A stretch of DNA of 64,000 nucleotides from Hyunsoonleella jejuensis (GTDB lineage Bacteria; Bacteroidota; Bacteroidia; Flavobacteriales; Flavobacteriaceae). A model generated the notes under the pieces. It did not search any database. It was not told the DNA's origin and saw nothing but the letters and a program-made list of their open reading frames with translations. Every line of letters starts with the position of its first letter. The stretch's first letter is position 1. Location of the stretch: positions 682,001 through 746,000 of the forward strand of contig NZ_FOFN01000001.1 of NCBI RefSeq assembly GCF_900111025.1, written 5' to 3'. Below are positions 1 to 64,000 of the stretch, piece by piece. A program made the position numbers and the translations under genes.

Positions 1-110
1 GGAGTGACAAAACAAAAGATATAGCCCTTCGACTACGCTCAAGATGAACTGCAAGCCCGACCCGACACCTGCACTGAGCTTGTCGAAGTGTTAGGAGGGT
101 AACGCCCAAA
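1..110 (-). repeat. Interspersed GC-rich repeat, partial copy
   Basis: Read on the minus strand, this begins with GGGCGTTACCC (97-107) and later has a TCGGGCTTGCAG stretch. The same pattern occurs on the plus strand at 46777-46886. Two shorter CTGAGC..TCGAAG palindrome fragments are embedded (about 27-50 and 72-90), and a related one lies just outside at 159-175. No gene is visible. I take this as a degenerate member of a non-coding interspersed repeat family, cut off by the window edge. The family assignment rests on comparing two copies by eye. Confidence 0.5.
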
Positions 111-199
111 TATAAGTTTTAAAGAGCAATTTACAGTTGAGTGTTCTCCTCCTCTTGTGCTGAGCTTAGTCGAAGTATGGAGGAGCTAGAGGAGGCTTT

Positions 200-1201
200 T
201 TAATCTAACAAATCGGTTAGTTTTTTAAACACCTTTTTCGGGTTTTTGTTTTCGTATAGGATAGCATAAACGGCATCAATAATAGGTGTTTCTGCTTTTT
301 TCTCATTATTTTGGTTAATGAGGTAAGCACTTTTTGTAGCATAATATCCTTCGGCAACCATACTCATTTCCATTTGTGCAGATTTTACGGTGTAACCCTT
401 GCCAATCATGTTGCCAAACATGCGATTTCTAGAAAACGTAGAGTAGCCCGTTACCAATAAATCGCCTAAATACGCAGAGTTATTAATGTTACGTTTCATT
501 TTATGTACACGTTTTATATAACGTTTCATCTCCCTAATGGCATTACTCATTAAAATGCTCTGAAAATTATCGCCATAGCCCAATCCATGGGCAATTCCCG
601 CGGCAATAGCATAAATATTTTTGAGCATAACGCCATATTCTATACCAATAACGTCATCACTTATCTTAGTTTTTATGTAGTCGCTCGATAAACTATCGGC
701 TATCTGTTGCGCCTTTTTGGAGTCCCAACACGAAATGGTGAGGTAAGACAAACGCTCTAGTGCTACCTCTTCTGCATGACATGGGCCTGCTATAACCGCA
801 ATATTTTCAAAGGGCACTTTGTATTTTTCATTAAAGTGCTCACCTACCAATAGGCCCGATTCTGGAACAATACCTTTTACGGCAGAAACCACGGTTTTTT
901 TAGAAATATCTACAGTAAGCTTTTCCAGTTCACTATGAATAAAGGCAGAAGGGATTACAAATATTAAAATATCGGCCCATGTTGCCATCTCATTTATATC
1001 ATTACTAAGCTTTAATTGCTCCAAATGAAATTCTACCGAACTTAAATAATTGGGGTTATGCTGCTCCCTCAACAAATGCTCTTTGGTATATATACTGCGC
1101 ATATACCAACCAATTTCATCTAAATTTTCGCAAAGCATTTTCACAATAGCCGTTGCCCAACTTCCTGCTCCAAAAACCGCATATTTTAAAGGTTTATTCA
1201 T
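200..1201 (-). CDS. gpsA: NAD(P)-dependent glycerol-3-phosphate dehydrogenase
   Basis: Reduces dihydroxyacetone phosphate to sn-glycerol 3-phosphate in the cytoplasm, supplying the backbone for phospholipids. The 333-residue length is normal for the family. The N-terminal Rossmann fold shows GAGSWA (residues 11-16). The C-terminal half carries the conserved GVMLKNIYAIAAGIAHGLG segment with the catalytic lysine region, followed by the NAFREM-like block written here as NAIREMKRY. It is transcribed alone on the minus strand, divergent from the lipoprotein gene at 1327. A TACTTTTG -7 box sits just upstream of its ATG. Start at 1201 places the nucleotide-binding motif at the expected distance from the N terminus. 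Confidence 0.95.
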   Translation of the reverse strand: MNKPLKYAVFGAGSWATAIVKMLCENLDEIGWYMRSIYTKEHLLREQHNPNYLSSVEFHLEQLKLSNDINEMATWADILIFVIPSAFIHSELEKLTVDISKKTVVSAVKGIVPESGLLVGEHFNEKYKVPFENIAVIAGPCHAEEVALERLSYLTISCWDSKKAQQIADSLSSDYIKTKISDDVIGIEYGVMLKNIYAIAAGIAHGLGYGDNFQSILMSNAIREMKRYIKRVHKMKRNINNSAYLGDLLVTGYSTFSRNRMFGNMIGKGYTVKSAQMEMSMVAEGYYATKSAYLINQNNEKKAETPIIDAVYAILYENKNPKKVFKKLTDLLD

Positions 1202-1226
1202 AGAAAATAAAACATTATTTCTACTT

Positions 1227-1234
1227 CAAAAGTA
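1227..1234 (-). promoter_or_regulatory. gpsA -7 promoter box
   Basis: On the minus strand this reads TACTTTTG, a perfect match to the Bacteroidota -7 consensus TAnnTTTG, ending 25 bases upstream of the gpsA ATG. No clear TTG -33 element was confirmed. Confidence 0.45.
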
Positions 1235-1326
1235 CGTAAAATATAGAAGAATGTATGTATATGGTGCCTTCAATAAAAATTTTTGGCACGCTGTTTGGAT
1301 ATATAGAAACAGAAACCCTAAAACGG

Positions 1327-2274
1327 ATGATTATGAAGACTGCAAAATTACTTTTAAGTTTAGCGTTAGTATCAACACTTTTTACGTCTTGCTATACAGA
1401 GGTTATTGTTGATGACTTTGTGGATGCACCAATAATAAATGCAAACCAGGTACTAAATTCCCACGAACTTTGGTACGTAGATATAAACCAAACCATTGGT
1501 TTTGGTGAAGTGCCTTTTCTACAAAAAGCATTTACCATTTCGTTTATTAATGGAACAGTATATGCAAACAACAATTTAGTAGGTATCGGTAGCAGCGGCA
1601 ACGGATTTGGAATTGATGTTGCAAGTTATGATGCATATAATACAATTTTGGACGTAAATCATGATATTGATGGTTTTGTAACTTTCGATGTGTTTGTGGT
1701 AGATAGCAATACTATCGAGTTATACAATCCAGATACAGATACGTCGTACTTTTTAGAAGGCTATCAGCGAAGAAATTTTGACTACGATTTTGTGTTCTAT
1801 GATAATATTCATTATTTCTTACAAGAATATGAAGCTTGGGAAAAGACCTATACTAGTGAAATAGGTGTTTTAAACGAGTTTGATAACGAGAATTATTTAC
1901 AATTTTTAGCTGGAGGCAATGATTCTACCTTTAGAAGTTCTCAAGATGATTTTGGGATGAACCCTAATAACTTAATTTGGGATTATACAGGAGTTTATGG
2001 TGTTGGAAATATTGCAGGAAACGAACTTTTAAAAACTTTAACATTAGATTATGATTCTTTCGACAATGAATTTTTTGAATTGAGCGTTATAGATGACGGA
2101 ACCATAGAGTTGTACCACGCATCTTCTGAAACTATATACGAATTTAAAGGAAGAGGCTACATACAATACTTAAAGTCTGCTAGTACAAAAGATAAGAGTA
2201 CTGCGAATAAAGAGAAGAAACGTAAGTTTAAAAGCGAAAGAAAAGAAAACCCTAGAGACAATACTAGAGGGTAG
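1327..2274 (+). CDS. Hypothetical lipoprotein
   Basis: I do not recognise the family. I place the start at 1327 (or 1333), not at the upstream in-frame ATG at 1255, because only from here does a clean lipoprotein signal begin: two Lys-flanked hydrophobic residues lead to the lipobox LFTSC with Cys at residue 22. The mature part (about 290 residues) is rich in Asp, Asn, Tyr and Phe and looks like an extracytoplasmic beta-rich domain, possibly lipocalin-like with an internal repeat (two blocks ending in IELY near residues 145 and 260). The C-terminal tail of about 30 residues is strongly basic (KEKKRKFKSERK). A hairpin terminator follows at 2399-2445. It is probably anchored in the periplasm or on the outer membrane. 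Confidence 0.75.
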   Translation: MIMKTAKLLLSLALVSTLFTSCYTEVIVDDFVDAPIINANQVLNSHELWYVDINQTIGFGEVPFLQKAFTISFINGTVYANNNLVGIGSSGNGFGIDVASYDAYNTILDVNHDIDGFVTFDVFVVDSNTIELYNPDTDTSYFLEGYQRRNFDYDFVFYDNIHYFLQEYEAWEKTYTSEIGVLNEFDNENYLQFLAGGNDSTFRSSQDDFGMNPNNLIWDYTGVYGVGNIAGNELLKTLTLDYDSFDNEFFELSVIDDGTIELYHASSETIYEFKGRGYIQYLKSASTKDKSTANKEKKRKFKSERKENPRDNTRG

Positions 2275-2295
2275 TTTTAAGATATATAAAGTGAG

Positions 2296-2314
2296 ATCCC
2301 GCCTAGGGCGGGAT
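2296..2314. repeat. Short interspersed palindrome (CCCGCC type)
   Basis: A perfect inverted repeat, ATCCCGCC-TAG-GGCGGGAT, lies in the intergenic space. A near-identical element occurs at 52721-52737 and a looser relative at 43262-43281. It looks like a member of a small REP-like family that here also sits just before a true terminator. Confidence 0.6.
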
Positions 2315-2398
2315 TAGTTCAACTTTCAAATTTGCTTCAGGTTTTTCAGACCTTTTCAAATTTGAGTTTCACTAAAATTTTTGGTTGGTTATTTAGTT

Positions 2399-2445
2399 TA
2401 GAAACCGTTTAAAGCAACTTGCTTTAGGCGGTTTCTGTTTTTGCG
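2399..2445 (+). terminator. Rho-independent terminator of lipoprotein gene
   Basis: AGAAACCG and CGGTTTCT pair across an inner AAGCAA/TTGCTT stem, followed by GTTTTTG. It lies about 125 bases after the lipoprotein stop codon. Confidence 0.6.
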
Positions 2446-2540
2446 TTAAAATATGTGACATATCCGTTATTATTGTGTCTTAAAATTGTGTAGTTTTAAA
2501 CACTACAGAAAACAAAATTATTAACCTTAAATAAATTAAC

Positions 2541-3026
2541 ATGGGATTATTTTCATTTATTAAAAACGCAGGAGCAAAAGTATTTGGTATAGGCAAAACA
2601 GATGAAGAGGAAGCTGCAGAGGCTGCTGCTAAAGAATTGAAGTTAGAGCAAATAGCTGCTCAAAAATTGGAAGAAACAATTAACGATTTACAATTGAAGG
2701 TAGAAGGCCTTAATGTATTTATAGATGACGAAACTGCTACAGTAACTGGTGCTGCTTTCGACCAAGCAACTAAAGAAAAAGTAGTTTTAGTAGTAGGGAA
2801 TTCTAACGGTATTGCTTTTGTAGATGATCAAATGACGGTGGAGAATCCAGAACCAGAAGCACAATTTCACACAGTTGAGAGTGGCGACACGCTTGGGAAA
2901 ATCGCAAAAACATATTATGGCAATGCCATGAAATATCCTGTGATATTTGAAGCAAATAAACCAATGCTTAAAGATCCTGATAAAATATATCCTGGGCAAG
3001 TATTGCGCATTCCTGCCTTAGATTAA
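2541..3026 (+). CDS. BON and LysM domain peptidoglycan-binding protein
   Basis: A 161-residue protein similar in layout to Escherichia coli YgaU/Kbp. An N-terminal Ala/Glu-rich helical stretch (residues 15-45) is followed by a BON-like domain (about 45-95, ending in VDDQM). The C-terminal LysM domain (about 107-159) has the typical FHTVESGDTLGKIAKTYYGN opening and the KIYPGQVLRIP ending. It has no signal peptide, as in Kbp. Kbp binds potassium, but whether this one does cannot be read from the sequence. It is a single-gene unit with a hairpin after it. The upstream region (2451-2463) holds a small palindrome, ATATGT-G-ACATAT. Confidence 0.88.
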   Translation: MGLFSFIKNAGAKVFGIGKTDEEEAAEAAAKELKLEQIAAQKLEETINDLQLKVEGLNVFIDDETATVTGAAFDQATKEKVVLVVGNSNGIAFVDDQMTVENPEPEAQFHTVESGDTLGKIAKTYYGNAMKYPVIFEANKPMLKDPDKIYPGQVLRIPALD

Positions 3027-3055
3027 GGTATTTCAGATGTATTTATATTATTACT

Positions 3056-3082
3056 AATCCTGCTTCTTAGAAGCGGGATTTG
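3056..3082 (+). terminator. Rho-independent terminator after LysM gene
   Basis: AATCCTGCTTC-TTA-GAAGCGGGATT forms a stem with one mismatch, followed by a T-rich stretch (TGGTGTTTTT). The gene ends at 3026. Confidence 0.55.
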
Positions 3083-3129
3083 GTGTTTTTACACCTAAAT
3101 AAATTTGTTTAAAAATTAGAAACAGTACC

Positions 3130-3708
3130 TTACTTATAGAAGTTCATCTCATCTAAATACTGCCACGTATGATGTGGTAACATAGGTTGCACATTTTTAC
3201 CTTCCTTTATAGATTTTCTAATAAAGGTTGAAGATAGTTGCATGATGGGTGCATTGATAAAATGAATTCTTGCGTGGTTGTGGAATTGGGTCTCAATTGT
3301 CTTTTCAGAAATTCTGGGATACACGTAAATATCATGTGCTTCTAAAATAAGCTCGTAATTTTTCCATTTATGAAAACTTTTAAGGTTGTCTTCCCCCATA
3401 ATCAATGCAAACTCATGATCGGGATATTTTTCCTGTAAATAAGCTAAAGTATTAATGGTGTAATTGGGTTGGGGCAAATTAAACTCGATATCGCTCGGTT
3501 TTAGTTTGGTAAAATCTTTAGTGGCTTGATACACCATTTCTAAACGTTGAAAATTATCTAAAAGCGAACTCTTTTTCTTAAAAGGATTATGCGGAGTAAC
3601 AACAAACCATACCTGGTCTAAATCACTAAATTCGGCAATATGGTTACCAATAACTAAATGCCCAATATGAATGGGGTTAAAAGAGCCAAAAAATAAACCA
3701 ACCTTCAT
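3130..3708 (-). CDS. nadD: Nicotinate-nucleotide adenylyltransferase
   Basis: Transfers AMP from ATP to nicotinate mononucleotide in NAD synthesis. The 192-residue protein has the nucleotidyltransferase signature GSFNPIHIGH (residues 8-17) at its N terminus and the SSTFIRKSI motif near residue 160, both diagnostic for NadD. It is the last gene of a minus-strand yicC-gmk-nadD operon and starts only six bases after the gmk stop. This gene order is common in Flavobacteriia. Confidence 0.95.
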   Translation of the reverse strand: MKVGLFFGSFNPIHIGHLVIGNHIAEFSDLDQVWFVVTPHNPFKKKSSLLDNFQRLEMVYQATKDFTKLKPSDIEFNLPQPNYTINTLAYLQEKYPDHEFALIMGEDNLKSFHKWKNYELILEAHDIYVYPRISEKTIETQFHNHARIHFINAPIMQLSSTFIRKSIKEGKNVQPMLPHHTWQYLDEMNFYK

Positions 3709-3714
3709 AATACC

Positions 3715-4299
3715 TTAAGAGTTTATAAACTGTCTTACTTGAGTTTCAGCTTCTATGAGTGCGTGTTCAAGGTTGTCGTTTACAATAATGGTATCAAATA
3801 AAGGTGCTGTAGCTAATTCTGCAGAGGCTTTGGCTACGCGCATATTTATTTTGTCTTCACTCTCAGTTTTACGTTTTTTCAACCTAATCTTAAGCTCATC
3901 AATACTTGGGGGCTTTACAAAAACAGCTAAAGTTTCATTAGGATATTTACGTTTTATGCGAAGTCCACCAGAAACATCAATATCAAAAATCACATTCTTT
4001 CCTAAAGCCCAAATACGTTCCACTTCAGTTTTTAGAGTACCGTAGAAATTATCTCGATAAACTTCTTCCCACTCCAAAAATTCTTCATTTTTAATTTTGG
4101 TTTTAAATGCTTTAGCCGATAAGAAGTAGTAATCTTTACCATCAATTTCATTTCCACGTTTTTCTCGGGATGTAGCAGATATAGAAAATTCTAAATTCAA
4201 ATCCTCAATACCCAATAAATGGCGTACGATAGTAGTTTTTCCAGAACCTGAAGGTGCTGAAAACACTATAAGTTTACCTTGTTTTTTTTCTTTATTCAT
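3715..4299 (-). CDS. gmk: Guanylate kinase
   Basis: Phosphorylates GMP to GDP in the cytoplasm. The 194-residue protein opens with a P-loop APSGSGKTT (residues 15-23). The GMP-binding region SATSREKRGNEIDGKDYYF and the segment around IDVSGGLRIKRKYP follow, then the lid-like RLKKRKTES. Length and motif order are normal. It is the middle gene of the yicC-gmk-nadD operon, with 41 bases separating it from the upstream gene. Confidence 0.96.
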   Translation of the reverse strand: MNKEKKQGKLIVFSAPSGSGKTTIVRHLLGIEDLNLEFSISATSREKRGNEIDGKDYYFLSAKAFKTKIKNEEFLEWEEVYRDNFYGTLKTEVERIWALGKNVIFDIDVSGGLRIKRKYPNETLAVFVKPPSIDELKIRLKKRKTESEDKINMRVAKASAELATAPLFDTIIVNDNLEHALIEAETQVRQFINS

Positions 4300-4340
4300 A
4301 TTTATTTAACTAAATACTGCCACTTATACTGCGAACTGAA

Positions 4341-5198
4341 TTACAAAACATTCAATAGCTGTTCCTTAATTTTTTCAAGCTCATCTTTCATTTGCACCAC
4401 CAACTGCTGCATTGGTGCATAATTACTTTTTGAGCCTATGGTATTTATTTCGCGCCCCATTTCTTGACTAATGAATCCAAGTTTTTTCCCATTAGAATCT
4501 TCAGATTTAATGGATTCTACAAAATAGTTAAGATGATTTTTTAAACGCACTTTTTCTTCAGTAATATCAAACTTTTCAATATAGTATACCAGCTCCTGCT
4601 CAAATCGGTTTTCGTCGTATTTTTCTCTTAGTTCTTCAACACCTTTTTTAAGGCGTTCGCGAACACCTTCAACACGTTCTGGATCCATTTCAATAACTTT
4701 ATCAAGAATATCTGCTATGGTCGCTACACGATTATTAAAATCGTTTTCTAAAACCTTACCTTCATTCAATCTGTGCTTTACTAAATCTTCAGTTGCTAGG
4801 TCAATACCTTCTGAAATAGCGTTCCACTCATTCTCGTCAATTTCTTCTCTTACTGTATTTAAGGCATCAGGAAACCTTACGGCCATTTCCAAAAGTTTTG
4901 CATCATCTGTATCAACAATATCTTTTAACTGAGCCATATACTGTTTTACTACAGGTGTGTTTAATTGTGTAGAGGTGTCTTCTGCAGTCGCTTCAACAAA
5001 TATTGAAAAATCAATTTTGCCACGAACTAATTTGTCAGCAAGAGATTTTCTTATGGCTAATTCCTTCTCTCTATAAATTGAAGGCATACGTGCGTTTAAA
5101 TCTAAATTTTTACTGTTTAGAGATTTGAGCTCTATGGTGATTTTTTTGGTTGGTAATTGCAGAACAGATTTTCCGTAACCTGTCATTGAATAAATCAT
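4341..5198 (-). CDS. YicC/YloC family endoribonuclease
   Basis: The 285-residue protein starts with the family hallmark MTGYGK (residues 5-10). Its C-terminal domain (about 200-285) ends with KLGFISQEMGREINTIGSKSN and a coiled-coil tail (MKDELEKIKEQL), matching the DUF1732 half of the family. E. coli YicC has been described as an endoribonuclease; that activity is inferred here from homology only. It is the first gene of the operon with gmk and nadD, and its promoter must lie between it and tRNA-Leu. Confidence 0.92.
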   Translation of the reverse strand: MIYSMTGYGKSVLQLPTKKITIELKSLNSKNLDLNARMPSIYREKELAIRKSLADKLVRGKIDFSIFVEATAEDTSTQLNTPVVKQYMAQLKDIVDTDDAKLLEMAVRFPDALNTVREEIDENEWNAISEGIDLATEDLVKHRLNEGKVLENDFNNRVATIADILDKVIEMDPERVEGVRERLKKGVEELREKYDENRFEQELVYYIEKFDITEEKVRLKNHLNYFVESIKSEDSNGKKLGFISQEMGREINTIGSKSNYAPMQQLVVQMKDELEKIKEQLLNVL

Positions 5199-5246
5199 AA
5201 AATGTGTTTTAGATATGCAAAGGTAATTAAACTACAGTATGAAATA

Positions 5247-5279
5247 AAAAAGGCCTTAACAATGTTGTTAAAGCCTTTG
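5247..5279 (-). terminator. Terminator of tRNA-Leu
   Basis: On the minus strand, AAAGGCTTTAACAA-CAT-TTGTTAAGGCCTTTTTT forms a long stem (one mismatch) ending in a T run, beginning right after the tRNA 3' end. Confidence 0.75.
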
Positions 5280-5361
5280 TACTCAAGGTGGGAATCGAAC
5301 CCACACTTCCGAAGAAACTGGATTTTGAATCCAGCGCGTCTACCAATTCCGCCACTTGAGC
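5280..5361 (-). tRNA. tRNA-Leu (anticodon CAA)
   Basis: The minus strand folds into a class II tRNA of 82 bases. The acceptor GCTCAAG pairs with CTTGAGT (a G-U pair at the end). The D-arm contains GGCGGAATTGGTAGAC. The anticodon stem CTGGA/TCCAG encloses the loop TTCAAAA with anticodon CAA. A long variable arm and the T-arm GTGGGTTCGATTCCCAC follow. The CCA end is not encoded. A terminator follows directly. Confidence 0.95.
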
Positions 5362-5446
5362 AATTTAGGATTGCAAAAATATATATTTTTTCGATACGAT
5401 ACACTAAAATACTAGGCAATATACTTTTCAGGTTAAAATAAATGTC

Positions 5447-5454
5447 TAAATTTG
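5447..5454 (+). promoter_or_regulatory. prs -7 promoter box
   Basis: TAAATTTG matches the Bacteroidota -7 consensus TAnnTTTG. It lies 53 bases upstream of the prs ATG, within the gap between tRNA-Leu and prs. A convincing -33 TTG is not seen. Confidence 0.45.
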
Positions 5455-5507
5455 CACCTCGTTTAAAAAAGTCATCATTTTAAATCCTATAAAACAACTA
5501 GTTAACC

Positions 5508-6449
5508 ATGGCCGTTGTAAACACCGAAGCTAAAATTTTTGCTTGTACGCAGAGCAGAGTATTAGGGGAGAACATTGCCAAAGCTTTTGGGGCTAAACTT
5601 GGTAACGTAATTACTTCAACATACAGTGATGGTGAATTCCAACCTTCATATGAAGAGTCAATTAGGGGGACTAGGATTTTTATTATTGGTTCTACCCACC
5701 CAGAACCAAGAAATTTAATGGAAATGTTGTTGATGATTGATGCTGCAAAACGAGCATCAGCAAGACACATTACAGCAGTAATGCCTTACTTTGGTTGGGC
5801 TAGACAGGACAGAAAAGACAAACCCCGAGTACCAATAGCGGCAAAATTAGTAGCTAAAATGCTAGAAGCGGCCGGCGCTACGCGTATTATTACAATGGAT
5901 TTGCACGCTGACCAAATTCAAGGGTTTTTTGAAAAACCAGTAGATCATTTATTTGCCTCTACAATTTTTCTGCCTTATTTAAAGAGCTTAAACCTATCTG
6001 ATCTAACAGTAGCTTCTCCAGACATGGGAGGCTCTAAAAGAGCTTATGCGTATTCAAAGGCTTTAACAAGCGATGTGGTTATTTGTTACAAGCAACGCGC
6101 TAAGGCCAATGTAATTTCACATATGGAGTTAATAGGCGATGTTACTGGAAAGAACGTTGTGTTGGTGGATGATATGGTAGATACAGCAGGAACTTTAACG
6201 AAAGCGGCAGATTTAATGATGGAAAGAGGTGCTTTAAGCGTTAGGGCAATTTGTACACATCCTATTTTATCAGGAAATGCTTACGAAAGGATAGAAAACT
6301 CTAAGTTAGAAGAATTAATAACAACAGATTCTATTCCATTAAAGCGAGAAAGTGATAAAATAAGAGTATTAAGCTGTGCGGATTTATTTGCAGAAGTTAT
6401 GGATAAAGTTCATAATAACAGGTCCATCAGTTCTAAATTTGTTATGTAA
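5508..6449 (+). CDS. prs: Ribose-phosphate pyrophosphokinase
   Basis: Makes 5-phosphoribosyl diphosphate from ribose 5-phosphate and ATP for nucleotide, His, Trp and NAD synthesis. The 313-residue protein has the flexible-loop motif FGWARQDRKDKPR, the metal/ribose motif DLHADQIQGFF (from residue 131) and the PRPP loop VLVDDMVDTAGT (acidic pair at residues 221-222). Length and motifs are standard. It is followed 44 bases later by rplY in the same direction, so the two are probably co-transcribed, an arrangement seen in many bacteria. Confidence 0.96.
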   Translation: MAVVNTEAKIFACTQSRVLGENIAKAFGAKLGNVITSTYSDGEFQPSYEESIRGTRIFIIGSTHPEPRNLMEMLLMIDAAKRASARHITAVMPYFGWARQDRKDKPRVPIAAKLVAKMLEAAGATRIITMDLHADQIQGFFEKPVDHLFASTIFLPYLKSLNLSDLTVASPDMGGSKRAYAYSKALTSDVVICYKQRAKANVISHMELIGDVTGKNVVLVDDMVDTAGTLTKAADLMMERGALSVRAICTHPILSGNAYERIENSKLEELITTDSIPLKRESDKIRVLSCADLFAEVMDKVHNNRSISSKFVM

Positions 6450-6493
6450 ATAGTATTAAAATTAAGAATATTAATAATTATATATAAACAGAA

Positions 6494-7153
6494 ATGAAAT
6501 CAATTACAATCAACGGATCTAAAAGAGAAAGCGTGGGCAAAAAAGCAACAAAAGCCTTGCGTAATGCTGGACAGGTTCCTTGCGTATTATACGGAGGAGA
6601 CCAACCAGTGCATTTCTCTGCACCAGAATTGGCTTTCTCTAAACTTGTATACACGCCTAATGCGCATACAGTTGTGATTGCCCTAGACAATGGAGAAACT
6701 TTAAATGCTGTACTGCAAGACATACAGTTTCATCCAGTAACAGATAGAATTCTACATATAGACTTTTATCAGTTGTTTGAAGATAAAGAAATTGCTCTTA
6801 ACATTCCAGTAAACCTTGTTGGTAACTCAAGAGGTGTTAAAAATGGTGGTGTATTAAGAAGAAACAATAGAAAGCTACGTATTAAGGCACTACCTGCTAA
6901 TTTACCAGATTTTATAGAGATAGATATTACGCCTCTTAAAATTGGAGATAAAGTAGCGGTCGGAGATTTACCAAGTGAAAATTATACCTTTTTACATTCA
7001 GATAACACTGTGGTTTGCCAGATTAAAACGGCAAGAACTGCAATTGTTGATGTTGATGATGAAGATGAAGAACTTGAAGGAGAAGAAGGAGCAGAAGCAT
7101 CAGCTGAAGGAGCTGCTGCAGATGCACCAGCAGCAGAGGCTACTCAAGAATAA
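6494..7153 (+). CDS. rplY: 50S ribosomal protein L25/Ctc
   Basis: Binds 5S rRNA in the large ribosomal subunit. The 219-residue protein is the long CTC/TL5 form. An N-terminal L25 domain (about 1-90) opens with [27 protein letters not shown], and a C-terminal beta domain covers about 95-180. It ends in an acidic, Ala-rich tail (residues about 185-219). The tail is low complexity and overlaps a spurious second reading frame. It is the last gene of the prs-rplY unit and is followed by a strong terminator. Confidence 0.95.
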
Positions 7154-7169
7154 AACCATCTTAAATGGT

Positions 7170-7206
7170 ATTGAAAAGCACCTTCAATTTGAAGGTGCTT
7201 TTTTAT
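7170..7206 (+). terminator. Terminator of prs-rplY
   Basis: AAAAGCACCTTCAA and TTGAAGGTGCTTTT form a perfect stem closely followed by a T-rich stretch, about 20 bases after the rplY stop. The core ACCTTCAA/TTGAAGGT recurs in the terminator at 19617-19652. Confidence 0.85.
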
Positions 7207-7224
7207 TGTAAAAAACCTTTAAAG

Positions 7225-7259
7225 TTGACTTAAATTTTAAATTAAAAAATATATCTTTG
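7225..7259 (+). promoter_or_regulatory. atpD promoter
   Basis: A -33 TTG at 7225-7227 and a perfect -7 TATCTTTG at 7252-7259 sit between the rplY terminator and atpD. The spacing is 24 bases, at the long end for this promoter class. The predicted start leaves a leader of about 55 bases. Confidence 0.5.
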
Positions 7260-7316
7260 CACGCGAAAACTAAAAGAGGTTTTTATCAATTAAACCGCAT
7301 AATATTAAATACATAA

Positions 7317-8828
<1,512 letters not shown>

Positions 8829-8868
8829 AACTAGTATGCAGTTTAGCAGTGGCAGTTAGCGGTTTTGC

Positions 8869-8903
8869 TACTGAGTACTGAATACTGAATACTGAATACT
8901 GAA
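8869..8903 (+). repeat. Tandem 7-bp repeat in atpD-atpC gap
   Basis: Five head-to-tail copies of a 7-base unit: TACTGAG once, then TACTGAA four times. They end five bases before the atpC ATG. A cruder array of GCAGT/GGCAGT words precedes them (8838-8858). The number of copies could vary by slippage and would alter the atpC leader. Confidence 0.85.
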
Positions 8904-8908
8904 AGATT

Positions 8909-9184
8909 ATGTATTTAGAAATTGTATCACCAGAAGCAACTTTATTTAAAGGAGAGGTTATTAGTGTAGCTGTCCCTGGAGTAAATGGTGAGTTTGAAAT
9001 GCTTAAAGATCACGCACCTATTGTGTCCTTATTAAAGGAAGGTAATGTAAAGATATCTGGAAACATTACTTTAGATGAAGAGGTGGAATCTAAATTCACG
9101 AAGTCTGATAAAGGGTTTTGGTTACCAATTACTTCTGGAACATTAGAAATGAAAGACAATAAGGTTATTGTTTTAGCTGATTAA
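8909..9184 (+). CDS. atpC: F1 ATP synthase epsilon subunit, short form
   Basis: The 91-residue protein matches the N-terminal beta-sandwich domain of epsilon (LEIVSPEATLFKGEVISVAVPGVNGEFEML is the standard opening). The C-terminal two-helix domain that inhibits ATP hydrolysis in E. coli and Bacillus is absent: the protein stops after the beta domain, against about 130-140 residues elsewhere. Short epsilon forms are common in this phylum, so this is not a truncation by mutation. Co-transcribed with atpD, 80 bases downstream across a tandem-repeat spacer. Confidence 0.92.
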   Translation: MYLEIVSPEATLFKGEVISVAVPGVNGEFEMLKDHAPIVSLLKEGNVKISGNITLDEEVESKFTKSDKGFWLPITSGTLEMKDNKVIVLAD

Positions 9185-9204
9185 GAAGATTAAAACTAGA
9201 TATA

Positions 9205-9238
9205 AAAACCCCGTAACAACTTTGTTATGGGGTTTTTA
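9205..9238 (+). terminator. Terminator of atpD-atpC
   Basis: AAAACCCCGTAACAA and TTGTTATGGGGTTTTT form a strong stem with a CTT loop and end in a T run, about 20 bases after the atpC stop. Confidence 0.85.
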
Positions 9239-9267
9239 ATTTTAACTAACTAAAATGAAAATAAAGT

Positions 9268-9369
9268 TTAAAAAATAATAACCAGTAGGTTTATCGCAAT
9301 GGTTGCAACGACTAAGATGGCCAACCCAATAGCGAAAGATGTATCCAGGACAGTTTCTGTAGTTTTCAT
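9268..9369 (-). CDS. 33-residue membrane microprotein
   Basis: The minus strand encodes ATG through TAA with the peptide MKTTETVLDTSFAIGLAILV followed by VATIAINLLVIIF. One hydrophobic helix covers residues 13-33 after a short polar N terminus. It fills the space between the atpC terminator and the small-RNA-like units. Its leader contains GAGAGAAATTC (minus strand, 9393-9403), which resembles the GAGAATTA boxes in those units. The composition is not random for this AT-rich region: a Thr/Glu/Asp head and a clean helix. No known family is claimed. It may be a membrane-acting regulatory peptide controlled together with the upstream elements. Confidence 0.5.
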   Translation of the reverse strand: MKTTETVLDTSFAIGLAILVVATIAINLLVIIF

Positions 9370-9403
9370 AACGCGTTAATAATTAAGTTAGAATTTCTCT
9401 CGT

Positions 9404-9478
9404 AATTAAAAAAGAAACTCTGCGCTATTACTACACAGAGTTTCTAGTAATTCTCTCTCAAAAGAATTGATTAATAGC
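9404..9478 (-). ncRNA. Candidate small RNA, unit A
   Basis: On the minus strand, a -7-like TACATTTA (9484-9491) is followed by the box GAGAGAGAATTA (9448-9459). A hairpin follows with a perfect 10-bp stem, AGAAACTCTG/CAGAGTTTCT, and 13-base loop (9413-9445), ending in TTTTTAATT. The hairpin plus T run is terminator-like, so the predicted transcript is about 70-75 bases. No open reading frame fits inside. A diverged copy (unit B) lies 160 bases upstream with the same element order and spacing. The transcript ends are inferred. Confidence 0.45.
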
Positions 9479-9483
9479 TTAGG

Positions 9484-9534
9484 TAAATGTATAGTGATGC
9501 GATGAAAAAAAAAATACGCAGTTGTACGTATTTT
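9484..9534 (-). promoter_or_regulatory. Palindromic operator and promoter, unit A
   Basis: The inverted repeat AAAATACG..CGTATTTT (9511-9534, perfect 8-bp arms) lies exactly 19 bases upstream, in minus-strand sense, of the -7-like box TACATTTA (9484-9491). Unit B has the identical spacing. The site probably stands in for a -33 element and may bind the adjacent response regulator. Confidence 0.5.
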
Positions 9535-9569
9535 TTAAGAAGACAAAATTAAAATTAACCTATTATAAA

Positions 9570-9634
9570 GGCGAAAGCCCTAGAATATAAAACTCTAGGA
9601 CTTTCAATAATTCTCCCTAAGAACTAATTAATAG
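9570..9634 (-). ncRNA. Candidate small RNA, unit B
   Basis: The element order matches unit A: the -7-like TACCTTTA (9640-9647), the box GGGAGAATTA (9608-9617), then a 12-bp hairpin GAAAGTCCTAGA/TCTAGGGCTTTC (9573-9605). As minus-strand RNA the one irregular pair is a G-U wobble. As plus-strand RNA it would be a C-A mismatch, so the minus strand is the likely transcript. The following T run is weak (GCCTTTATAATA), so the transcript might continue into unit A. Ends are inferred. Confidence 0.42.
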
Positions 9635-9639
9635 CATTG

Positions 9640-9690
9640 TAAAGGTAATTGATAAAGCCGTAACACAAAATACGTACTTGTACGTATTTT
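9640..9690 (-). promoter_or_regulatory. Palindromic operator and promoter, unit B
   Basis: A perfect inverted repeat, AAAATACGTAC, TT, GTACGTATTTT (9667-9690), overlaps the stop codon of the response-regulator gene. The inner heptamers TACGTAC/GTACGTA separated by two bases give the 7-2-7 geometry known for NarL-family regulators. The -7-like box TACCTTTA (9640-9647) is 19 bases further on. Confidence 0.55.
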
Positions 9691-10318
9691 ATAGAAAGGG
9701 CTTGTTTAAATTGGCCCAAATTGATAGTGAGGTTGGTTTTTTGTCTAACCCTAGTTTAGAAACAATATTACTCCTATGCTTATCAACAGTTCTTGGTGAT
9801 ATAGATAATTCTTTTGCAATTTCTTGAGACGTTTTATTTTCAGATATTAGTGTAACTATTTTAAGTTCAGATTTTGTTAATAGTTCTAGCTCTTTTGGCT
9901 TTTTTTGGCTGCTGTGCTTCAAATAAGTTGCTATTTCTTCACTAAAGTAGGATTGGTTGTTTTCAACATGAGCAATACAATTTTCTATCTCTTCAATTGC
10001 AAATTCTTTAAGAATATAACCATAAACACCGTATTCTAAGGCTTTGTCATAAAGATCTTCTTCTTTGTCAAATGTTATTAAAATAATTTTTGTATCAAGA
10101 TTATTTTTTTGAACGTCTTCAGCAATTTCAAGACCTGTTTTATATGGCATTCTAATATCTAGAATAGCAATCTTAGGTTTTAGTTTTACTATAAGATTAT
10201 AAGCACTTTTACCATCTTCAGCGCTTCCTAAAATGTTAAATCCTTTGGATGTTAAAAAGTCTGTTAAACCACGAAGCATTAGCGGGTGATCATCCGCTAT
10301 TACAATAGATGTATGCAT
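9689..10318 (-). CDS. NarL/FixJ-family response regulator (orphan)
   Basis: The 209-residue protein has an N-terminal receiver domain with the acidic pair D9-D10, phosphoacceptor D54, T82 and K104. A C-terminal LuxR-type helix-turn-helix covers about residues 140-205 (TKSELKIVTLISENKTSQEI, then SPRTVDKHRSNIVSKLG). All residues for phosphotransfer are intact, so it should be a functional DNA-binding switch, but no histidine kinase is adjacent. Directly downstream are two palindrome-promoter-hairpin units whose operators have the geometry expected for this family. I infer, without proof, that it controls them. Confidence 0.93.
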   Translation of the reverse strand: MHTSIVIADDHPLMLRGLTDFLTSKGFNILGSAEDGKSAYNLIVKLKPKIAILDIRMPYKTGLEIAEDVQKNNLDTKIILITFDKEEDLYDKALEYGVYGYILKEFAIEEIENCIAHVENNQSYFSEEIATYLKHSSQKKPKELELLTKSELKIVTLISENKTSQEIAKELSISPRTVDKHRSNIVSKLGLDKKPTSLSIWANLNKPFL

Positions 10319-10372
10319 TTAAGCTAGGAATAATTGCTATTAATTTTATCGATACATAAGTTTGGTAAAAAC

Positions 10373-10816
10373 TTACAATTTTAAATATAGATATTTTTTC
10401 TCATAATCAATTATGGCTTTCCCTTTTTTTAAAGTGTCTGCACCAATGATACCATCAACGGGTTTGGAATTATGATTTACCAAAGCCGTATTCACGTGTG
10501 TCATATTAAACAAGACCAAAACAACTTTTTTTTGTTGCCACTTGCCTATCTTAACTTTGTTTTTTTTAGACATTTTAGTTGCCATATCTATTGCACCTGC
10601 GCCTGCAGCCAAAATGCTAGAGTCTTTAACCTTTAAATTAAAAGTGGTAATAGCCTCAAAACCTACGCAAGAACTAGACGCACCCGTATCTAAGATAAAA
10701 CTCCCCTTAACGCCATTTATCGTAGCTTTCATTTCAAAGTGATTCGTTTTTGTGAGATGAAGCTTTATTTTGGTGTATTTTTTTTCAAGGAGAAAATTTT
10801 GAAGAGAAATATCCAT
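10373..10816 (-). CDS. Retropepsin-like aspartic protease
   Basis: A 147-residue single-domain protein with the clan AA signature FILDTGASSSCVG (catalytic D43). A second conserved block, VDGIIGADTLKKGKAIIDY (about 118-136), corresponds to the hydrophobic-Gly motif near the C terminus of retropepsins. It has no signal peptide, so it is likely cytoplasmic and active as a homodimer, as retropepsins are. The substrate is unknown. It is divergent from tatD. A second DTGA protein in this window is the RimK-linked protease at 46320. Confidence 0.85.
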   Translation of the reverse strand: MDISLQNFLLEKKYTKIKLHLTKTNHFEMKATINGVKGSFILDTGASSSCVGFEAITTFNLKVKDSSILAAGAGAIDMATKMSKKNKVKIGKWQQKKVVLVLFNMTHVNTALVNHNSKPVDGIIGADTLKKGKAIIDYEKKYLYLKL

Positions 10817-10887
10817 CGGTTAGATTTTAAACAAATATAGTTCATAAAATCATTTACTTTTACAGGATAAATCATATTAAATCAATT

Positions 10888-11655
10888 TTGATAATAACAG
10901 ACACTCATACCCATTTATACAGCGAAGCTTTTAATGAAGATAGGCACAACATGATTAATCGCGCAATTGATACAGGCGTAACCCGATTTTTTATTCCTGC
11001 AATCGATTCCACGTACACCGCATCAATGTTTCAACTGGAAAAAGATTTTCCAGAACATATTTTTTTAATGATGGGACTGCATCCAACACATGTGAAGGAT
11101 AATTATTTAGAGGAGTTAACACATGTCGAGGACATGCTTTCAAAGCGACAGTTTTACGCTATTGGAGAAATAGGAATAGATTTGTACTGGGACCAATCTA
11201 CACTTGAAATTCAGCAAAAAGCCTTTAAACATCAAATTCAATTAGCAAAAAAGTATAAGTTGCCCATCGTTATTCACTGTAGAGCAGCTTTTGATGAAAT
11301 TTTTGAAGTCTTGGAAACTGAAAAGGGAGATGACCTATTTGGGATTTTTCATTGTTTTACAGGAACTTTAGAACAGGCACATCAGGCGCTGTCCTACAAC
11401 ATGAAACTTGGAATAGGTGGTGTGGTAACTTTTAAAAATGGTAAGATTGATCAGTTTTTAAATCAGATTGATTTAGAGCATATCGTGCTAGAAACTGATG
11501 CGCCGTATTTATCACCAATACCTTACAGGGGGAAGCGTAATGAAAGCGCTTATATTATTAATGTCTTAGAAAAATTATCTGATATCTATAGCAAATCGGT
11601 TGAAGACATAGCAAAAATCACAACTCGAAATTCAAAAGATATTTTTAAAATATGA
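10888..11655 (+). CDS. TatD family metal-dependent hydrolase
   Basis: The 255-residue TIM-barrel nuclease family member has the metal ligands DTHTH (residues 5-9), GEIGIDLYW, IVIHCRAAFDE, FHCFTG and ETDAPYLSP in order. Family members act as 3'-5' DNA exonucleases. The start is a TTG at 10888: it is the only start codon just before the obligatory DTHTH motif. The last four bases overlap the ATG of ansA, so translation is coupled. Confidence 0.93.
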   Translation: MIITDTHTHLYSEAFNEDRHNMINRAIDTGVTRFFIPAIDSTYTASMFQLEKDFPEHIFLMMGLHPTHVKDNYLEELTHVEDMLSKRQFYAIGEIGIDLYWDQSTLEIQQKAFKHQIQLAKKYKLPIVIHCRAAFDEIFEVLETEKGDDLFGIFHCFTGTLEQAHQALSYNMKLGIGGVVTFKNGKIDQFLNQIDLEHIVLETDAPYLSPIPYRGKRNESAYIINVLEKLSDIYSKSVEDIAKITTRNSKDIFKI

Positions 11656-12683
11656 GTGTTACAAAACCAAGCATACTATTAATTTATACGGGTGGTACTA
11701 TAGGAATGGTAAAAGAAGCCGAAACTGGTACTTTGCGCGCCTTCAACTTTAATAACTTATCAAAGCAAATTCCAGAATTGAAACTATTGGATTGTAACAT
11801 TGAGGCAATTTCCTTCGATAAGCCGATGGATTCAAGTAATATGCATCCTGATTGTTGGGTGCAAATTGCAGAAATAATTGAGTCAAATTACAATACTTTT
11901 GATGGTTTTGTAGTACTCCATGGAAGTGATACGATGAGTTATACCGCATCCGCGTTAAGTTTTATGTTAGAAAACTTATCAAAACCGGTAATTTTTACAG
12001 GGGCGCAATTACCAATCGGAGATTTAAGAACCGATGCCAAAGAGAATTTAATTACATCTATTCAAATTGCATCGTTACAGGATAAAGACCAACCTGTAAT
12101 TAAAGAGGTGTGTTTATATTTTGAATATAAATTGTATCGCGGGAATCGCACTACCAAAATAAATGCAGAGCATTTTCAAGCATTTAACTCCTTAAATTAT
12201 CCGTGTTTAGCAGAATCTGGAGTGCATTTAAAAATAAACCATCAATATTTATTAAAACCGACGTATAAAGAACCTTTAACGGTTCATAAGATTATGGATA
12301 ATAATATAGCCTTAGTTAAGTTGTTTCCAGGAATTACATCATCATATATAAATGGTGTTTTAAATACGGGTGGTTTAAAAGCAGTTATTTTAGAAACCTA
12401 CGGCTCTGGAAACTGTACAACTGATCAATGGTTTATTGATGCTGTTGCAGAAGCAATTTCAAAAGGCATTTATGTTATTAATGTAACACAATGCGTTGGT
12501 GGCGGTGTAAATATGGGGCAATATGAAAGCAGTAGTCTTTTGAAACGTATAGGTGTAATTTCTGGAAAAGACATGACAACGGAATCTGCAATTACTAAGT
12601 TAATGTATCTATTGGGGCAATTCGATTCAAAAGTATTGCTTAAAAAAGACTTTGAAACATCTCTTAGAGGAGAGATGACCTAA
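11652..12683 (+). CDS. ansA: Type I L-asparaginase
   Basis: Hydrolyses asparagine to aspartate and ammonia. The 343-residue protein has the catalytic TGGTIG motif (residues 13-18) and the second active-site block VLHGSDTMSYTASAL (about 88-102). It has no signal peptide, as expected for the cytoplasmic type I enzyme. It overlaps tatD by four bases (ATGA), so the two form an operon. Confidence 0.94.
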   Translation: MSVTKPSILLIYTGGTIGMVKEAETGTLRAFNFNNLSKQIPELKLLDCNIEAISFDKPMDSSNMHPDCWVQIAEIIESNYNTFDGFVVLHGSDTMSYTASALSFMLENLSKPVIFTGAQLPIGDLRTDAKENLITSIQIASLQDKDQPVIKEVCLYFEYKLYRGNRTTKINAEHFQAFNSLNYPCLAESGVHLKINHQYLLKPTYKEPLTVHKIMDNNIALVKLFPGITSSYINGVLNTGGLKAVILETYGSGNCTTDQWFIDAVAEAISKGIYVINVTQCVGGGVNMGQYESSSLLKRIGVISGKDMTTESAITKLMYLLGQFDSKVLLKKDFETSLRGEMT

Positions 12684-12758
12684 AATTAACTACAAAGGTT
12701 TTATTGTTTGATATTTTTTTTGTTATTTGGTCTCCCTTAAAAATTACGATTAACCCAC

Positions 12759-12846
12759 AGAGAGGTGGCCGAGTGGTCGAAGGCGCACGCCTGGAAAGTG
12801 TGTATACCCCAAAAGGGTGTCGAGGGTTCGAATCCCTTCCTCTCTG
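12759..12846 (+). tRNA. tRNA-Ser (anticodon GGA)
   Basis: An 88-base class II tRNA. Acceptor AGAGAGG pairs with CCTCTCT, and the D-arm starts GGCCGAGTGG. The anticodon stem CACGC/GTGTG encloses loop CTGGAAA with anticodon GGA. A long variable arm (ACCCC..GGGGT type) and the T-arm GAGGGTTCGAATCCCTT follow. The CCA end is not encoded. Confidence 0.95.
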
Positions 12847-12920
12847 CACAATTATATTTAGTTTTTAATTGTATTTTTTATATCTTTAACACTTTAACTA
12901 ATAAAATTAAGATTTAGAAC

Positions 12921-13694
12921 ATGAAAAGATTATTTTCTATCCTTGCCATTACAGGAATGATGGTATTTGGAACTGCAAATGCAACTACTAATGCAACGGT
13001 AAATACTGCTGCAACCACTGTTGTAACTACTCAAGATAGCGAAGACGCAGCACCAGCTGAAGAACTTGGCTTTCATCAAGGATTAAAAAAGCGTTTTATT
13101 GAAGGAGGCCCAGGTTTTATGGGAATTGTATTGTTGTGTTTAATTCTTGGATTAGCAATTGCTATTGAGAGAATTATCTTTTTAAATTTATCTACAACAA
13201 ATACAAAAAAACTAACTCAAAGTGTAGAAGATGCATTAGCCTCTGGTGGTGTTGAAGCTGCTAAAGAAGTTTGTAGAAACACAAAAGGTCCTATCGCGTC
13301 TATTTTCTATCAAGGTTTAGATAGAACTGATGAGGGGCTTGAGGCTGCTGAAAAAGCTGTTGTAGCTTATGGTGGTGTTCAAATGGGGCAATTAGAGAAA
13401 AATGTTTCTTGGATTTCTTTATTTATTGCCTTGGCACCAATGCTTGGTTTCATGGGTACTGTAATTGGTATGATTCAGGCGTTCGATAAAATTGAAGCTG
13501 CAGGTGACATGAACCCTTCCTTAGTTGCAGGTGGTATTAAAGTAGCACTTTTAACGACAGTATTTGGTCTTATAGTAGCAATTATTCTTCAAATATTTTA
13601 CAATTATATTATTGCGAAAATAGATAGCATTGTTAATGATATGGAAGACTCTTCTATTACATTAATGGACTTGCTTATCAGACACAAAAAGTAA
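12921..13694 (+). CDS. ExbB/TolQ/MotA-type proton channel protein
   Basis: The 257-residue inner-membrane protein has a signal-like first helix (1-21), a Thr/Ala-rich linker and three further hydrophobic segments near 50-70, 150-172 and 195-220. The conserved MLGFMGTVIGMIQAFDKIEAAG block (about 173-194) is the ExbB/TolQ signature. It should form the proton-driven motor with the ExbD proteins downstream, powering TonB-dependent transport or the Tol system. It is the first gene of a four-gene operon that follows tRNA-Ser. Confidence 0.93.
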   Translation: MKRLFSILAITGMMVFGTANATTNATVNTAATTVVTTQDSEDAAPAEELGFHQGLKKRFIEGGPGFMGIVLLCLILGLAIAIERIIFLNLSTTNTKKLTQSVEDALASGGVEAAKEVCRNTKGPIASIFYQGLDRTDEGLEAAEKAVVAYGGVQMGQLEKNVSWISLFIALAPMLGFMGTVIGMIQAFDKIEAAGDMNPSLVAGGIKVALLTTVFGLIVAIILQIFYNYIIAKIDSIVNDMEDSSITLMDLLIRHKK

Positions 13695-13715
13695 TAATCT
13701 AAAATTGTAACTATT

Positions 13716-14150
13716 ATGAAAAAAATATTAACCATAGTATTGGTTGTTGTTGGAGTGCTTTCCATAGCATTTCTAGCAATGATAATATCAGCCGGTGATG
13801 AAGCCGTAAAAGCTGGAGAAGCAGGTGGTTCGGTTAACTCTATTATGTATATTGCTTATATAATTTTAGGATTAACATTAGCATTTGTTGTTATATTCAG
13901 TTTAAAAAATATACTCACAAATCCGGATACTTTAAAAAGCACCTTAAAAGCGGTTGGAGCATTTGCCGTATTGGCTGCCATTTGTTATTTTGGACTTGCT
14001 AATGGCGTTGAAACACCACTTAAAGATGGTGGAACATTATCTGAGGGCGGATCAAAATTGCTAGGAGCAGGATTATATTTATTCTACTTTCTAATTGCTA
14101 TCGCAGGAGGATCTATGTTGTTTTACGGAATTAAAAAAATGATTAAATAA
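13716..14150 (+). CDS. Small multi-pass membrane protein in Exb operon
   Basis: A 144-residue protein with four predicted membrane helices (about 4-25, 44-63, 78-97 and 118-140) joined by short Gly/Lys-rich loops. I do not recognise a named domain. It sits 21 bases after the exbB-like gene and two bases before the first exbD-like gene, so it is translated as part of the motor operon and probably assembles with it. Such a gene between exbB and exbD is recurrent in Flavobacteriia. Confidence 0.8.
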   Translation: MKKILTIVLVVVGVLSIAFLAMIISAGDEAVKAGEAGGSVNSIMYIAYIILGLTLAFVVIFSLKNILTNPDTLKSTLKAVGAFAVLAAICYFGLANGVETPLKDGGTLSEGGSKLLGAGLYLFYFLIAIAGGSMLFYGIKKMIK

Positions 14151-14152
14151 TT

Positions 14153-14761
14153 ATGGCAAAACGAGCAGCACCTGAAGTTAATGCAGGCTCAATGGCCGAC
14201 ATTGCCTTCTTATTATTAATATTTTTCTTGGTAACTACTACCATTGAGAAAGACTCAGGTATTAACCGAAAATTGCCTCCAATGGAGGATAATACTGAGC
14301 CGCCTATTATTAAGCAAAAAAATATTTTTACAGTTCTAGTGAATAAGCAAGATCGTTTGCTTGTTGAAGATGAGCCAATGGAAATTAAAGACTTAAGAAA
14401 AGCTGCTGTAGAATTTTTGGATAATAATGGGGATGGCTCTTGTGAATTTTGCAAAGGCGCCAGAGATCCAAAATCATCTGACAACCCAGATAAGGCAATT
14501 ATTTCTTTGAAAAATGACCGCGAAACCTCTTACGCAGCTTACATATCAGTTCAAAATGAGCTAGTTGCAGCTTACAATGAGTTAAGAAACAGACGCGCAT
14601 TAGAAATAGGAGCATCTAGAGGTTTCCCAAATATGAACTATCAAGAGATGAATGTATTGCATGATGATGTAAGATGGAATGGAAACAGAAAGAAACTTGG
14701 AGACCTTATAGACCAAATTAAACTTGAGATTCCTCAGAAATTATCGGAGGTAGTTGAGTAA
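14153..14761 (+). CDS. ExbD/TolR-family protein, long form
   Basis: The 202-residue protein has one N-terminal membrane helix (about 13-33) preceded by the ExbD hallmark VNAGSMADIAFLLLIFFLVTT, whose Asp is the proton-carrying residue. The periplasmic part is longer than in E. coli ExbD (about 140). It contains an insert with a CEFCKGARDPKSSDN region (two Cys near 96-99). It is the first of two exbD-like genes in the operon. Confidence 0.92.
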   Translation: MAKRAAPEVNAGSMADIAFLLLIFFLVTTTIEKDSGINRKLPPMEDNTEPPIIKQKNIFTVLVNKQDRLLVEDEPMEIKDLRKAAVEFLDNNGDGSCEFCKGARDPKSSDNPDKAIISLKNDRETSYAAYISVQNELVAAYNELRNRRALEIGASRGFPNMNYQEMNVLHDDVRWNGNRKKLGDLIDQIKLEIPQKLSEVVE

Positions 14762-14786
14762 TAATCCAGAATTAAAAACTTAAAAT

Positions 14787-15266
14787 ATGTCTAAGTTTAA
14801 AAAGAAAAAAGACGGTGGATTAGCACCAATAAATACGGCTTCGTTGCCCGATATTGTTTTTATGTTATTGTTTTTCTTTATGGTTGCAACTGTTATGCGG
14901 GAAGATACTTTAAAAATAAAGAATTCTCTTCCTGTTGCAGACCAAGTTGAAAAACTTGATAAGAAAAACCCTGTTAGTTATATCTATATGGGAAAACCAA
15001 GTGAGAACTACAAAAAATATGGTACAGAAGCTAGAATTCAGTTGAATGATGACTTTGCATCGGTAAGTGATATAGCTGCTTTTATAGCCGCGGAAAGAGC
15101 CGCTTTAAGAGAAGAATTAATACCTTTTTTAACTGTTTCTCTAAAAGTTGATAGAGATGCAAATATGGGTATTGTTGGTGATGTAAAGCAAGAGCTTAGA
15201 AAAGTAAATGCTTTGAAGATTAACTACACAACTGGAGTAGGAGATGCATTAACAAATATGCAGTAA
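14787..15266 (+). CDS. ExbD/TolR-family protein, short form
   Basis: The 159-residue paralogue of the preceding gene has NTASLPDIVFMLLFFFMVATV (about 16-36) with the conserved Asp in its membrane helix. A periplasmic domain ends with VDRDANMGIVGDVKQELRKV, the usual ExbD C-terminal block. Two different ExbD proteins suggest a heteromeric ring-core pair, as proposed for other Bacteroidota. A terminator follows at 15294. Confidence 0.92.
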   Translation: MSKFKKKKDGGLAPINTASLPDIVFMLLFFFMVATVMREDTLKIKNSLPVADQVEKLDKKNPVSYIYMGKPSENYKKYGTEARIQLNDDFASVSDIAAFIAAERAALREELIPFLTVSLKVDRDANMGIVGDVKQELRKVNALKINYTTGVGDALTNMQ

Positions 15267-15293
15267 TAAAAAGAAGAAATCTTAATATTTATA

Positions 15294-15330
15294 AAAGGTC
15301 GCGATAGAAATATTTCGACCTTTTTTTATT
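15294..15330 (+). terminator. Terminator of Exb operon
   Basis: AAAGGTCG pairs with CGACCTTT across an AT-rich loop and is followed by a run of T, about 30 bases after the exbD stop. Confidence 0.8.
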
Positions 15331-15390
15331 GATATTTCTGCTGGAATTCTGGTAACAGCACATGATTTGAAGTTACTACAGGTAAAAACG

Positions 15391-15427
15391 GAAAAGAGCG
15401 AAACCATAAAGTTTCGCCCTTTTTTAT
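15391..15427. terminator. Bidirectional terminator facing sucB
   Basis: AAAAGAGCGAAAC and GTTTCGCCCTTTT form a stem with an A tract on one side and a T tract on the other. It separates the convergent Exb and suc operons and probably works mainly for sucAB on the minus strand. Confidence 0.75.
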
Positions 15428-15445
15428 TTGGTGATTATGTTAAAA

Positions 15446-16663
15446 TTAAAGCTCTAATGCTCTTTTAACATCGTTATCCATAAGAAGTTCTATAGGATTT
15501 TCTAAAGCTTCTTTTACAGCAACTAGGAAGCCAACACTTTCTTTACCATCAATAATTCTATGGTCATAGGATAATGCTACATACATAACCGGTCTAATCT
15601 CAACTTTACCATCAACAGCAACAGGGCGTTCAACGATATTGTGCATACCTAAGATGCCACTTTGTGGAGGATTAATAATAGGCGTAGATAACATACTGCC
15701 AAATACACCGCCATTAGTAATTGTAAACGTACCACCAGTCATTTCATCAACTGTAATTTCGCCTTCTCGTGCTCTAATTGCCAAACGTTTTACTTCAGAT
15801 TCTACCCCTCTAAAACTTAAATTTTCAGCATTTCTTATTACAGGAACCATTAAACCTTTAGGTCCAGAAACTGCAATACTGATATCACAGAAATCATAAG
15901 AAATCATCTCTTTACCATCAATCATAGAATTAACAGCAGGATACATTTTAAGTGCCCTTACAACGGCTAACGTGAAAAAACTCATAAACCCTAAGCTAAC
16001 GCCGTGTTTCGATTTAAAAGTTTCTTTGTATTCTTTTCTTAATGCAAAAATAGGAGACATATCAACCTCATTAAATGTGGTTAACATTGCTGTTGTATTT
16101 TTAGCTTCAACTAGACGTTCTGCCACCTTACGACGTAGCATAGACATTTTACTTCTTGAACTTCCTCTAGAACCACCTGTTGGTGTTCCCATAGAAGGCA
16201 CAGCCTGTATAGCATCTTCCTTAGTTACTCTGCCATCTTTTCCACTACCTTGAATAGCTGAAGCATCCATACCTTTTTCAGCCAAAATCTTTTTAGCTGC
16301 AGGACTTGCAGTTCCAGTAGCATACGTTTTAGTTTCAGAGGTTTGAGGAGCTGGAGCCGACTCTTGTTTAGGGGCTTCTTCTTTCTTTTCTTCTTTTGCA
16401 GGAGCGTCGCCTCCTTCAGGTTTTGCAGCACTAGTATCAATATGACATACTACGGCACCAACCGCAACAGCATCACCTTCTTCGGCCTTTAATGTTATAA
16501 TACCGCTAGCTTCGGCAGGAAGTTCTAATGTAGCTTTATCACTATCAACTTCTGCAATAGCTTGATCTTTTTCAACATAATCTCCATCTTCAACTAACCA
16601 AGCAGCAATCTCTACTTCTGTAATAGATTCTCCTGGAGACGGTACTTTCATTTCTAAAATCAT
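15446..16663 (-). CDS. sucB: 2-oxoglutarate dehydrogenase E2 (succinyltransferase)
   Basis: Transfers succinyl groups to CoA in the TCA-cycle 2-oxoglutarate dehydrogenase complex. The 405 residues show one lipoyl domain with lipoyl-lysine K43 in [10 protein letters not shown] and an Ala/Pro/Glu linker (about 80-120). A peripheral subunit-binding domain covers about 122-152 ([12 protein letters not shown]). The C-terminal catalytic domain has HRIIDG (H368, D372). It lies 34 bases downstream of sucA in the same operon. Confidence 0.96.
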
Positions 16664-16697
16664 GTGTATATAATTTTAATTATATTTTAATTTGTTT

Positions 16698-19442
16698 TTA
16701 CTCTACGATATCAAAAACTTTATTGATGACGCGTTGTTGTCGTCTTTTATCTCTTGTGCTAGAACCTGGCGCAGGAACAGAATTGAATGGTCTAGAATTC
16801 ACTTCCAGTTGCACTAAATTCATGCGTTGCAACATATAGCTCCAAGCACCCATATTTTCGGGTTCTTCTTGAGCCCAGACATACTTTTTAACATTAGGGT
16901 ATTTGTCAATTACTTTTTGAATTTTATCTAAATGCAACGGAAACAATTGTTCAATTCTCACTAATGCCACATTGTGAGTTCCTAACTCCTCACGTTTAGC
17001 TAATAAATCGTAATAGAATTTACCTGTACAGAACACTAATTTTTCAACGCCTTTTGCATCAATGGTATCATCGATAACTTCTTCAAAAGAACCAGTAGCT
17101 AAATCACTTATTGATGAAACAGCTTTTGGATGTCTTAACAAACTTTTTGGAGTAAATACAATAAGCGGTTTTCTAAAATCACGTTTCATTTGTCGTCTCA
17201 ACAAGTGAAACATGTTTCCGGGTGTTGTACAATCTGCTACAATCATATTGTCATTACCACATAGCTGGAGATAACGTTCCATTCTAGCTGAAGAATGCTC
17301 AGAACCCTGACCTTCATACCCATGAGGTAACAACACAACAATACCGTTTTGTGCTTTCCACTTGTCCTCAGCTGCTGATAAGTACTGATCAAAAATAATT
17401 TGAGCACCATTACTAAAATCTCCAAATTGAGCCTCCCAAATGGTTAGGGTATTTGGGTTAGCCATGGCGTAACCATAATCAAAACCAAGAACACCATATT
17501 CAGATAAAAATGAATTAAAAATATCCATATTACCCTTATTTTTAGGGTTGGTATTTAAAAGATTCACGCGTTCTTCTGAAATAATATCTCGTAAAATTGC
17601 ATGACGGTGACTAAAAGTACCACGTTCTACATCCTGACCAGAAATACGAACATTATAACCCTCTTCAAGTAAGCTTCCGTAGGCTAATGTTTCTGCCATT
17701 CCCCAATCTAGGGTATCAGTTTCAAAAACCATTTTAGCGCGCCCTTCCAATATGCGTTCAGCTTTACGCAAAAACTTAACACCTTCTGGTACTGTAGACA
17801 CAATTTTTGAAATTTGCTTTAAATTATCCTCTGGATATGTAGTATTTTCATGCTCTAACATAGCACTAACACCTTTACGTGAAAAACCTTTCCAGCGCTC
17901 TTGCATAAATTCACGAACTTTAGATGAATCTGCCTCTTTAGCCTTTTCATATTCACGTTCTAAAGTGCTTTTGAATTCAGCAACAATATTTGTTGAATAG
18001 GACTTATCAATGGTATTTTCTGCAATTAACTTGTCAGAATAAATTTTATAAGGATTCTGGTGTTTAGAAATATTCTTGTATAGATTAGGTTGCGTAAAAC
18101 GAGGCTCATCACCTTCGTTATGTCCATATTTACGATAGCCTAATAAATCGATGTATACGTCTTTTTTGTAGCGCATTCTGTAATCAAGTGCCATTTCAAC
18201 TGCATGTACAACAGCTTCTGCATCATCAGCATTTACATGCATTACAGGCGACAAAGTTACTTTAGCAACATCGGTACAATAGGTGCTAGAACGCCCATCA
18301 AGATAATTTGTGGTAAACCCTATTTGGTTATTTACAACAATATGAATAGTACCTCCTGTTTTGTAACCATTTAATTGACTCATTTGAGCAACCTCATAAA
18401 CAATACCCTGTCCTGCAATTGCTGCATCACCATGAACTAGAATTGGTAAAATTTTAGAATCATCACCATCATAATCGGCATCAATTTTTGCTCTGGTTAT
18501 TCCTTCGGCAACTGGCCCAACAGTTTCTAAATGTGAAGGATTTGGAACTAAGTTCATTTTTATAGACTTCCCATTTTGATAGGTTTTATCTAAGGTAAGT
18601 CCTAAATGGTACTTAACATCACCATCAATATTTTCATCTTCAAAGTCTTTTCCCTCAAATTCACTAAATAGTTCGTGTAATGGTTTTCTAAAAATATTAA
18701 CTAGTGTACTTAGGCGTCCACGATGCGCCATACCAAGAACACATTCTTTTACACCGTATTTTTCTACGGCCATGTATAGCGTGTTGCTTATGGCTGGAAT
18801 TAAAGATTCTCCACCTTCTAATGAAAAACGTTTTTGTCCTACATATTTTGTTTGTAAAAAGTTTTCAAAAGTAACGGCTTGATTTAGTTTGGACAGAATA
18901 TATTTCTTGATTTCGGGCGAATAACTAGGATGATTGTCATTAATGTTTAGCTTATCCTGCCACCATTTAATAACATCAGGATTGCGTAAATACATATATT
19001 CAACACCAATAGAATCGCAATACATGCTTTCAAGGTGTTGTATGATTACGCGGAGACTTTTTGCACCAATACCCAAAACTTCGCCAGCATTAAATACAGT
19101 ATCTAAATCGTTTGGGGAAAGACCGAAATTTTCAATCGCCAATGTAGGCTCATAGGTTCTCCTATCTCGAACAGGATTTGTTTTAGTGAACAGATGTCCA
19201 CGACTTCTATAGCCGTCAATTAACCTAGCCACCTGAAATTCCTTTTGAATGTGTTCAGGTATTTGCATAGTAACACCTTCAACGATTTCACCGTCTAGCC
19301 CATAATTTTCAGAACCAAAATCATAGCCTTGGAAAAAAGCTCTCCAACTGGGTTCTACACTATCAGGGTTGCGCAGGTATTGATCGTACAAATCTGCAAA
19401 ATATGCTGTGTGCGCAGCGTTTAAAAAGGAAAATTTATCCAT
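16698..19442 (-). CDS. sucA: 2-oxoglutarate dehydrogenase E1
   Basis: Thiamine-diphosphate-dependent decarboxylase of the TCA cycle. The 914-residue protein opens with SFLNAAHTAYFADLYDQYLR, the E2-binding tail of this family. It contains GMAHRGRLSTLVNI, HGDAAIAGQGIVYE and HNEGDEPRFTQP, and ends in a transketolase-like C-terminal half with GQDVERGTFSHRHA and WEAQFGDFSNGAQ. Length is normal. A TATTTTTG -7 box lies 38 bases upstream. Confidence 0.97.
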   Translation of the reverse strand: MDKFSFLNAAHTAYFADLYDQYLRNPDSVEPSWRAFFQGYDFGSENYGLDGEIVEGVTMQIPEHIQKEFQVARLIDGYRSRGHLFTKTNPVRDRRTYEPTLAIENFGLSPNDLDTVFNAGEVLGIGAKSLRVIIQHLESMYCDSIGVEYMYLRNPDVIKWWQDKLNINDNHPSYSPEIKKYILSKLNQAVTFENFLQTKYVGQKRFSLEGGESLIPAISNTLYMAVEKYGVKECVLGMAHRGRLSTLVNIFRKPLHELFSEFEGKDFEDENIDGDVKYHLGLTLDKTYQNGKSIKMNLVPNPSHLETVGPVAEGITRAKIDADYDGDDSKILPILVHGDAAIAGQGIVYEVAQMSQLNGYKTGGTIHIVVNNQIGFTTNYLDGRSSTYCTDVAKVTLSPVMHVNADDAEAVVHAVEMALDYRMRYKKDVYIDLLGYRKYGHNEGDEPRFTQPNLYKNISKHQNPYKIYSDKLIAENTIDKSYSTNIVAEFKSTLEREYEKAKEADSSKVREFMQERWKGFSRKGVSAMLEHENTTYPEDNLKQISKIVSTVPEGVKFLRKAERILEGRAKMVFETDTLDWGMAETLAYGSLLEEGYNVRISGQDVERGTFSHRHAILRDIISEERVNLLNTNPKNKGNMDIFNSFLSEYGVLGFDYGYAMANPNTLTIWEAQFGDFSNGAQIIFDQYLSAAEDKWKAQNGIVVLLPHGYEGQGSEHSSARMERYLQLCGNDNMIVADCTTPGNMFHLLRRQMKRDFRKPLIVFTPKSLLRHPKAVSSISDLATGSFEEVIDDTIDAKGVEKLVFCTGKFYYDLLAKREELGTHNVALVRIEQLFPLHLDKIQKVIDKYPNVKKYVWAQEEPENMGAWSYMLQRMNLVQLEVNSRPFNSVPAPGSSTRDKRRQQRVINKVFDIVE

Positions 19443-19479
19443 TAGTTTCTTGTGCTATCACTTTTGAAAAAACATTCTC

Positions 19480-19487
19480 CAAAAATA
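19480..19487 (-). promoter_or_regulatory. sucA -7 promoter box
   Basis: Reads TATTTTTG on the minus strand, a perfect TAnnTTTG match, 38 bases before the sucA ATG. No clear -33 element was found. Confidence 0.45.
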
Positions 19488-19616
19488 CAACTTTTACTAA
19501 AATTAGATACTTGTTTGAAGATATTTGTAATGTATTATTGAACTTTTAACGAAACCTATGTAATAGGCATCAAAATTTTAACAATTAAAGAAATGTGTTG
19601 ATAAAATTAAATAAAA

Positions 19617-19652
19617 GAAAAACACCTTCAATTTTTGAAGGTGTTTTTCATA
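19617..19652 (-). terminator. Terminator after SGNH-hydrolase gene
   Basis: AAAACACCTTCAA and TTGAAGGTGTTTTT form a perfect stem with a short T loop. It lies just beyond the stop codon of the minus-strand gene that ends at 19672 and has T/A tracts on both sides. Confidence 0.75.
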
Positions 19653-19671
19653 TTCAAAAGTTTTTTTGAGT

Positions 19672-21168
19672 TTATTGCAACGTAGGCGAGTAATTAGTTT
19701 GGTAATTACTTGCTTTTGCAACATTACCAGATTCTATAAAATTAGAACCGAAAGATTCGTCTATAGCTTCTAAAAATTTATTCGCCATAAATGCATACCC
19801 TCGCGCATTTAAGTGAATCCCATCTAAACTTATAGCACCTCCAGTAACTAAATTTGCTGTAAGATTAAAACCATCAAAATTAATTCCAGTACTTGCAACT
19901 TCTGTTAATATAGCATTTAAATCTACCAAGGCAATATTTTCGTTAGAGCTAGCCAAACTTTCTATTGTTTCATTATATGCATCTGTAGCAGTTTTAATTT
20001 CTTGTTGCTCTTGGGGCGTTAGTACCCATTTGTCCTCTAATGGAATGGCAACACCATTTGCGGTTTGGGGGTTTCCTGGAACTGCTTCTGTACCAATAAA
20101 AGTAGATGCAGGAAGCACTAATAAATCATTCGCAGTAGCTTGCCTCATACTTATTAATTGAGGGTTTAGCCCAGTTAAATCTATTAAGCTTTCATCCATA
20201 ATAACAACTGCATTACCTGCTCCAGCCTCAAAATTTATGGTTCTTCTTGCTAATTCGGCATCAGCTATTTCTTGGGTAATTTGTCCAAATTGTACTAAAC
20301 CGGCGAGTGCTTGTGCTACACCAGCATTGTAAGCACCGTATGCACCCATACTATTTAAAAAACTAGCAGTAGCCGCATCTAAAGGTATTGGGTTGTGAGG
20401 TACAGTTGTGAAGTGTGGTAAATCTGTAATGTAAGGTACATTCGTTACAACACCTTTTGCTCCGTTTGAGGTCAAGGAAGACACGAGTGCATTAAAAGAA
20501 GCATTAAAAGTCCCAGAATCTGTGATTGGGTTCGAGCCATCTCCACCAGATGTAGCATAACCCAGTACATCATTTCCTCCAATTTCAGAAAGCGTAAAGA
20601 ATGTTGGGCTTTGTGCCATGGCATCTGCTAAAACTGTAGCACCAGGGCTTGTAGCCATTCTTACGTAGTAAGGGTTAGCTAACCCAAGAGCTAAATTTGC
20701 AGGATTGCCATAACCGTCAAATAGTAAATGAAAGCTTTTTGCTCCTGGTACACCTAAATTATTAAATGTGCCAGATAAATTATTTAGTGCTTCAGTGGTT
20801 GGTGTCGCAGGCAACGTTGCAGGTCCACTGCCATTAAAAAAGAGTCTGGGTTGCAGCTGAACGGTGCCGTTTACAAGCATACCACCAATATTGTCGTTCA
20901 TTAAGGGTTGTTTAAAGTCTTCGCCACTAAGTTTTGCAAACTGTTGATATAAGATATTTGGGAACGAATTTTCTTGACTAGCCTTGAACAATGCACCATC
21001 TGTAAATCCAGCAGTAAAAGATGCTCCAATGGCTACATAGTTTGAGAAATCTGCTGTTCCAGCTGTTAATTCAGGACGTGCTACTTCTTCTGGTATTGGG
21101 CTTTCTGCGTCTTCGCAAGACAAAAACCCAATTAAAAGCGCAAAAAGTGATATATATTTAAATTTCAT
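19672..21168 (-). CDS. SGNH/GDSL hydrolase lipoprotein
   Basis: The 498-residue lipoprotein has its lipobox Cys at residue 18 (GFLSCEDA). Block I of the SGNH family is YVAIGASFTAGF with nucleophile S50. A GGNDVLGY block (mid-protein) and the C-terminal DGIHLNARGY block supply Asp449 and His452. It is longer than single-domain lipases (about 200-250), the extra length lying between blocks. It starts 12 bases after the TonB-dependent receptor gene, so the pair is an operon. I infer that it hydrolyses an ester substrate at the outer membrane, feeding the receptor. The substrate is unknown. Confidence 0.88.
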   Translation of the reverse strand: MKFKYISLFALLIGFLSCEDAESPIPEEVARPELTAGTADFSNYVAIGASFTAGFTDGALFKASQENSFPNILYQQFAKLSGEDFKQPLMNDNIGGMLVNGTVQLQPRLFFNGSGPATLPATPTTEALNNLSGTFNNLGVPGAKSFHLLFDGYGNPANLALGLANPYYVRMATSPGATVLADAMAQSPTFFTLSEIGGNDVLGYATSGGDGSNPITDSGTFNASFNALVSSLTSNGAKGVVTNVPYITDLPHFTTVPHNPIPLDAATASFLNSMGAYGAYNAGVAQALAGLVQFGQITQEIADAELARRTINFEAGAGNAVVIMDESLIDLTGLNPQLISMRQATANDLLVLPASTFIGTEAVPGNPQTANGVAIPLEDKWVLTPQEQQEIKTATDAYNETIESLASSNENIALVDLNAILTEVASTGINFDGFNLTANLVTGGAISLDGIHLNARGYAFMANKFLEAIDESFGSNFIESGNVAKASNYQTNYSPTLQ

Positions 21169-21180
21169 AGTTTCTTTTTT

Positions 21181-24024
21181 TTACAGGTTATTAATGGTCC
21201 AAGACACATAGTACTGAGAACCAATGAAACCGGTTCCTGCAGCAGTAAAGTATTCGTCACCAAGTAGATTTGTTGCTCCGGCTTTAAATGAAGATTTTAG
21301 ACTAGGTACTCTAAAGTTTATTTGTGCGTCTAAAACATGATAAGCAGGTACATCAGCAGTTAAGAAAGAGGCTTCCCAAACATAATTATCACTCCATCTC
21401 CAAGCGAGATTAAAACCAAAATTTTTGAATACATCCGTATTCCCAAAAGTAGCTTTGAATTTATGTTCTGGTGTATTGAAATTTGTTTGAAAGTCAGAAT
21501 TTGCTTGTCTATCAAAATCTAGTTTAGCATACGTATAGTTGGCTCCTAAATCAAAATCACCAAAAACCTTAGTTGATATTCCTAAAGATGCACCATAGGA
21601 ATTAACCTCCTCTGTCGTATTGGTATAAGCTCTATAGGCTTGAAAATCGTTATTGGCTAGGGCAATTACAGCTAACGGTACTGGATTCCCACCAACAGGG
21701 AAAGTTTGCGACAATTCAACATCACCATAGTAAGGATTTACAACATCAACCGTTGTAATAAAGTCTTGGTATTGGTTGTAATAAGCACTAAAGTCAACAA
21801 TTACCCTATCTAATTTACCTCGATATCCAACTTCAAAAGAGCTTACTTGTTCAGGATTTACTAAACCTGGATTGGCAATTTGTAAATCTGCTGGGTTTTG
21901 CGATGTTGCAAAAGCTGTTACAGAACTTCTAGTAAAAGAATTATTGTAAGCCCCAGTTCCGTTATAGGTAAATGTATTAGAACCCAATATGGCTTGTCCT
22001 GTAGGTGAGATTTGAGTGCCACTCACAGTTCTCGTAAAACGCTCGGGATTGTCAAATGCACTTCCGAGTAACGTAATTGGACCAACATTAAACCCAATAT
22101 ATAAGGCTTGTGTATCAGGGTTTCTAAAACCAGTTTGGAAAGAAGCTCTTACATTATGATTATTGTCTTCTCCAATGTTATATCCTAATGAAATCCTAGG
22201 TGATAAGAATGCATCAAATAATTCTGATTTGTCATATCGCATTGAAGCAGTTACTTTTAAGCGATCATCTTCCAAAAATTTCTTTTGGATTTGTGTGTAA
22301 AGACCAACTTCAGAATAAGGAATTTCATTTTCAGAATCTGTATATATTGATCCAAATGAATTTAAAACATATTTTCTATAGGAACCACCCACTTGAATTT
22401 CAGCAAAGTCAGTTAAATGACTAAAATTGTAGTTGGCATCCGAATGATAAATTTTAGATTGATCTTTTAATTGACTCCCTGTTAATATATCAGGGTCGTT
22501 AGTTACTGTTTCGAAAGCTCTTTGAAACTCTGGAGTCCCTGGTTCGAATCTTCCAGTATCTGCAGCTTGTCTTGCCGCAGCATGTGCTTGGTCTGCCGTT
22601 AGACCAGCTAATGTTCCTTGGATAAAAGCTCCAGCATATTCACCAAACCATTGATTGTCTGATTTCCATTGTCTATTAATATTTACACCAGTAAATACCA
22701 TGTCATAGGAATCTCCAGCATTGTCAGCAGTTACATAACCTCTAACAAAGAAATTATCATTTTTTATTTCTAATTTATGCTGCTGTAAGAAGAAGTTTTT
22801 TATAGAGTATCTATTAGAACCCTGATAGATAGTTGAACCAGAACCTATTTTTCCAACATATTGAATTTCGAAATCATTCTCCCATGGCCGGTAAAACAAT
22901 CCCCAATCTGCCTTTATACTTTTGGCGTCATAATTTGTTAAATCTGCTTCGTCATACCCTGTTCTACTTACATTTACATTAGGTACTAAATTAGCTAACG
23001 CAGGATTTGGTAACTGGCTTAAAAAGTCGGGGCTCTCCTTTACATTTCTAAGGTTAGTTGATACCAAATCACCATATACATTCACGCCATCATAATCAAT
23101 ATCATTTTCTCGAGTGCTGTTGGTCTTTATAAAGGTGCTGTTTCTATCTTTCCCTCTTGTATCGTTTGCGACCCAGTCAGTCCCTTGCAAATAACTGAAG
23201 TTTACCTTTGCGGCAAATTTATCACTAAACTTGTGTGCCACCCTTATACCATAATCTTTATACTCGTTATTACCAGCAGCCTCTTGAGAAGTTACACCTC
23301 CTTTTATATAACCACTTATCCCAGAATGATCAAAAGGGTTCTTGCTAGTCATAAATAAGATACCATTAAAGGCATTTGCGCCATATAAAGCGGATGCGGC
23401 TCCAGGTAAAAGTTCAACACTTTGAACATCAGTCTCTACCATACCTAATAAATTTCCCAATGGGAAGTTCAGCGCCGGGGCAGCATTATCCATACCATCA
23501 ACACGCTGCATAAAACGGGTGTTAGCAAAAGTTGCGAACCCACGAGTATTTATAGATTTAAATGTTAAGCTATTAGTATTTATATCTACACCTTTTAAAT
23601 TTTCTAACCCATCATAAAATTCTGCAGAAGCGGTATTTTTAATAGATTTAAGTCCGTAGCGTTCAATAGTAACCGGAGATTCAAAAATACGTTCGGGAGT
23701 TCTCGAAGCTGAAATTACTACCTCATCCAGAGCGGTACCTTCAACAAGGACTGCATTAATTTTTTGGTTATTCGACGTTATCTCTTGTGAGAATGTTTCG
23801 AAACCTACACTACTTATTTGAATAATAAACGGCGGATCTAGATTAGTTGTAAAGGTAAAACCACCGTCAAAATCGGTAATTGTACCCGTGGTGGTTCCAA
23901 CAATAATAATATTGGCGCCAGGAATGGGTTGACCGTTATCATCATTAACGGTGCCGGTAATAGTTGTTTGCGCATAGGTTGTAGCACAAAACAAAAACAA
24001 GGCAAATCTGATTAATGTTTTCAT
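21181..24024 (-). CDS. TonB-dependent outer-membrane receptor
   Basis: The 947-residue protein has a signal peptide (1-18, ending TTYA-Q) and a carboxypeptidase-D-regulatory-like domain (about 20-100, TITGTVNDDNGQPIPGANII). A TonB-box/plug region follows (about 105-240, EVVISASRTPERIFES, then GVDINTNSLTF). The beta-barrel ends in YYVSWTINNL. It lacks the long SusC pattern and no susD follows. Instead the operon partner is an SGNH hydrolase lipoprotein. A 12-bp palindrome (24099-24110) lies upstream and may be an operator. Confidence 0.92.
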   Translation of the reverse strand: MKTLIRFALFLFCATTYAQTTITGTVNDDNGQPIPGANIIIVGTTTGTITDFDGGFTFTTNLDPPFIIQISSVGFETFSQEITSNNQKINAVLVEGTALDEVVISASRTPERIFESPVTIERYGLKSIKNTASAEFYDGLENLKGVDINTNSLTFKSINTRGFATFANTRFMQRVDGMDNAAPALNFPLGNLLGMVETDVQSVELLPGAASALYGANAFNGILFMTSKNPFDHSGISGYIKGGVTSQEAAGNNEYKDYGIRVAHKFSDKFAAKVNFSYLQGTDWVANDTRGKDRNSTFIKTNSTRENDIDYDGVNVYGDLVSTNLRNVKESPDFLSQLPNPALANLVPNVNVSRTGYDEADLTNYDAKSIKADWGLFYRPWENDFEIQYVGKIGSGSTIYQGSNRYSIKNFFLQQHKLEIKNDNFFVRGYVTADNAGDSYDMVFTGVNINRQWKSDNQWFGEYAGAFIQGTLAGLTADQAHAAARQAADTGRFEPGTPEFQRAFETVTNDPDILTGSQLKDQSKIYHSDANYNFSHLTDFAEIQVGGSYRKYVLNSFGSIYTDSENEIPYSEVGLYTQIQKKFLEDDRLKVTASMRYDKSELFDAFLSPRISLGYNIGEDNNHNVRASFQTGFRNPDTQALYIGFNVGPITLLGSAFDNPERFTRTVSGTQISPTGQAILGSNTFTYNGTGAYNNSFTRSSVTAFATSQNPADLQIANPGLVNPEQVSSFEVGYRGKLDRVIVDFSAYYNQYQDFITTVDVVNPYYGDVELSQTFPVGGNPVPLAVIALANNDFQAYRAYTNTTEEVNSYGASLGISTKVFGDFDLGANYTYAKLDFDRQANSDFQTNFNTPEHKFKATFGNTDVFKNFGFNLAWRWSDNYVWEASFLTADVPAYHVLDAQINFRVPSLKSSFKAGATNLLGDEYFTAAGTGFIGSQYYVSWTINNL

Positions 24025-24098
24025 TTGTATTAACTAGTTAAATTAAGGAGTTTGAGAACTTGGCTAACAGCAAGTACGGGCTAAAAATATAAAAAAAT

Positions 24099-24110
24099 TA
24101 TGCGCGCATA
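24099..24110. promoter_or_regulatory. 12-bp palindrome upstream of TonB receptor
   Basis: TATGCGCGCATA is a perfect palindrome and the only GC-rich word in a long A/T-only stretch, 75 bases before the receptor ATG. Possible regulator site; there is no direct evidence. Confidence 0.3.
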
Positions 24111-24225
24111 GTTTTTTTTGCCAAAAAAATAAGTTAAAATTTATGTTTTTGGTAAAAAAGCAATGCTAAAAATGATAATATCAAAAAGAAACAAGTAATT
24201 GTCTCTTAAAAAGAGTATTCAAAAC

Positions 24226-26073
24226 TTATTCTACTGTAACTGATTTCGCTAGATTTCTTGGTTGATCTACATTTTTGTCTAACATAACTGCTATATGATA
24301 GGAAAGGAGTTGTAAAGGTATTGTAGTTAATAATGGAGATAAAGCCTCAATAGTATCCGGAACTTCAATAACATGGTCTGCTAGTGCTCTTACTATTGTA
24401 TCGCCTTCGGTAACAACTCCAATTATTTTTCCTTTTCTTGATTTTATTTCTTGAATATTACTCACTACTTTATCGTAGTGTTCTGCTTTTGTTGCGATAA
24501 CAACTATCGGCATATTTTCATCAATGAGCGCTATAGGTCCATGTTTCATTTCTGCAGCAGGATATCCTTCAGCATGAATATATGATATCTCTTTTAATTT
24601 TAAAGCACCCTCTAATGCAACAGGAAAATTATAACCTCTTCCCAAATATAAAAAGTTAGCAGCACCTTTATATATATCAGATATTAATTTAATATGTGTG
24701 TCTGATTCTAATGCCTTTTCTACTTTTGAAGGGATCATTTCCATTTCTAATAGATAATTTCTAAAATCTGAGCTAGATACAGTGCCTTTTGCTCTAGCTA
24801 AACGAAGTGCTATCAATGAAAGTACAGTAATTTGAGTGGTAAAGGCCTTTGTTGAAGCTACTCCAATTTCTGGCCCTGCATGCGTGTAGGCCCCAGCGTG
24901 GGTTTCCCTAGCAATAGATGATCCTACGACATTGCACACACCAAAAACGAAGGCTCCTTTAGATTTTGCCATTTTAATAGCTGCCAGAGTATCAGCAGTT
25001 TCGCCAGATTGAGATATGGCAATCAGAACATCATTTTCTGTAATCACAGGATTTCTATATCTAAACTCTGATGCATACTCAACCTCTACAGGAATTCGCG
25101 CCAAATCTTCAAAGATATACTCTGCAACCAAACCAGCATGCCATGATGTACCACAGGCTACAATAATAATTCTGTTTGCATTGAGAAACTTTTTCATGTT
25201 GTCTTCAACCCCTGCCATTTTTATAATAGCCTCGTTTCTTAGAAGCCTGCCCCTAAACGTATCTGTAATTGCTTTAGGTTGTTCATGAATTTCTTTCAGC
25301 ATGAAGTGATCGTAACCACCTTTCTCAATTTGCTCTAAATTGAGTTGAAGTTCTTGAATGTAGGGGTCAACAGAAGAATCGTCCTTAATTTTTCTAACTT
25401 TTATACCCTTATGAAATCTTATGATAGCCATTTCTTCATCTTCCAAATAAATGGCATTTTTAGTATATTCTATAAAGGGTGAGGCATCACTAGCAATAAA
25501 AAACTCATCTTCACCGATTCCCACAGCGAGAGGGCTACCCAATCGGGCAACTACCACTTCTTCTGGCTTAGTTTTATCAAAAACCGCGATTGCATATGCC
25601 CCTATAACTTGGTTTAATGCAATTTGCACTGCTTTTCCAAGTTTAACGTCTTCTTTGCTTTTTACTTCTTCAATAAGATTTACAAGAACTTCGGTATCTG
25701 TATCAGATTTGAATGTATAGCCTCTTTTTATTAATTCTTGCTTTAGAGAATCATAGTTTTCAATAATGCCATTATGGATGATAACGAGATCTCCTGAGTT
25801 TGAGACATGTGGATGTGAATTGACGTCATTTGGTACACCATGCGTAGCCCAACGTGTATGGCCTATTCCTAAATTTCCTGCTTTAGACATTTGGGTTTCT
25901 ACGCGTTCTTCTAGATCAGAGACTTTTCCTTTAGTTTTGGTCACTTTTAAGTCTGTACCATCAAATAGTGCAATACCAGCACTGTCATATCCTCTGTACT
26001 CTAATCTTTTAAGTCCTTCTATTACAATTGGGTAAGCTTCTCGAGGTCCTATGTATCCAACAATTCCACACAT
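24226..26073 (-). CDS. glmS: Glutamine-fructose-6-phosphate aminotransferase
   Basis: First step of the UDP-GlcNAc pathway for peptidoglycan and lipopolysaccharide. The 615-residue protein starts MCGIVGYIG with catalytic C2 after Met removal. The glutaminase domain (1-240) shows LEYRGYDSAGIAL and GHTRWATHG. Two SIS domains follow (about 290-430 and 460-600, with CGTSWHAG, SQSGETADT and EGYPAAEMKHGPIALI). It ends LAKSVTVE, the canonical C terminus. No glmS-ribozyme-like element was noticed in the 149-base upstream gap. Confidence 0.97.
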   Translation of the reverse strand: MCGIVGYIGPREAYPIVIEGLKRLEYRGYDSAGIALFDGTDLKVTKTKGKVSDLEERVETQMSKAGNLGIGHTRWATHGVPNDVNSHPHVSNSGDLVIIHNGIIENYDSLKQELIKRGYTFKSDTDTEVLVNLIEEVKSKEDVKLGKAVQIALNQVIGAYAIAVFDKTKPEEVVVARLGSPLAVGIGEDEFFIASDASPFIEYTKNAIYLEDEEMAIIRFHKGIKVRKIKDDSSVDPYIQELQLNLEQIEKGGYDHFMLKEIHEQPKAITDTFRGRLLRNEAIIKMAGVEDNMKKFLNANRIIIVACGTSWHAGLVAEYIFEDLARIPVEVEYASEFRYRNPVITENDVLIAISQSGETADTLAAIKMAKSKGAFVFGVCNVVGSSIARETHAGAYTHAGPEIGVASTKAFTTQITVLSLIALRLARAKGTVSSSDFRNYLLEMEMIPSKVEKALESDTHIKLISDIYKGAANFLYLGRGYNFPVALEGALKLKEISYIHAEGYPAAEMKHGPIALIDENMPIVVIATKAEHYDKVVSNIQEIKSRKGKIIGVVTEGDTIVRALADHVIEVPDTIEALSPLLTTIPLQLLSYHIAVMLDKNVDQPRNLAKSVTVE

Positions 26074-26222
26074 GGTTTATATATTATTTTTGGGGTTATT
26101 AATTGGTAGCAAATATGTAAAATATAAAAAGATGTTCTATCATTATTTATATAAAAGTACAATTTCAGCGACAAAAAACACTTTAGGAGTTTAGCAGATA
26201 AGCATTTAAATAGCAAGGGCCT

Positions 26223-27965
26223 TTATTTAGCTTCGGTGAAAAATATTTCAAGTCGTAATTTTTTGGTGTCATCATTACTATTACTACCATGTAAAACTGT
26301 ACCTCTTGGTGTAATTACGGCAGTAGCTGGAACACCAGTAACTTCACTATCACTATCAATAATACTGGAGTTTAGATTGATGTTAACGTTGTTAGTTACA
26401 ACTAATCCTAGCTTTGTGTTATCAAGATCTCTTGCCAAAATATTGTTTAATAAATCTGTAACCTTAAGTTTATATTTTGCGTTTCCTTGTTCATCAACTA
26501 TTCTTGTTCCTAAACTAAATCTTCTGGACATTAAAGGATTTGAGGCTTCTGCAGTAAGATCTGAATTATAGTCTAAAATAGGGCTGTTGTTCTCTAAATT
26601 ATATATATATAGCCTATCGTATGCGTGATACTCATCTCCATTAGGGTCTTCGGTATTTTCAATAGTTTCATCTTCATTGATTACCAAATGAGCTTCATTG
26701 ATGAGGCGTTTCAATTGAAATTGTTCGTTTATTTCAATAAAATTACCATTTTCATCAGTTTTTCTGAAGGTCTTCTTAAAACATTCTAAGGCATCATCAT
26801 CAACTTGCCCGTCGCCATCACAATCTACTAAGCCACTAAAAAGCTCGATAATGGCCATGGATCCCTCTGTTCCTTTCAAATAGAGTTTTTCATCTCCATT
26901 AGAAGTATCAGGAGTTGTAGGTAGGATATTTGTATTATAATTATTAATAAACGTATTGACTCTATTCCCGTTAAAATTCAGCACATAGCTTCCGGTTTCT
27001 CGATCGGTGTCATCGTCATCATCGTCATCGCTAGAATAATTTATTGTAATTATTGCACCACTGTCAGCTAAATTTAATAAAACCATGCTTCCTTCATTAT
27101 TTATGGCATCGGTTTTAATATATAAGCCTCTAAAATGATTGAAAAAATTGTTTGCATTACTTAAAGCTGGTAGGCCTGCTTGATCTAATATAAGAGATTT
27201 CCAACGTGCTTTACTTGTGTCTGAAGTCGCTAGATTAAGTTCTAGGGCAGGTGGCAAATATGAGGTTACTTCATCTGTTCCTGTTCCGTTTTTTATCTCT
27301 CTTGGAGCTGAACTCACAGTAAAGATACTGTCACAAAATAATTGACCTATATGATCCTCAAAATTAATTACAGTATTTTCTGTTTGGGCAAAATTATCAG
27401 TAGAATTGATTTGTCCATCTGCTTTCGAATAGTAATTTTGAGAATTACTTTCAGGGTCATTAGGATTGAAATTCCTAAGGAAATAGTTATTCTCGTAAAC
27501 AGTAATTTTTATAGGTTTGATATTTGCAGGATCATTGTTTTCAACATATAGAGAATCTAACTTATATGTTGGTTTTCCATCTGTATCAACACTAGTTTGT
27601 GTGCTAAAATACGGTATGGTTAAGGTAACAGACTCAATAACAGGATTTACCCCAAACATTTCAGATGTATTTGTGGCAAAACTAGAAGGTATCACTTGCG
27701 TAACAATGCTACCAGTTGTTTCTCCATATGTAGGGTCGTTGAAGAATCCTAATAAATTAGAGGTTAAACCGTTTATTTGTTGACCGCTTAAATTTCTATT
27801 GTAAGTTTTAATAGGGTATTCAATTTGTTCAGCATTAAAATTGAAATTGTCTTCGCTTAGAACATCACTTTCAATAGAATTGTATTCGGTGTCACAACTA
27901 ACTGATACAAAAAAAATAAATAAGATTGCAAAACTGCAATTTAGGGCTTTAATTGTCTTCTTCAT
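26223..27965 (-). CDS. DUF4270 family lipoprotein
   Basis: The 580-residue lipoprotein has Cys at residue 25 (VSVSCDTEYN). The pattern with ...VLSEDNFNF, the SVTLTIPYFS strand block and NSIESD openings matches the DUF4270 family found between glgA-like and glmS genes in Flavobacteriia. An Asp run (SSDDDDDDDTDRE, about residue 310) may bind calcium. It lies 18 bases downstream of the GT5-domain gene, probably in one operon. Function is unknown; an envelope or adhesion role is inferred from surface-type features only. Confidence 0.85.
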   Translation of the reverse strand: MKKTIKALNCSFAILFIFFVSVSCDTEYNSIESDVLSEDNFNFNAEQIEYPIKTYNRNLSGQQINGLTSNLLGFFNDPTYGETTGSIVTQVIPSSFATNTSEMFGVNPVIESVTLTIPYFSTQTSVDTDGKPTYKLDSLYVENNDPANIKPIKITVYENNYFLRNFNPNDPESNSQNYYSKADGQINSTDNFAQTENTVINFEDHIGQLFCDSIFTVSSAPREIKNGTGTDEVTSYLPPALELNLATSDTSKARWKSLILDQAGLPALSNANNFFNHFRGLYIKTDAINNEGSMVLLNLADSGAIITINYSSDDDDDDDTDRETGSYVLNFNGNRVNTFINNYNTNILPTTPDTSNGDEKLYLKGTEGSMAIIELFSGLVDCDGDGQVDDDALECFKKTFRKTDENGNFIEINEQFQLKRLINEAHLVINEDETIENTEDPNGDEYHAYDRLYIYNLENNSPILDYNSDLTAEASNPLMSRRFSLGTRIVDEQGNAKYKLKVTDLLNNILARDLDNTKLGLVVTNNVNINLNSSIIDSDSEVTGVPATAVITPRGTVLHGSNSNDDTKKLRLEIFFTEAK

Positions 27966-27983
27966 AAATCTTTAACGATGGTG

Positions 27984-28793
27984 TTATCCTAGAACTTCAG
28001 TGTTAAAAAACTGAGTGTAGGCTTCTCCAAATTCGTCTCTGCTTTTATATTCCATTACAGGTTTTTCGGAATTTTTGATGTACGTTTCTAAATTTTCAGG
28101 TAAAACTTCAGAACCTATAATTAAAGCATCAGAATAATCTACAGCAACTTGCATTAAGTTATTATATGTAGGCTCTTCTAACGGCTTTATGGCTTCTTCG
28201 TTTATGTTGTCAAATTTAATCTTATTGACCATATCTTTGTTTAACGTATTGTTAAAACTTTGATTGTACACCGAAGTAACTATTTTACTTTCATTAAAAA
28301 GAGGCTCATCTTTGTAATATTCTCTTAAATATAGAGGCAATAAAGATGCCAACCAACCATGAACATGTATGATGTCTGGAGCCCAATTTAATTTTTTAAC
28401 CGTTTCAATTACACCTTTTGCAAAGAAAATAGCACGTTCATCATTATCTGAAAACAATTCTCCGTTTTCATCAGTTAATGTCGCTTTTCTTTTAAAATAT
28501 TCATCATTATCAATGAAGTACACTTGAATTCGCTCTTTAGGTATAGAAGCTACTTTAATAATTAGGGGCATATCTAAATCATTAATTACCAGGTTAATAC
28601 CTGACAACCTAATAACTTCATGTAGTTGGTGTCTTCTTTCATTAATATTTCCATAACGTGGCATAAAAATTCGGATTTGCCCACCTTGTTGATTAACCAT
28701 TCTTGGTGCCTCGAATGACATTGAAGAAATTTCAGTTTCTGGTAAATAAGGCACTACTTCAGATGATACATACAATATCCTCTTATCTTTCAT
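27984..28793 (-). CDS. Glycogen/starch synthase GT5-like single-domain protein
   Basis: The 269-residue protein resembles only the N-terminal GT5 domain of glycogen synthase (RILYVSSEVVPYLPETEISS, then IIHVHGWLASLLPLYLREYY). The usual first motif KxGGL is replaced by ETEISSMSF, and the C-terminal Rossmann domain that binds ADP-glucose is absent. It is thus half the usual length (about 470-480) and may not be a glycogen synthase at all. No frameshifted second half follows: the next gene is the DUF4270 lipoprotein. The same single-domain form next to panC is found across Flavobacteriia, so it is a conserved gene, not a fragment. Confidence 0.82.
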   Translation of the reverse strand: MKDKRILYVSSEVVPYLPETEISSMSFEAPRMVNQQGGQIRIFMPRYGNINERRHQLHEVIRLSGINLVINDLDMPLIIKVASIPKERIQVYFIDNDEYFKRKATLTDENGELFSDNDERAIFFAKGVIETVKKLNWAPDIIHVHGWLASLLPLYLREYYKDEPLFNESKIVTSVYNQSFNNTLNKDMVNKIKFDNINEEAIKPLEEPTYNNLMQVAVDYSDALIIGSEVLPENLETYIKNSEKPVMEYKSRDEFGEAYTQFFNTEVLG

Positions 28794-28831
28794 ATATGGT
28801 TTGCTTTTGAAGATTCAAAAATAAAAACACG

Positions 28832-28839
28832 CAAAAGTA
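28832..28839 (-). promoter_or_regulatory. -7 box for GT5-domain gene
   Basis: On the minus strand TACTTTTG is a perfect TAnnTTTG box, 38 bases upstream of the gene's ATG, in the divergent promoter region shared with panC. Confidence 0.45.
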
Positions 28840-28870
28840 CAAAAATTTATGCAAATTCCCCGTAAAATCA

Positions 28871-28878
28871 TAAGTTTG
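28871..28878 (+). promoter_or_regulatory. panC -7 promoter box
   Basis: TAAGTTTG is a perfect TAnnTTTG box, 24 bases upstream of the panC GTG start. Confidence 0.45.
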
Positions 28879-28902
28879 CACCCGGTAATTTTTTATTGAA
28901 CT

Positions 28903-29754
28903 GTGAAAATTTATACTGAAAAACATAAGATAATAAATGCGGTTGAAGCATTAAAATTGAAAAATCTATCGGCAGGAATGGTACCAACTATGGGTGCGCT
29001 CCATCAAGGCCATTTGCAATTGGTAATTAGAGCTCTTAAAGAAAACGATGTTGCGGTAGTTAGTATTTTCGTGAACCCTACACAGTTTGATAACAAAACC
29101 GATTTAGAAAAGTACCCCAGAACGCTTGAAAGCGATGTTAAGTTATTGGAAACTGTTAGTGAAACAGATATAATAGTATATGCGCCTACAGTTGAAGACA
29201 TATATGACGGTAACACAGTTTCTGAAACATTTGATTTTGATGGTTTAGAGTACGAAATGGAAGGGAAATTCCGCTATGGCCATTTTGATGGTGTAGGTAC
29301 TATTGTAAAACGTTTCTTCGAAATCGTAGCACCTAATAAAGCTTATTTTGGAGAAAAAGATTTTCAGCAACTACAAATTATCAAAAAGCTTGTTGAAAAG
29401 TACCGTATTCCAGTAAAAATTGTTGGGTGTGAAATTCATCGTGAAGCCAATGGTTTAGCTATGAGTTCTCGCAATACACGCTTAGAATCAAAATATAAAA
29501 ATGCGGCACCTTTTATTTATAAAACGCTAAAAACTGCCAAAACAAAATTTGGCACAAAAAGTGCTAATAAAGTTACGGAATGGGTTGAGAACCAGTTTAA
29601 AAACCATGATTTACTTAAGTTGGAGTATTTTATAATTGCTGATACTAAAACCTTAAAACCAGTAAAACGAAAATCAAACAAAAAAACGTATCGTGCATTT
29701 ATTGCGGTTTACGCTGGCGAAATTAGACTTATTGATAATATCGCATTAAATTAA
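28903..29754 (+). CDS. panC: Pantoate-beta-alanine ligase
   Basis: Last step of pantothenate synthesis. The 283-residue protein has the nucleotidyltransferase motif [15 protein letters not shown] (about 27-41), FVNPTQF, the [13 protein letters not shown] block and the MSSRNTRL loop. All are needed for ATP and pantoate binding. The start is GTG at 28903, supported by the -7 box at 28871 and lack of other starts. panD follows 13 bases later, so pantoate ligase and the beta-alanine source are expressed together. Confidence 0.95.
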
Positions 29755-29755
29755 T

Positions 29756-29763
29756 TACCTTTG
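29756..29763 (+). promoter_or_regulatory. Possible internal panD promoter
   Basis: TACCTTTG is a perfect TAnnTTTG box only four bases before the panD ATG. If used, the transcript would be leaderless or nearly so. uvrC has a similar layout (TACCTTTA at 47054). Confidence 0.3.
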
Positions 29764-29767
29764 CCAC

Positions 29768-30118
29768 ATGCAAATTCAAGTTGTAAAATCTAAAATTCAT
29801 AGAGTAAAGTGCACTGGTGCAGAACTCAACTATATTGGTAGTATCACTATTGATGAAGATTTAATGGATGCTGCAAATATTATACAAGGCGAAAAGGTTC
29901 AAATTGTAAATAACGACAATGGCGAACGCTTGGAAACCTACTGTATTCCTGGACCACGAAATAGCGGTGAAATCACACTAAACGGTGCAGCTGCTAGAAA
30001 AGTTTCGGTAGGCGATACATTAATTTTAATTACTTATGCGTTCATGGATATTGAAGAGGCAAAAGTATTTAAGCCATCTTTAGTCTTCCCTGATGAAGCT
30101 ACAAACTTGTTAAAATAA
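29768..30118 (+). CDS. panD: Aspartate 1-decarboxylase
   Basis: Makes beta-alanine from aspartate for pantothenate. The 116-residue proenzyme carries the self-cleavage site YIGSIT: cleavage between G24 and S25 gives the pyruvoyl group. K9 and the NGAAAR segment (about 73-78) are also present. Length is normal. It lies between panC and a membrane protein gene, with tight spacing on both sides. Confidence 0.96.
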
Positions 30119-30122
30119 GAGG

Positions 30123-31085
30123 TTGAATCCTAAAATAAAGAGAATATTAACTATTGCACTCCCACTAATATTGGGAGTGCTTTTAGTTTGGTATTCTTTG
30201 TCGCAAATTTCCATAGAGGAACTTTTAAAGTATTTTAAAAAGGCAGACTACACCTATGTGCTGTTAGGCATGTTCTTTGGTTTGTTGAGTCATTTATCTC
30301 GGGCATATCGTTGGCAATTTCAATTGGAGCCTATGGGGTACAGCATTAAATTAGGTAATAGTATAATGGCTGTTTTTGCCACCTATTTAATAAATTATAC
30401 GATTCCAAGAGCAGGAGAAGTTGCGAGAGCTTCCATTCTAACCAACTATGAGGGAGTGCCTTTTGAAAAAGGCTTTGGTACTATTGTGGCGGAGCGTATT
30501 GCAGACATGATTGTAATGTTGGGAATAATTGCTGTTACACTTTTTCTTCAGTTTGATTTTATTTACGGATTTTTAATTGAAAAATTTAATCCTATAAAAA
30601 TAACTGGAGCGTTTGTGGTATTTTTAATTTTAATTGTGTTCTTCTTTAGGTTTATTAAAAAAAGCAATTCAAAAGTGGCCTTAAAAATCAAGAACTTTGT
30701 TAGTGGTTTGGTAGAGGGCGCTTTAAGTATTTTTAAAATGAAAAAGAAATGGGCGTTCATTTTTCATACGCTATTTATTTGGACGATGTATGTACTGATG
30801 TTTTATATAACGTCTTTTTCTTTAGAAGAAATGCATAATATACCTTTTGCCGCTATTTTAATAGGCTTTATTGCAGCTAGCTTTAGTATAGCTGCTACTA
30901 ATGGAGGTATTGGGTCTTATCCTGAAGCTATCGTTTTGGTATTTACAACGTTATTTTTCATTCCAGAAGACCCAAGTCGCGCTTTCGGATGGATAATTTG
31001 GTCTTCCCAAACTTTGTTGATTATGATTTTTGGTGGGTTGTCACTTATGTACCTGCCAATTTTCAACAGAAAGAAATCTTCTTAA
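30123..31085 (+). CDS. Lysylphosphatidylglycerol synthase TM-region/YbhN-like membrane protein
   Basis: The 320-residue polytopic protein has about seven hydrophobic helices. It carries the conserved YLINYTIPRAGEVARASILTNYEGVPFEKGFGTIVAERI region typical of the flippase-like domain family (split here: YLINYTIPRAGEVAR and FEKGFGTIVAERI). NGGIGSYPEAI near residue 260 is the second family block. It lacks the catalytic lysyl-transfer domain of MprF. The start is TTG at 30123, four bases after panD. The lipid substrate is unknown. Confidence 0.88.
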   Translation: MNPKIKRILTIALPLILGVLLVWYSLSQISIEELLKYFKKADYTYVLLGMFFGLLSHLSRAYRWQFQLEPMGYSIKLGNSIMAVFATYLINYTIPRAGEVARASILTNYEGVPFEKGFGTIVAERIADMIVMLGIIAVTLFLQFDFIYGFLIEKFNPIKITGAFVVFLILIVFFFRFIKKSNSKVALKIKNFVSGLVEGALSIFKMKKKWAFIFHTLFIWTMYVLMFYITSFSLEEMHNIPFAAILIGFIAASFSIAATNGGIGSYPEAIVLVFTTLFFIPEDPSRAFGWIIWSSQTLLIMIFGGLSLMYLPIFNRKKSS

Positions 31086-31158
31086 GCAATGCAGCTTAAC
31101 TTTCAATCTCTAGCTTAATTTATTACCTTGCCACTGTAAATTCTCAAATCATTTTAAA

Positions 31159-32310
31159 ATGAAAAAGATTATCAATTTCCTGTTGATATTATTTTTAGTC
31201 TCTCATAGCATCACTGCACAGGTAAAATATGAAAATTTCAAATCCACCAAACTTGGGGAAGAACGCCAAATAAAAATTCAATTACCTAGAGGCTACAATT
31301 CAAATGAAGATAAAAGCTATCCAGTTTTTGTGGTTTTGGATGGAGATTACTTGTTTGAAGCCGTTGCGGGAAATGTTGATTATTATTCCTATTGGGAAGA
31401 TATGCCAGAAGCCATTGTAGTTGGGGTTAACCAAGCTGAAACGCAATATGATGATTGCTTATATTCTGAGCAAAACTCGTTACCAGTTGAAACTGGTGCT
31501 AGTTTTTTTGAATTTATTGGGATGGAACTACTGCCTTACATAGAAACTAATTTTAGAACTGTAAATTTTAGGGTAGCTGTTGGGCATGGTAATACTGCAA
31601 ATTTTATTAATTACTATTTGTTGAAATCGAGGCCGTTATTTCAAGGTTACATCGTGGCTAGTCCAGAATTTGCGCCTCAAATGCTAGATTATATCCCTGA
31701 AAGTCTAACCAAAATAGAGTCTAAAATATTTTACTATTTAGCGAACTCTGCAGCAGACACTAAATCTATTAAACAAATGACGGAAGCATTGCATACCGAT
31801 TTGTCAGCCATAGAGAACGAAAACCTATCATATAGTTTTAATAGTTTTGAAAATTCAACGCATTATTCATCTCCTGCCCACGCTATTCCTAATGCGCTTC
31901 AAAATATATTTAAAGTCTTTCAACCTATAAGCAAAAAGGAATACAATGATGAAATTCTGGAATTAGAGATTTCACCTGTGGTATATTTAGAGGAAAAATA
32001 CCAGGCCATAAAGGATTTATTTGGTATTGAAAAGCAAATTCTCATTAATGATTTTAGAGCTATTGCGGCAGCCATAGAGAAAAATGAATTGTTTGAATAT
32101 TACGAATCTTTAGGAAAACTTGCTCGAAAAGAGTACCCTAAAACATTACTGGGAAACTACTATTTAGCTAGGTTTTATGAAGAAATGGGAGAGCCTAAAA
32201 AAGCAATGAAAACCTATCAATCTGCTTACACTTTAGATGAAATTGCTGGTATTACAAAAGATAAAGTATTAGAGTTGGCAGATGCAATAAAACAGGACTT
32301 TGGGTATTAG
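31159..32310 (+). CDS. Esterase-fold protein lacking catalytic serine
   Basis: The 383-residue exported protein has a signal peptide (1-20, SITAQ). An alpha/beta-hydrolase (esterase D-like) domain covers about 22-250: YPVFVVLDGDYLFEAVAG, then the elbow VAVGHGNTANFINYY, then a late His in HYSSPAHAIP. The nucleophile elbow reads G142-H143-G144-N145, where active members have GHSxG, so the serine is replaced by glycine. The C-terminal part (about 300-383) is helical and TPR-like. It is probably not an esterase and may be a binding protein. Co-directional with radA, which starts three bases after it. Confidence 0.82.
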   Translation: MKKIINFLLILFLVSHSITAQVKYENFKSTKLGEERQIKIQLPRGYNSNEDKSYPVFVVLDGDYLFEAVAGNVDYYSYWEDMPEAIVVGVNQAETQYDDCLYSEQNSLPVETGASFFEFIGMELLPYIETNFRTVNFRVAVGHGNTANFINYYLLKSRPLFQGYIVASPEFAPQMLDYIPESLTKIESKIFYYLANSAADTKSIKQMTEALHTDLSAIENENLSYSFNSFENSTHYSSPAHAIPNALQNIFKVFQPISKKEYNDEILELEISPVVYLEEKYQAIKDLFGIEKQILINDFRAIAAAIEKNELFEYYESLGKLARKEYPKTLLGNYYLARFYEEMGEPKKAMKTYQSAYTLDEIAGITKDKVLELADAIKQDFGY

Positions 32311-32313
32311 CTT

Positions 32314-33672
32314 ATGGCGAAAGTAAAAACAACCTTTTTTTGTCAAAATTGTGGCACGCAGTACGCCAAATGGCAGGGGCAGTGTAATGCTTGTAAAGAG
32401 TGGAATACCATTACGGAAGAAGTGTTGCAAAAACCAGAGAAGAGTGATTGGAAGCTGTCTTCCAAATCAACAAAACGTGTTTCGAAGCCTCTTAAAATAA
32501 AGGACATTGATCTTTCGGAAGAAGCAAGGCTTAACACTTTAGACCATGAGTTTAATCGGGTTTTAGGTGGTGGTATAGTTCCTGGATCATTAACGCTTTT
32601 AGGTGGCGAGCCTGGAATTGGAAAAAGCACATTATTGCTTCAAATTTCATTAAGACTACCTTATAAAGTTCTTTATGTTTCAGGTGAGGAAAGCCAGAAA
32701 CAAATAAAAATGCGTGCAGAACGCATTAATCCAGAACATAATAACTGTTACATTCTCACTGAGACAAAAACTCAAAACATTTTTAAGCAAATTGAAGCCA
32801 TAGAACCAGATATCGTCATTGTCGACTCTATTCAAACGTTACACAGTGATTATATTGAATCTTCTTCTGGAAGTATTTCGCAAATAAAAGAATGCACCAC
32901 TGAACTTATAAAGTTTGCGAAAGAATCGTCTACCCCAGTAATCCTTATTGGGCATATCACCAAAGACGGTAATATCGCAGGCCCAAAAATTTTAGAGCAT
33001 ATGGTAGATACGGTGTTGCAGTTTGAAGGAGATCGCAACTATGTGTTTAGAATATTAAGAGCCCATAAAAATCGTTTTGGTTCTACAAACGAATTGGGCA
33101 TATACGAAATGCAAGGCTCTGGCTTAAGAGAAGTATCGAATCCTTCAGAAATATTAATTTCCAAGAAGGACGAAGAACTATCTGGAAATGCTGTTGCAGC
33201 AACTTTAGAGGGTATGCGCCCATTAATGATTGAAGTACAAGCGCTAGTAAGTACCGCAGTTTACGGGACTCCCCAACGTAGCGCTACAGGTTTTAATGCA
33301 AAACGCTTAAATATGCTTTTAGCTGTATTGGAGAAAAGAGCAGGATTTCGTTTAGGTGCGAAAGATGTGTTTTTAAACATTACAGGAGGTATTACCGTTG
33401 ATGATCCTGCTATTGATTTAGCAGTAGTTGCGGCAATTTTGTCTTCAAATGAAGATGAGGCATTGCAACAAGATTTCTGTTTTGCGGCTGAGGTTGGACT
33501 TTCTGGTGAAATTCGTCCAGTACAAAGGGTTGAGCAACGTATTTTGGAAGCGGAAAAATTAGGATTTTCAACTATTTTTGTGTCTAAATACAATAAGATT
33601 TCCTTGAAGAATACTGCCATTAAAATTCAATTAATTTCTAAAGTTGAAGATTTAGTTGACCTGATAGTTTAA
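32314..33672 (+). CDS. radA: DNA repair protein RadA
   Basis: Branch-migration helicase of recombination. The 452-residue protein has an N-terminal four-cysteine zinc finger (C10, C13, C24, C27), a RecA-like core with P-loop GGEPGIGKST (about 97-106), the RadA-specific KNRFG motif (in HKNRFGSTNELG) and a C-terminal Lon-protease-like domain (about 280-452). All parts are intact. It starts three bases after the esterase-fold gene. Confidence 0.96.
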   Translation: MAKVKTTFFCQNCGTQYAKWQGQCNACKEWNTITEEVLQKPEKSDWKLSSKSTKRVSKPLKIKDIDLSEEARLNTLDHEFNRVLGGGIVPGSLTLLGGEPGIGKSTLLLQISLRLPYKVLYVSGEESQKQIKMRAERINPEHNNCYILTETKTQNIFKQIEAIEPDIVIVDSIQTLHSDYIESSSGSISQIKECTTELIKFAKESSTPVILIGHITKDGNIAGPKILEHMVDTVLQFEGDRNYVFRILRAHKNRFGSTNELGIYEMQGSGLREVSNPSEILISKKDEELSGNAVAATLEGMRPLMIEVQALVSTAVYGTPQRSATGFNAKRLNMLLAVLEKRAGFRLGAKDVFLNITGGITVDDPAIDLAVVAAILSSNEDEALQQDFCFAAEVGLSGEIRPVQRVEQRILEAEKLGFSTIFVSKYNKISLKNTAIKIQLISKVEDLVDLIV

Positions 33673-33992
33673 TGTAGTTGTGAGCTGTGTAATTTTAGAA
33701 ATTTTCATTATTCCCATTAGTGTTTTGTTTTATAGGCGTCATTTCATCGAAAAAATATTACACTTTATCTGATTTTTAATTGGTTTTATCGATTATTTAC
33801 TCTAGATTTGTTGTATTATTGGCATAGTTATGCCTTATTGTGAAATAATTAAATAATCTTCCCTCAAGCTATTGTTTCACAAATTAATCCGTTGTTTTCA
33901 ATTGTATCATAAGCTTAGGCTTATCTGTTTAGTACGTATTAACATATAGTATAAGTGTTTAAATTAAATCGATTTCCCCAAATCCATTTATA
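33673..33992. other. Gene-free AT-rich spacer
   Basis: A 320-base spacer between radA and the small exported gene with no plausible coding frame. It holds two small hairpins, GGCATA-GT-TATGCC (33821-33834) and ATAAGC-TTAG-GCTTAT (33909-33924), not followed by T runs. It presumably carries the promoter of the downstream gene, but no perfect TAnnTTTG box was picked out. Confidence 0.5.
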
Positions 33993-34205
33993 ATGAAAAT
34001 AAAACTACTATTCAGTTTTTTATTGCTGCTTTTCTTTGTTTTATCAGGAAATTCAAACACATGCTTGATAACCAACACCAATGTGAATTTCAACTGTAAA
34101 AAAAAGGATACAGGTAAAGATGGCATACTTGAAATTATTGATTTGGGTGATGATAGTAATGTATTTATGACAGCGAATACAAGCGTTGTAAACCATAAGG
34201 CATAA
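33993..34205 (+). CDS. Small exported protein, paralogous leader
   Basis: The 70-residue product has a hydrophobic signal (residues 4-18) followed by a Thr/Asn/Asp-rich mature part of about 50 residues. The 25 bases before the ATG and the first 15 codons closely match those of the 1411-residue gene at 34394: a CCAAATC word, then MKIKLLFS against MKLKLLFS. This suggests a local duplication that kept only the leader and signal sequence. The rest shows no recognisable domain. It could be a remnant rather than a working gene. Confidence 0.55.
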   Translation: MKIKLLFSFLLLLFFVLSGNSNTCLITNTNVNFNCKKKDTGKDGILEIIDLGDDSNVFMTANTSVVNHKA

Positions 34206-34393
34206 TGAAGGAGAATGATGTCAGCAGATGTTGATTTAGAATAGTTAATATGAATAAGAGCATAGAATTTGATGTAATACTAATGCATTTCATCGATAAA
34301 AGGGTAGTTAGTAGATTTTTTTCATATTTGAACGAAAAAAATATATAACTGCCTGATAATAAAGTAATTTTGATTTACCCAAATCTATTAATT

Positions 34394-37300
34394 ATGAAAC
34401 TAAAACTACTTTTCAGTGTGTTTTTGGCACTATTTGCGTTTAATTTTTCCTTTGCGCAATACTCTGATGTACAGATAACAGTTGTCTGGAACGGTGATGC
34501 CTTCGAAAATAAGCTTGAAGTTTATAACACATCAAACGATTTAATCGCCACTATTTGCGATGACAGCCAATGTTACGTCTCTTCTCAACAGGGTGTTACT
34601 AATAGATATGGCTCTAAATATGACTTAGGGTGTGTTGCCAATGGAAATAACTATTACATTAAACTATACGATGTAGCTAATGATGGCTGGACAAGTTCAA
34701 GCTATGTTTCTGTTGTTGTAGCCGGTACCCAAGTTATAAATAATAATGGTAGTGGTGCTAATACTAGCGGACATAATATTTACTTTAATGTCTCGGGTGG
34801 TGACGCTAATTGCAGTGCCCAACCAGATACTGATGGAGACGGTATTATTGATAATTTAGATTATGACGACGATGCCGATGGAATATCAGACTCCATTGAG
34901 AATTTGGGAGAGAATAGATTTGAATGTACCTTACCCGAGTTAGCTTTTGAAAACGGAGTTTATGATGCTGCGGCAAGTTCGGGGGCAATTGATACAGTTG
35001 GAGCAGTGTATAGATTTAGTAATTCTATACAAGGTTATGATATCTTAATGGAAATTACAGAGTTAACGAATACAACAATTAGTAATATTGATGATGATTC
35101 TGTTGATACACCAAGTAACTTACAAACAGCATTAAGTTTTTCGGGAACAGGAACGCCAGGAGCAACGTTTAATTTTACTATTGTAAATGCAGGTACAACA
35201 ACACCATCAACTGAAATTTTTAGAGTTAATGGAATAACCTGGGATTGTGATGGTAGTGGTAGTTTAAAGGAATCAGTAATATATTATGATCCTGCTGCAT
35301 ATGGTACGGAAAACCCAACTTCACTAGAAGTATTGAATTTGGGAGGAGGAGATATTCAAATAAGTGCATCTGGTTTACAAGAGGGTCCAGGTTTTTCTGA
35401 TTTAAAAGTACTTAGAGCATATTACCAATTCGTCGGTAATTCTTTTTCAATGAGGATGCAGGCAATAAAAACATCTTCAGGAACTACCACAAGACAGTTT
35501 GGTATGTCCTTTACACAATGTCAATTTTTAGATTTTAATGCTAATTCACTAAATATTGTTCGTGGTGAAGATACCGATGGTGATGGATTTTTCAATCACC
35601 TAGATATAGATGCTGATAATGATGGTATTCCAGATAATATTGAAGGCCAGCCAACTGTAGGTTATATTTTACCCTCTGGGACAATAGACCCAACAACAGG
35701 TATCGATTTGGCCTACGGCAGCGGTATTTACCCGCAGGATACAGATAATGATAAGATTCCGGATTTTATTGATTCAAATTCTGATAACGATGGGTATACT
35801 GATATACAGGAAAATGGTATGGCAGATACCTTTACAGCAGCAGATGTTGATGATGATGGTTTAAATAATGCTTTTGAAACTTCTGGCGTTAATGATGCTA
35901 TTTGGGATGTAAACGAAGACATAGAAGATCCAACAGATTTATCTATTTTGCCAGATGATGATGGTGATTTAATGTCTGGAGGAGATTTAGATTATAGAGA
36001 TTTATTTAGTCCGAATCCACCACCAATAGCCTCTATTGATTTTGATGGTGTAGATGATTATTTATCAAGAGATGCATTTATTGATGGCTTAAGCAACGTA
36101 ACATTAATGGTTTGGGTGAAGTCAGACTCAGGAAATTCTACTGATATGGTAATTGCAGGAGAAGATTCGGGTTGCAAGCTTTGGTTAGAAAATGGAAATA
36201 TTCCAAAATTCACAGTAAAAACTGCTGGAAACTCTGAAGTTACAGTTACCTGTAGCTCAATTAATTTAAATGAATGGCACCATATAACAGGTACTTATAA
36301 TAGTACTACAGGCGCAGTGAGCATTTTTGTTGATGGTAAATCATCTGGCTCCGCTACTGTAAGTAACACAGGGGCTGTTATAGAAAATACTGAAGACTCT
36401 AACGGAAGTTTCGAGGTTGGAAGATTATCAACTGAAGGGGTTGCAGATCATCTGCACTTTAAAGGCGATATAGATGAGATAAGGGTGTTTGATGTGGCAC
36501 TTACTCAAAGCCAAATAAGTCAAATGGTATATCAAGAAATTGAGCAAAGTGGCGGAAAAGTTAGAGGTAAAGTGGTTTTAAAGCCCATTCATGATATTAG
36601 CTCGAACAATACGGTTGCATGGAGTAACCTAATTGCGTATTACCCTATGACAAACATTGTAACGGGACGTACGGAAGACTATTCTAGTTACGATAACATG
36701 CTATATATTAACTTTATTGAAACAGCTCAAGACCAAACAGCGCCCATGCCTTACCAAGCAACAAACTCTGGGTCGTGGTCATCAGAATCTACTTGGGCTC
36801 ATGGCGATGTTTGGGATATAGAAGATCCAACATCAGTGAATGAGTATGGCATCGTGCAAATTTCAAATAATGTTACTATTAATGAGGATATATCTTTTTC
36901 TAGTTTAGTAATAGATTCTGGAGCTACATTCACTGTAGAGAGTGATCATGCTCTCGAAAATACATGGTATATTAATTTAAACGGCACAATAGATTTATTG
37001 GGCGATAGTCAATTAATTCAGACAGAGACGAGTGATTTGATGACAGGGTCATATGGCAAGCTACTTAGGAGGCAAGAAGGAGTATCCAATCCTTATTGGT
37101 ATAACTATTGGGCGTCACCTGTAGGCAGTTTGCGTGCTACTAGTTATAAAGATAACAACACATCTACTAACAACACGAACAATTCCTCATTTACCTTACT
37201 TATGCTTAAGGATGAGTCTGGTGCAAACATGAATTTTACAACCGATTATACTCCCAATGGGCGTGTAAGCACATTTTGGTTGTATACTTATATCAATGGT

Positions 37301-38629
37301 CTAACGTACTATGATTGGGCAAGTATTACCAAGAGTACAGCAATAAGCCCTGGTATAGGCTATACTCAAAAGGGTACAGGGGCACCATTAATTGAACAGC
37401 AGTACATATTTGAAGGTAAGCCCAACAATGGTACCATTCTGGTTGACGTAGAAGACCGAGGAGGAGCAGGTTCTGTTGCAGGCACAAGCAAGACTGAGTT
37501 TTTATTAGGTAACCCTTATCCATCGGCATTAGACGTTCATGCTTTTATTGACGATAATGCGGGTGTTATAGATGGTACGTTGCAACTATGGCAGCAATGG
37601 AGTGGCAACTCTCACAACTTAGAGGCCTATAACGGCGGTTATGCCCAAATAAATAAAACAGGAGCGGTAAGAGCTTCACAATTTGTAGGATTAGAAGGCG
37701 CAACAACTGGCGGGCTAGAAGGTACAAAAGTGCCTACAAGGTACTTGCCAGTAGCCCAAGGCTTTATCACAGAAATTGTGGCCAATGGCACAGTAGAATT
37801 CAATAATGGCCAGCGTATCTTCATCAAGGAGTCTGATGCCAACGGTAATTACAGCAATGGTTCTGTCTTCATGAAAGGCGATAATAAGAAAGCAGGAAAA
37901 AGTGGTCAGTCAAAATCAAACGACTCAAAACCTAACAGCCTACAGAAGATTCGCTTAGAGTTTAAATCAGTAACAGGCCCCAATACCAAGCGCGAGCTGC
38001 TTTTAGGGTTTAGTGAATTTACCACGGACGGTTATGATTATGGTTACGAGGCAGAGACCCACGATGCGGGCAACAACGATCTTAATCTATCTTTGGATGG
38101 CAAGAATATGAACATACAAGCCTATGGCCAGATTACACCAGATAAGGTGGTGCCTTTAAACTTCAGATCGTCGGGCGACCATACGTTTGAAATTCACATA
38201 TCTGAATTGGAAAATACACCGGCTGAACAGGATATTTACTTAAGAGACAATTTAACTGGAGACTATTTCAATTTGCGAGAAGGTCAACCATATAGATTTG
38301 TCTCAGAACAGGGCATATTTAATCAAAGGTTAGAGCTTGTGTTCCAGAATAAGGCATCTACATTGAGTGTAGAGGAGGCTAATACAGAGGAGAACTATAT
38401 TTATTACGACAAGAACAACAACATCCTCTTCGCAAAGAAATTGGTGGGTGAGGTAAAGCGATTTGCACTGTACAGTATAACGGGACAGGTTGTTATGGAA
38501 CTTGCAGATGTAGAACGCACAACATTAAGCAGTGGACTGCAATTGCCAAATATGGCAAGCGGTACCTACATTGCTGTGTTTAGAACAGATACGGATAGCG
38601 TAATTACAAAAAAACTAGTAGCTAATTAA
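34394..38629 (+). CDS. Large T9SS cargo protein with LamG domain
   Basis: The 1411-residue surface or secreted protein has a signal peptide (1-22, FNFSFAQ). I start it at 34394, not the upstream ATG at 34370, because the Lys-hydrophobic signal begins there. The domains run as follows: an N-terminal beta domain; calcium-binding thrombospondin-type-3 style repeats (DTDGDGIIDNLDYDDDADG near 150 and more near 395-500); a LamG/concanavalin-like domain (about 550-720, SIDFDGVDDYLSRDAFIDG); a large beta-rich middle; and a type IX secretion sorting domain at the C terminus (about 1335-1411, ALYSITGQVVMEL ... GTYIAVFRTD). Probable adhesin or matrix protein. Confidence 0.9.
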   Translation: MKLKLLFSVFLALFAFNFSFAQYSDVQITVVWNGDAFENKLEVYNTSNDLIATICDDSQCYVSSQQGVTNRYGSKYDLGCVANGNNYYIKLYDVANDGWTSSSYVSVVVAGTQVINNNGSGANTSGHNIYFNVSGGDANCSAQPDTDGDGIIDNLDYDDDADGISDSIENLGENRFECTLPELAFENGVYDAAASSGAIDTVGAVYRFSNSIQGYDILMEITELTNTTISNIDDDSVDTPSNLQTALSFSGTGTPGATFNFTIVNAGTTTPSTEIFRVNGITWDCDGSGSLKESVIYYDPAAYGTENPTSLEVLNLGGGDIQISASGLQEGPGFSDLKVLRAYYQFVGNSFSMRMQAIKTSSGTTTRQFGMSFTQCQFLDFNANSLNIVRGEDTDGDGFFNHLDIDADNDGIPDNIEGQPTVGYILPSGTIDPTTGIDLAYGSGIYPQDTDNDKIPDFIDSNSDNDGYTDIQENGMADTFTAADVDDDGLNNAFETSGVNDAIWDVNEDIEDPTDLSILPDDDGDLMSGGDLDYRDLFSPNPPPIASIDFDGVDDYLSRDAFIDGLSNVTLMVWVKSDSGNSTDMVIAGEDSGCKLWLENGNIPKFTVKTAGNSEVTVTCSSINLNEWHHITGTYNSTTGAVSIFVDGKSSGSATVSNTGAVIENTEDSNGSFEVGRLSTEGVADHLHFKGDIDEIRVFDVALTQSQISQMVYQEIEQSGGKVRGKVVLKPIHDISSNNTVAWSNLIAYYPMTNIVTGRTEDYSSYDNMLYINFIETAQDQTAPMPYQATNSGSWSSESTWAHGDVWDIEDPTSVNEYGIVQISNNVTINEDISFSSLVIDSGATFTVESDHALENTWYINLNGTIDLLGDSQLIQTETSDLMTGSYGKLLRRQEGVSNPYWYNYWASPVGSLRATSYKDNNTSTNNTNNSSFTLLMLKDESGANMNFTTDYTPNGRVSTFWLYTYINGLTYYDWASITKSTAISPGIGYTQKGTGAPLIEQQYIFEGKPNNGTILVDVEDRGGAGSVAGTSKTEFLLGNPYPSALDVHAFIDDNAGVIDGTLQLWQQWSGNSHNLEAYNGGYAQINKTGAVRASQFVGLEGATTGGLEGTKVPTRYLPVAQGFITEIVANGTVEFNNGQRIFIKESDANGNYSNGSVFMKGDNKKAGKSGQSKSNDSKPNSLQKIRLEFKSVTGPNTKRELLLGFSEFTTDGYDYGYEAETHDAGNNDLNLSLDGKNMNIQAYGQITPDKVVPLNFRSSGDHTFEIHISELENTPAEQDIYLRDNLTGDYFNLREGQPYRFVSEQGIFNQRLELVFQNKASTLSVEEANTEENYIYYDKNNNILFAKKLVGEVKRFALYSITGQVVMELADVERTTLSSGLQLPNMASGTYIAVFRTDTDSVITKKLVAN

Positions 38630-38654
38630 GCTTAAAAGAACACATAATTATTGT

Positions 38655-38684
38655 AAAAATCCAAAACGAAAGTTTTGGATTTTT
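38655..38684. terminator. Terminator after T9SS cargo gene
   Basis: AAAATCCAAAAC-GAAA-GTTTTGGATTTTT is a perfect stem with a GAAA tetraloop, 25 bases after the stop. The flanking A and T tracts let it serve the minus-strand gene at 38727 too. Confidence 0.85.
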
Positions 38685-38726
38685 ACGTTTTATAAGATTA
38701 TTTTAACTTTTAAAGACAGCTAAACT

Positions 38727-39155
38727 CTAATTGATAATGGTGCCATCAGCCTTAAATTCAATATCTTTATTTTCCCCTTTTTGCTTAAATTCAACATCGT
38801 AAAACACTCCTTTGGAATGATGGTCTACCTTTTCAATTTCACTTATCTCACCATCGAAGTCTTTTTTGATTATATCCCTTATTGCTTTGGGCAAATCTTT
38901 TTTATCAATACTTGTTTCCGTTTCAATCCATGATCCATCGGGCTTAAAGTCTGCCCTATACTTAATACCGTCTATTTTGAAATGGGATTCGTAGTTGCCA
39001 TGCGAATCTTTGTGCCAATCAGGGTCGTTCTCATCAGGATACTTAGCTTTAAAAGTTGCTTTAACTGCTTTGGGAGCTTGACTGTTTACTGAGTTATTGC
39101 AGCTAACCACAAGAATAAAACAAAATATTAATATTGAAGTGAATGAGTTTGTCAT
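38727..39155 (-). CDS. PepSY-like exported lipoprotein
   Basis: The 142-residue protein has a lipobox at FILVVSCNNS (Cys about residue 19). Two PepSY-like repeats follow: VKATFKAKYPDENDPDWHKD with YESHFKIDGIKYRADFKPDG, then a second half with LPKAIRDIIKKDFDGEISE and FYDVEFKQKGENKDIEFKADG. This matches the periplasmic beta-lactamase-inhibitor-like PepSY family of Bacteroidota. Function is unknown. It is a single minus-strand gene between two plus-strand genes. Confidence 0.85.
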   Translation of the reverse strand: MTNSFTSILIFCFILVVSCNNSVNSQAPKAVKATFKAKYPDENDPDWHKDSHGNYESHFKIDGIKYRADFKPDGSWIETETSIDKKDLPKAIRDIIKKDFDGEISEIEKVDHHSKGVFYDVEFKQKGENKDIEFKADGTIIN

Positions 39156-39326
39156 CGTTAATTGTTTTAAAATTAATATTACCGTAATATGACGGTTTTA
39201 CGCGTATATGGTTAACTGTATTTTTAAAAATCTTAGCTCAAACCAAAAGTTGGCTCTTTTACAATAAAAAAGGTGCTATTTTCCTAAAATTCATTAAATT
39301 CGCGAACTTATAAGAAATGAGTTTCA

Positions 39327-42300
39327 ATGAGCACTAAATTTGCTGAATATAAAGGACTTGACCTACCAAAAGTTGCAGAAGAAATTCTTAACTATTGGAA
39401 AGAAAACAATGTTTTTGAAAAAAGTGTAACTACAAGAGAAGGTAATGAACCTTATGTGTTTTATGAAGGGCCGCCATCTGCAAATGGACTTCCTGGGGTA
39501 CACCACGTTTTAGCAAGAGCTATAAAAGATATTTTTCCGCGTTACAAAACGATGAAGGGTTACCAGGTAAAGCGAAAAGCAGGTTGGGATACTCATGGCT
39601 TACCTATAGAATTAGGTGTAGAAAAAGAATTAGGCATTACGAAGGAAGATATCGGTAAAACCATTTCGGTTGAAGATTACAATGCCGCGTGTAGAAAAGC
39701 GGTAATGAAATACACTGATGTTTGGAACGACCTTACTGAAAAAATGGGCTATTGGGTAGATATGGAGGATCCGTACATTACCTATGAGCCAAAATATATG
39801 GAGTCGGTTTGGTGGTTGTTAAAGCAGATTTACGATAAAAAGTTATTGTACAAAGGCTATACCATTCAACCCTATTCGCCAAAAGCGGGAACTGGATTGA
39901 GTTCTCACGAATTGAACCAACCTGGAACGTATCAAGATGTTACCGATACTACTGTGGTTGCTCAATTTAAAGCAAAACCAAAATCACTACCTGAGTTTTT
40001 AAAAGATGAAGGTGATATCCATTTCTTAGCATGGACCACAACACCTTGGACACTGCCTAGTAATACGGCATTAACTGTTGGTCCTAAAATAGAGTATGTT
40101 TTAGTTGAAACCTATAACCAATACACGTTTAAACCCATTAATGTTGTTTTAGCCAAAAAGTTGGTGAACTATCAGTTTTCTGGAAAATTCACTAAAGTTG
40201 AAGGCAAGTCAGAATTATTAAACTATAAATCTGGAGATAAGAAAATACCGTTTTATGTAGTAAAAGAGTTTATTGGTAAAGATTTAGTAGGTATTACTTA
40301 TGAGCAGCTCTTACCTTATGCATTACCAAACGATAACCCAGAGAATGCTTTTAGAGTTATTTCAGGGGATTTTGTAACTACTGAAGATGGTACTGGTATT
40401 GTGCATACAGCGCCTACGTTTGGTGCGGATGATGCTTTGGTTGCAAAACAAGCTACACCAGAAGTGCCACCAATGTTGGTAAAAGATGACAATGGCACCT
40501 TAGTGCCACTTGTTGATTTACAAGGGAAATTCAGACCAGAAATGGCAGAATTTGCAGGTAAATATGTAAAGAACGAATATTATAATGAAGGTGAAGCTCC
40601 TGAACGTTCTTTAGACGTTGAGTTGGCCATCAAACTAAAAGAAGAAAACAAAGCCTTTAAGGTTGAGAAATACAAACACAGCTATCCTAATTGCTGGCGT
40701 ACCGATAAGCCCATTTTATACTACCCGTTAGATTCTTGGTTTATAAAAGTAACCGATGTAAAAGATCGTATGCACAAACTTAACAATACCATTAATTGGA
40801 AGCCTAAAAGTACGGGAGAAGGGCGTTTTGGTAACTGGTTGGCAAATGCAAACGACTGGAATTTATCACGTTCGCGCTATTGGGGTATTCCGTTACCTAT
40901 TTGGAGAACCGAGGATGGTAAGGAAGAATTATGCATAGGCTCTGTTGAAGAACTAAAGACGGAAATGGCAAAAGCTATTGAAGCAGGTGTTTTAGATAAA
41001 GATATTTTTGAGGATTTTGAAGTGGGTAACAATTCAGAAGAAAACTATGCGAAAATAGATTTACATAAAAATATTGTAGATGCTATTACGCTAGTATCAC
41101 CATCAGGTCAACCTATGAAACGCGAAAGTGATTTGATAGACGTTTGGTTCGATTCTGGTTCTATGCCTTATGCCCAGTGGCATTACCCTTTTGAGAATAA
41201 AGATAAAATTGACAGTTGTCATTCAGAGCGCAGCGAAGAATCTAAAAAAGCAAGTGCTTTTCCTGCTGATTTCATAGCAGAAGGTGTAGACCAAACCCGT
41301 GGTTGGTTCTATACATTACATGCCATAGCTACTATGGTTTTTGATTCAATTGCCTATAAAAATGTAGTATCCAATGGATTGGTATTGGATAAGAATGGAC
41401 AAAAAATGTCTAAACGCCTCGGAAATGCCATTGACCCATTTGAGACCTTAAGTACCTATGGTGCTGACGCTACGCGTTGGTATATGATTTCAAATGCAAA
41501 TCCATGGGATAATTTAAAGTTCGATTTAGATGGTGTTGCCGAAGTAAAGCGTAAATTCTTTGGAACACTTTACAATACGTATTCTTTCTTCAGTTTATAT
41601 ACAAATCTAGATAAGTTTAGTTATACTGAAGCGGATATTACTTTAGAAGAACGCCCAGAATTAGATCGATGGATACTTTCAGAATTACACACCTTAATTA
41701 AAAAAGTAGATGCGTATTACGCCGATTATGAGCCTACAAAAGCAGCAAGAGTAATTTCAGATTTTACCCAAGATTATTTAAGTAATTGGTATGTACGCTT
41801 AAGTAGAAGGCGTTTCTGGAAAGGAGACTACCAAACCGATAAAATTTCGGCATACCAAACCCTATACACGTGCATGGTAACCATAGCAAAGTTAGGTGCG
41901 CCAATTGCACCATTCTTTATGGATAGGTTGTATTTAGATTTAAATGCAGTAACCCAAAAAGAACGGTTTGAAAGTGTACACTTAGCAGATTTCCCAATAT
42001 ACGAATCTACGTATGTAGATAAAAGCTTGGAGCGCAAAATGGAAGCGGCACAAACAATATCCTCATTGGTGCTGTCGTTAAGAGCTAAGGAGAAGATAAA
42101 GGTGCGTCAACCACTCCAAAAAATCATGATTCCTATTAGCAGTGCACAGCAAAAAGAAGAGATTTTAGCAGTTTCTAACTTGATAAAGCATGAAGTAAAT
42201 GTGAAGGAAATTGAACTGCTTGAAGATGCTTCTGATATTTTGGTGAAACAAATAAAACCAAACTTTAAAGCACTAGGCCCGCGTTTTGGAAAGGATATGA

Positions 42301-42764
42301 AAACCATTGCTGGAAAAGTAATGAACTTTACTGCCGAAGATATTAACAAAATAGAGCAAAATGGCAGTTTTGATATTGAGATAAACAGAAAAAGCATTAC
42401 TTTAGGACTTGATGATGTAGAAATTACATCACAAGATATTGAAGGTTGGTTGGTTGCAAATGAAGGCTCCTTAACCGTAGCGCTAGATGTTACTATTTCT
42501 GATGAATTGCGGCAAGAAGGTATTGCAAGAGAACTAGTAAATCGTATTCAGAATTTAAGAAAAGATTCTGGTTTTGAAGTAACTGATAGAATAGACGTAA
42601 AATTACAAAGGGATGAACAACTTAAACAAGCTGTTGCCTCTAACATAGAATATATAAAAACAGAAACATTAACAGAAGAATTAGAAATAATTGATACAAT
42701 AAACAATGGTATAGAGATTGCGTTTGATGATGTAAATACCAAATTAAGTATCACAAAACATTAA
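39327..42764 (+). CDS. ileS: Isoleucyl-tRNA synthetase
   Basis: Charges tRNA-Ile. At 1145 residues it is the long, eukaryote-like type found in Bacteroidota. The class I HIGH motif region reads ANGLPGVHHVLAR, the KMSKS loop is GQKMSKRLGNA, and the DVWFDSGSMPYAQW block precedes it. Residues 631-639 (CHSERSEES) come from an interspersed DNA repeat inserted in frame (see 41218-41243), in a variable loop just before FPADFIAEG. The gene otherwise looks intact and should work. It is followed four bases later by a TraR/DksA gene. Confidence 0.97.
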   Translation: MSTKFAEYKGLDLPKVAEEILNYWKENNVFEKSVTTREGNEPYVFYEGPPSANGLPGVHHVLARAIKDIFPRYKTMKGYQVKRKAGWDTHGLPIELGVEKELGITKEDIGKTISVEDYNAACRKAVMKYTDVWNDLTEKMGYWVDMEDPYITYEPKYMESVWWLLKQIYDKKLLYKGYTIQPYSPKAGTGLSSHELNQPGTYQDVTDTTVVAQFKAKPKSLPEFLKDEGDIHFLAWTTTPWTLPSNTALTVGPKIEYVLVETYNQYTFKPINVVLAKKLVNYQFSGKFTKVEGKSELLNYKSGDKKIPFYVVKEFIGKDLVGITYEQLLPYALPNDNPENAFRVISGDFVTTEDGTGIVHTAPTFGADDALVAKQATPEVPPMLVKDDNGTLVPLVDLQGKFRPEMAEFAGKYVKNEYYNEGEAPERSLDVELAIKLKEENKAFKVEKYKHSYPNCWRTDKPILYYPLDSWFIKVTDVKDRMHKLNNTINWKPKSTGEGRFGNWLANANDWNLSRSRYWGIPLPIWRTEDGKEELCIGSVEELKTEMAKAIEAGVLDKDIFEDFEVGNNSEENYAKIDLHKNIVDAITLVSPSGQPMKRESDLIDVWFDSGSMPYAQWHYPFENKDKIDSCHSERSEESKKASAFPADFIAEGVDQTRGWFYTLHAIATMVFDSIAYKNVVSNGLVLDKNGQKMSKRLGNAIDPFETLSTYGADATRWYMISNANPWDNLKFDLDGVAEVKRKFFGTLYNTYSFFSLYTNLDKFSYTEADITLEERPELDRWILSELHTLIKKVDAYYADYEPTKAARVISDFTQDYLSNWYVRLSRRRFWKGDYQTDKISAYQTLYTCMVTIAKLGAPIAPFFMDRLYLDLNAVTQKERFESVHLADFPIYESTYVDKSLERKMEAAQTISSLVLSLRAKEKIKVRQPLQKIMIPISSAQQKEEILAVSNLIKHEVNVKEIELLEDASDILVKQIKPNFKALGPRFGKDMKTIAGKVMNFTAEDINKIEQNGSFDIEINRKSITLGLDDVEITSQDIEGWLVANEGSLTVALDVTISDELRQEGIARELVNRIQNLRKDSGFEVTDRIDVKLQRDEQLKQAVASNIEYIKTETLTEELEIIDTINNGIEIAFDDVNTKLSITKH
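41218..41243 (+). repeat. Interspersed repeat inside ileS
   Basis: GTCATTCAGAGCGCAGCGAAGAATCT is 26 bases long (first 20: GTCATTCAGAGCGCAGCGAA). It resembles the CTGAGC..TCGAAG palindrome fragments in the spacers at 27-50, 72-90, 159-175, 43166-43185 and 51411-51435. It is read in frame and translates to CHSERSEES. Confidence 0.75.
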
Positions 42765-42768
42765 AATT

Positions 42769-43149
42769 ATGGCTTCAAATACAGTAAGATACTCGGATAG
42801 TGAATTGGCAGAATTTAAAAAGTTGATTCAAGAAAAAATTGAAAAAGCACAACACGATTTAGAATTGATAAAAAGTGCTTATATGAACGACCATAATAAC
42901 GGTACAGACGATACATCGCCAACATTTAAGGCGTTCGATGAGGGCAGTGCTGTTATGAGCAAAGAGTCTAATTCGCAGTTAGCCATCCGTCAGGAAAAAT
43001 TTATCCGCGATTTAAAAAATGCGTTGATTAGAATTGAAAATAAAACCTACGGCGTTTGTCGTGTAACAGGGAAGCTGATCAATAAAAAGCGTTTGGAGTT
43101 GGTACCACATGCTACATTAAGTATTGAAGCTAAAAACATGCAGAAATAA
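42769..43149 (+). CDS. TraR/DksA family protein
   Basis: The 126-residue protein has a coiled-coil N-terminal half (about 10-80) and a C-terminal region TYGVCRVTGKLINKKRLELVPHATLS. This matches DksA/TraR proteins, which bind RNA polymerase through its secondary channel. Only one of the four zinc-finger cysteines remains, as is usual in Bacteroidota members. It starts four bases after ileS and precedes lspA. Confidence 0.9.
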   Translation: MASNTVRYSDSELAEFKKLIQEKIEKAQHDLELIKSAYMNDHNNGTDDTSPTFKAFDEGSAVMSKESNSQLAIRQEKFIRDLKNALIRIENKTYGVCRVTGKLINKKRLELVPHATLSIEAKNMQK

Positions 43150-43165
43150 AATATTCCTTTGTAAT

Positions 43166-43281
43166 CATTGAGCTTTGTCGAAATGAAAAAAGGGATCTCA
43201 TAATCTAAAACGTCAATTTCTACTTGTTAGAGAATGACGTTTCTTTTTTACCAATACTGTTATTCCTGCATAGGCAGGAAT
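43166..43281. repeat. Cluster of interspersed repeat fragments
   Basis: The gap between the TraR/DksA gene and lspA holds three elements. These are CATTGAGCTTTGTCGAAATG (43166-43185), a hairpin AAACGTCA..TGACGTTT followed by CTTTTTT (43208-43248, terminator-like), and the palindrome ATTCCTGC-ATAG-GCAGGAAT (43262-43281) ending 12 bases before the lspA ATG. Confidence 0.6.
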
Positions 43282-43293
43282 CCAAAAAAACGA

Positions 43294-43917
43294 ATGTCTT
43301 TAAAAAAATCCATTATTTTAATTATAATTATTTTACTTATCGATCAAGTAAGTAAAATATATATAAAAACTAATTTTATGCTTCATGATAGCGTTGAGGT
43401 ATTCAGTTGGTTTAAGATATATTTTATAGAAAATGAAGGAATGGCCTGGGGCACACGTATTAGTGATTTTGTGTCTTTTATATCAGATAGAACTGCTAAA
43501 ACTTTCCTTACACTTTTTAGAATAGTTGCCATTTTTGGCATAGGGTATTGGCTGTACAGTGCCACAAGAAAAAAGAGTTCAAGGATTTTAACCATTGCCA
43601 TAGCACTTATTTTTGCTGGTGCTTTAGGTAATATTATCGATTCGGTTTTCTACGGTGTTTTCTTTAACGATAGTTACAACCAAGTAGCAACTTTTCTCCC
43701 AAAGGATGGAGGTTACGATTCTTTTTTACACGGAAAAGTAGTAGATATGCTATACTTCCCATTGTATAAAGGTTATCTTCCTGAATGGATTCCAAAATAT
43801 GGTGGACAATTCTTTACGTTTTTTGAACCTGTTTTTAACATCGCTGATATGGCAATAAGCACAGGATTTGTAATGCTTATTGTGTTTAATAAACGGGCGT
43901 TCTCAAAAAAAGATTAG
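43294..43917 (+). CDS. lspA: Lipoprotein signal peptidase II
   Basis: Cleaves prolipoproteins in the inner membrane. I use the ATG at 43294 (207 residues), since the upstream 20 codons are repeat sequence and the first helix starts at MSLKKSIILIIIILLIDQVS. The catalytic aspartates are in GNIIDSVFYG and FNIADMAI. Four hydrophobic helices fit the family. It is longer than E. coli LspA (164), with an insert between the two catalytic motifs, as in other Bacteroidota. The many lipoproteins in this window are its substrates. Confidence 0.93.
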   Translation: MSLKKSIILIIIILLIDQVSKIYIKTNFMLHDSVEVFSWFKIYFIENEGMAWGTRISDFVSFISDRTAKTFLTLFRIVAIFGIGYWLYSATRKKSSRILTIAIALIFAGALGNIIDSVFYGVFFNDSYNQVATFLPKDGGYDSFLHGKVVDMLYFPLYKGYLPEWIPKYGGQFFTFFEPVFNIADMAISTGFVMLIVFNKRAFSKKD

Positions 43918-44477
43918 AAATTATATAAGGTTTTTGGCGTTACACAATAATCCAACCCGATATCCCCCTGAAAAACATCACCAATCTCATCTTCAGCTTC
44001 AAAGAACGACAATCCAATTTTAAGGGTTTCAGGTCTGCACTGGCTTAAAAACTTATCATAAAAACCTTTGCCATAACCTACGCGATTTCCGCTTTTGTCA
44101 AAAGCTAAAAGCGGAATAAATACCACATCAATTTTATTATTTGAAATTTCTATGCCATCAACAGGTTCTGGAATATTGTAATTGTTTTTTTTGATAACTG
44201 TGTTATCGGTTAACAAATAATTTGTCAGCTCTCCAGTTTCAAAATCACTTTTAGGAATGATGATGTTTTTGTCCTTTCCCGAAAGGATATTTAATATATA
44301 ATCAGTATTTATTTCCTTTAGTGCTTCTATTGATAAAAAAATATGGTAATAGGAGTATTCCCAAACTGGGAGCTTCAACAATTGATTCGCAATAGCAATA
44401 CTGAAATCGTCTATCTGGTTTTCCGTAAGCTCAAAACGAAGTGTTTTATATTTTTTGCGAAGTTCTTTTTTGGTCAT
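43914..44477 (-). CDS. 5-formyltetrahydrofolate cyclo-ligase
   Basis: Converts 5-formyl-THF to 5,10-methenyl-THF with ATP. The 187-residue protein has the N-terminal MTKKELRKKYKTLR segment, PLLAFDKSGNRVGYGKGFYDKFL (the nucleotide/folate-binding signature) and normal length. Its end overlaps the convergent lspA gene by four bases. Confidence 0.93.
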   Translation of the reverse strand: MTKKELRKKYKTLRFELTENQIDDFSIAIANQLLKLPVWEYSYYHIFLSIEALKEINTDYILNILSGKDKNIIIPKSDFETGELTNYLLTDNTVIKKNNYNIPEPVDGIEISNNKIDVVFIPLLAFDKSGNRVGYGKGFYDKFLSQCRPETLKIGLSFFEAEDEIGDVFQGDIGLDYCVTPKTLYNF

Positions 44478-44480
44478 AAT

Positions 44481-45452
44481 CTACGGTTTAACTTTTGTAG
44501 AAATATGAAATAAAGCATCTCCTTGGTACACAATAGGCAATTCATTTACATTAATCACGTAACCTGAGTTTTGCGCTCTCACAAAGTAGTTGAATTTTCC
44601 ATAAGGGTCGGTAATATTGCCGATAATATCCTCTCTTTCAATTTTAGTGCCCACCGCAATAGAGGCTTTAAACATTCCAGAATATTTAGCACGTTGCCAC
44701 TTACTATCTTCAATAAAAACGCATTGCTTTTTTGGTTTGGAAGCCTTGAACACAGTTTTTAACATACCCAAATGTTTTAGCACACGTTTAGAGCCATTTA
44801 CACCATAATTAGTAACCACATCATCTATATGAAAGGATTTTCCCCCTTCAAATAACAACATGTCTTTGCCTAGTTTTGTGCATGTAGTTCTAAAAGATTT
44901 GGTTAAATTTTTAGAGTATAGCACAAAGGGTGCACCAAATACTTCAGCGAGTACGTTAAGATTCTTTTGCGATTTAGCGTAACGCAGTTGAGGTGCATTA
45001 AACCTGCCAGAGCCACCCGTGTGAAAATCGATAATTAAATCGGCATGTGGTACAACTTCTTTTACCAATTTATTGGCAACACGACTCGCCAACGAACCGC
45101 CGGTACTTCCAGGGAACACCCGGTTTAAATCCCTTCCATCAGGGAATTCACGTTTTAAATTAATAAAGCCAAAAATATTAATCACAGGCATGCAAATAAT
45201 AGTTCCAATTTTTGGTTTGTTAATGCCTTTAGCAATTAACTGTCTCACAATCTCTACACCATTAACTTCATCACCATGAATACCAGCCGTAAACAGAACA
45301 GTTGGGCCTTCTTTTTTGGAGCGACTTATAATTACAGGAACATTAACTGGAGATGCTGTATGAAGGTTTGCTACATCGAAATTTACTTCTTTAGTTTCTC
45401 CAGGGTTTACTTTAGTTCCTAATATGTTTAAGGGGTTCTGTTCTGCAGTCAT
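44481..45452 (-). CDS. M14-family succinylglutamate desuccinylase/aspartoacylase-like protein
   Basis: The 323-residue zinc carboxypeptidase-fold protein has the ligand motif GIHGDEVNGVEIVRQL (His/Glu) and the third-ligand/substrate region LIIDFHTGGSGR. The C-terminal part (about 235-323) is beta-rich and biotinyl-lipoyl-like, as in the AstE/AspA family. Its position beside rimK, as in several gammaproteobacteria, suggests it acts on glutamate-modified peptides or proteins rather than on N-acetylaspartate. It lies 14 bases downstream of rimK. Confidence 0.88.
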   Translation of the reverse strand: MTAEQNPLNILGTKVNPGETKEVNFDVANLHTASPVNVPVIISRSKKEGPTVLFTAGIHGDEVNGVEIVRQLIAKGINKPKIGTIICMPVINIFGFINLKREFPDGRDLNRVFPGSTGGSLASRVANKLVKEVVPHADLIIDFHTGGSGRFNAPQLRYAKSQKNLNVLAEVFGAPFVLYSKNLTKSFRTTCTKLGKDMLLFEGGKSFHIDDVVTNYGVNGSKRVLKHLGMLKTVFKASKPKKQCVFIEDSKWQRAKYSGMFKASIAVGTKIEREDIIGNITDPYGKFNYFVRAQNSGYVINVNELPIVYQGDALFHISTKVKP

Positions 45453-45466
45453 TTACAATTAGTTAA

Positions 45467-46342
45467 TTAATGCCTATTACGTTCAATATAGGTTATGATA
45501 CTTCTCGCAATATTTTTACCCGTAGCACCTTCAATACCTTCTAATCCTGGAGTGGAATTCACTTCTAAAAGCAAAGGACCTCGATTAGATTGAAGCATAT
45601 CTACGCCGCAAACAGGCAGTTTTAAAGCTAGAGAGGCTTTCATAGCTACTTTTATTTCGGCTTCACTAAGTTTTACAATTTCAGCAGAACCACCACGATG
45701 CAAATTTGAGCGAAACTCGCCTTCTTTTCCTTGACGTTTCATAGCACCAACTACATGTCCGTCTACCACTAAAGCTCTTAAATCAGCGCCCTTAGCCTCA
45801 CCAATATACTCTTGCACTAGAGCGCGAGCCTGCAACCCATTAAACGCTTCAAGTACCGATTCTGCCGCATTTCTGGTTTCTGCCAAAACAACGCCTAAAC
45901 CTTGGGTGCCCTCTAAAAGTTTTATAATTACGGGCGCGCCGCCAACATGCGATAGTACCTTTTCTATATCTCTGGAATAATTAGTAAAAACAGTTTTGGG
46001 CATACCTATACCTGCTTTAGATAAACGCTGAAAACTTCGTAGTTTATCACGAGAACGAATAATAGCATCAGAAGTAACAGAGGTAAACACATTCATCATT
46101 TCAAACTGTCTTACCACAGCACAACCAAAAAACGTAACAGAGGCGCCAATTCTTGGTATAATGGCATCCACATAATCTAAATAGCGGTCGTTATAGAAAA
46201 TAGAAGGCTTCTCCTTCTCAATAATAATATCACATTTCAAGGGGTCAATTACTTCAATGTGATGTCCACGAAGTTCCCCCTCTTCTACAAGGCGGTTGGT
46301 GGAATACAAATTAGCATTTCTAGAGAGAATTACAATATTCAT
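45467..46342 (-). CDS. rimK: RimK-type ATP-grasp glutamate ligase
   Basis: The 291-residue ATP-grasp protein adds glutamates to a C terminus. In E. coli the substrate is ribosomal protein S6 and poly-glutamate is also made. Hallmarks are [56 protein letters not shown] and [15 protein letters not shown]. The 23-base overlap with the upstream protease gene indicates translational coupling. The rpsF gene for S6 is not in this window. Confidence 0.94.
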
Positions 46343-46751
46343 GGTGCTTTTGGCTTGAGGAAACGTGTTCTAGATCAACATCAACTAAAAATTTCTTGCT
46401 TAAAAATTGGCGCCCAATTAAAACAGGAAACTTCATATCGTCTCTAGTGCTTAAAGTTAAGTTAATTTTATAGGACTTACCAAAAACGGTAACTTCAGAT
46501 TTAATTTTAAACCTGTTTTCTTTAAAACCGTTACTGCTTTTTACATCCGTTAATGAAAATTCGCTGAAAACAATTGGGGTTTTTGCATTTTCATAATCAA
46601 AATAGCAATAAAGTAAATCGCCTATAAGTTCTACCTTGGCACAATGTATCGCAGAGGTGTATGCACCTGTATCTATTTTCGATGGCACATTGTACAAATT
46701 TAGTTTTGGAAAGTCAACCTTGTCAACCCTTCCTATTATTTTTTTAGTCAT
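46320..46751 (-). CDS. RimK-associated retropepsin-like protease (RimB type)
   Basis: The 143-residue protein is annotated in databases as 'ATP-dependent zinc protease', but its [15 protein letters not shown] motif (D27-T28-G29) and [13 protein letters not shown] near the C terminus are those of a retropepsin fold. In Pseudomonas a RimB protease works with RimK on S6 tails. It overlaps rimK by 23 bases and is the first gene of the operon that continues with rimK and the M14 enzyme. Confidence 0.88.
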
Positions 46752-46776
46752 TAAATATATTATAAATTAAAGTTTT

Positions 46777-46886
46777 GGGCGTTACCCCTTCCCTTCGAGA
46801 TCCTCAGGGCAAGTGGTCGGGCTTTCTGTTGCAAGTCCTCGCCCTCCTTCGTCGGGCTGTGGGCTTTCCACTACAATCCCTAACGC
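46777..46886 (+). repeat. Interspersed GC-rich repeat, full copy
   Basis: A roughly 110-base element whose two outer ends are inverted copies (GCGTTA at 46779-46784, TAACGC at 46881-46886). It contains TCGGGCT twice and CGTTACCCC. It is GC-rich against an AT-rich background and has no coding sense. The partial copy at 1-110 is in the opposite orientation. Confidence 0.6.
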
Positions 46887-47053
46887 ACCTATCAGCCAAG
46901 GTTAGTAGCAAGTTCAAAACAAGATGCTATTTACTATGGCACTTTTACAAGCGGCGCAATGTAGAAAATTTCTAAATTCAAACAGCTGATTTTTCAATAA
47001 ATAAATCACATCACTTTGCAAACTATTGTGATTTAAAAAAAACATAAAATAGT

Positions 47054-47061
47054 TACCTTTA
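47054..47061 (+). promoter_or_regulatory. uvrC -7-like promoter box
   Basis: TACCTTTA deviates from TAnnTTTG only in the last base and ends five bases before the uvrC ATG. The layout parallels panD at 29756. Confidence 0.3.
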
Positions 47062-47066
47062 CAGTA

Positions 47067-48860
47067 ATGGATACCCCCAATTTAGAGATACAATTAAAAA
47101 CCCTGCCAAATCAACCCGGAGTTTATCAATACTACGATAAGGATGATACATTGATTTATGTTGGGAAAGCCAAAAACCTAAAAAAACGGGTGAGTTCTTA
47201 TTTTACCAAAAACCACGAGTATGGTAAAACGCGCGTGTTGGTAAAAAAAATTGTAAAGATTAAGCATATTGTTGTCGAAACAGAGACTGATGCACTGCTC
47301 CTTGAAAACAATCTTATAAAAAAGTATCAGCCAAGATATAATGTGATGTTGAAGGACGACAAATCTTATCCGTGGATTTGTATAAAAAAAGAGCGTTTTC
47401 CGAGAGTGTTTCCTACTCGTCGTGTGTTCAAAGATGGTAGTGAATATTTTGGGCCTTATACGAGTATGAAAACCGTAAGAACACTTTTAGATTTAATTAA
47501 AGGGCTGTATAGCTTACGTACCTGCAATTATAATTTAAGTGAAGAAAAAGTAGCAGCAGGAAAATACAAACTGTGTTTAGAATACCATTTGGGAAATTGC
47601 AAAGGCCCGTGCGAAGGCTTGGAAACTGAAGAGGAATACCACGCTAATATAAAAACCATAAAAGAAATTATTAAAGGGAACTTTAAGGATTCCTTGTCTC
47701 AATTTCGAGACCAAATGAAGCGTTGTGCTGAAAACATGCAGTTCGAGGAGGCACAAAAAATAAAGGAAAAGATTGAGGTTTTAGAAAATTATCAGGCAAA
47801 ATCTACCATTGTTAATCCTAAAATTAGCAATGTAGATGTGTTTTCTATTACGAGTGATGAAAGTTATGGCTATGTTAACTTTTTACAATTGTCGTACGGT
47901 TCTATCATTCGTTCACATACCTTAGAGATTAAAAAGAAATTGGATGAAACGGATAAAGAGTTATTAGAGTTGGCCATTACAGAAATAAGACAGCGTTTTA
48001 GTTCCAATTCAAAAGAAATTTATGTACCGTTTAAGGTAGATTTGGGAGAAGCTATAAAAGTTACCGTACCAAAATTGGGTGATAAAAAGCATATCGTAGA
48101 TTTGTCATTAAGGAACGCCAAGTATTATAGAATGGAGCGTTTTAAGCAGATGAAAATTGTAGATCCTGATAGGCATGCCAACCGAATTATGGCACAAATG
48201 AAATCAGATTTACGTTTAAATAAGGAACCACGGCATATTGAGTGTTTCGATAATTCGAACATTCAAGGAACAAATCCTGTGGCAGCTTGCGTTGTGTTTA
48301 AAAATGGAAAACCAAGTAAGAAGGATTATCGTCATTTTAATATAAAAACCGTTGAAGGACCAGACGATTTCGCATCTATGGAGGAAGTGGTTTACAGGCG
48401 TTATAAACGCTTGTTAGATGAAGAACAGCCATTACCACAACTCATTATTATTGATGGTGGAAAGGGGCAATTATCATCAGCATTAAAGAGTTTAGACGCC
48501 TTAGGTTTGAGAGGGAAAATTGCCATCATCGGAATTGCAAAACGTTTAGAAGAATTATTTTATCCAAACGACCCAATTCCATTATATTTAGATAAGAAAA
48601 GCGAGACACTTAAAATTATTCAGCAATTACGAAACGAAGCGCATCGTTTTGGTATAGAACATCATAGAAATAGGCGCAGTAAAAATGCCTTAAATACAGA
48701 ATTGGAAACGATACCAGGCGTTGGAGAAAAAACAGTTGTAGAATTGTTAAAGCACTTTAAATCGGCAAAACGGGTGGCGAATGCAAAGTTAGATGAGTTA
48801 GAAGCTATAGTTGGGGTATCGCGGGCTGAAAAGGTTTATAATTATTATCATGGGAAATAA
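47067..48860 (+). CDS. uvrC: Excinuclease ABC subunit C
   Basis: Makes both incisions in nucleotide excision repair. The 597-residue protein has an N-terminal GIY-YIG nuclease (PGVYQYYDKDDTLIYVGKAKNLKKR), a UVR domain that binds UvrB (about 205-240), the RNase-H-like C-terminal nuclease (IECFDNSNIQGTNPVAACV, IIIDGGKGQLSSA) and terminal helix-hairpin-helix motifs (IPGVGEKTVVELL). All parts are intact. Confidence 0.97.
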   Translation: MDTPNLEIQLKTLPNQPGVYQYYDKDDTLIYVGKAKNLKKRVSSYFTKNHEYGKTRVLVKKIVKIKHIVVETETDALLLENNLIKKYQPRYNVMLKDDKSYPWICIKKERFPRVFPTRRVFKDGSEYFGPYTSMKTVRTLLDLIKGLYSLRTCNYNLSEEKVAAGKYKLCLEYHLGNCKGPCEGLETEEEYHANIKTIKEIIKGNFKDSLSQFRDQMKRCAENMQFEEAQKIKEKIEVLENYQAKSTIVNPKISNVDVFSITSDESYGYVNFLQLSYGSIIRSHTLEIKKKLDETDKELLELAITEIRQRFSSNSKEIYVPFKVDLGEAIKVTVPKLGDKKHIVDLSLRNAKYYRMERFKQMKIVDPDRHANRIMAQMKSDLRLNKEPRHIECFDNSNIQGTNPVAACVVFKNGKPSKKDYRHFNIKTVEGPDDFASMEEVVYRRYKRLLDEEQPLPQLIIIDGGKGQLSSALKSLDALGLRGKIAIIGIAKRLEELFYPNDPIPLYLDKKSETLKIIQQLRNEAHRFGIEHHRNRRSKNALNTELETIPGVGEKTVVELLKHFKSAKRVANAKLDELEAIVGVSRAEKVYNYYHGK

Positions 48861-48953
48861 ATTCTCTCAGTCATTTCGACAACAGTAGACATTGTCTTTG
48901 CTGCTGCACTTTTAAAACTAGTAGTTGTAGCATCATAATTAAAAAAACAAAAC

Positions 48954-51194
48954 TTGAATAGTAAACCCATCATATTAATCCTAGTCCTTCTAGTTACGTT
49001 TTTCGCAAAAGCGCAAAACACGATAGAAAATACCCAAAAACCAAAAGTAGGTTTAGTACTTAGTGGTGGAGGCGCAAAAGGACTGGCGCATATTGGGGTT
49101 TTAAAGGTTTTAGATAGTTTAGGGGTTAAGGTAGATTATGTAGCCGGGACCAGTATGGGCGCCATAGTCGGGTCTTTATATGCTAGTGGCTATTCAGGAA
49201 AGGAACTAGATTCTATTTTTAATAGCATAGATTTTGACAAGATTATAAATGATGATTTACCAAGAGCATCCAAGGCCTTTAACGAACGTAATAACGCTGA
49301 ACGTTATGCCATTACCTTACCCTTCGACAATTTCAAGGTAAAATTACCATCGGCATTATCACGAGGACAAAACACCTATAATTTGCTATCAAAATTAATG
49401 CTACACGTTAGTGATATTAATAATTTTGAGGAGTTGCCCATTCCATTTTTCTGTATCGCCACGAACATCGAAACGGGAAAACAAATACAATTAGATAAGG
49501 GCAACTTAACGCATGCCGTCATTGCAAGCGGAGCGTTACCCTCCTTGTTTCAACCAGTAAGGATAGATAATGAGATATTAATCGATGGCGGTGTAGTAAA
49601 TAATTATCCTATTGACGAACTACGCGCAAAAGGTATGGACATCATTATTGGGGTAGATGTTCAGGACGGATTATTAAACATTGAAGAGTTAGTATCTGCG
49701 CCCGATGTGTTGATTCAGATTAATAACTTCAGAACGATTAATGATATGAAGTTAAAAGCACCAAAAACCGATGTTTATATCAAACCAGATATCAAAGATT
49801 TCAACGTAGTGTCTTTTGATGAGGGTAATACCATAATTGCCAATGGAGAAAAAGCAGCACTGGCCCAATTAGCGTCTTTAAATATGTTATCTAAAATAAA
49901 AGATTCAGAAAGTGACAAAAAAACAATCAAAGCTGTTAGAGATAGCATTACTATTAAAAGTATCGATTTTAGAGGAAATAATAAATACACAAGATCTTAT
50001 ATACTTGGAAAACTAAAACTAAAAGGCGGTGAAAAAGTACCCTACTCTAAGTTTTTAAAGGGTTTAAATAGTTTAATTGCAACCAATAATTTTGATTCGT
50101 TTTATTACGATTTAGAACCAACAGATGAAGATGGTACTTACGATTTAACTGCTGAGGTTAAAGAAAATGAAACCACAACATTTTTAAAATTAGGTGTGCA
50201 TTATGATGATTTATACAAAAGTGGTGCATTAGTAAATCTTACAAAAAAAGGATTGTTTTTCGGTAATGATATTGCTTCTTTAGACATGGTTTTTGGAGAC
50301 AATGTGCGTTATAATTTTGAGTATTTGATAGATAAAGGCTTTTATTGGAGCATTGGTTTACGCTCCAGATATAATGCATTTAAAAAGGACGTAAATGCTG
50401 AATTGTTATTAGACGATACTGAAATTTCAAGTACAGGGTTGAATAAAATTAATGCATCATTACACGACCAAACCAACCAATTTTACTTGCAAACCTTATT
50501 TAGGAAAGATTTTGCATTAAGCCTAGGTGTAGAGCACAAACGCTTGGAAGTTACTTCTGAAACCATAACCAGGACCAATCAGGATGAGTTTGTGTTTGAA
50601 AGCACCGATTATGGAAGCGTATTTGGTATAATGAGATTAGATACTTACGACAATAAATACTTTCCAAAAAAGGGTGTTTTTTTTAACAGCGATTTTCACA
50701 CCTATTTGTTTGCATCGCATTTTAACGAGGATTTCGAAAGCTTTTCAATAGCTAGGGCTACTGCTGGATATGCGTTTAGCGTATCGCCTAAACTATCCTT
50801 CAATATTCAAACAGGTGGCGGTTTTAAGTTGGGAGACAAATCTACCACTACTTTAGACTTTGCTCTTGGAGGCTATGGAAACAATCTTATCAACAACTTC
50901 ATACCGTTTTATGGTTATGATTTTATTTCGCTAACGGGCAATAGTTACGTTAAAGCCTATTTTGGTATGGACTACGAAATTTTTAACAAACACCACATCA
51001 CACTTGAAGGTAATTGGGCAAATATTGACGATGATATTTTTGATACTGGAGAGTGGTTTACGCTTCCAGATTACAGAGGTTATGCTTTAGGTTATGCAGT
51101 AGACAGTTTTATTGGTCCAATCCAAATAAAGTACAGCTATTCCCCTGAACAAAAAGATAGTGTTTGGTATTTTAATGTAGGTTTTTGGTTTTAA
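48954..51194 (+). CDS. Patatin-like phospholipase fused to BamA-type barrel
   Basis: The 746-residue exported protein starts at TTG 48954, which gives a clean signal peptide (1-20). A patatin domain (about 30-290) has GGGAKG, GTSMG (nucleophile S67) and DGGVVNNYPID (D211 of the dyad). A POTRA-like segment (about 320-400, SIDFRGNNKYTRSYILGKL) leads to a C-terminal outer-membrane beta-barrel of the BamA/Omp85 type ending in WYFNVGFWF. The layout matches type Vd autotransporters such as PlpD. It could be an active surface phospholipase. Confidence 0.9.
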   Translation: MNSKPIILILVLLVTFFAKAQNTIENTQKPKVGLVLSGGGAKGLAHIGVLKVLDSLGVKVDYVAGTSMGAIVGSLYASGYSGKELDSIFNSIDFDKIINDDLPRASKAFNERNNAERYAITLPFDNFKVKLPSALSRGQNTYNLLSKLMLHVSDINNFEELPIPFFCIATNIETGKQIQLDKGNLTHAVIASGALPSLFQPVRIDNEILIDGGVVNNYPIDELRAKGMDIIIGVDVQDGLLNIEELVSAPDVLIQINNFRTINDMKLKAPKTDVYIKPDIKDFNVVSFDEGNTIIANGEKAALAQLASLNMLSKIKDSESDKKTIKAVRDSITIKSIDFRGNNKYTRSYILGKLKLKGGEKVPYSKFLKGLNSLIATNNFDSFYYDLEPTDEDGTYDLTAEVKENETTTFLKLGVHYDDLYKSGALVNLTKKGLFFGNDIASLDMVFGDNVRYNFEYLIDKGFYWSIGLRSRYNAFKKDVNAELLLDDTEISSTGLNKINASLHDQTNQFYLQTLFRKDFALSLGVEHKRLEVTSETITRTNQDEFVFESTDYGSVFGIMRLDTYDNKYFPKKGVFFNSDFHTYLFASHFNEDFESFSIARATAGYAFSVSPKLSFNIQTGGGFKLGDKSTTTLDFALGGYGNNLINNFIPFYGYDFISLTGNSYVKAYFGMDYEIFNKHHITLEGNWANIDDDIFDTGEWFTLPDYRGYALGYAVDSFIGPIQIKYSYSPEQKDSVWYFNVGFWF

Positions 51195-51455
51195 CGAATC
51201 CTTAAAAAATTGGTTTGTATTTTTTTGCGATATTTGTATAGTTATGCAACTATTATTTAAAGATTTACTACAATTTCTTCATTATCTTATCAAGAGAAAT
51301 CCTGAATAAGTAAGTATTCTTGTAATTTCTGTATGGTAACCGAGCTAGTAGAAATGAAAGCGGGAATCCATAAATTCACTATCTTTAGTATATTTCATTA
51401 TTGCGTTATTGTCACCCTAAGCAGAGTCGAAGGGTAAACCTTAAAACTTTAAAAA
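51195..51455. other. Spacer with interspersed repeat fragment
   Basis: The gap before hmgA has no supported gene. It contains the fragment GTCACCCTAAGCAGAGTCGA (continued by AGGGT; 51411-51435), of the same type as that in ileS. A 21-codon ATG frame at 51244-51309 is too short to support. Confidence 0.5.
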
Positions 51456-52610
51456 ATGCCATTTTATCATAAATTAGGAAACATACCTCCTAAACGACAC
51501 ACACAATTTAGAAAACCAGATGGTTCGTTATATTACGAGCAATTATTTGGCACTATTGGGTTTGACGGTATGTCCACAAATAGCTATCACGAACAGCGTC
51601 CAACACAAGTAAAAGCAATAAAAAACCAATATAGTGTGGCGCCTAAAATTGCCAAGTCCAATAATATAAAATCGTATCGCTTTAAAGGCTTTCAAGTGCA
51701 ACCAGAAACCGATTATTTAGAAAGCCGAAAAACAGTACTCATCAATAGCGATTGTGCTATTATTTTGGCAGCACCCAAACAATCTACAAACGATTATTTC
51801 TATAAAAACACAGATGCAGATGAATTGATTTTTATCCATAAGGGTACTGGAAAGTTAAGAACCATGTTAGGCAATCTCGATTTTAAATATGGAGATTATC
51901 TGTTGGTTCCTCGAGGTATTATCTACAAAATAGACTTTGATACAGAAGATAATCGCCTGTTTATTGTAGAATCTCGCAGACCAATCTATACGCCAAAGCG
52001 GTACCGTAATTGGTTTGGGCAATTATTAGAGCATTCTCCATTTTGTGAACGCGATATTCGTAGGCCAAAGGAACTGGAAACCTATAACGAATCGGGTGAG
52101 TTTCTCATTAAAGTAAAAAAACAAGACGATATTATAGAAATGGTCTATGCATCCCATCCTTTTGATGTTGTAGGATACGATGGTTATAATTACCCATATG
52201 CCTTCTCAATTCATGATTTTGAACCCATTACCGGCCGCATTCATCAACCACCGCCGGTACATCAAACCTTCGAAACTGATGCTTTTGTGGTGTGTAGTTT
52301 TGTGCCAAGGCTATACGATTACCATCCGCAATCTATTCCAGCACCATACAATCATAGTAATATTGATAGCGATGAGGTGCTCTATTATGTAGATGGTGAT
52401 TTTATGAGTAGGAACGATGTAAAGGCAGGTCATATCTCATTGCATCCGGCAGGTATTCCACATGGGCCACATCCTGGAGCTACCGAGCGTAGTATCGGTA
52501 AAACAGAAACAGAAGAGCTTGCCGTTATGGTTGATACGTTTAAGCCTTTAATGGTGACAGAAGAAGCAATGAAAATCGCGGACGATAGTTACCATACTTC
52601 GTGGTTGTAA
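51456..52610 (+). CDS. hmgA: Homogentisate 1,2-dioxygenase
   Basis: Opens the ring of homogentisate in tyrosine and phenylalanine breakdown. The 384-residue protein has a cupin fold with RYRNWFGQLLEHSPFCERDIRRP, VVCSFVPRLYDYHPQSIPAPY and SLHPAGIPHGPHPGATERS, which supply the iron-binding His/Glu residues. It is shorter than the proteobacterial enzyme (about 430-445), in line with the Bacteroidota type. hppD is the next gene in the same direction. Confidence 0.94.
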   Translation: MPFYHKLGNIPPKRHTQFRKPDGSLYYEQLFGTIGFDGMSTNSYHEQRPTQVKAIKNQYSVAPKIAKSNNIKSYRFKGFQVQPETDYLESRKTVLINSDCAIILAAPKQSTNDYFYKNTDADELIFIHKGTGKLRTMLGNLDFKYGDYLLVPRGIIYKIDFDTEDNRLFIVESRRPIYTPKRYRNWFGQLLEHSPFCERDIRRPKELETYNESGEFLIKVKKQDDIIEMVYASHPFDVVGYDGYNYPYAFSIHDFEPITGRIHQPPPVHQTFETDAFVVCSFVPRLYDYHPQSIPAPYNHSNIDSDEVLYYVDGDFMSRNDVKAGHISLHPAGIPHGPHPGATERSIGKTETEELAVMVDTFKPLMVTEEAMKIADDSYHTSWL

Positions 52611-52720
52611 AGCCTCCCCTAACCCCTCTGAAGGAGGGGACTGAACACTCAGAAAGAGTTTATGCTTAAGAGATTAGTTAAAAAATTATATAATAAATAC
52701 TCAAATTCCCACTTTGAGTT

Positions 52721-52737
52721 TCCCGCCGAAGGCGGGA
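52721..52737. repeat. Short interspersed palindrome (CCCGCC type)
   Basis: TCCCGCC-GAA-GGCGGGA, a perfect 7-bp stem, is the same family as 2296-2314. It lies in the hmgA-hppD gap, 20 bases before the hppD ATG. Confidence 0.6.
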
Positions 52738-52756
52738 TTAATAGGAGCCTTTTGTT

Positions 52757-53914
52757 ATGAAAGACATAAAATCAGTGAACTACGGTTTAGAAAAAATATT
52801 TGAAGGAGCGCAGGACTTCCTGCCACTTCTAGGAACAGACTATGTGGAATTTTACGTAGGCAACGCAAAACAAGCAGCACATTTTTACAAAACAGCTTTT
52901 GGTTTTCAATCCTATGCCTACAAAGGTTTAGAAACAGGCGCAAAAGATGCGGTGAGTTATGTGTTAAAACAAGATAAAATTAAATTGGTACTTACAACAC
53001 CGCTTAATAGTAGATCGCCCATAAATGACCATATCGTAAAACATGGCGATGGTGTAAAAGTTATTGCACTATGGGTGGAAGATGCCCGAAAAGCCTTTGA
53101 AGAGACTACCAGCAGAGGCGCAAAAGCATATATGGCACCTGTTGTTGAAACAGACGAACATGGCGAAGTGGTACGTTCTGGAATTTATACGTACGGCGAA
53201 ACAGTGCATGTATTTGTAGAGCGTAAAAACTACAAGGGTAAGTTTTTACCAGGATTTGAAGCTTGGGAAAGTGATTATAATCCAACGTCTGTTGGGTTGA
53301 AATATATTGACCACATGGTGGGTAATGTAGGTTGGGGGCAAATGAACAAGTGGGTAAAATGGTATGAAGATGTGATGGGTTTTGAAAATTTCCTGTCTTT
53401 TGATGATAAACAAATCCACACGGAATACTCTGCATTAATGAGTAAGGTGATGAGTAATGGCAACGGACGTATAAAATTCCCAATCAATGAACCAGCAGAA
53501 GGCAAAAAGAAATCACAAATAGAGGAATATCTCGATTTTTACGAAGGTGCTGGTGTGCAGCATATTGCTGTAGCTACTGATGATATTATTTCTACAGTAT
53601 CGCAATTAAGAAGTAGAGGTGTGGAGTTTTTATCTATTCCGCCAGACGAGTATTATAGGGCTGTTCCAGGGCGACTAGAAGAGCATAGTCACGAACTTAG
53701 AGAAGATATTGAAACTTTAAAAAGTTTAGGTATTATGATTGATGCGGATGAAGAAGGGTATTTACTTCAAATATTCACTAAACCTGTTGAAGACAGGCCT
53801 ACGTTGTTCTTTGAAATCATTCAGCGTATGGGCGCAAAGGGTTTTGGAGCAGGTAATTTTAAAGCACTTTTTGAGTCTATTGAGAGAGAGCAAGCTAAAC
53901 GAGGTACGTTATAA
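52757..53914 (+). CDS. hppD: 4-Hydroxyphenylpyruvate dioxygenase
   Basis: Makes homogentisate from 4-hydroxyphenylpyruvate, the substrate of HmgA upstream. The 385-residue protein has two vicinal-oxygen-chelate halves. The metal ligands are in IDHMVGNVGWGQMNKWVKWY, GVQHIAVATDDI and TLFFEIIQRMGAKGFGAGNFKALFE (the last two blocks are diagnostic for HPPD). A small GC-rich hairpin (53924-53959) follows the stop. Fumarylacetoacetase is not in the window. Confidence 0.96.
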   Translation: MKDIKSVNYGLEKIFEGAQDFLPLLGTDYVEFYVGNAKQAAHFYKTAFGFQSYAYKGLETGAKDAVSYVLKQDKIKLVLTTPLNSRSPINDHIVKHGDGVKVIALWVEDARKAFEETTSRGAKAYMAPVVETDEHGEVVRSGIYTYGETVHVFVERKNYKGKFLPGFEAWESDYNPTSVGLKYIDHMVGNVGWGQMNKWVKWYEDVMGFENFLSFDDKQIHTEYSALMSKVMSNGNGRIKFPINEPAEGKKKSQIEEYLDFYEGAGVQHIAVATDDIISTVSQLRSRGVEFLSIPPDEYYRAVPGRLEEHSHELREDIETLKSLGIMIDADEEGYLLQIFTKPVEDRPTLFFEIIQRMGAKGFGAGNFKALFESIEREQAKRGTL

Positions 53915-53923
53915 TAAAATAAA

Positions 53924-53959
53924 ACGGCATGATGGCTAAGTCAAATTCATCGTGCCGTT
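53924..53959 (+). terminator. Hairpin after hppD
   Basis: AACGGCATGATG and CATCGTGCCGTT pair imperfectly (one bulge/mismatch), 10 bases beyond the hppD stop. No T run follows, so termination is uncertain. Confidence 0.45.
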
Positions 53960-54100
53960 AGCGGTTTCTAACATAACTATAACACTTGTAAACTGTGGGT
54001 TTTGGATAAAATTTCTATTTTTGGAATAGTAATTGTAATTTCTTTCGTAAAAACAATAAATTGTTGAGCGTATAGTTACAGTTATATTACCCAAATAAAG

Positions 54101-54883
54101 ATGAAAAAATTACTACTTATAATATTTGCGTTGAGTGTTGTGCAGGGTTTATTTGCGCAACAGGAGTCATCTTTTGGAGATGGCGAATGGTTTAAATTTA
54201 AAATGAGTTATAGCGGCTTTTTAAAGGCTGGAAACGCAACGCTTACTGTTAAAGATTCTAAATTAGACGATAAAGACGTGTACCATGTTGTTGGCAAGGG
54301 CTGGACAACAGGCATGATTAAATGGTTTTTTAAGGTAAAGGATAGGTATGAAAGTTACTTCGACAAAAACACCATAATACCATATAAATTTGTCCGTAAT
54401 ATTGATGAGGGAGGGCATACCAAGGATATTGAAATTGAGTTTGATCATAAGAACCAAAAAGCCCATGTGAATAACAAAAAGCATAAAACCAAAAAAGTAA
54501 TTGATACCAAACCGAATATTCAGGATATGGTATCAACTTACTATTATTTGCGTAATAGTATTGACATAAATTCCCTAAAAATTGGTGATGAGTTTAAAGT
54601 AGATATGTTTTTTGATGAGGAGAATTATGGCTTTAAATTACAGTACTTAGGCGTAGAAACTATTGATACAGATTTTGGAGATGTGGTGGCTTTAAAATTT
54701 AGACCATATGTAATGGCTGGTCGTGTTTTTAAGGAGGAAGAAAGTTTAACGCTATGGGTCTCAAAAGACAAAAATAAAGTACCTTTGCGCATTAAAGCAG
54801 ATTTGGCTGTCGGGTCGCTTAGAGCAGACCTAGAAGCCTTTAAGGGACTGAAGCACCCATTTCAAATAGTTGTTAATAATTAA
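54101..54883 (+). CDS. DUF3108 domain exported protein
   Basis: The 260-residue protein has a signal peptide (1-19, VVQGLFAQ). The mature part resembles DUF3108: EWFKFKMSYSGFLKAGNATL at its start, YHVVGKGWTTGMIKWFFKVKDRYESYFD in the middle, and LWVSKDKNKVPLRIKADLAVG near the end. Probably a periplasmic lipid-binding-type beta-barrel. Its stop codon overlaps the kynA start (TAATG), so they are translationally coupled, though no functional link is known. Confidence 0.88.
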   Translation: MKKLLLIIFALSVVQGLFAQQESSFGDGEWFKFKMSYSGFLKAGNATLTVKDSKLDDKDVYHVVGKGWTTGMIKWFFKVKDRYESYFDKNTIIPYKFVRNIDEGGHTKDIEIEFDHKNQKAHVNNKKHKTKKVIDTKPNIQDMVSTYYYLRNSIDINSLKIGDEFKVDMFFDEENYGFKLQYLGVETIDTDFGDVVALKFRPYVMAGRVFKEEESLTLWVSKDKNKVPLRIKADLAVGSLRADLEAFKGLKHPFQIVVNN

Positions 54884-55812
54884 TGAAATTAGACTCAGAC
54901 ATAACCAACCAACTTAAAGTAAAGTACGAGTCTATCGACCAAGATTTAGAAGTTCATTTAGAAGGCTTGCTACACAGCAAACCCATTAGCTATTGGGATT
55001 ACATTCAAACCGATGTATTGCTGAATCTTCAAAAACCCAGAACAGATTTTCCTGATGAAATGGTATTTATCATGTACCATCAAATAAGCGAACTACTTTT
55101 TAAAATGATACTTTCGGAAATTGAGCAGGTGGCAAAAAATGAAATAGACGATTTAGATACCGAAATTTTTACCGAAAAGATAATGCGTATCAGTCGTTAT
55201 TTTGATGTGCTTACCTCCTCGTTCAGTATTATGAAAGATGGTATGGATATTGAGCAATACAACCAGTTTAGGACTACGTTAACACCTGCAAGCGGGTTTC
55301 AAAGTGCACAATACAGAAAAGTAGAATTTGCTTCAACTGAATTGATAAACTTGATAGACAAACGGTTTAGAGATAGTATAGATAGAAATTCATCTTATGA
55401 GAATGCATTCGAGCATTTATACTGGCAGGCGGCAGGTAAGGATTTTGAAACAGGAAAAAAAACATACACATTATCTGCTTTTGAAGAACGTTACAAAGAC
55501 GAATTTATAGCGTTTACCAAGTTTTATTATACGAACAATTTATGGAGTAAGTATAAAGAATTACCAAAAGTCTCTCAAGAGAATAAGAGCCTTATAAAAG
55601 CCATGAGACATTACGATTATACAGTAAATGTAAAATGGGTTATGGCACATTATAATACAGCAAATCATTATTTAAACATTGGAGGTAAAACCGCTGAAGC
55701 TACAGGAGGTAGCGAATGGGTAAAATACATGCATCCAAAGTATCAAAAACGAATATTTTTTCCAGATTTATGGACAGAAAAAGAAATAGAAGATTGGGGG
55801 ACAAATATTTAA
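54883..55812 (+). CDS. kynA: Tryptophan 2,3-dioxygenase
   Basis: Haem enzyme that opens the indole ring of tryptophan. The 309-residue protein shows DEMVFIMYHQISELLFKMIL (haem/substrate pocket region), FRTTLTPASGFQSAQYRKVE (the hallmark) and a late NTANHYLNIGGKTAEATGGSEW (substrate-binding TGGS). Start overlaps the DUF3108 stop by one base. Other kynurenine genes are not in the window. The M23 peptidase frame overlaps its end. Confidence 0.95.
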   Translation: MKLDSDITNQLKVKYESIDQDLEVHLEGLLHSKPISYWDYIQTDVLLNLQKPRTDFPDEMVFIMYHQISELLFKMILSEIEQVAKNEIDDLDTEIFTEKIMRISRYFDVLTSSFSIMKDGMDIEQYNQFRTTLTPASGFQSAQYRKVEFASTELINLIDKRFRDSIDRNSSYENAFEHLYWQAAGKDFETGKKTYTLSAFEERYKDEFIAFTKFYYTNNLWSKYKELPKVSQENKSLIKAMRHYDYTVNVKWVMAHYNTANHYLNIGGKTAEATGGSEWVKYMHPKYQKRIFFPDLWTEKEIEDWGTNI

Positions 55813-57086
55813 TACTTTTCTTTTTAGGCATATTAATTTTGGGGTGTAAAGACGACCCTAAACCTGAAATACAGGAAGAGGAAGTAGCCAAAGTAGAAGA
55901 GCCTGAACCAGTTATGGAGTTTGGGTTTAATCTTGATAATTATATTGTAAAGCGTGATACCATTAGAAACGGAGACACTTTTGGGGTTATTTTAGAACGT
56001 AATAATGTAGGGTATCCTGAGATTTTTAATATTGCCGAAAAAGCCAAAGACACATTCGATATTAGTAGAAGTTTACAAGTAGGCAAACCTTATACTCTTT
56101 TGTGCGCTAAAGATTCGCTAGAAACCGCAACATGCTTTATTTATCAACCTAATTTAGAAGATTATGTAGTGATTAATTTTCAAGATTCTATACAGGCTTA
56201 TAGAAGCAGAAAACCCATTAAATATGTTGAAAAAGTAGCTACAGGAGTTATAGAAGACAATATTTCCCTCACTTTGGAAGAACAAGGTTTAAGTCCGCGT
56301 TTGGCTTATATAATGGCGGATGATATTTATGCATGGACTATAGATTTTAGAAGGCTTCAAAAAGGAGACCGCTTTAAAGTTATTTACACCGATAAATATA
56401 TAAACGATACCATTTATACGGGCGTTCATAAAGTAAAGGCTGCTTATTTTGAACACAATAACGAGCCTTTTTACGCTTTTGAATTTATGACCGATACCGC
56501 TAAGGGCATTGTAGATTATTTCAATGATGAAGCGAAAAATTTAAGACGCGCATTTTTAAAAGCACCGGTAAAATTTAGCCGAATTTCGTCTCGCTACAAT
56601 TTAAAAAGGCGCATTGCCGTTTACGGGTATCGTGTAAGAGCACATAGAGGTACTGATTTTGCAGCATCTATTGGTACGCCAATTATGGCAACTGCTAATG
56701 GTACGGTTACAAAATCTGAACGACGAGGTGGGAACGGAAATTACGTTAAAATTAGGCATAATGCTACTTACGAAACACAATATTTGCATATGAGTAAACG
56801 ACTTGTAAAAGTTGGTCAATTTGTAAAACAAGGTGATGTTATTGGAGAAGTTGGTATGACGGGTAATACTGGTGGCCCTCATGTATGCTATCGCTTTTGG
56901 AAGAACGGCAAACAGGTAGACCCTTTTAAGCAAAAACTACCAGAGGCTAAACCTATTTCAGATTCGCTTAAAGTGCAATTCTTGGAGTTTATTCAGCCCA
57001 TTAAATATAAGTTAGATAATATTAATTTTAAACCTCAAATTACAGAAGAAGACATTGAACCTGTAATTTACCAATCAAATTCATAA
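55770..57086 (+). CDS. M23 peptidase lipoprotein with altered zinc site
   Basis: Envelope lipoprotein (lipobox LGILILGC) with an Asp/Glu/Pro linker and a C-terminal LytM/M23 domain (about 270-400). The H-x3-D motif is [10 protein letters not shown]. The second zinc motif, HxH elsewhere, reads GPHVCYRFW: the metal-binding second His is Cys. The start is uncertain. ATG 55770 gives a 438-residue product and TTG 55794 gives a 430-residue product. The ATG at 55716 is unlikely because it adds a non-signal N terminus and a longer overlap with kynA. Whether it cuts peptidoglycan or only binds cannot be said. Confidence 0.85.
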
Positions 57087-57087
57087 T

Positions 57088-58707
57088 ATGGCATTACCTA
57101 GTGTAAACCCAACGAAAACAGCCTCCTGGAAACGATTAGAACATCATTTTACTGAAGCTCAATATTTAAAGATGAAAGATTTGTTCGCTCAAGATGCTGA
57201 AAGAGCTAATAAATTCACTATTAAATGGGACGATTTTTATGTTGATTTCTCTAAGAATAGAATCACAGAAGAGACTTTTAAATATCTTTTAGAATTAGCA
57301 GATGATGTTAAATTAAAAGAAGCTATTGAAAGTCAGTTTTCAGGAGAAAAAATAAATAAAACAGAAGGAAGAGCAGTTTTGCATACAGCATTAAGAGCCC
57401 CAGAATCGGCCGTTGTAATGGTTGATGGTGAAAATGTTATTCCTGAAATATACAAGGTAAAGCATAAAATTGAAGGTTTTACAAACGAAGTGGTAAATGG
57501 TGACAGAAAAGGCTATACCGGAAAACCATTCACCGACGTTGTAAATATTGGTATTGGCGGTTCCGATTTAGGTCCTGCTATGGTGGTTGATGCACTGCAG
57601 TTTTATAAAAACCAGTTAACCACCCATTTTGTGAGTAATGTGGATGGCGATCATGTAAATGAGGTGATTAAGAAATTAAATCCAGAAACAACTTTATTTG
57701 TTGTTGTTTCAAAAACATTTACTACTCAAGAAACAATTTCAAACGCTAATACCATAAAATCATGGTTTCTAAAATCCGCAAATGAAGAAGATATTGCAAA
57801 ACATTTTGTGGCAGTATCTACGAATTTAGATGCAGTTTCCAAATTTGGTATCGATACAAGCAATATTTTCCCGATGTGGGATTGGGTTGGAGGTCGTTTT
57901 TCATTGTGGAGTGCAGTAGGCTTATCCATTAGTTTAGCAGTTGGGTATAACAATTATGCTAGTTTATTGGAAGGCGCCCATAAAATGGACGTTCATTTTA
58001 AGAATGAAGATTTTAAAAAAAATATACCTGTAGTTTTAGGCTTAATTAGTATTTGGTACAATAACTTTTTTGATGCTGAAAGTGAAGCGGTAATTGCCTA
58101 TTCTCAATATCTAAATCAGTTTGCAACGTATTTGCAACAAGGTATAATGGAAAGTAACGGAAAGAGTGTGGATAGAAACGGCAGTCCTATTGATTACCAA
58201 ACAGGAACCTTAATTTGGGGAGAACCAGGAACCAATTCCCAGCATGCGTTTTTTCAATTAATTCATCAGGGCACTAAATTAATTCCGGCAGATTTTATAG
58301 GTTTTGTAGAATCGTTGCATGGTAACCAAGACCACCAAGACAAATTAACTTCGAACTTTTTAGCCCAAACGGAGGCCTTATTAAATGGAAAAACAAAAGA
58401 GCAAGTAGTAGCAGAGGGTACTTCAGAAGCTATTGTTCCATTCAAAATATTTGAAGGTAATAAGCCTACGAATACTATTTTCATTAAAAAATTAACGCCA
58501 GAAAGCTTAGGAAAGCTTATTGCTATGTACGAGCATAAAATATTTGTACAAGGTGTTATCTGGAATATTTTTAGTTATGACCAGTTTGGTGTTGAGTTAG
58601 GGAAACAATTGGCCAGTAAAATTTTAAAGGAATTTAGTGGTGAAGCCGAAAATGAACATGATAATTCTACTTTTAACTTATTGAATTATTATAGGCAAAA
58701 CTCTTAA
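57088..58707 (+). CDS. pgi: Glucose-6-phosphate isomerase
   Basis: Interconverts glucose 6-phosphate and fructose 6-phosphate. The 539-residue protein has the two signature blocks [15 protein letters not shown] and [19 protein letters not shown], plus the late [20 protein letters not shown]. It begins two bases after the M23 gene and ends in a clear terminator. Confidence 0.97.
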
Positions 58708-58726
58708 AACAGTAAAAATTTCTCAT

Positions 58727-58762
58727 CAAAAGCACCGATATTGTGAATATCGGTGCTTTTTT
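58727..58762 (+). terminator. Terminator after pgi
   Basis: AAAAGCACCGATATT-GTG-AATATCGGTGCTTTTTT is a perfect stem with a T run, 20 bases after the pgi stop. Confidence 0.9.
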
Positions 58763-58870
58763 GTTAATAACAAATGTTAAAATCCTTAACATTTGGTTAA
58801 TATTAATCTTATAATAATCAGTATTTTTGCCTCGACTAATTTCAAATTATTAAATAATTTTTCAAAAATT

Positions 58871-61438
58871 ATGAAAAAAACTACTAATTTATTGATTATG
58901 GTAACAATTTTGCTTTTTAGCGCTGTTGCCATGGCTCAAAGTACTATAACTGGTACTATTGTAGAGGCTGGTACGAACTTACCGCTTCCAGGCGCCAACG
59001 TTATTGAAAAAGGTACTTCAAATGGCGTAACTACAGATTTTGATGGAAACTTTTCTATTACTACTCGGGAAAATTCTGGAGAAATTGTGATAACCTATAT
59101 TGGTTATAATTCAAAAACAATCGCATTTTCTGGAAATATGGCTTTAGGTAATGTTGAAATGGCATCAAGTCAAGTAGGTCTTGAGGAAATTCAAATTATT
59201 GCTTCTGTAGCTGTAGACAGAAAAACACCCGTTGCCGTATCTACTGTTAGAAAAGAAAGTATTCAACTGAAGCTTGGTAATCAAGAATTTCCAGAAATTT
59301 TAAAATCAACACCGGGTGTTTTTGTAACAAGAAATGGTGGTGGTTTTGGAGATGGAGAAGTTACAATGCGCGGTTTTAATTCTGAAAATGTAGCAGTACT
59401 TATAAACGGTATTCCCGTTAATGATATGGAAAACGGGCGTGTTTTTTGGAGTAACTGGGCTGGTCTGGGTAGTGTTACATCATCTATTCAATCGCAAAGA
59501 GGTTTAGGAGCAGCTAAAATTGCAGTGCCTTCCATTGGTGGTACGATAAACACCATTACTGAATCTACCGATTCTGAAAAAGGCGGTTTTGTTGGCTTCG
59601 ATGTTGGTAACGATGGTTATACACGATATGGAGCTAAAGTATCTACAGGACTTCAAGAAAATGGACTTGCAGTAACAGCTTATGCAGATAGAACAGTTGG
59701 AGATGCTACTTATGCGGATGGAACAAATTTTCAGGCAGTCTCTTACTTTTTAAATGTCTCTTATAAGTTAAATGATGCTCATAAATTGGCATTCAATGTT
59801 TTTGGAGCAAAACAACGCCACGGCCAACGTCAAAATAGGTCGTTAATAAATGATTATAGACAAAGTGATAGAGGGATTCGCTATAATCCAGATTGGGGTT
59901 ATAAAAATGGACAGATAACAAATATTGAAGATAATTTTTATCACAAACCATTAATGTCTATAAACCACTATTGGAGGATAAATGATATTACTACGTTATC
60001 TACATCATTATACGGATCGACTGGTACAGGTGGCGGCGGTGGAACTGCCGGCGACGAACAAGGAAAATTCACCAATGCCGATTATAAATTTGGAAATTTT
60101 GGACCAGTAAATCTAGATAGAATAGTTGATGAAAATATTGCTAGGGGAGCACAAGGTGCTTCTGCAATTTTAAGAGCAAGTAGAAACGATCATGTTTGGC
60201 TAGGTGCACTTAGTGTGCTGAACACAGAAATAAATGATTATTTGGATTTAAATATTGGTGCAGATTACCGTTACTATGTTGGGGAACATTTTCAAGAGGT
60301 CACAGATTTATTAGGAGGTCAATATTTTTTGAGTGATGACGATATAAACAACCCTAACAGAGCCACTTTAGTTGGAGATAAAATTAACTACCATGATAAG
60401 GGTTATCATCAATGGATTGGGGGTTTTGCGCAAGCCGAATATGATAAAGATGATTTTACTGCTTTTGCCGCAATTAACTTCAACAATAGTAGATATCAAA
60501 GAGAAGACTTTTTTCAAAAGTTGGATAGCGATCCTGCACAATTAACGGATGCAAAGAACTTTTTTGCAGTAGGTGGTAAGTTTGGTGCAAGTTACCGTTT
60601 TGATAGTATGCACAACGTATTTTTCAATGCAGGTTATTTTGAGAGAGTTCCTTTCTTAGATGATGTTTGGTTAAATTTTACTAACGACGATTTCAATGAA
60701 GGTGTGAAAAATCAAAAAATTACAAGTTTTGAGATAGGTTATGGTTTACGTTCTGAAAAGCTAGCGGCTAATGTAAATGTTTATAACACGATTTGGAAAA
60801 ATAGAACTTTAACTGCTGATCAGGGTACTGGTGAAAATCTTATAACTGCAAATATAAATGGTTTAGAAGCATTACACCAAGGTGTAGAAGTAGATTTTGA
60901 ATATCGTCCTTTCGATTTTATAACTGTAACAGGTATGGTGTCTTTCGGGGATTGGACTTGGAATAATAATGTTACAGATGTACCGTTTTTTGATATTGAT
61001 AGAAATCCTGTTCTTAATGCTGATGGTTCTGCTAGGACTACAGATATATTCTTAAAAGGGGTTCCTGTAGGTCGTTCAGCTCAAACTACATCAGCTTTAG
61101 GTTTAAGTGTAAGACTGTCTCAAAAGACATCCTTCACATGGGATTATAATTTTTATGATAGATACTATGCCGATTTCAACTTACAGTCTAGAAATACTGC
61201 AGCTACTTTGGAGACGAAACCGTGGAAAGTTCCAAGTTATTTCCTGTCCGATATTATTTTAAAGCATGATTTTGAGTTTGGGCCTTTTAATGCTACAATT
61301 ATCGGAAGAATTAACAACTTGTTAGATGAAGAGTTTATAAATAGAGCTGATGATGGTGTAGACAATGATGCTGCAACAGCTTTGGTGTTTTTTGGGCAGG
61401 GAAGAACATTTAGTATAAGTACAAAAATTAATTTCTAA
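58871..61438 (+). CDS. TonB-dependent outer-membrane receptor
   Basis: The 855-residue product is counted from the ATG at 58871, where a signal peptide starts (MKKTTNLLIM, cleavage after AMA). The upstream TTG frame at 58793 adds no signal. Domains: a carboxypeptidase-D-like regulatory domain (about 22-110), plug (ending about 245, EFPEILKSTPGVFVTRNGG and VTMRGFNSENVAVLINGIPV), and a barrel of the outer-membrane receptor type ending GRTFSISTKINF. It is the first of three genes with a lipoprotein and endonuclease I. Ligand unknown; the downstream nuclease hints at nucleic-acid-derived material. Confidence 0.93.
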   Translation: MKKTTNLLIMVTILLFSAVAMAQSTITGTIVEAGTNLPLPGANVIEKGTSNGVTTDFDGNFSITTRENSGEIVITYIGYNSKTIAFSGNMALGNVEMASSQVGLEEIQIIASVAVDRKTPVAVSTVRKESIQLKLGNQEFPEILKSTPGVFVTRNGGGFGDGEVTMRGFNSENVAVLINGIPVNDMENGRVFWSNWAGLGSVTSSIQSQRGLGAAKIAVPSIGGTINTITESTDSEKGGFVGFDVGNDGYTRYGAKVSTGLQENGLAVTAYADRTVGDATYADGTNFQAVSYFLNVSYKLNDAHKLAFNVFGAKQRHGQRQNRSLINDYRQSDRGIRYNPDWGYKNGQITNIEDNFYHKPLMSINHYWRINDITTLSTSLYGSTGTGGGGGTAGDEQGKFTNADYKFGNFGPVNLDRIVDENIARGAQGASAILRASRNDHVWLGALSVLNTEINDYLDLNIGADYRYYVGEHFQEVTDLLGGQYFLSDDDINNPNRATLVGDKINYHDKGYHQWIGGFAQAEYDKDDFTAFAAINFNNSRYQREDFFQKLDSDPAQLTDAKNFFAVGGKFGASYRFDSMHNVFFNAGYFERVPFLDDVWLNFTNDDFNEGVKNQKITSFEIGYGLRSEKLAANVNVYNTIWKNRTLTADQGTGENLITANINGLEALHQGVEVDFEYRPFDFITVTGMVSFGDWTWNNNVTDVPFFDIDRNPVLNADGSARTTDIFLKGVPVGRSAQTTSALGLSVRLSQKTSFTWDYNFYDRYYADFNLQSRNTAATLETKPWKVPSYFLSDIILKHDFEFGPFNATIIGRINNLLDEEFINRADDGVDNDAATALVFFGQGRTFSISTKINF

Positions 61439-61449
61439 ATAAAAAAGAA

Positions 61450-63093
61450 ATGAGAAAAATTATAAATATAGTTATGGTGCTAGGGTTAATACTAGTATCA
61501 TGTGAAAGGTCTCTAGAAGACACATACGAGGACTTAGGTCTAGATAATACAATAGTAGGGGATACAGAAATCACTTTATCTGATGACGACTACGAGGCAA
61601 TAGGTGTTGCCAATAATTTCTTCGAATCTATTGATGATGCCCGAGAATTAGTGCCAGATTATTTAACAAGTTTGTATCCGGCATGGGGGAAAGGTTCATC
61701 AGTATTGGTAAACTATGAATTGGAGTTCGGTACAGATTTACCAGAGGTTGAAGGATACACAAGTGCTACTATTTATCAACTGGACCTTGATGACTATGCA
61801 ACAACAGGAGACGAAGGTGCTGCTTTTTGGCCAAACGTAGACCCTGATGATTTTGTTCCAGCTATTTTAGATAGTGAGATTGATTCTCCAATGGATGGGG
61901 ATTTTGTTTTGGCAAGATATGAGCAATTTTTTGAAGAACCTGTTGTTGGTTTAGCTAATGTTTACCAAGCTTCATTCCCAACTAACTATGATGATTTTGA
62001 AAACATTGATGTTCTTGGAGCTCAAGGCTGGACTGTAGGTTCTGCAAATGTACAAGGTTCAGGGTTTCAAAGTGGAGCATTTGCCAATGAGGATTGGTTG
62101 ATTTCTCCTGAAATTGATTTAACAGGTCAAACAGGTTTGAGGTTTCAGATTAATCAAGAAATTGATTTATTTGGTAGTCCTGTAGACCTATTTGATATTA
62201 TAATATCAACAAATTACACAACTGGTACAGACCCTATGGCTGCAACTTGGACTGCATTAGATTTTGATAAGACCGCATACGGTAACTTAACTCTATCTCC
62301 AGATCTAGATTTTTCTGCTTATGATGGTCAAACTATTCATGTAGCATTTAAATATACATCTACAGATGATGTGTCTCCAAGATGGAGAATAGAGTCCTTC
62401 TCTATTAAAACAGTTGGTGTTGAAGGAGATACTAATAGAAAGGGCGCCTACTATGCGTATAATGGTTCACGTTGGGAATTAGACACTAATTCATATTATC
62501 TAAGTGGTTCAGATTATGATAGTATGGGTGAAAGTAGAGATAGACCAGGAAGATTTGATAATTTCAGTAGCTCGGTTCGACCAGAAGATTATCTTCCAAG
62601 ATTTTTAGACAATACACCGCCATACAATTTCGCACAGGAAGAGGATCAAATCTTCTTAATATATAGGTTTTTTAACGGTAGTACAGTATTAAGAGGCAAT
62701 TCTTATACTTTTACTAATGGTGTATGGACACCGCACCAAACAAAACTGCAATTCGGTCATGATGGAAAGAAATGGGTTCCAGATAATACAATAAAGTATG
62801 TTATGGGGTCTTCCGATTATACTAATATTGTAGAAGCACTTTCTACCAAATATCCAGATGCAACAAGTAGCATGAAAAATTTTGGAAACATGGATAGAAG
62901 AGCTGGGAATAGTGCAGAATGGACTAATGATATGGTACTGGAAGCTATTGCAGTTGTTTTAGATATTATAAACCCTACTGCAGCTGCAGGTCAGAAATAC
63001 ATAGTTACAATTGATGTTTTCAACGGATCTAGAACTACAGAAGATTTTGCAGTAATCAAAGATGAAACTACTGGCGAGTGGATTTACCAATAA
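61450..63093 (+). CDS. Lipoprotein with choice-of-anchor/DUF5017-like region
   Basis: The 547-residue lipoprotein (lipobox LILVSCERS, Cys about residue 18) has an N-terminal acidic half with two DDYEAIG-like stretches. The middle region (about 185-320) has the cleaved-adhesin/choice-of-anchor J pattern: QGWTVGSANVQGSGFQSGAF, then ANEDWLISPEIDLTGQTGL. The C-terminal half has repeated GSRW/WTPHQTKLQF blocks. It begins 11 bases after the receptor stop and overlaps or abuts the nuclease gene. Likely an outer-leaflet binding partner of the receptor. Confidence 0.85.
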   Translation: MRKIINIVMVLGLILVSCERSLEDTYEDLGLDNTIVGDTEITLSDDDYEAIGVANNFFESIDDARELVPDYLTSLYPAWGKGSSVLVNYELEFGTDLPEVEGYTSATIYQLDLDDYATTGDEGAAFWPNVDPDDFVPAILDSEIDSPMDGDFVLARYEQFFEEPVVGLANVYQASFPTNYDDFENIDVLGAQGWTVGSANVQGSGFQSGAFANEDWLISPEIDLTGQTGLRFQINQEIDLFGSPVDLFDIIISTNYTTGTDPMAATWTALDFDKTAYGNLTLSPDLDFSAYDGQTIHVAFKYTSTDDVSPRWRIESFSIKTVGVEGDTNRKGAYYAYNGSRWELDTNSYYLSGSDYDSMGESRDRPGRFDNFSSSVRPEDYLPRFLDNTPPYNFAQEEDQIFLIYRFFNGSTVLRGNSYTFTNGVWTPHQTKLQFGHDGKKWVPDNTIKYVMGSSDYTNIVEALSTKYPDATSSMKNFGNMDRRAGNSAEWTNDMVLEAIAVVLDIINPTAAAGQKYIVTIDVFNGSRTTEDFAVIKDETTGEWIYQ

Positions 63094-63116
63094 TAATGAA
63101 TACTAATTATAATTAT

Positions 63117-63881
63117 ATGAAAAAATTAATTTTAATATTTGTCTCTCTTTGTTTTGTTGCATGTGTTAACAACGACCGCGTAGCACCAGAAGTGGGTTTA
63201 GGATTAAATGTACCCGAAGATTTAGAATTGTATTATGCTACACTTAAATTGACGCAAGATAACGAAGAAAACTATGATGCTTTAAGAAAGCTTACAGTTG
63301 ATAACCATACTAACATTTTATCTTACGGTAGAAGGCATGATTATCTATATAACGCAGATGAAGATCTTTCTAATCCAGATAACGTAACTTTAATGTATAC
63401 AGGTGAAAGCAGGTATTGGGAAGAATATACATCTAGTAGTAATGACTACAATCCGCAAACGTTTAATACAGAACATGTATATCCGCAGTCTTTATTGCGA
63501 CTTTCTGATGCTGTAACAGACTTACATCATTTAAGATCTGTTGATGCTGATGTAAATAGCGACAGAAGCAACCTTCCTTTTGTTGATGGTAGTGGGGCCA
63601 ACCAAAGAATTGGAGATGGTTGGTATCCAGGGGATGAGTGGAAAGGCGATGTAGCTAGAATGATATTGTATTTAAATGTTAGATATCGAGAAAAAATTGA
63701 AAAAGTAGGAACTGCAGAATTATTCTTAAAATGGAATGTAGAAGACCCTGTTTCAGCTTTTGAAATGCAACGTAACGAAGTTATTTTTTCTGCTCAAGGT
63801 AACCGCAATCCATTTATAGATAATCCTTATTTGGCAACATTAATTTGGGGAGGCGACGCTGCTGAAAACAAATGGGAATAG
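63117..63881 (+). CDS. Extracellular endonuclease I family nuclease
   Basis: The 254-residue lipoprotein (start 63117, lipobox CFVACVNN) belongs to the endonuclease I family of secreted, metal-dependent nucleases. Its active-site region is TFNTEHVYPQSLL (catalytic His) followed by DLHHLRSVDADVNSDRSNLPF. An alternative start at 63096 adds seven residues. It is the last gene of the receptor-lipoprotein-nuclease operon and is followed by a terminator. Likely on the cell surface, degrading nucleic acids. Confidence 0.9.
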   Translation: MKKLILIFVSLCFVACVNNDRVAPEVGLGLNVPEDLELYYATLKLTQDNEENYDALRKLTVDNHTNILSYGRRHDYLYNADEDLSNPDNVTLMYTGESRYWEEYTSSSNDYNPQTFNTEHVYPQSLLRLSDAVTDLHHLRSVDADVNSDRSNLPFVDGSGANQRIGDGWYPGDEWKGDVARMILYLNVRYREKIEKVGTAELFLKWNVEDPVSAFEMQRNEVIFSAQGNRNPFIDNPYLATLIWGGDAAENKWE

Positions 63882-63902
63882 GCTAAATGCTATGATAAAT
63901 TT

Positions 63903-63934
63903 AAACCGCTTCTTTTCATGAGGCGGTTTTTTTA
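63903..63934 (+). terminator. Terminator after nuclease operon
   Basis: AACCGC and GCGGTT pair around CTTCTTTTCATGAG, followed by a T run, about 20 bases after the nuclease stop. Confidence 0.8.
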
Positions 63935-63980
63935 TAAACTAAAATCACTATTTTTGAAATCAGAATAAAATAAAACGATC

Positions 63981-64000
63981 ATGTACGAAACAATTCAAGT
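63981..64000 (+). CDS. Start of a gene cut by the window edge
   Basis: ATG at 63981 opens MYETIQ with a TATTTTTG -7 box at 63949-63956. Only six codons and two bases are visible, so the product cannot be named. Confidence 0.3.

Follow-up and report, generated by a model that had tools for sequence, protein, structure and literature searches.

Do the two similar units that separate an orphan response regulator from a very short membrane peptide in a flavobacterium form a regulatory circuit with their neighbours and, if so, what would they encode? The question arises in the window, i.e., the whole stretch of 64,000 nucleotides of Hyunsoonleella jejuensis DNA that was analysed, where an original prediction made from the letters alone had pointed to small RNAs. 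It is approached here by dissecting the locus, by following the units across genomes, and by weighing the readings that the resulting data allow.

Two units behind an orphan response regulator

All features of the locus are read on the minus strand. The regulator, a NarL-type protein of 209 aa that combines a Response_reg and a GerE domain (Pfam PF00072, E 1.3e-24, and PF00196, E 1.1e-12), is encoded at 9689-10318. Its upstream neighbour at 10373-10816 is a retropepsin-like aspartic protease (PF13650, E 4.1e-11), which adjoins the regulator in related loci too, among the matches listed. On the other side, the two units are followed by a single-helix membrane peptide of 33 aa (9268-9369) that is a member of a conserved family. 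The units are named in transcription order, with A adjoining the regulator and B adjoining the peptide. In both of them a palindrome, exactly 19 bases, a TACnTTTA box, GAGAATTA and a hairpin follow each other in this order, so that the layout and the placement originally described were confirmed in the sequence.

In unit A, the candidate activator palindrome AAAATACGTACAAGTACGTATTTT (9667-9690) overlaps the stop codon of the regulator and is centred at -43.5 from the inferred RNA start. It is followed by the -7-like box TACCTTTA (9640-9647), which spans -12 to -5 relative to the core G, and by a predicted small RNA of about 69 nt with the 5' sequence GCUAUUAAUUAGUUCUUAGGGAGAAUUA (RNA A, 9567-9635), in which hairpin 1 at 9626-9608 precedes a terminator stem-loop at about 9606-9572. 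Unit B comprises the candidate palindrome AAAATACGTACAACTGCGTATTTT (9511-9534), centred at -44.5, the -7-like box TACATTTA (9484-9491) and a predicted small RNA of about 71 nt with the 5' sequence GCUAUUAAUCAAUUCUUUUGAGAGAGAAUUA (RNA B, 9408-9478), whose hairpin 1 at 9468-9449 is followed by a terminator at 9445-9413 and a U run. The GAGAATTA box represents mostly the 3' arm of the small conserved hairpin. The hairpin of unit B ends with a T run, while the terminator stem of unit A is unbroken over 12 pairs (GAAAGUCCUAGA/UCUAGGGCUUUC, one of them G-U). A T-run hairpin and a perfect stem had both been reported, but apparently with the two unit labels swapped; moreover, the single G-U pair then counted holds for these 12 pairs but not for the whole predicted 15-pair stem, which includes two further G-U.

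The 75-nt stretches of A and B fold better than their shuffles, with z values of -4.55 and -4.32 and 0/200 shuffles as good. In the 3.48-Mb genome, TACGTANNNNTACGTA occurs exactly at one site, which is unit A, and with one mismatch at six more sites, unit B among them. As the palindrome pattern is not enriched genome-wide (7 sites vs 10 for a reversed control), it is its position, not its number, that stands out. The core is present a third time at G000:C7:12763-12790, with its own palindrome AATACTCAATTTGAGTATT and its own terminator, and stands there behind another LuxR-type gene, PAS_3+GerE. The window's genome thus holds three core copies, which at the level of sequence qualifies the predicted RNAs as siblings.

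Conservation of the units and their regulators

Within the genus, orthologues of the regulator that are 79-90% identical are present in 11/11 other genomes searched, and in 12/12 genomes the regulator gene is followed by core A and its palindrome, with the box kept and the spacers and the terminator sequence diverged. Exceptions concern the palindrome, which overlaps the coding end in L022 and carries a mismatch in L021 and L023. The original prediction had named absence of the unit beside homologous regulators as a refutation; the unit is present in all 12 of these genomes. Core B was found in 11/12 genus stretches, being diverged in L019, L020 and L022, and G004 (L021) has a B-like match several hundred bases beyond. 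Of five relatives of the regulator from other genera of this family, four were readable. No regulator ORF was found in L027 and L032, which were left out. L024, L026 and L028 present diverged arrays that retain GCTATTAAT in most units, with a similar peptide after each array, and L025 has a unit and no convincing peptide. After their stop codons, the more distant paralogous regulators L029-L031 have a TACGTA-like palindrome but lack the RNA core, and this counts against the circuit proposed below.

A covariance model of the core, a search that had been suggested at the outset, matches 18/60 relatives at E <= 0.1, distributed as 12/12 genomes of the genus, 6/25 other members of the family and 0/23 genomes in other families of the order. 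At E <= 0.01, the core is found in 78/299 genomes and 65/236 genera of a family-wide sample, in which one genome carries five tandem copies, and at E <= 0.001 a class-wide sample gave 1/295 matching genomes, namely the window's own. Searches over more than 40 genomes used strict filters that lose weak matches, so their absences are soft.

GTDB genomes were also scanned with a sequence pattern in which most of the core is fixed, and this yielded at least 114 stretches. The 134 units counted here come from 108 of the 114 listed stretches, as each unit was required to have 90 nt upstream and 140 nt downstream; L080, L093, L100, L155 and L167 gave none that passed, and L179, a Prochloron MAG contig with a core match lacking palindrome and -7 box, was excluded from the counts. 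The other listed stretches come from named genera of the Flavobacteriaceae or carry the label Flavobacteriaceae, Flavobacteriales or Bacteroidia. Since the species are related, the counts are not independent and the tests overstate independence.

When aligned at the core G, the 134 units share the profile TAnnTTTAC from -12 to -4, among the matches listed. Excerpts from a study of Flavobacterium psychrophilum give the sigma-A box as TAnnTTTG at -12 to -5 (PMC9723704). The -7-like box of the units occupies the same position and has A as its last base, in place of the G of the sigma-A box, a difference that counts against the model. Based on the match in position, the RNA start is placed at the core G, which is most likely correct as near-invariance begins there too. 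Among the matches listed, the palindromes are mostly centred at -43.5 in the response-regulator class and at -43 in the PAS class, near -42.5 to -43.5 in the TACC class and at about -41.5 in the CGG class.

The loop and the terminator are informative in that both were left free by the search pattern. Among the matches listed, the loop AGGGAG is present in 105/134 units, the terminator has an energy z < -2 against base shuffles in 132/134, and at least five T per eight bases are found near its end in 87/134. In the 45 unit-A sequences, 14/14 terminator pairs show two-sided changes, for a total of 72 cells vs 18 in shuffles, while the small hairpin barely varies and is thus uninformative on pairing. 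Judged from sequence, the units have a promoter of their own, as suggested by the profile of -7 box and palindrome, and an intrinsic terminator, as suggested by its covariation. Each unit thus looks like a small-RNA gene of about 70 nt, with a palindrome near -43, a -7-like box, a conserved 5' end, a hairpin and a terminator.

The palindromes in front of this common core fall into classes that follow the adjacent regulator. The class of the palindrome was set from the DNA by loose regular expressions and that of the regulator from the protein. Among the matches listed, TACGTA units stand behind an ADDHP-type response regulator in 75/87 cases (10 have no ORF in the available DNA and 2 another ORF), TACTCAA units behind a PAS-LuxR protein in 25/28 cases (3 without an ORF), and CGG-CCG units behind a third response regulator in 3/3 cases, the latter being paired with a TPR kinase in L139. 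For these three classes, regulator and palindrome agree in 103/103 listed units with an identified regulator, at 86 loci. The six listed TACC-GGTA units are more heterogeneous, with one behind a kinase-response regulator pair, three without an ORF and two next to an unrelated ORF. Ten of the 134 listed units were assigned to no class; they have a degenerate TACGTA profile, and six of them stand behind an ADDHP-type regulator and one behind a PAS-LuxR protein. In L065, the neighbour is a TPR-LytTR gene and no clear palindrome is seen. Collectively, these data indicate that other regulators, both PAS-LuxR proteins and further response regulators, own copies of the same putative RNA behind palindromes of their own.

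Leader complementarity, the membrane peptide and competing readings

The predicted RNAs are also related to the regulator through the leader of its mRNA. In the window, the leader holds ATTAATAGC (leader site 1, 10336-10344), a perfect match to the complement of the RNA 5' end GCUAUUAAU and a candidate feedback site. Closer to the start codon, TTCCTAG (leader site 2, 10324-10330) is a candidate as well, being a weak form of the UCCCU/CUCUC loop complement that falls short of the strict motif. Indeed, regulator leaders often hold ATTAATAGC, the complement of the first nine bases of the RNA, with UCCCU or CUCUC nearer the start codon. Together with the copies owned by other regulators, this complementarity goes beyond what had been predicted.

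Among the matches listed, TAATAGC lies no more than 35 nt from the start in 31/65 regulator leaders, the remaining 34/65 being without it, vs 1/324 other leaders, 0/21 PAS leaders and 0/46 protease leaders. The loop complement is found in 38/65 regulator, 11/21 PAS-LuxR, 3/46 protease and 6/324 other leaders of the same list, and the same-sense loop motifs that served as a control in 0/65, 0/21, 1/46 and 5/324, respectively. In slightly widened form, the two motifs co-occur in 28/65 listed regulator leaders vs 0/324 others (Fisher tests were run). The control leaders belong to 324 ORFs kept out of 508 others, with 220 aa as the lower limit of length.

Among the matches listed, the mean duplex energy with RNA A is -14.2 kcal/mol for regulator leaders vs -8.6 kcal/mol for other leaders, and part of this difference reflects base composition, since a reversed core likewise favours regulator leaders (-11.2 vs -8.3). 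In the same set, A RNAs have no advantage over swapped ones with their own leader (112/300 swaps as good), a comparison of low power given that the A cores are near-identical, and B RNAs have only a slight one (7/300 swaps as good). With hairpins alone, 6/300 swaps were as good for the B type and 139/300 for the A type, the latter as expected of a nearly invariant core. PAS leaders overall are barely above others (AUC 0.57, among the matches listed).

The two leader sites follow each other as 5'-AUUAAUAGC...UCCCU-3'. This order prevents a single RNA from pairing with both in one uninterrupted antiparallel helix, so that two RNA molecules would have to bind or the contacts would alternate. When the genus was searched for TAATAGC, TCCCT and ATG in this order, 46 places were returned vs 16 in the control. 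Regulator leaders account for six of the 30 places examined, G008 adding a seventh by its position, and the other 24 are in or opposite long frames or before short frames; one place inside a coding frame recurs across three genomes. Among these 30 of the 46 places, no further one led an ORF of at least 100 aa outside another long frame.

The awkward order of the sites, together with the position of both sequence copies at or near inferred transcription starts, would also suit a different reading, in which the units are still small-RNA genes but a second DNA-binding protein recognizes GCTATTAAT at +1 and, in the other orientation, ATTAATAGC of the leader as its DNA site, with no RNA-RNA feedback there. 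We consider this unlikely, as it leaves unexplained both the loop complement, frequent in regulator and PAS-LuxR leaders and rare in others, and the AGGGAG loop, which is recurrent in spite of being free in the search pattern.

The peptide adds a further link to the regulator. Among the matches listed, a hydrophobic ORF of 28-42 codons lies within 600 nt after the unit in 54/62 TACGTA loci, vs 0/28 TACTCAA (PAS-LuxR) loci and 0/3 CGG loci; it is found in 6/10 loci without a palindrome class and in 1/5 TACC loci, the latter with an unlike ORF. The opposite strand gave no such hydrophobic ORF in 126 unit checks on the listed matches. The peptide family thus appears from these genomes to be tied to the ADDHP-type, TACGTA-class regulator. 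Pairwise differences between ten genus sequences amount to 491, 170 and 700 at codon positions 1, 2 and 3, respectively, 409/936 changed codons are synonymous vs about 26% for random single-base changes, and L16, I24 and N27 are near-invariant in 28 sequences. No Pfam or NCBIfam family is common to the relatives of the peptide, single weak matches varying from member to member. Since no promoter was seen by eye between the last unit and the peptide, read-through of the last unit is the likely source of its expression.

The lack of a visible promoter before a peptide so regularly placed after the unit would equally be expected if the units were leader or attenuator elements of longer transcripts, namely the 3' end of the regulator mRNA and the 5' leader of the peptide mRNA, and not free RNAs; the poor T runs of some B terminators point the same way. 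Such a role is nonetheless improbable for units that own a palindrome and a -7 box, that occur without the peptide in 28/28 listed TACTCAA loci, and that stand as five tandem copies in one genome.

A search for targets by the long exact complement BCTAATTAATAGC returned 11 places in 12 genomes vs 4 for the control, and a search by CTCCCTAAGAAD returned 6 places vs 5, one of the six being an RNA copy itself; neither gave a conserved target. As a separate observation, four of the BCTAATTAATAGC places share one context, which by eye resembles the 3' terminus of an opposite-strand gene. Models of two RNA-binding proteins were searched in 21 genomes, 12 of them from the genus: Hfq matched 0/21 vs 5/14 control genomes, and CsrA 0/21 vs 3/14.

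These results bear on the possibility that the RNAs titrate an RNA-binding protein via the AGGGA loop, in the way commonly attributed to CsrB and RsmY with CsrA. A LuxR-type response regulator accompanied by sibling RNAs, of which one has a loop GGA, does recall GacA/Rsm, a system that figures in excerpts from PMC4211561. However, the lack of CsrA matches, the scarcity of GGA in the conserved hairpins (one in A, none in B), where Csr/Rsm RNAs are recognized by several, and the leader complementarity that titration leaves unexplained make this very improbable. It is hardly credible that the peptide and the RNAs are the toxin and the antitoxin of a type I system, as a short hydrophobic peptide next to small RNAs could suggest, because the RNAs lie on the same strand as the peptide, their cores have no complementarity to the peptide leader beyond that of shuffles (median z +0.10 and -0.11 for 80 ORFs, alternative starts included, with a duplex z < -2 in 3/80 ORFs each), and the listed TACTCAA copies have the peptide in 0/28 loci.

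The proposed circuit and its relation to known systems

The reading that we favour, and regard as probable, is that units A and B are sibling small-RNA genes that would be activated by the regulator and feed back on the leader of its mRNA, with the peptide produced by read-through. Its basis is comparative and consists of the conserved units, the covarying terminator, the linkage of regulator and palindrome, the complementarity statistics and the peptide linkage; from these we infer transcription, the start site, binding, pairing, the sign of regulation, read-through and other targets. In particular, the NarL-type regulator would bind the TACGTAnnnnTACGTA palindrome centred at about -43 and activate a sigma-A-like promoter, and each unit would then give an RNA of about 70 nt that starts from the G of GCUAUUAAU and carries a small purine-loop hairpin and an intrinsic terminator. 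The 5' end of the RNA may pair with AUUAAUAGC, and its loop or hairpin with UCCCU or CUCUC, both located just upstream of the start codon in the leader of the mRNA that encodes the regulator. Pairing would limit translation of the regulator, resulting in a negative feedback loop like that of the Qrr RNAs on luxO. In parallel, the further copies owned by other regulators would allow several signals to feed one RNA, and read-through of the last unit would put the membrane peptide under the same regulator. Thus the suggestion that the regulator drives two RNAs of 65-75 bases and perhaps the microprotein gains support from the co-segregation of regulator and palindrome, the 14/14 covarying pairs and the peptide linkage, with the driving itself a presumed step.

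A wider picture, on balance somewhat doubtful, can be outlined in which one RNA acts as a currency across much of one family, apparently without Csr or Hfq. Private copies would stand behind unrelated regulators, pairing through two contacts with the leaders of activators would generate feedback that is self-limiting and cross-talking, and the co-regulated 33-aa peptide would be a second output that perhaps senses or quenches the signal upstream of the regulator. Several regulators sharing one RNA, if true, would be an unusual wiring of signals. The question is also raised of how small RNAs would act in the 12 genus genomes, where neither Hfq nor CsrA was found. For addressing it, the family offers a defined RNA, candidate activators and a candidate target in many named, cultured species, along with a linked peptide family that has no Pfam or NCBIfam entry.

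As to novelty, Rfam 15 at gathering score gave only tRNAs in the window and in 14 related loci, and at E <= 10 all matches in 9200-9720 were well below the gathering scores of their families. In the open-access literature, as covered by titles and abstract openings, no description of such an RNA family was found. The earlier impression that no described family has this layout is borne out to this extent, and the circuit looks like a previously undescribed form of self-limiting control.

Within the same bacterial family, excerpts from PMC9723704 describe Rfp18 of Flavobacterium psychrophilum as a small RNA that is conserved in Flavobacterium, in the family Flavobacteriaceae, and that affects metalloprotease mRNAs with predicted pairing by its third stem-loop. 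On this description, Rfp18 would differ from the RNA family considered here in its pairing by a third stem-loop and in its metalloprotease targets. Sibling small RNAs are also known as the csRNAs of Streptococcus, which are controlled by the response regulator CiaR, with the copies answering to that one regulator. Here, copies would answer to several regulators, and there is no Rfam match. The csRNAs number two to six and are distal or tandem, according to excerpts from PMC4211561.

A response regulator together with sibling small RNAs is likewise found in GacA with RsmY and RsmZ. GacA is a LuxR-type response regulator, and the system is said, by the title of a 2009 paper by Brencic, to act exclusively via RsmY and RsmZ. 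The RNAs found here are not classed as Csr/Rsm because no CsrA was found in 21/21 genomes searched; in addition, they differ by having at most one GGA in the conserved hairpin and by the evidence for leader pairing.

The nearest known circuit appears to be LuxO/Qrr of Vibrio. LuxO is of a different type and sigma-54 dependent, whereas the regulator here is NarL-type. Rfam holds a Qrr family, and the RNAs described here are not classed as Qrr because they have no Rfam match and no Hfq was found in 21/21 genomes. In Vibrio, as far as excerpts from PMC3262071 describe it, phospho-LuxO activates the Qrr small RNAs, which repress luxO, and Qrr action on aphA requires Hfq. The circuit proposed here would resemble it in that a response regulator activates several sibling small RNAs that repress its own mRNA (PMC3262071, PMC4211561, both in excerpt); the difference, beyond Hfq and Rfam, is that here the copies stand directly behind the regulator and that several unrelated regulators own copies.

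Palindromes at other regulator genes

TACGTA palindromes, the candidate activator sites of the two putative small-RNA units A and B, also lie beside other regulators. In the genome of the window, another response regulator gene (G000:C4:633014-633859, stretches L007 and L008) carries one-mismatch TACGTA palindromes on both flanks, and the RNA core, a conserved stretch of the predicted RNA of about 70 nt, was not seen at either of them in the 140 bases looked at per site. TACGTA-like palindromes were likewise found 3' of the stop codons of the paralogous regulators in L029, L030 and L031 (40-42% identical), again without the RNA core. A second NarL-type regulator (AEDHQ), present in L034 and L035, has a TACCC...GGGTA palindrome immediately 3' of its own stop codon, also without the core. 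An RNA core with a palindrome of this TACCC...GGGTA type occurs in the related genome G009 (L063), at a different location.

RNA copies in related genomes

One genome holds five RNA-core matches in tandem, at G201:C1:1618451-1619082. The PAS-LuxR regulators represent another class that owns copies of the predicted RNA, and the leader of a PAS-LuxR gene in L106 contains CATTCTCCCTAAGAATC, a sequence with 14 bases complementary to the RNA hairpin.

Surroundings of the regulator and the peptide

Just upstream of the retropepsin-like aspartic protease gene that adjoins the regulator in L038 lies the end of a CHAT-domain protein (PF12770; L038:2-364), whose place in the window is occupied by a TatD-type gene on the opposite strand. 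Downstream of the 33-residue membrane peptide, short ATTCAGT-like repeats separate two ATP synthase genes (plus strand, around 8872-8900). A strong hairpin at 9205-9240, in the gap that separates the peptide from the ATP synthase epsilon gene convergent with it, is bordered by T or A runs on either side and, as judged by eye, resembles a shared bidirectional terminator.
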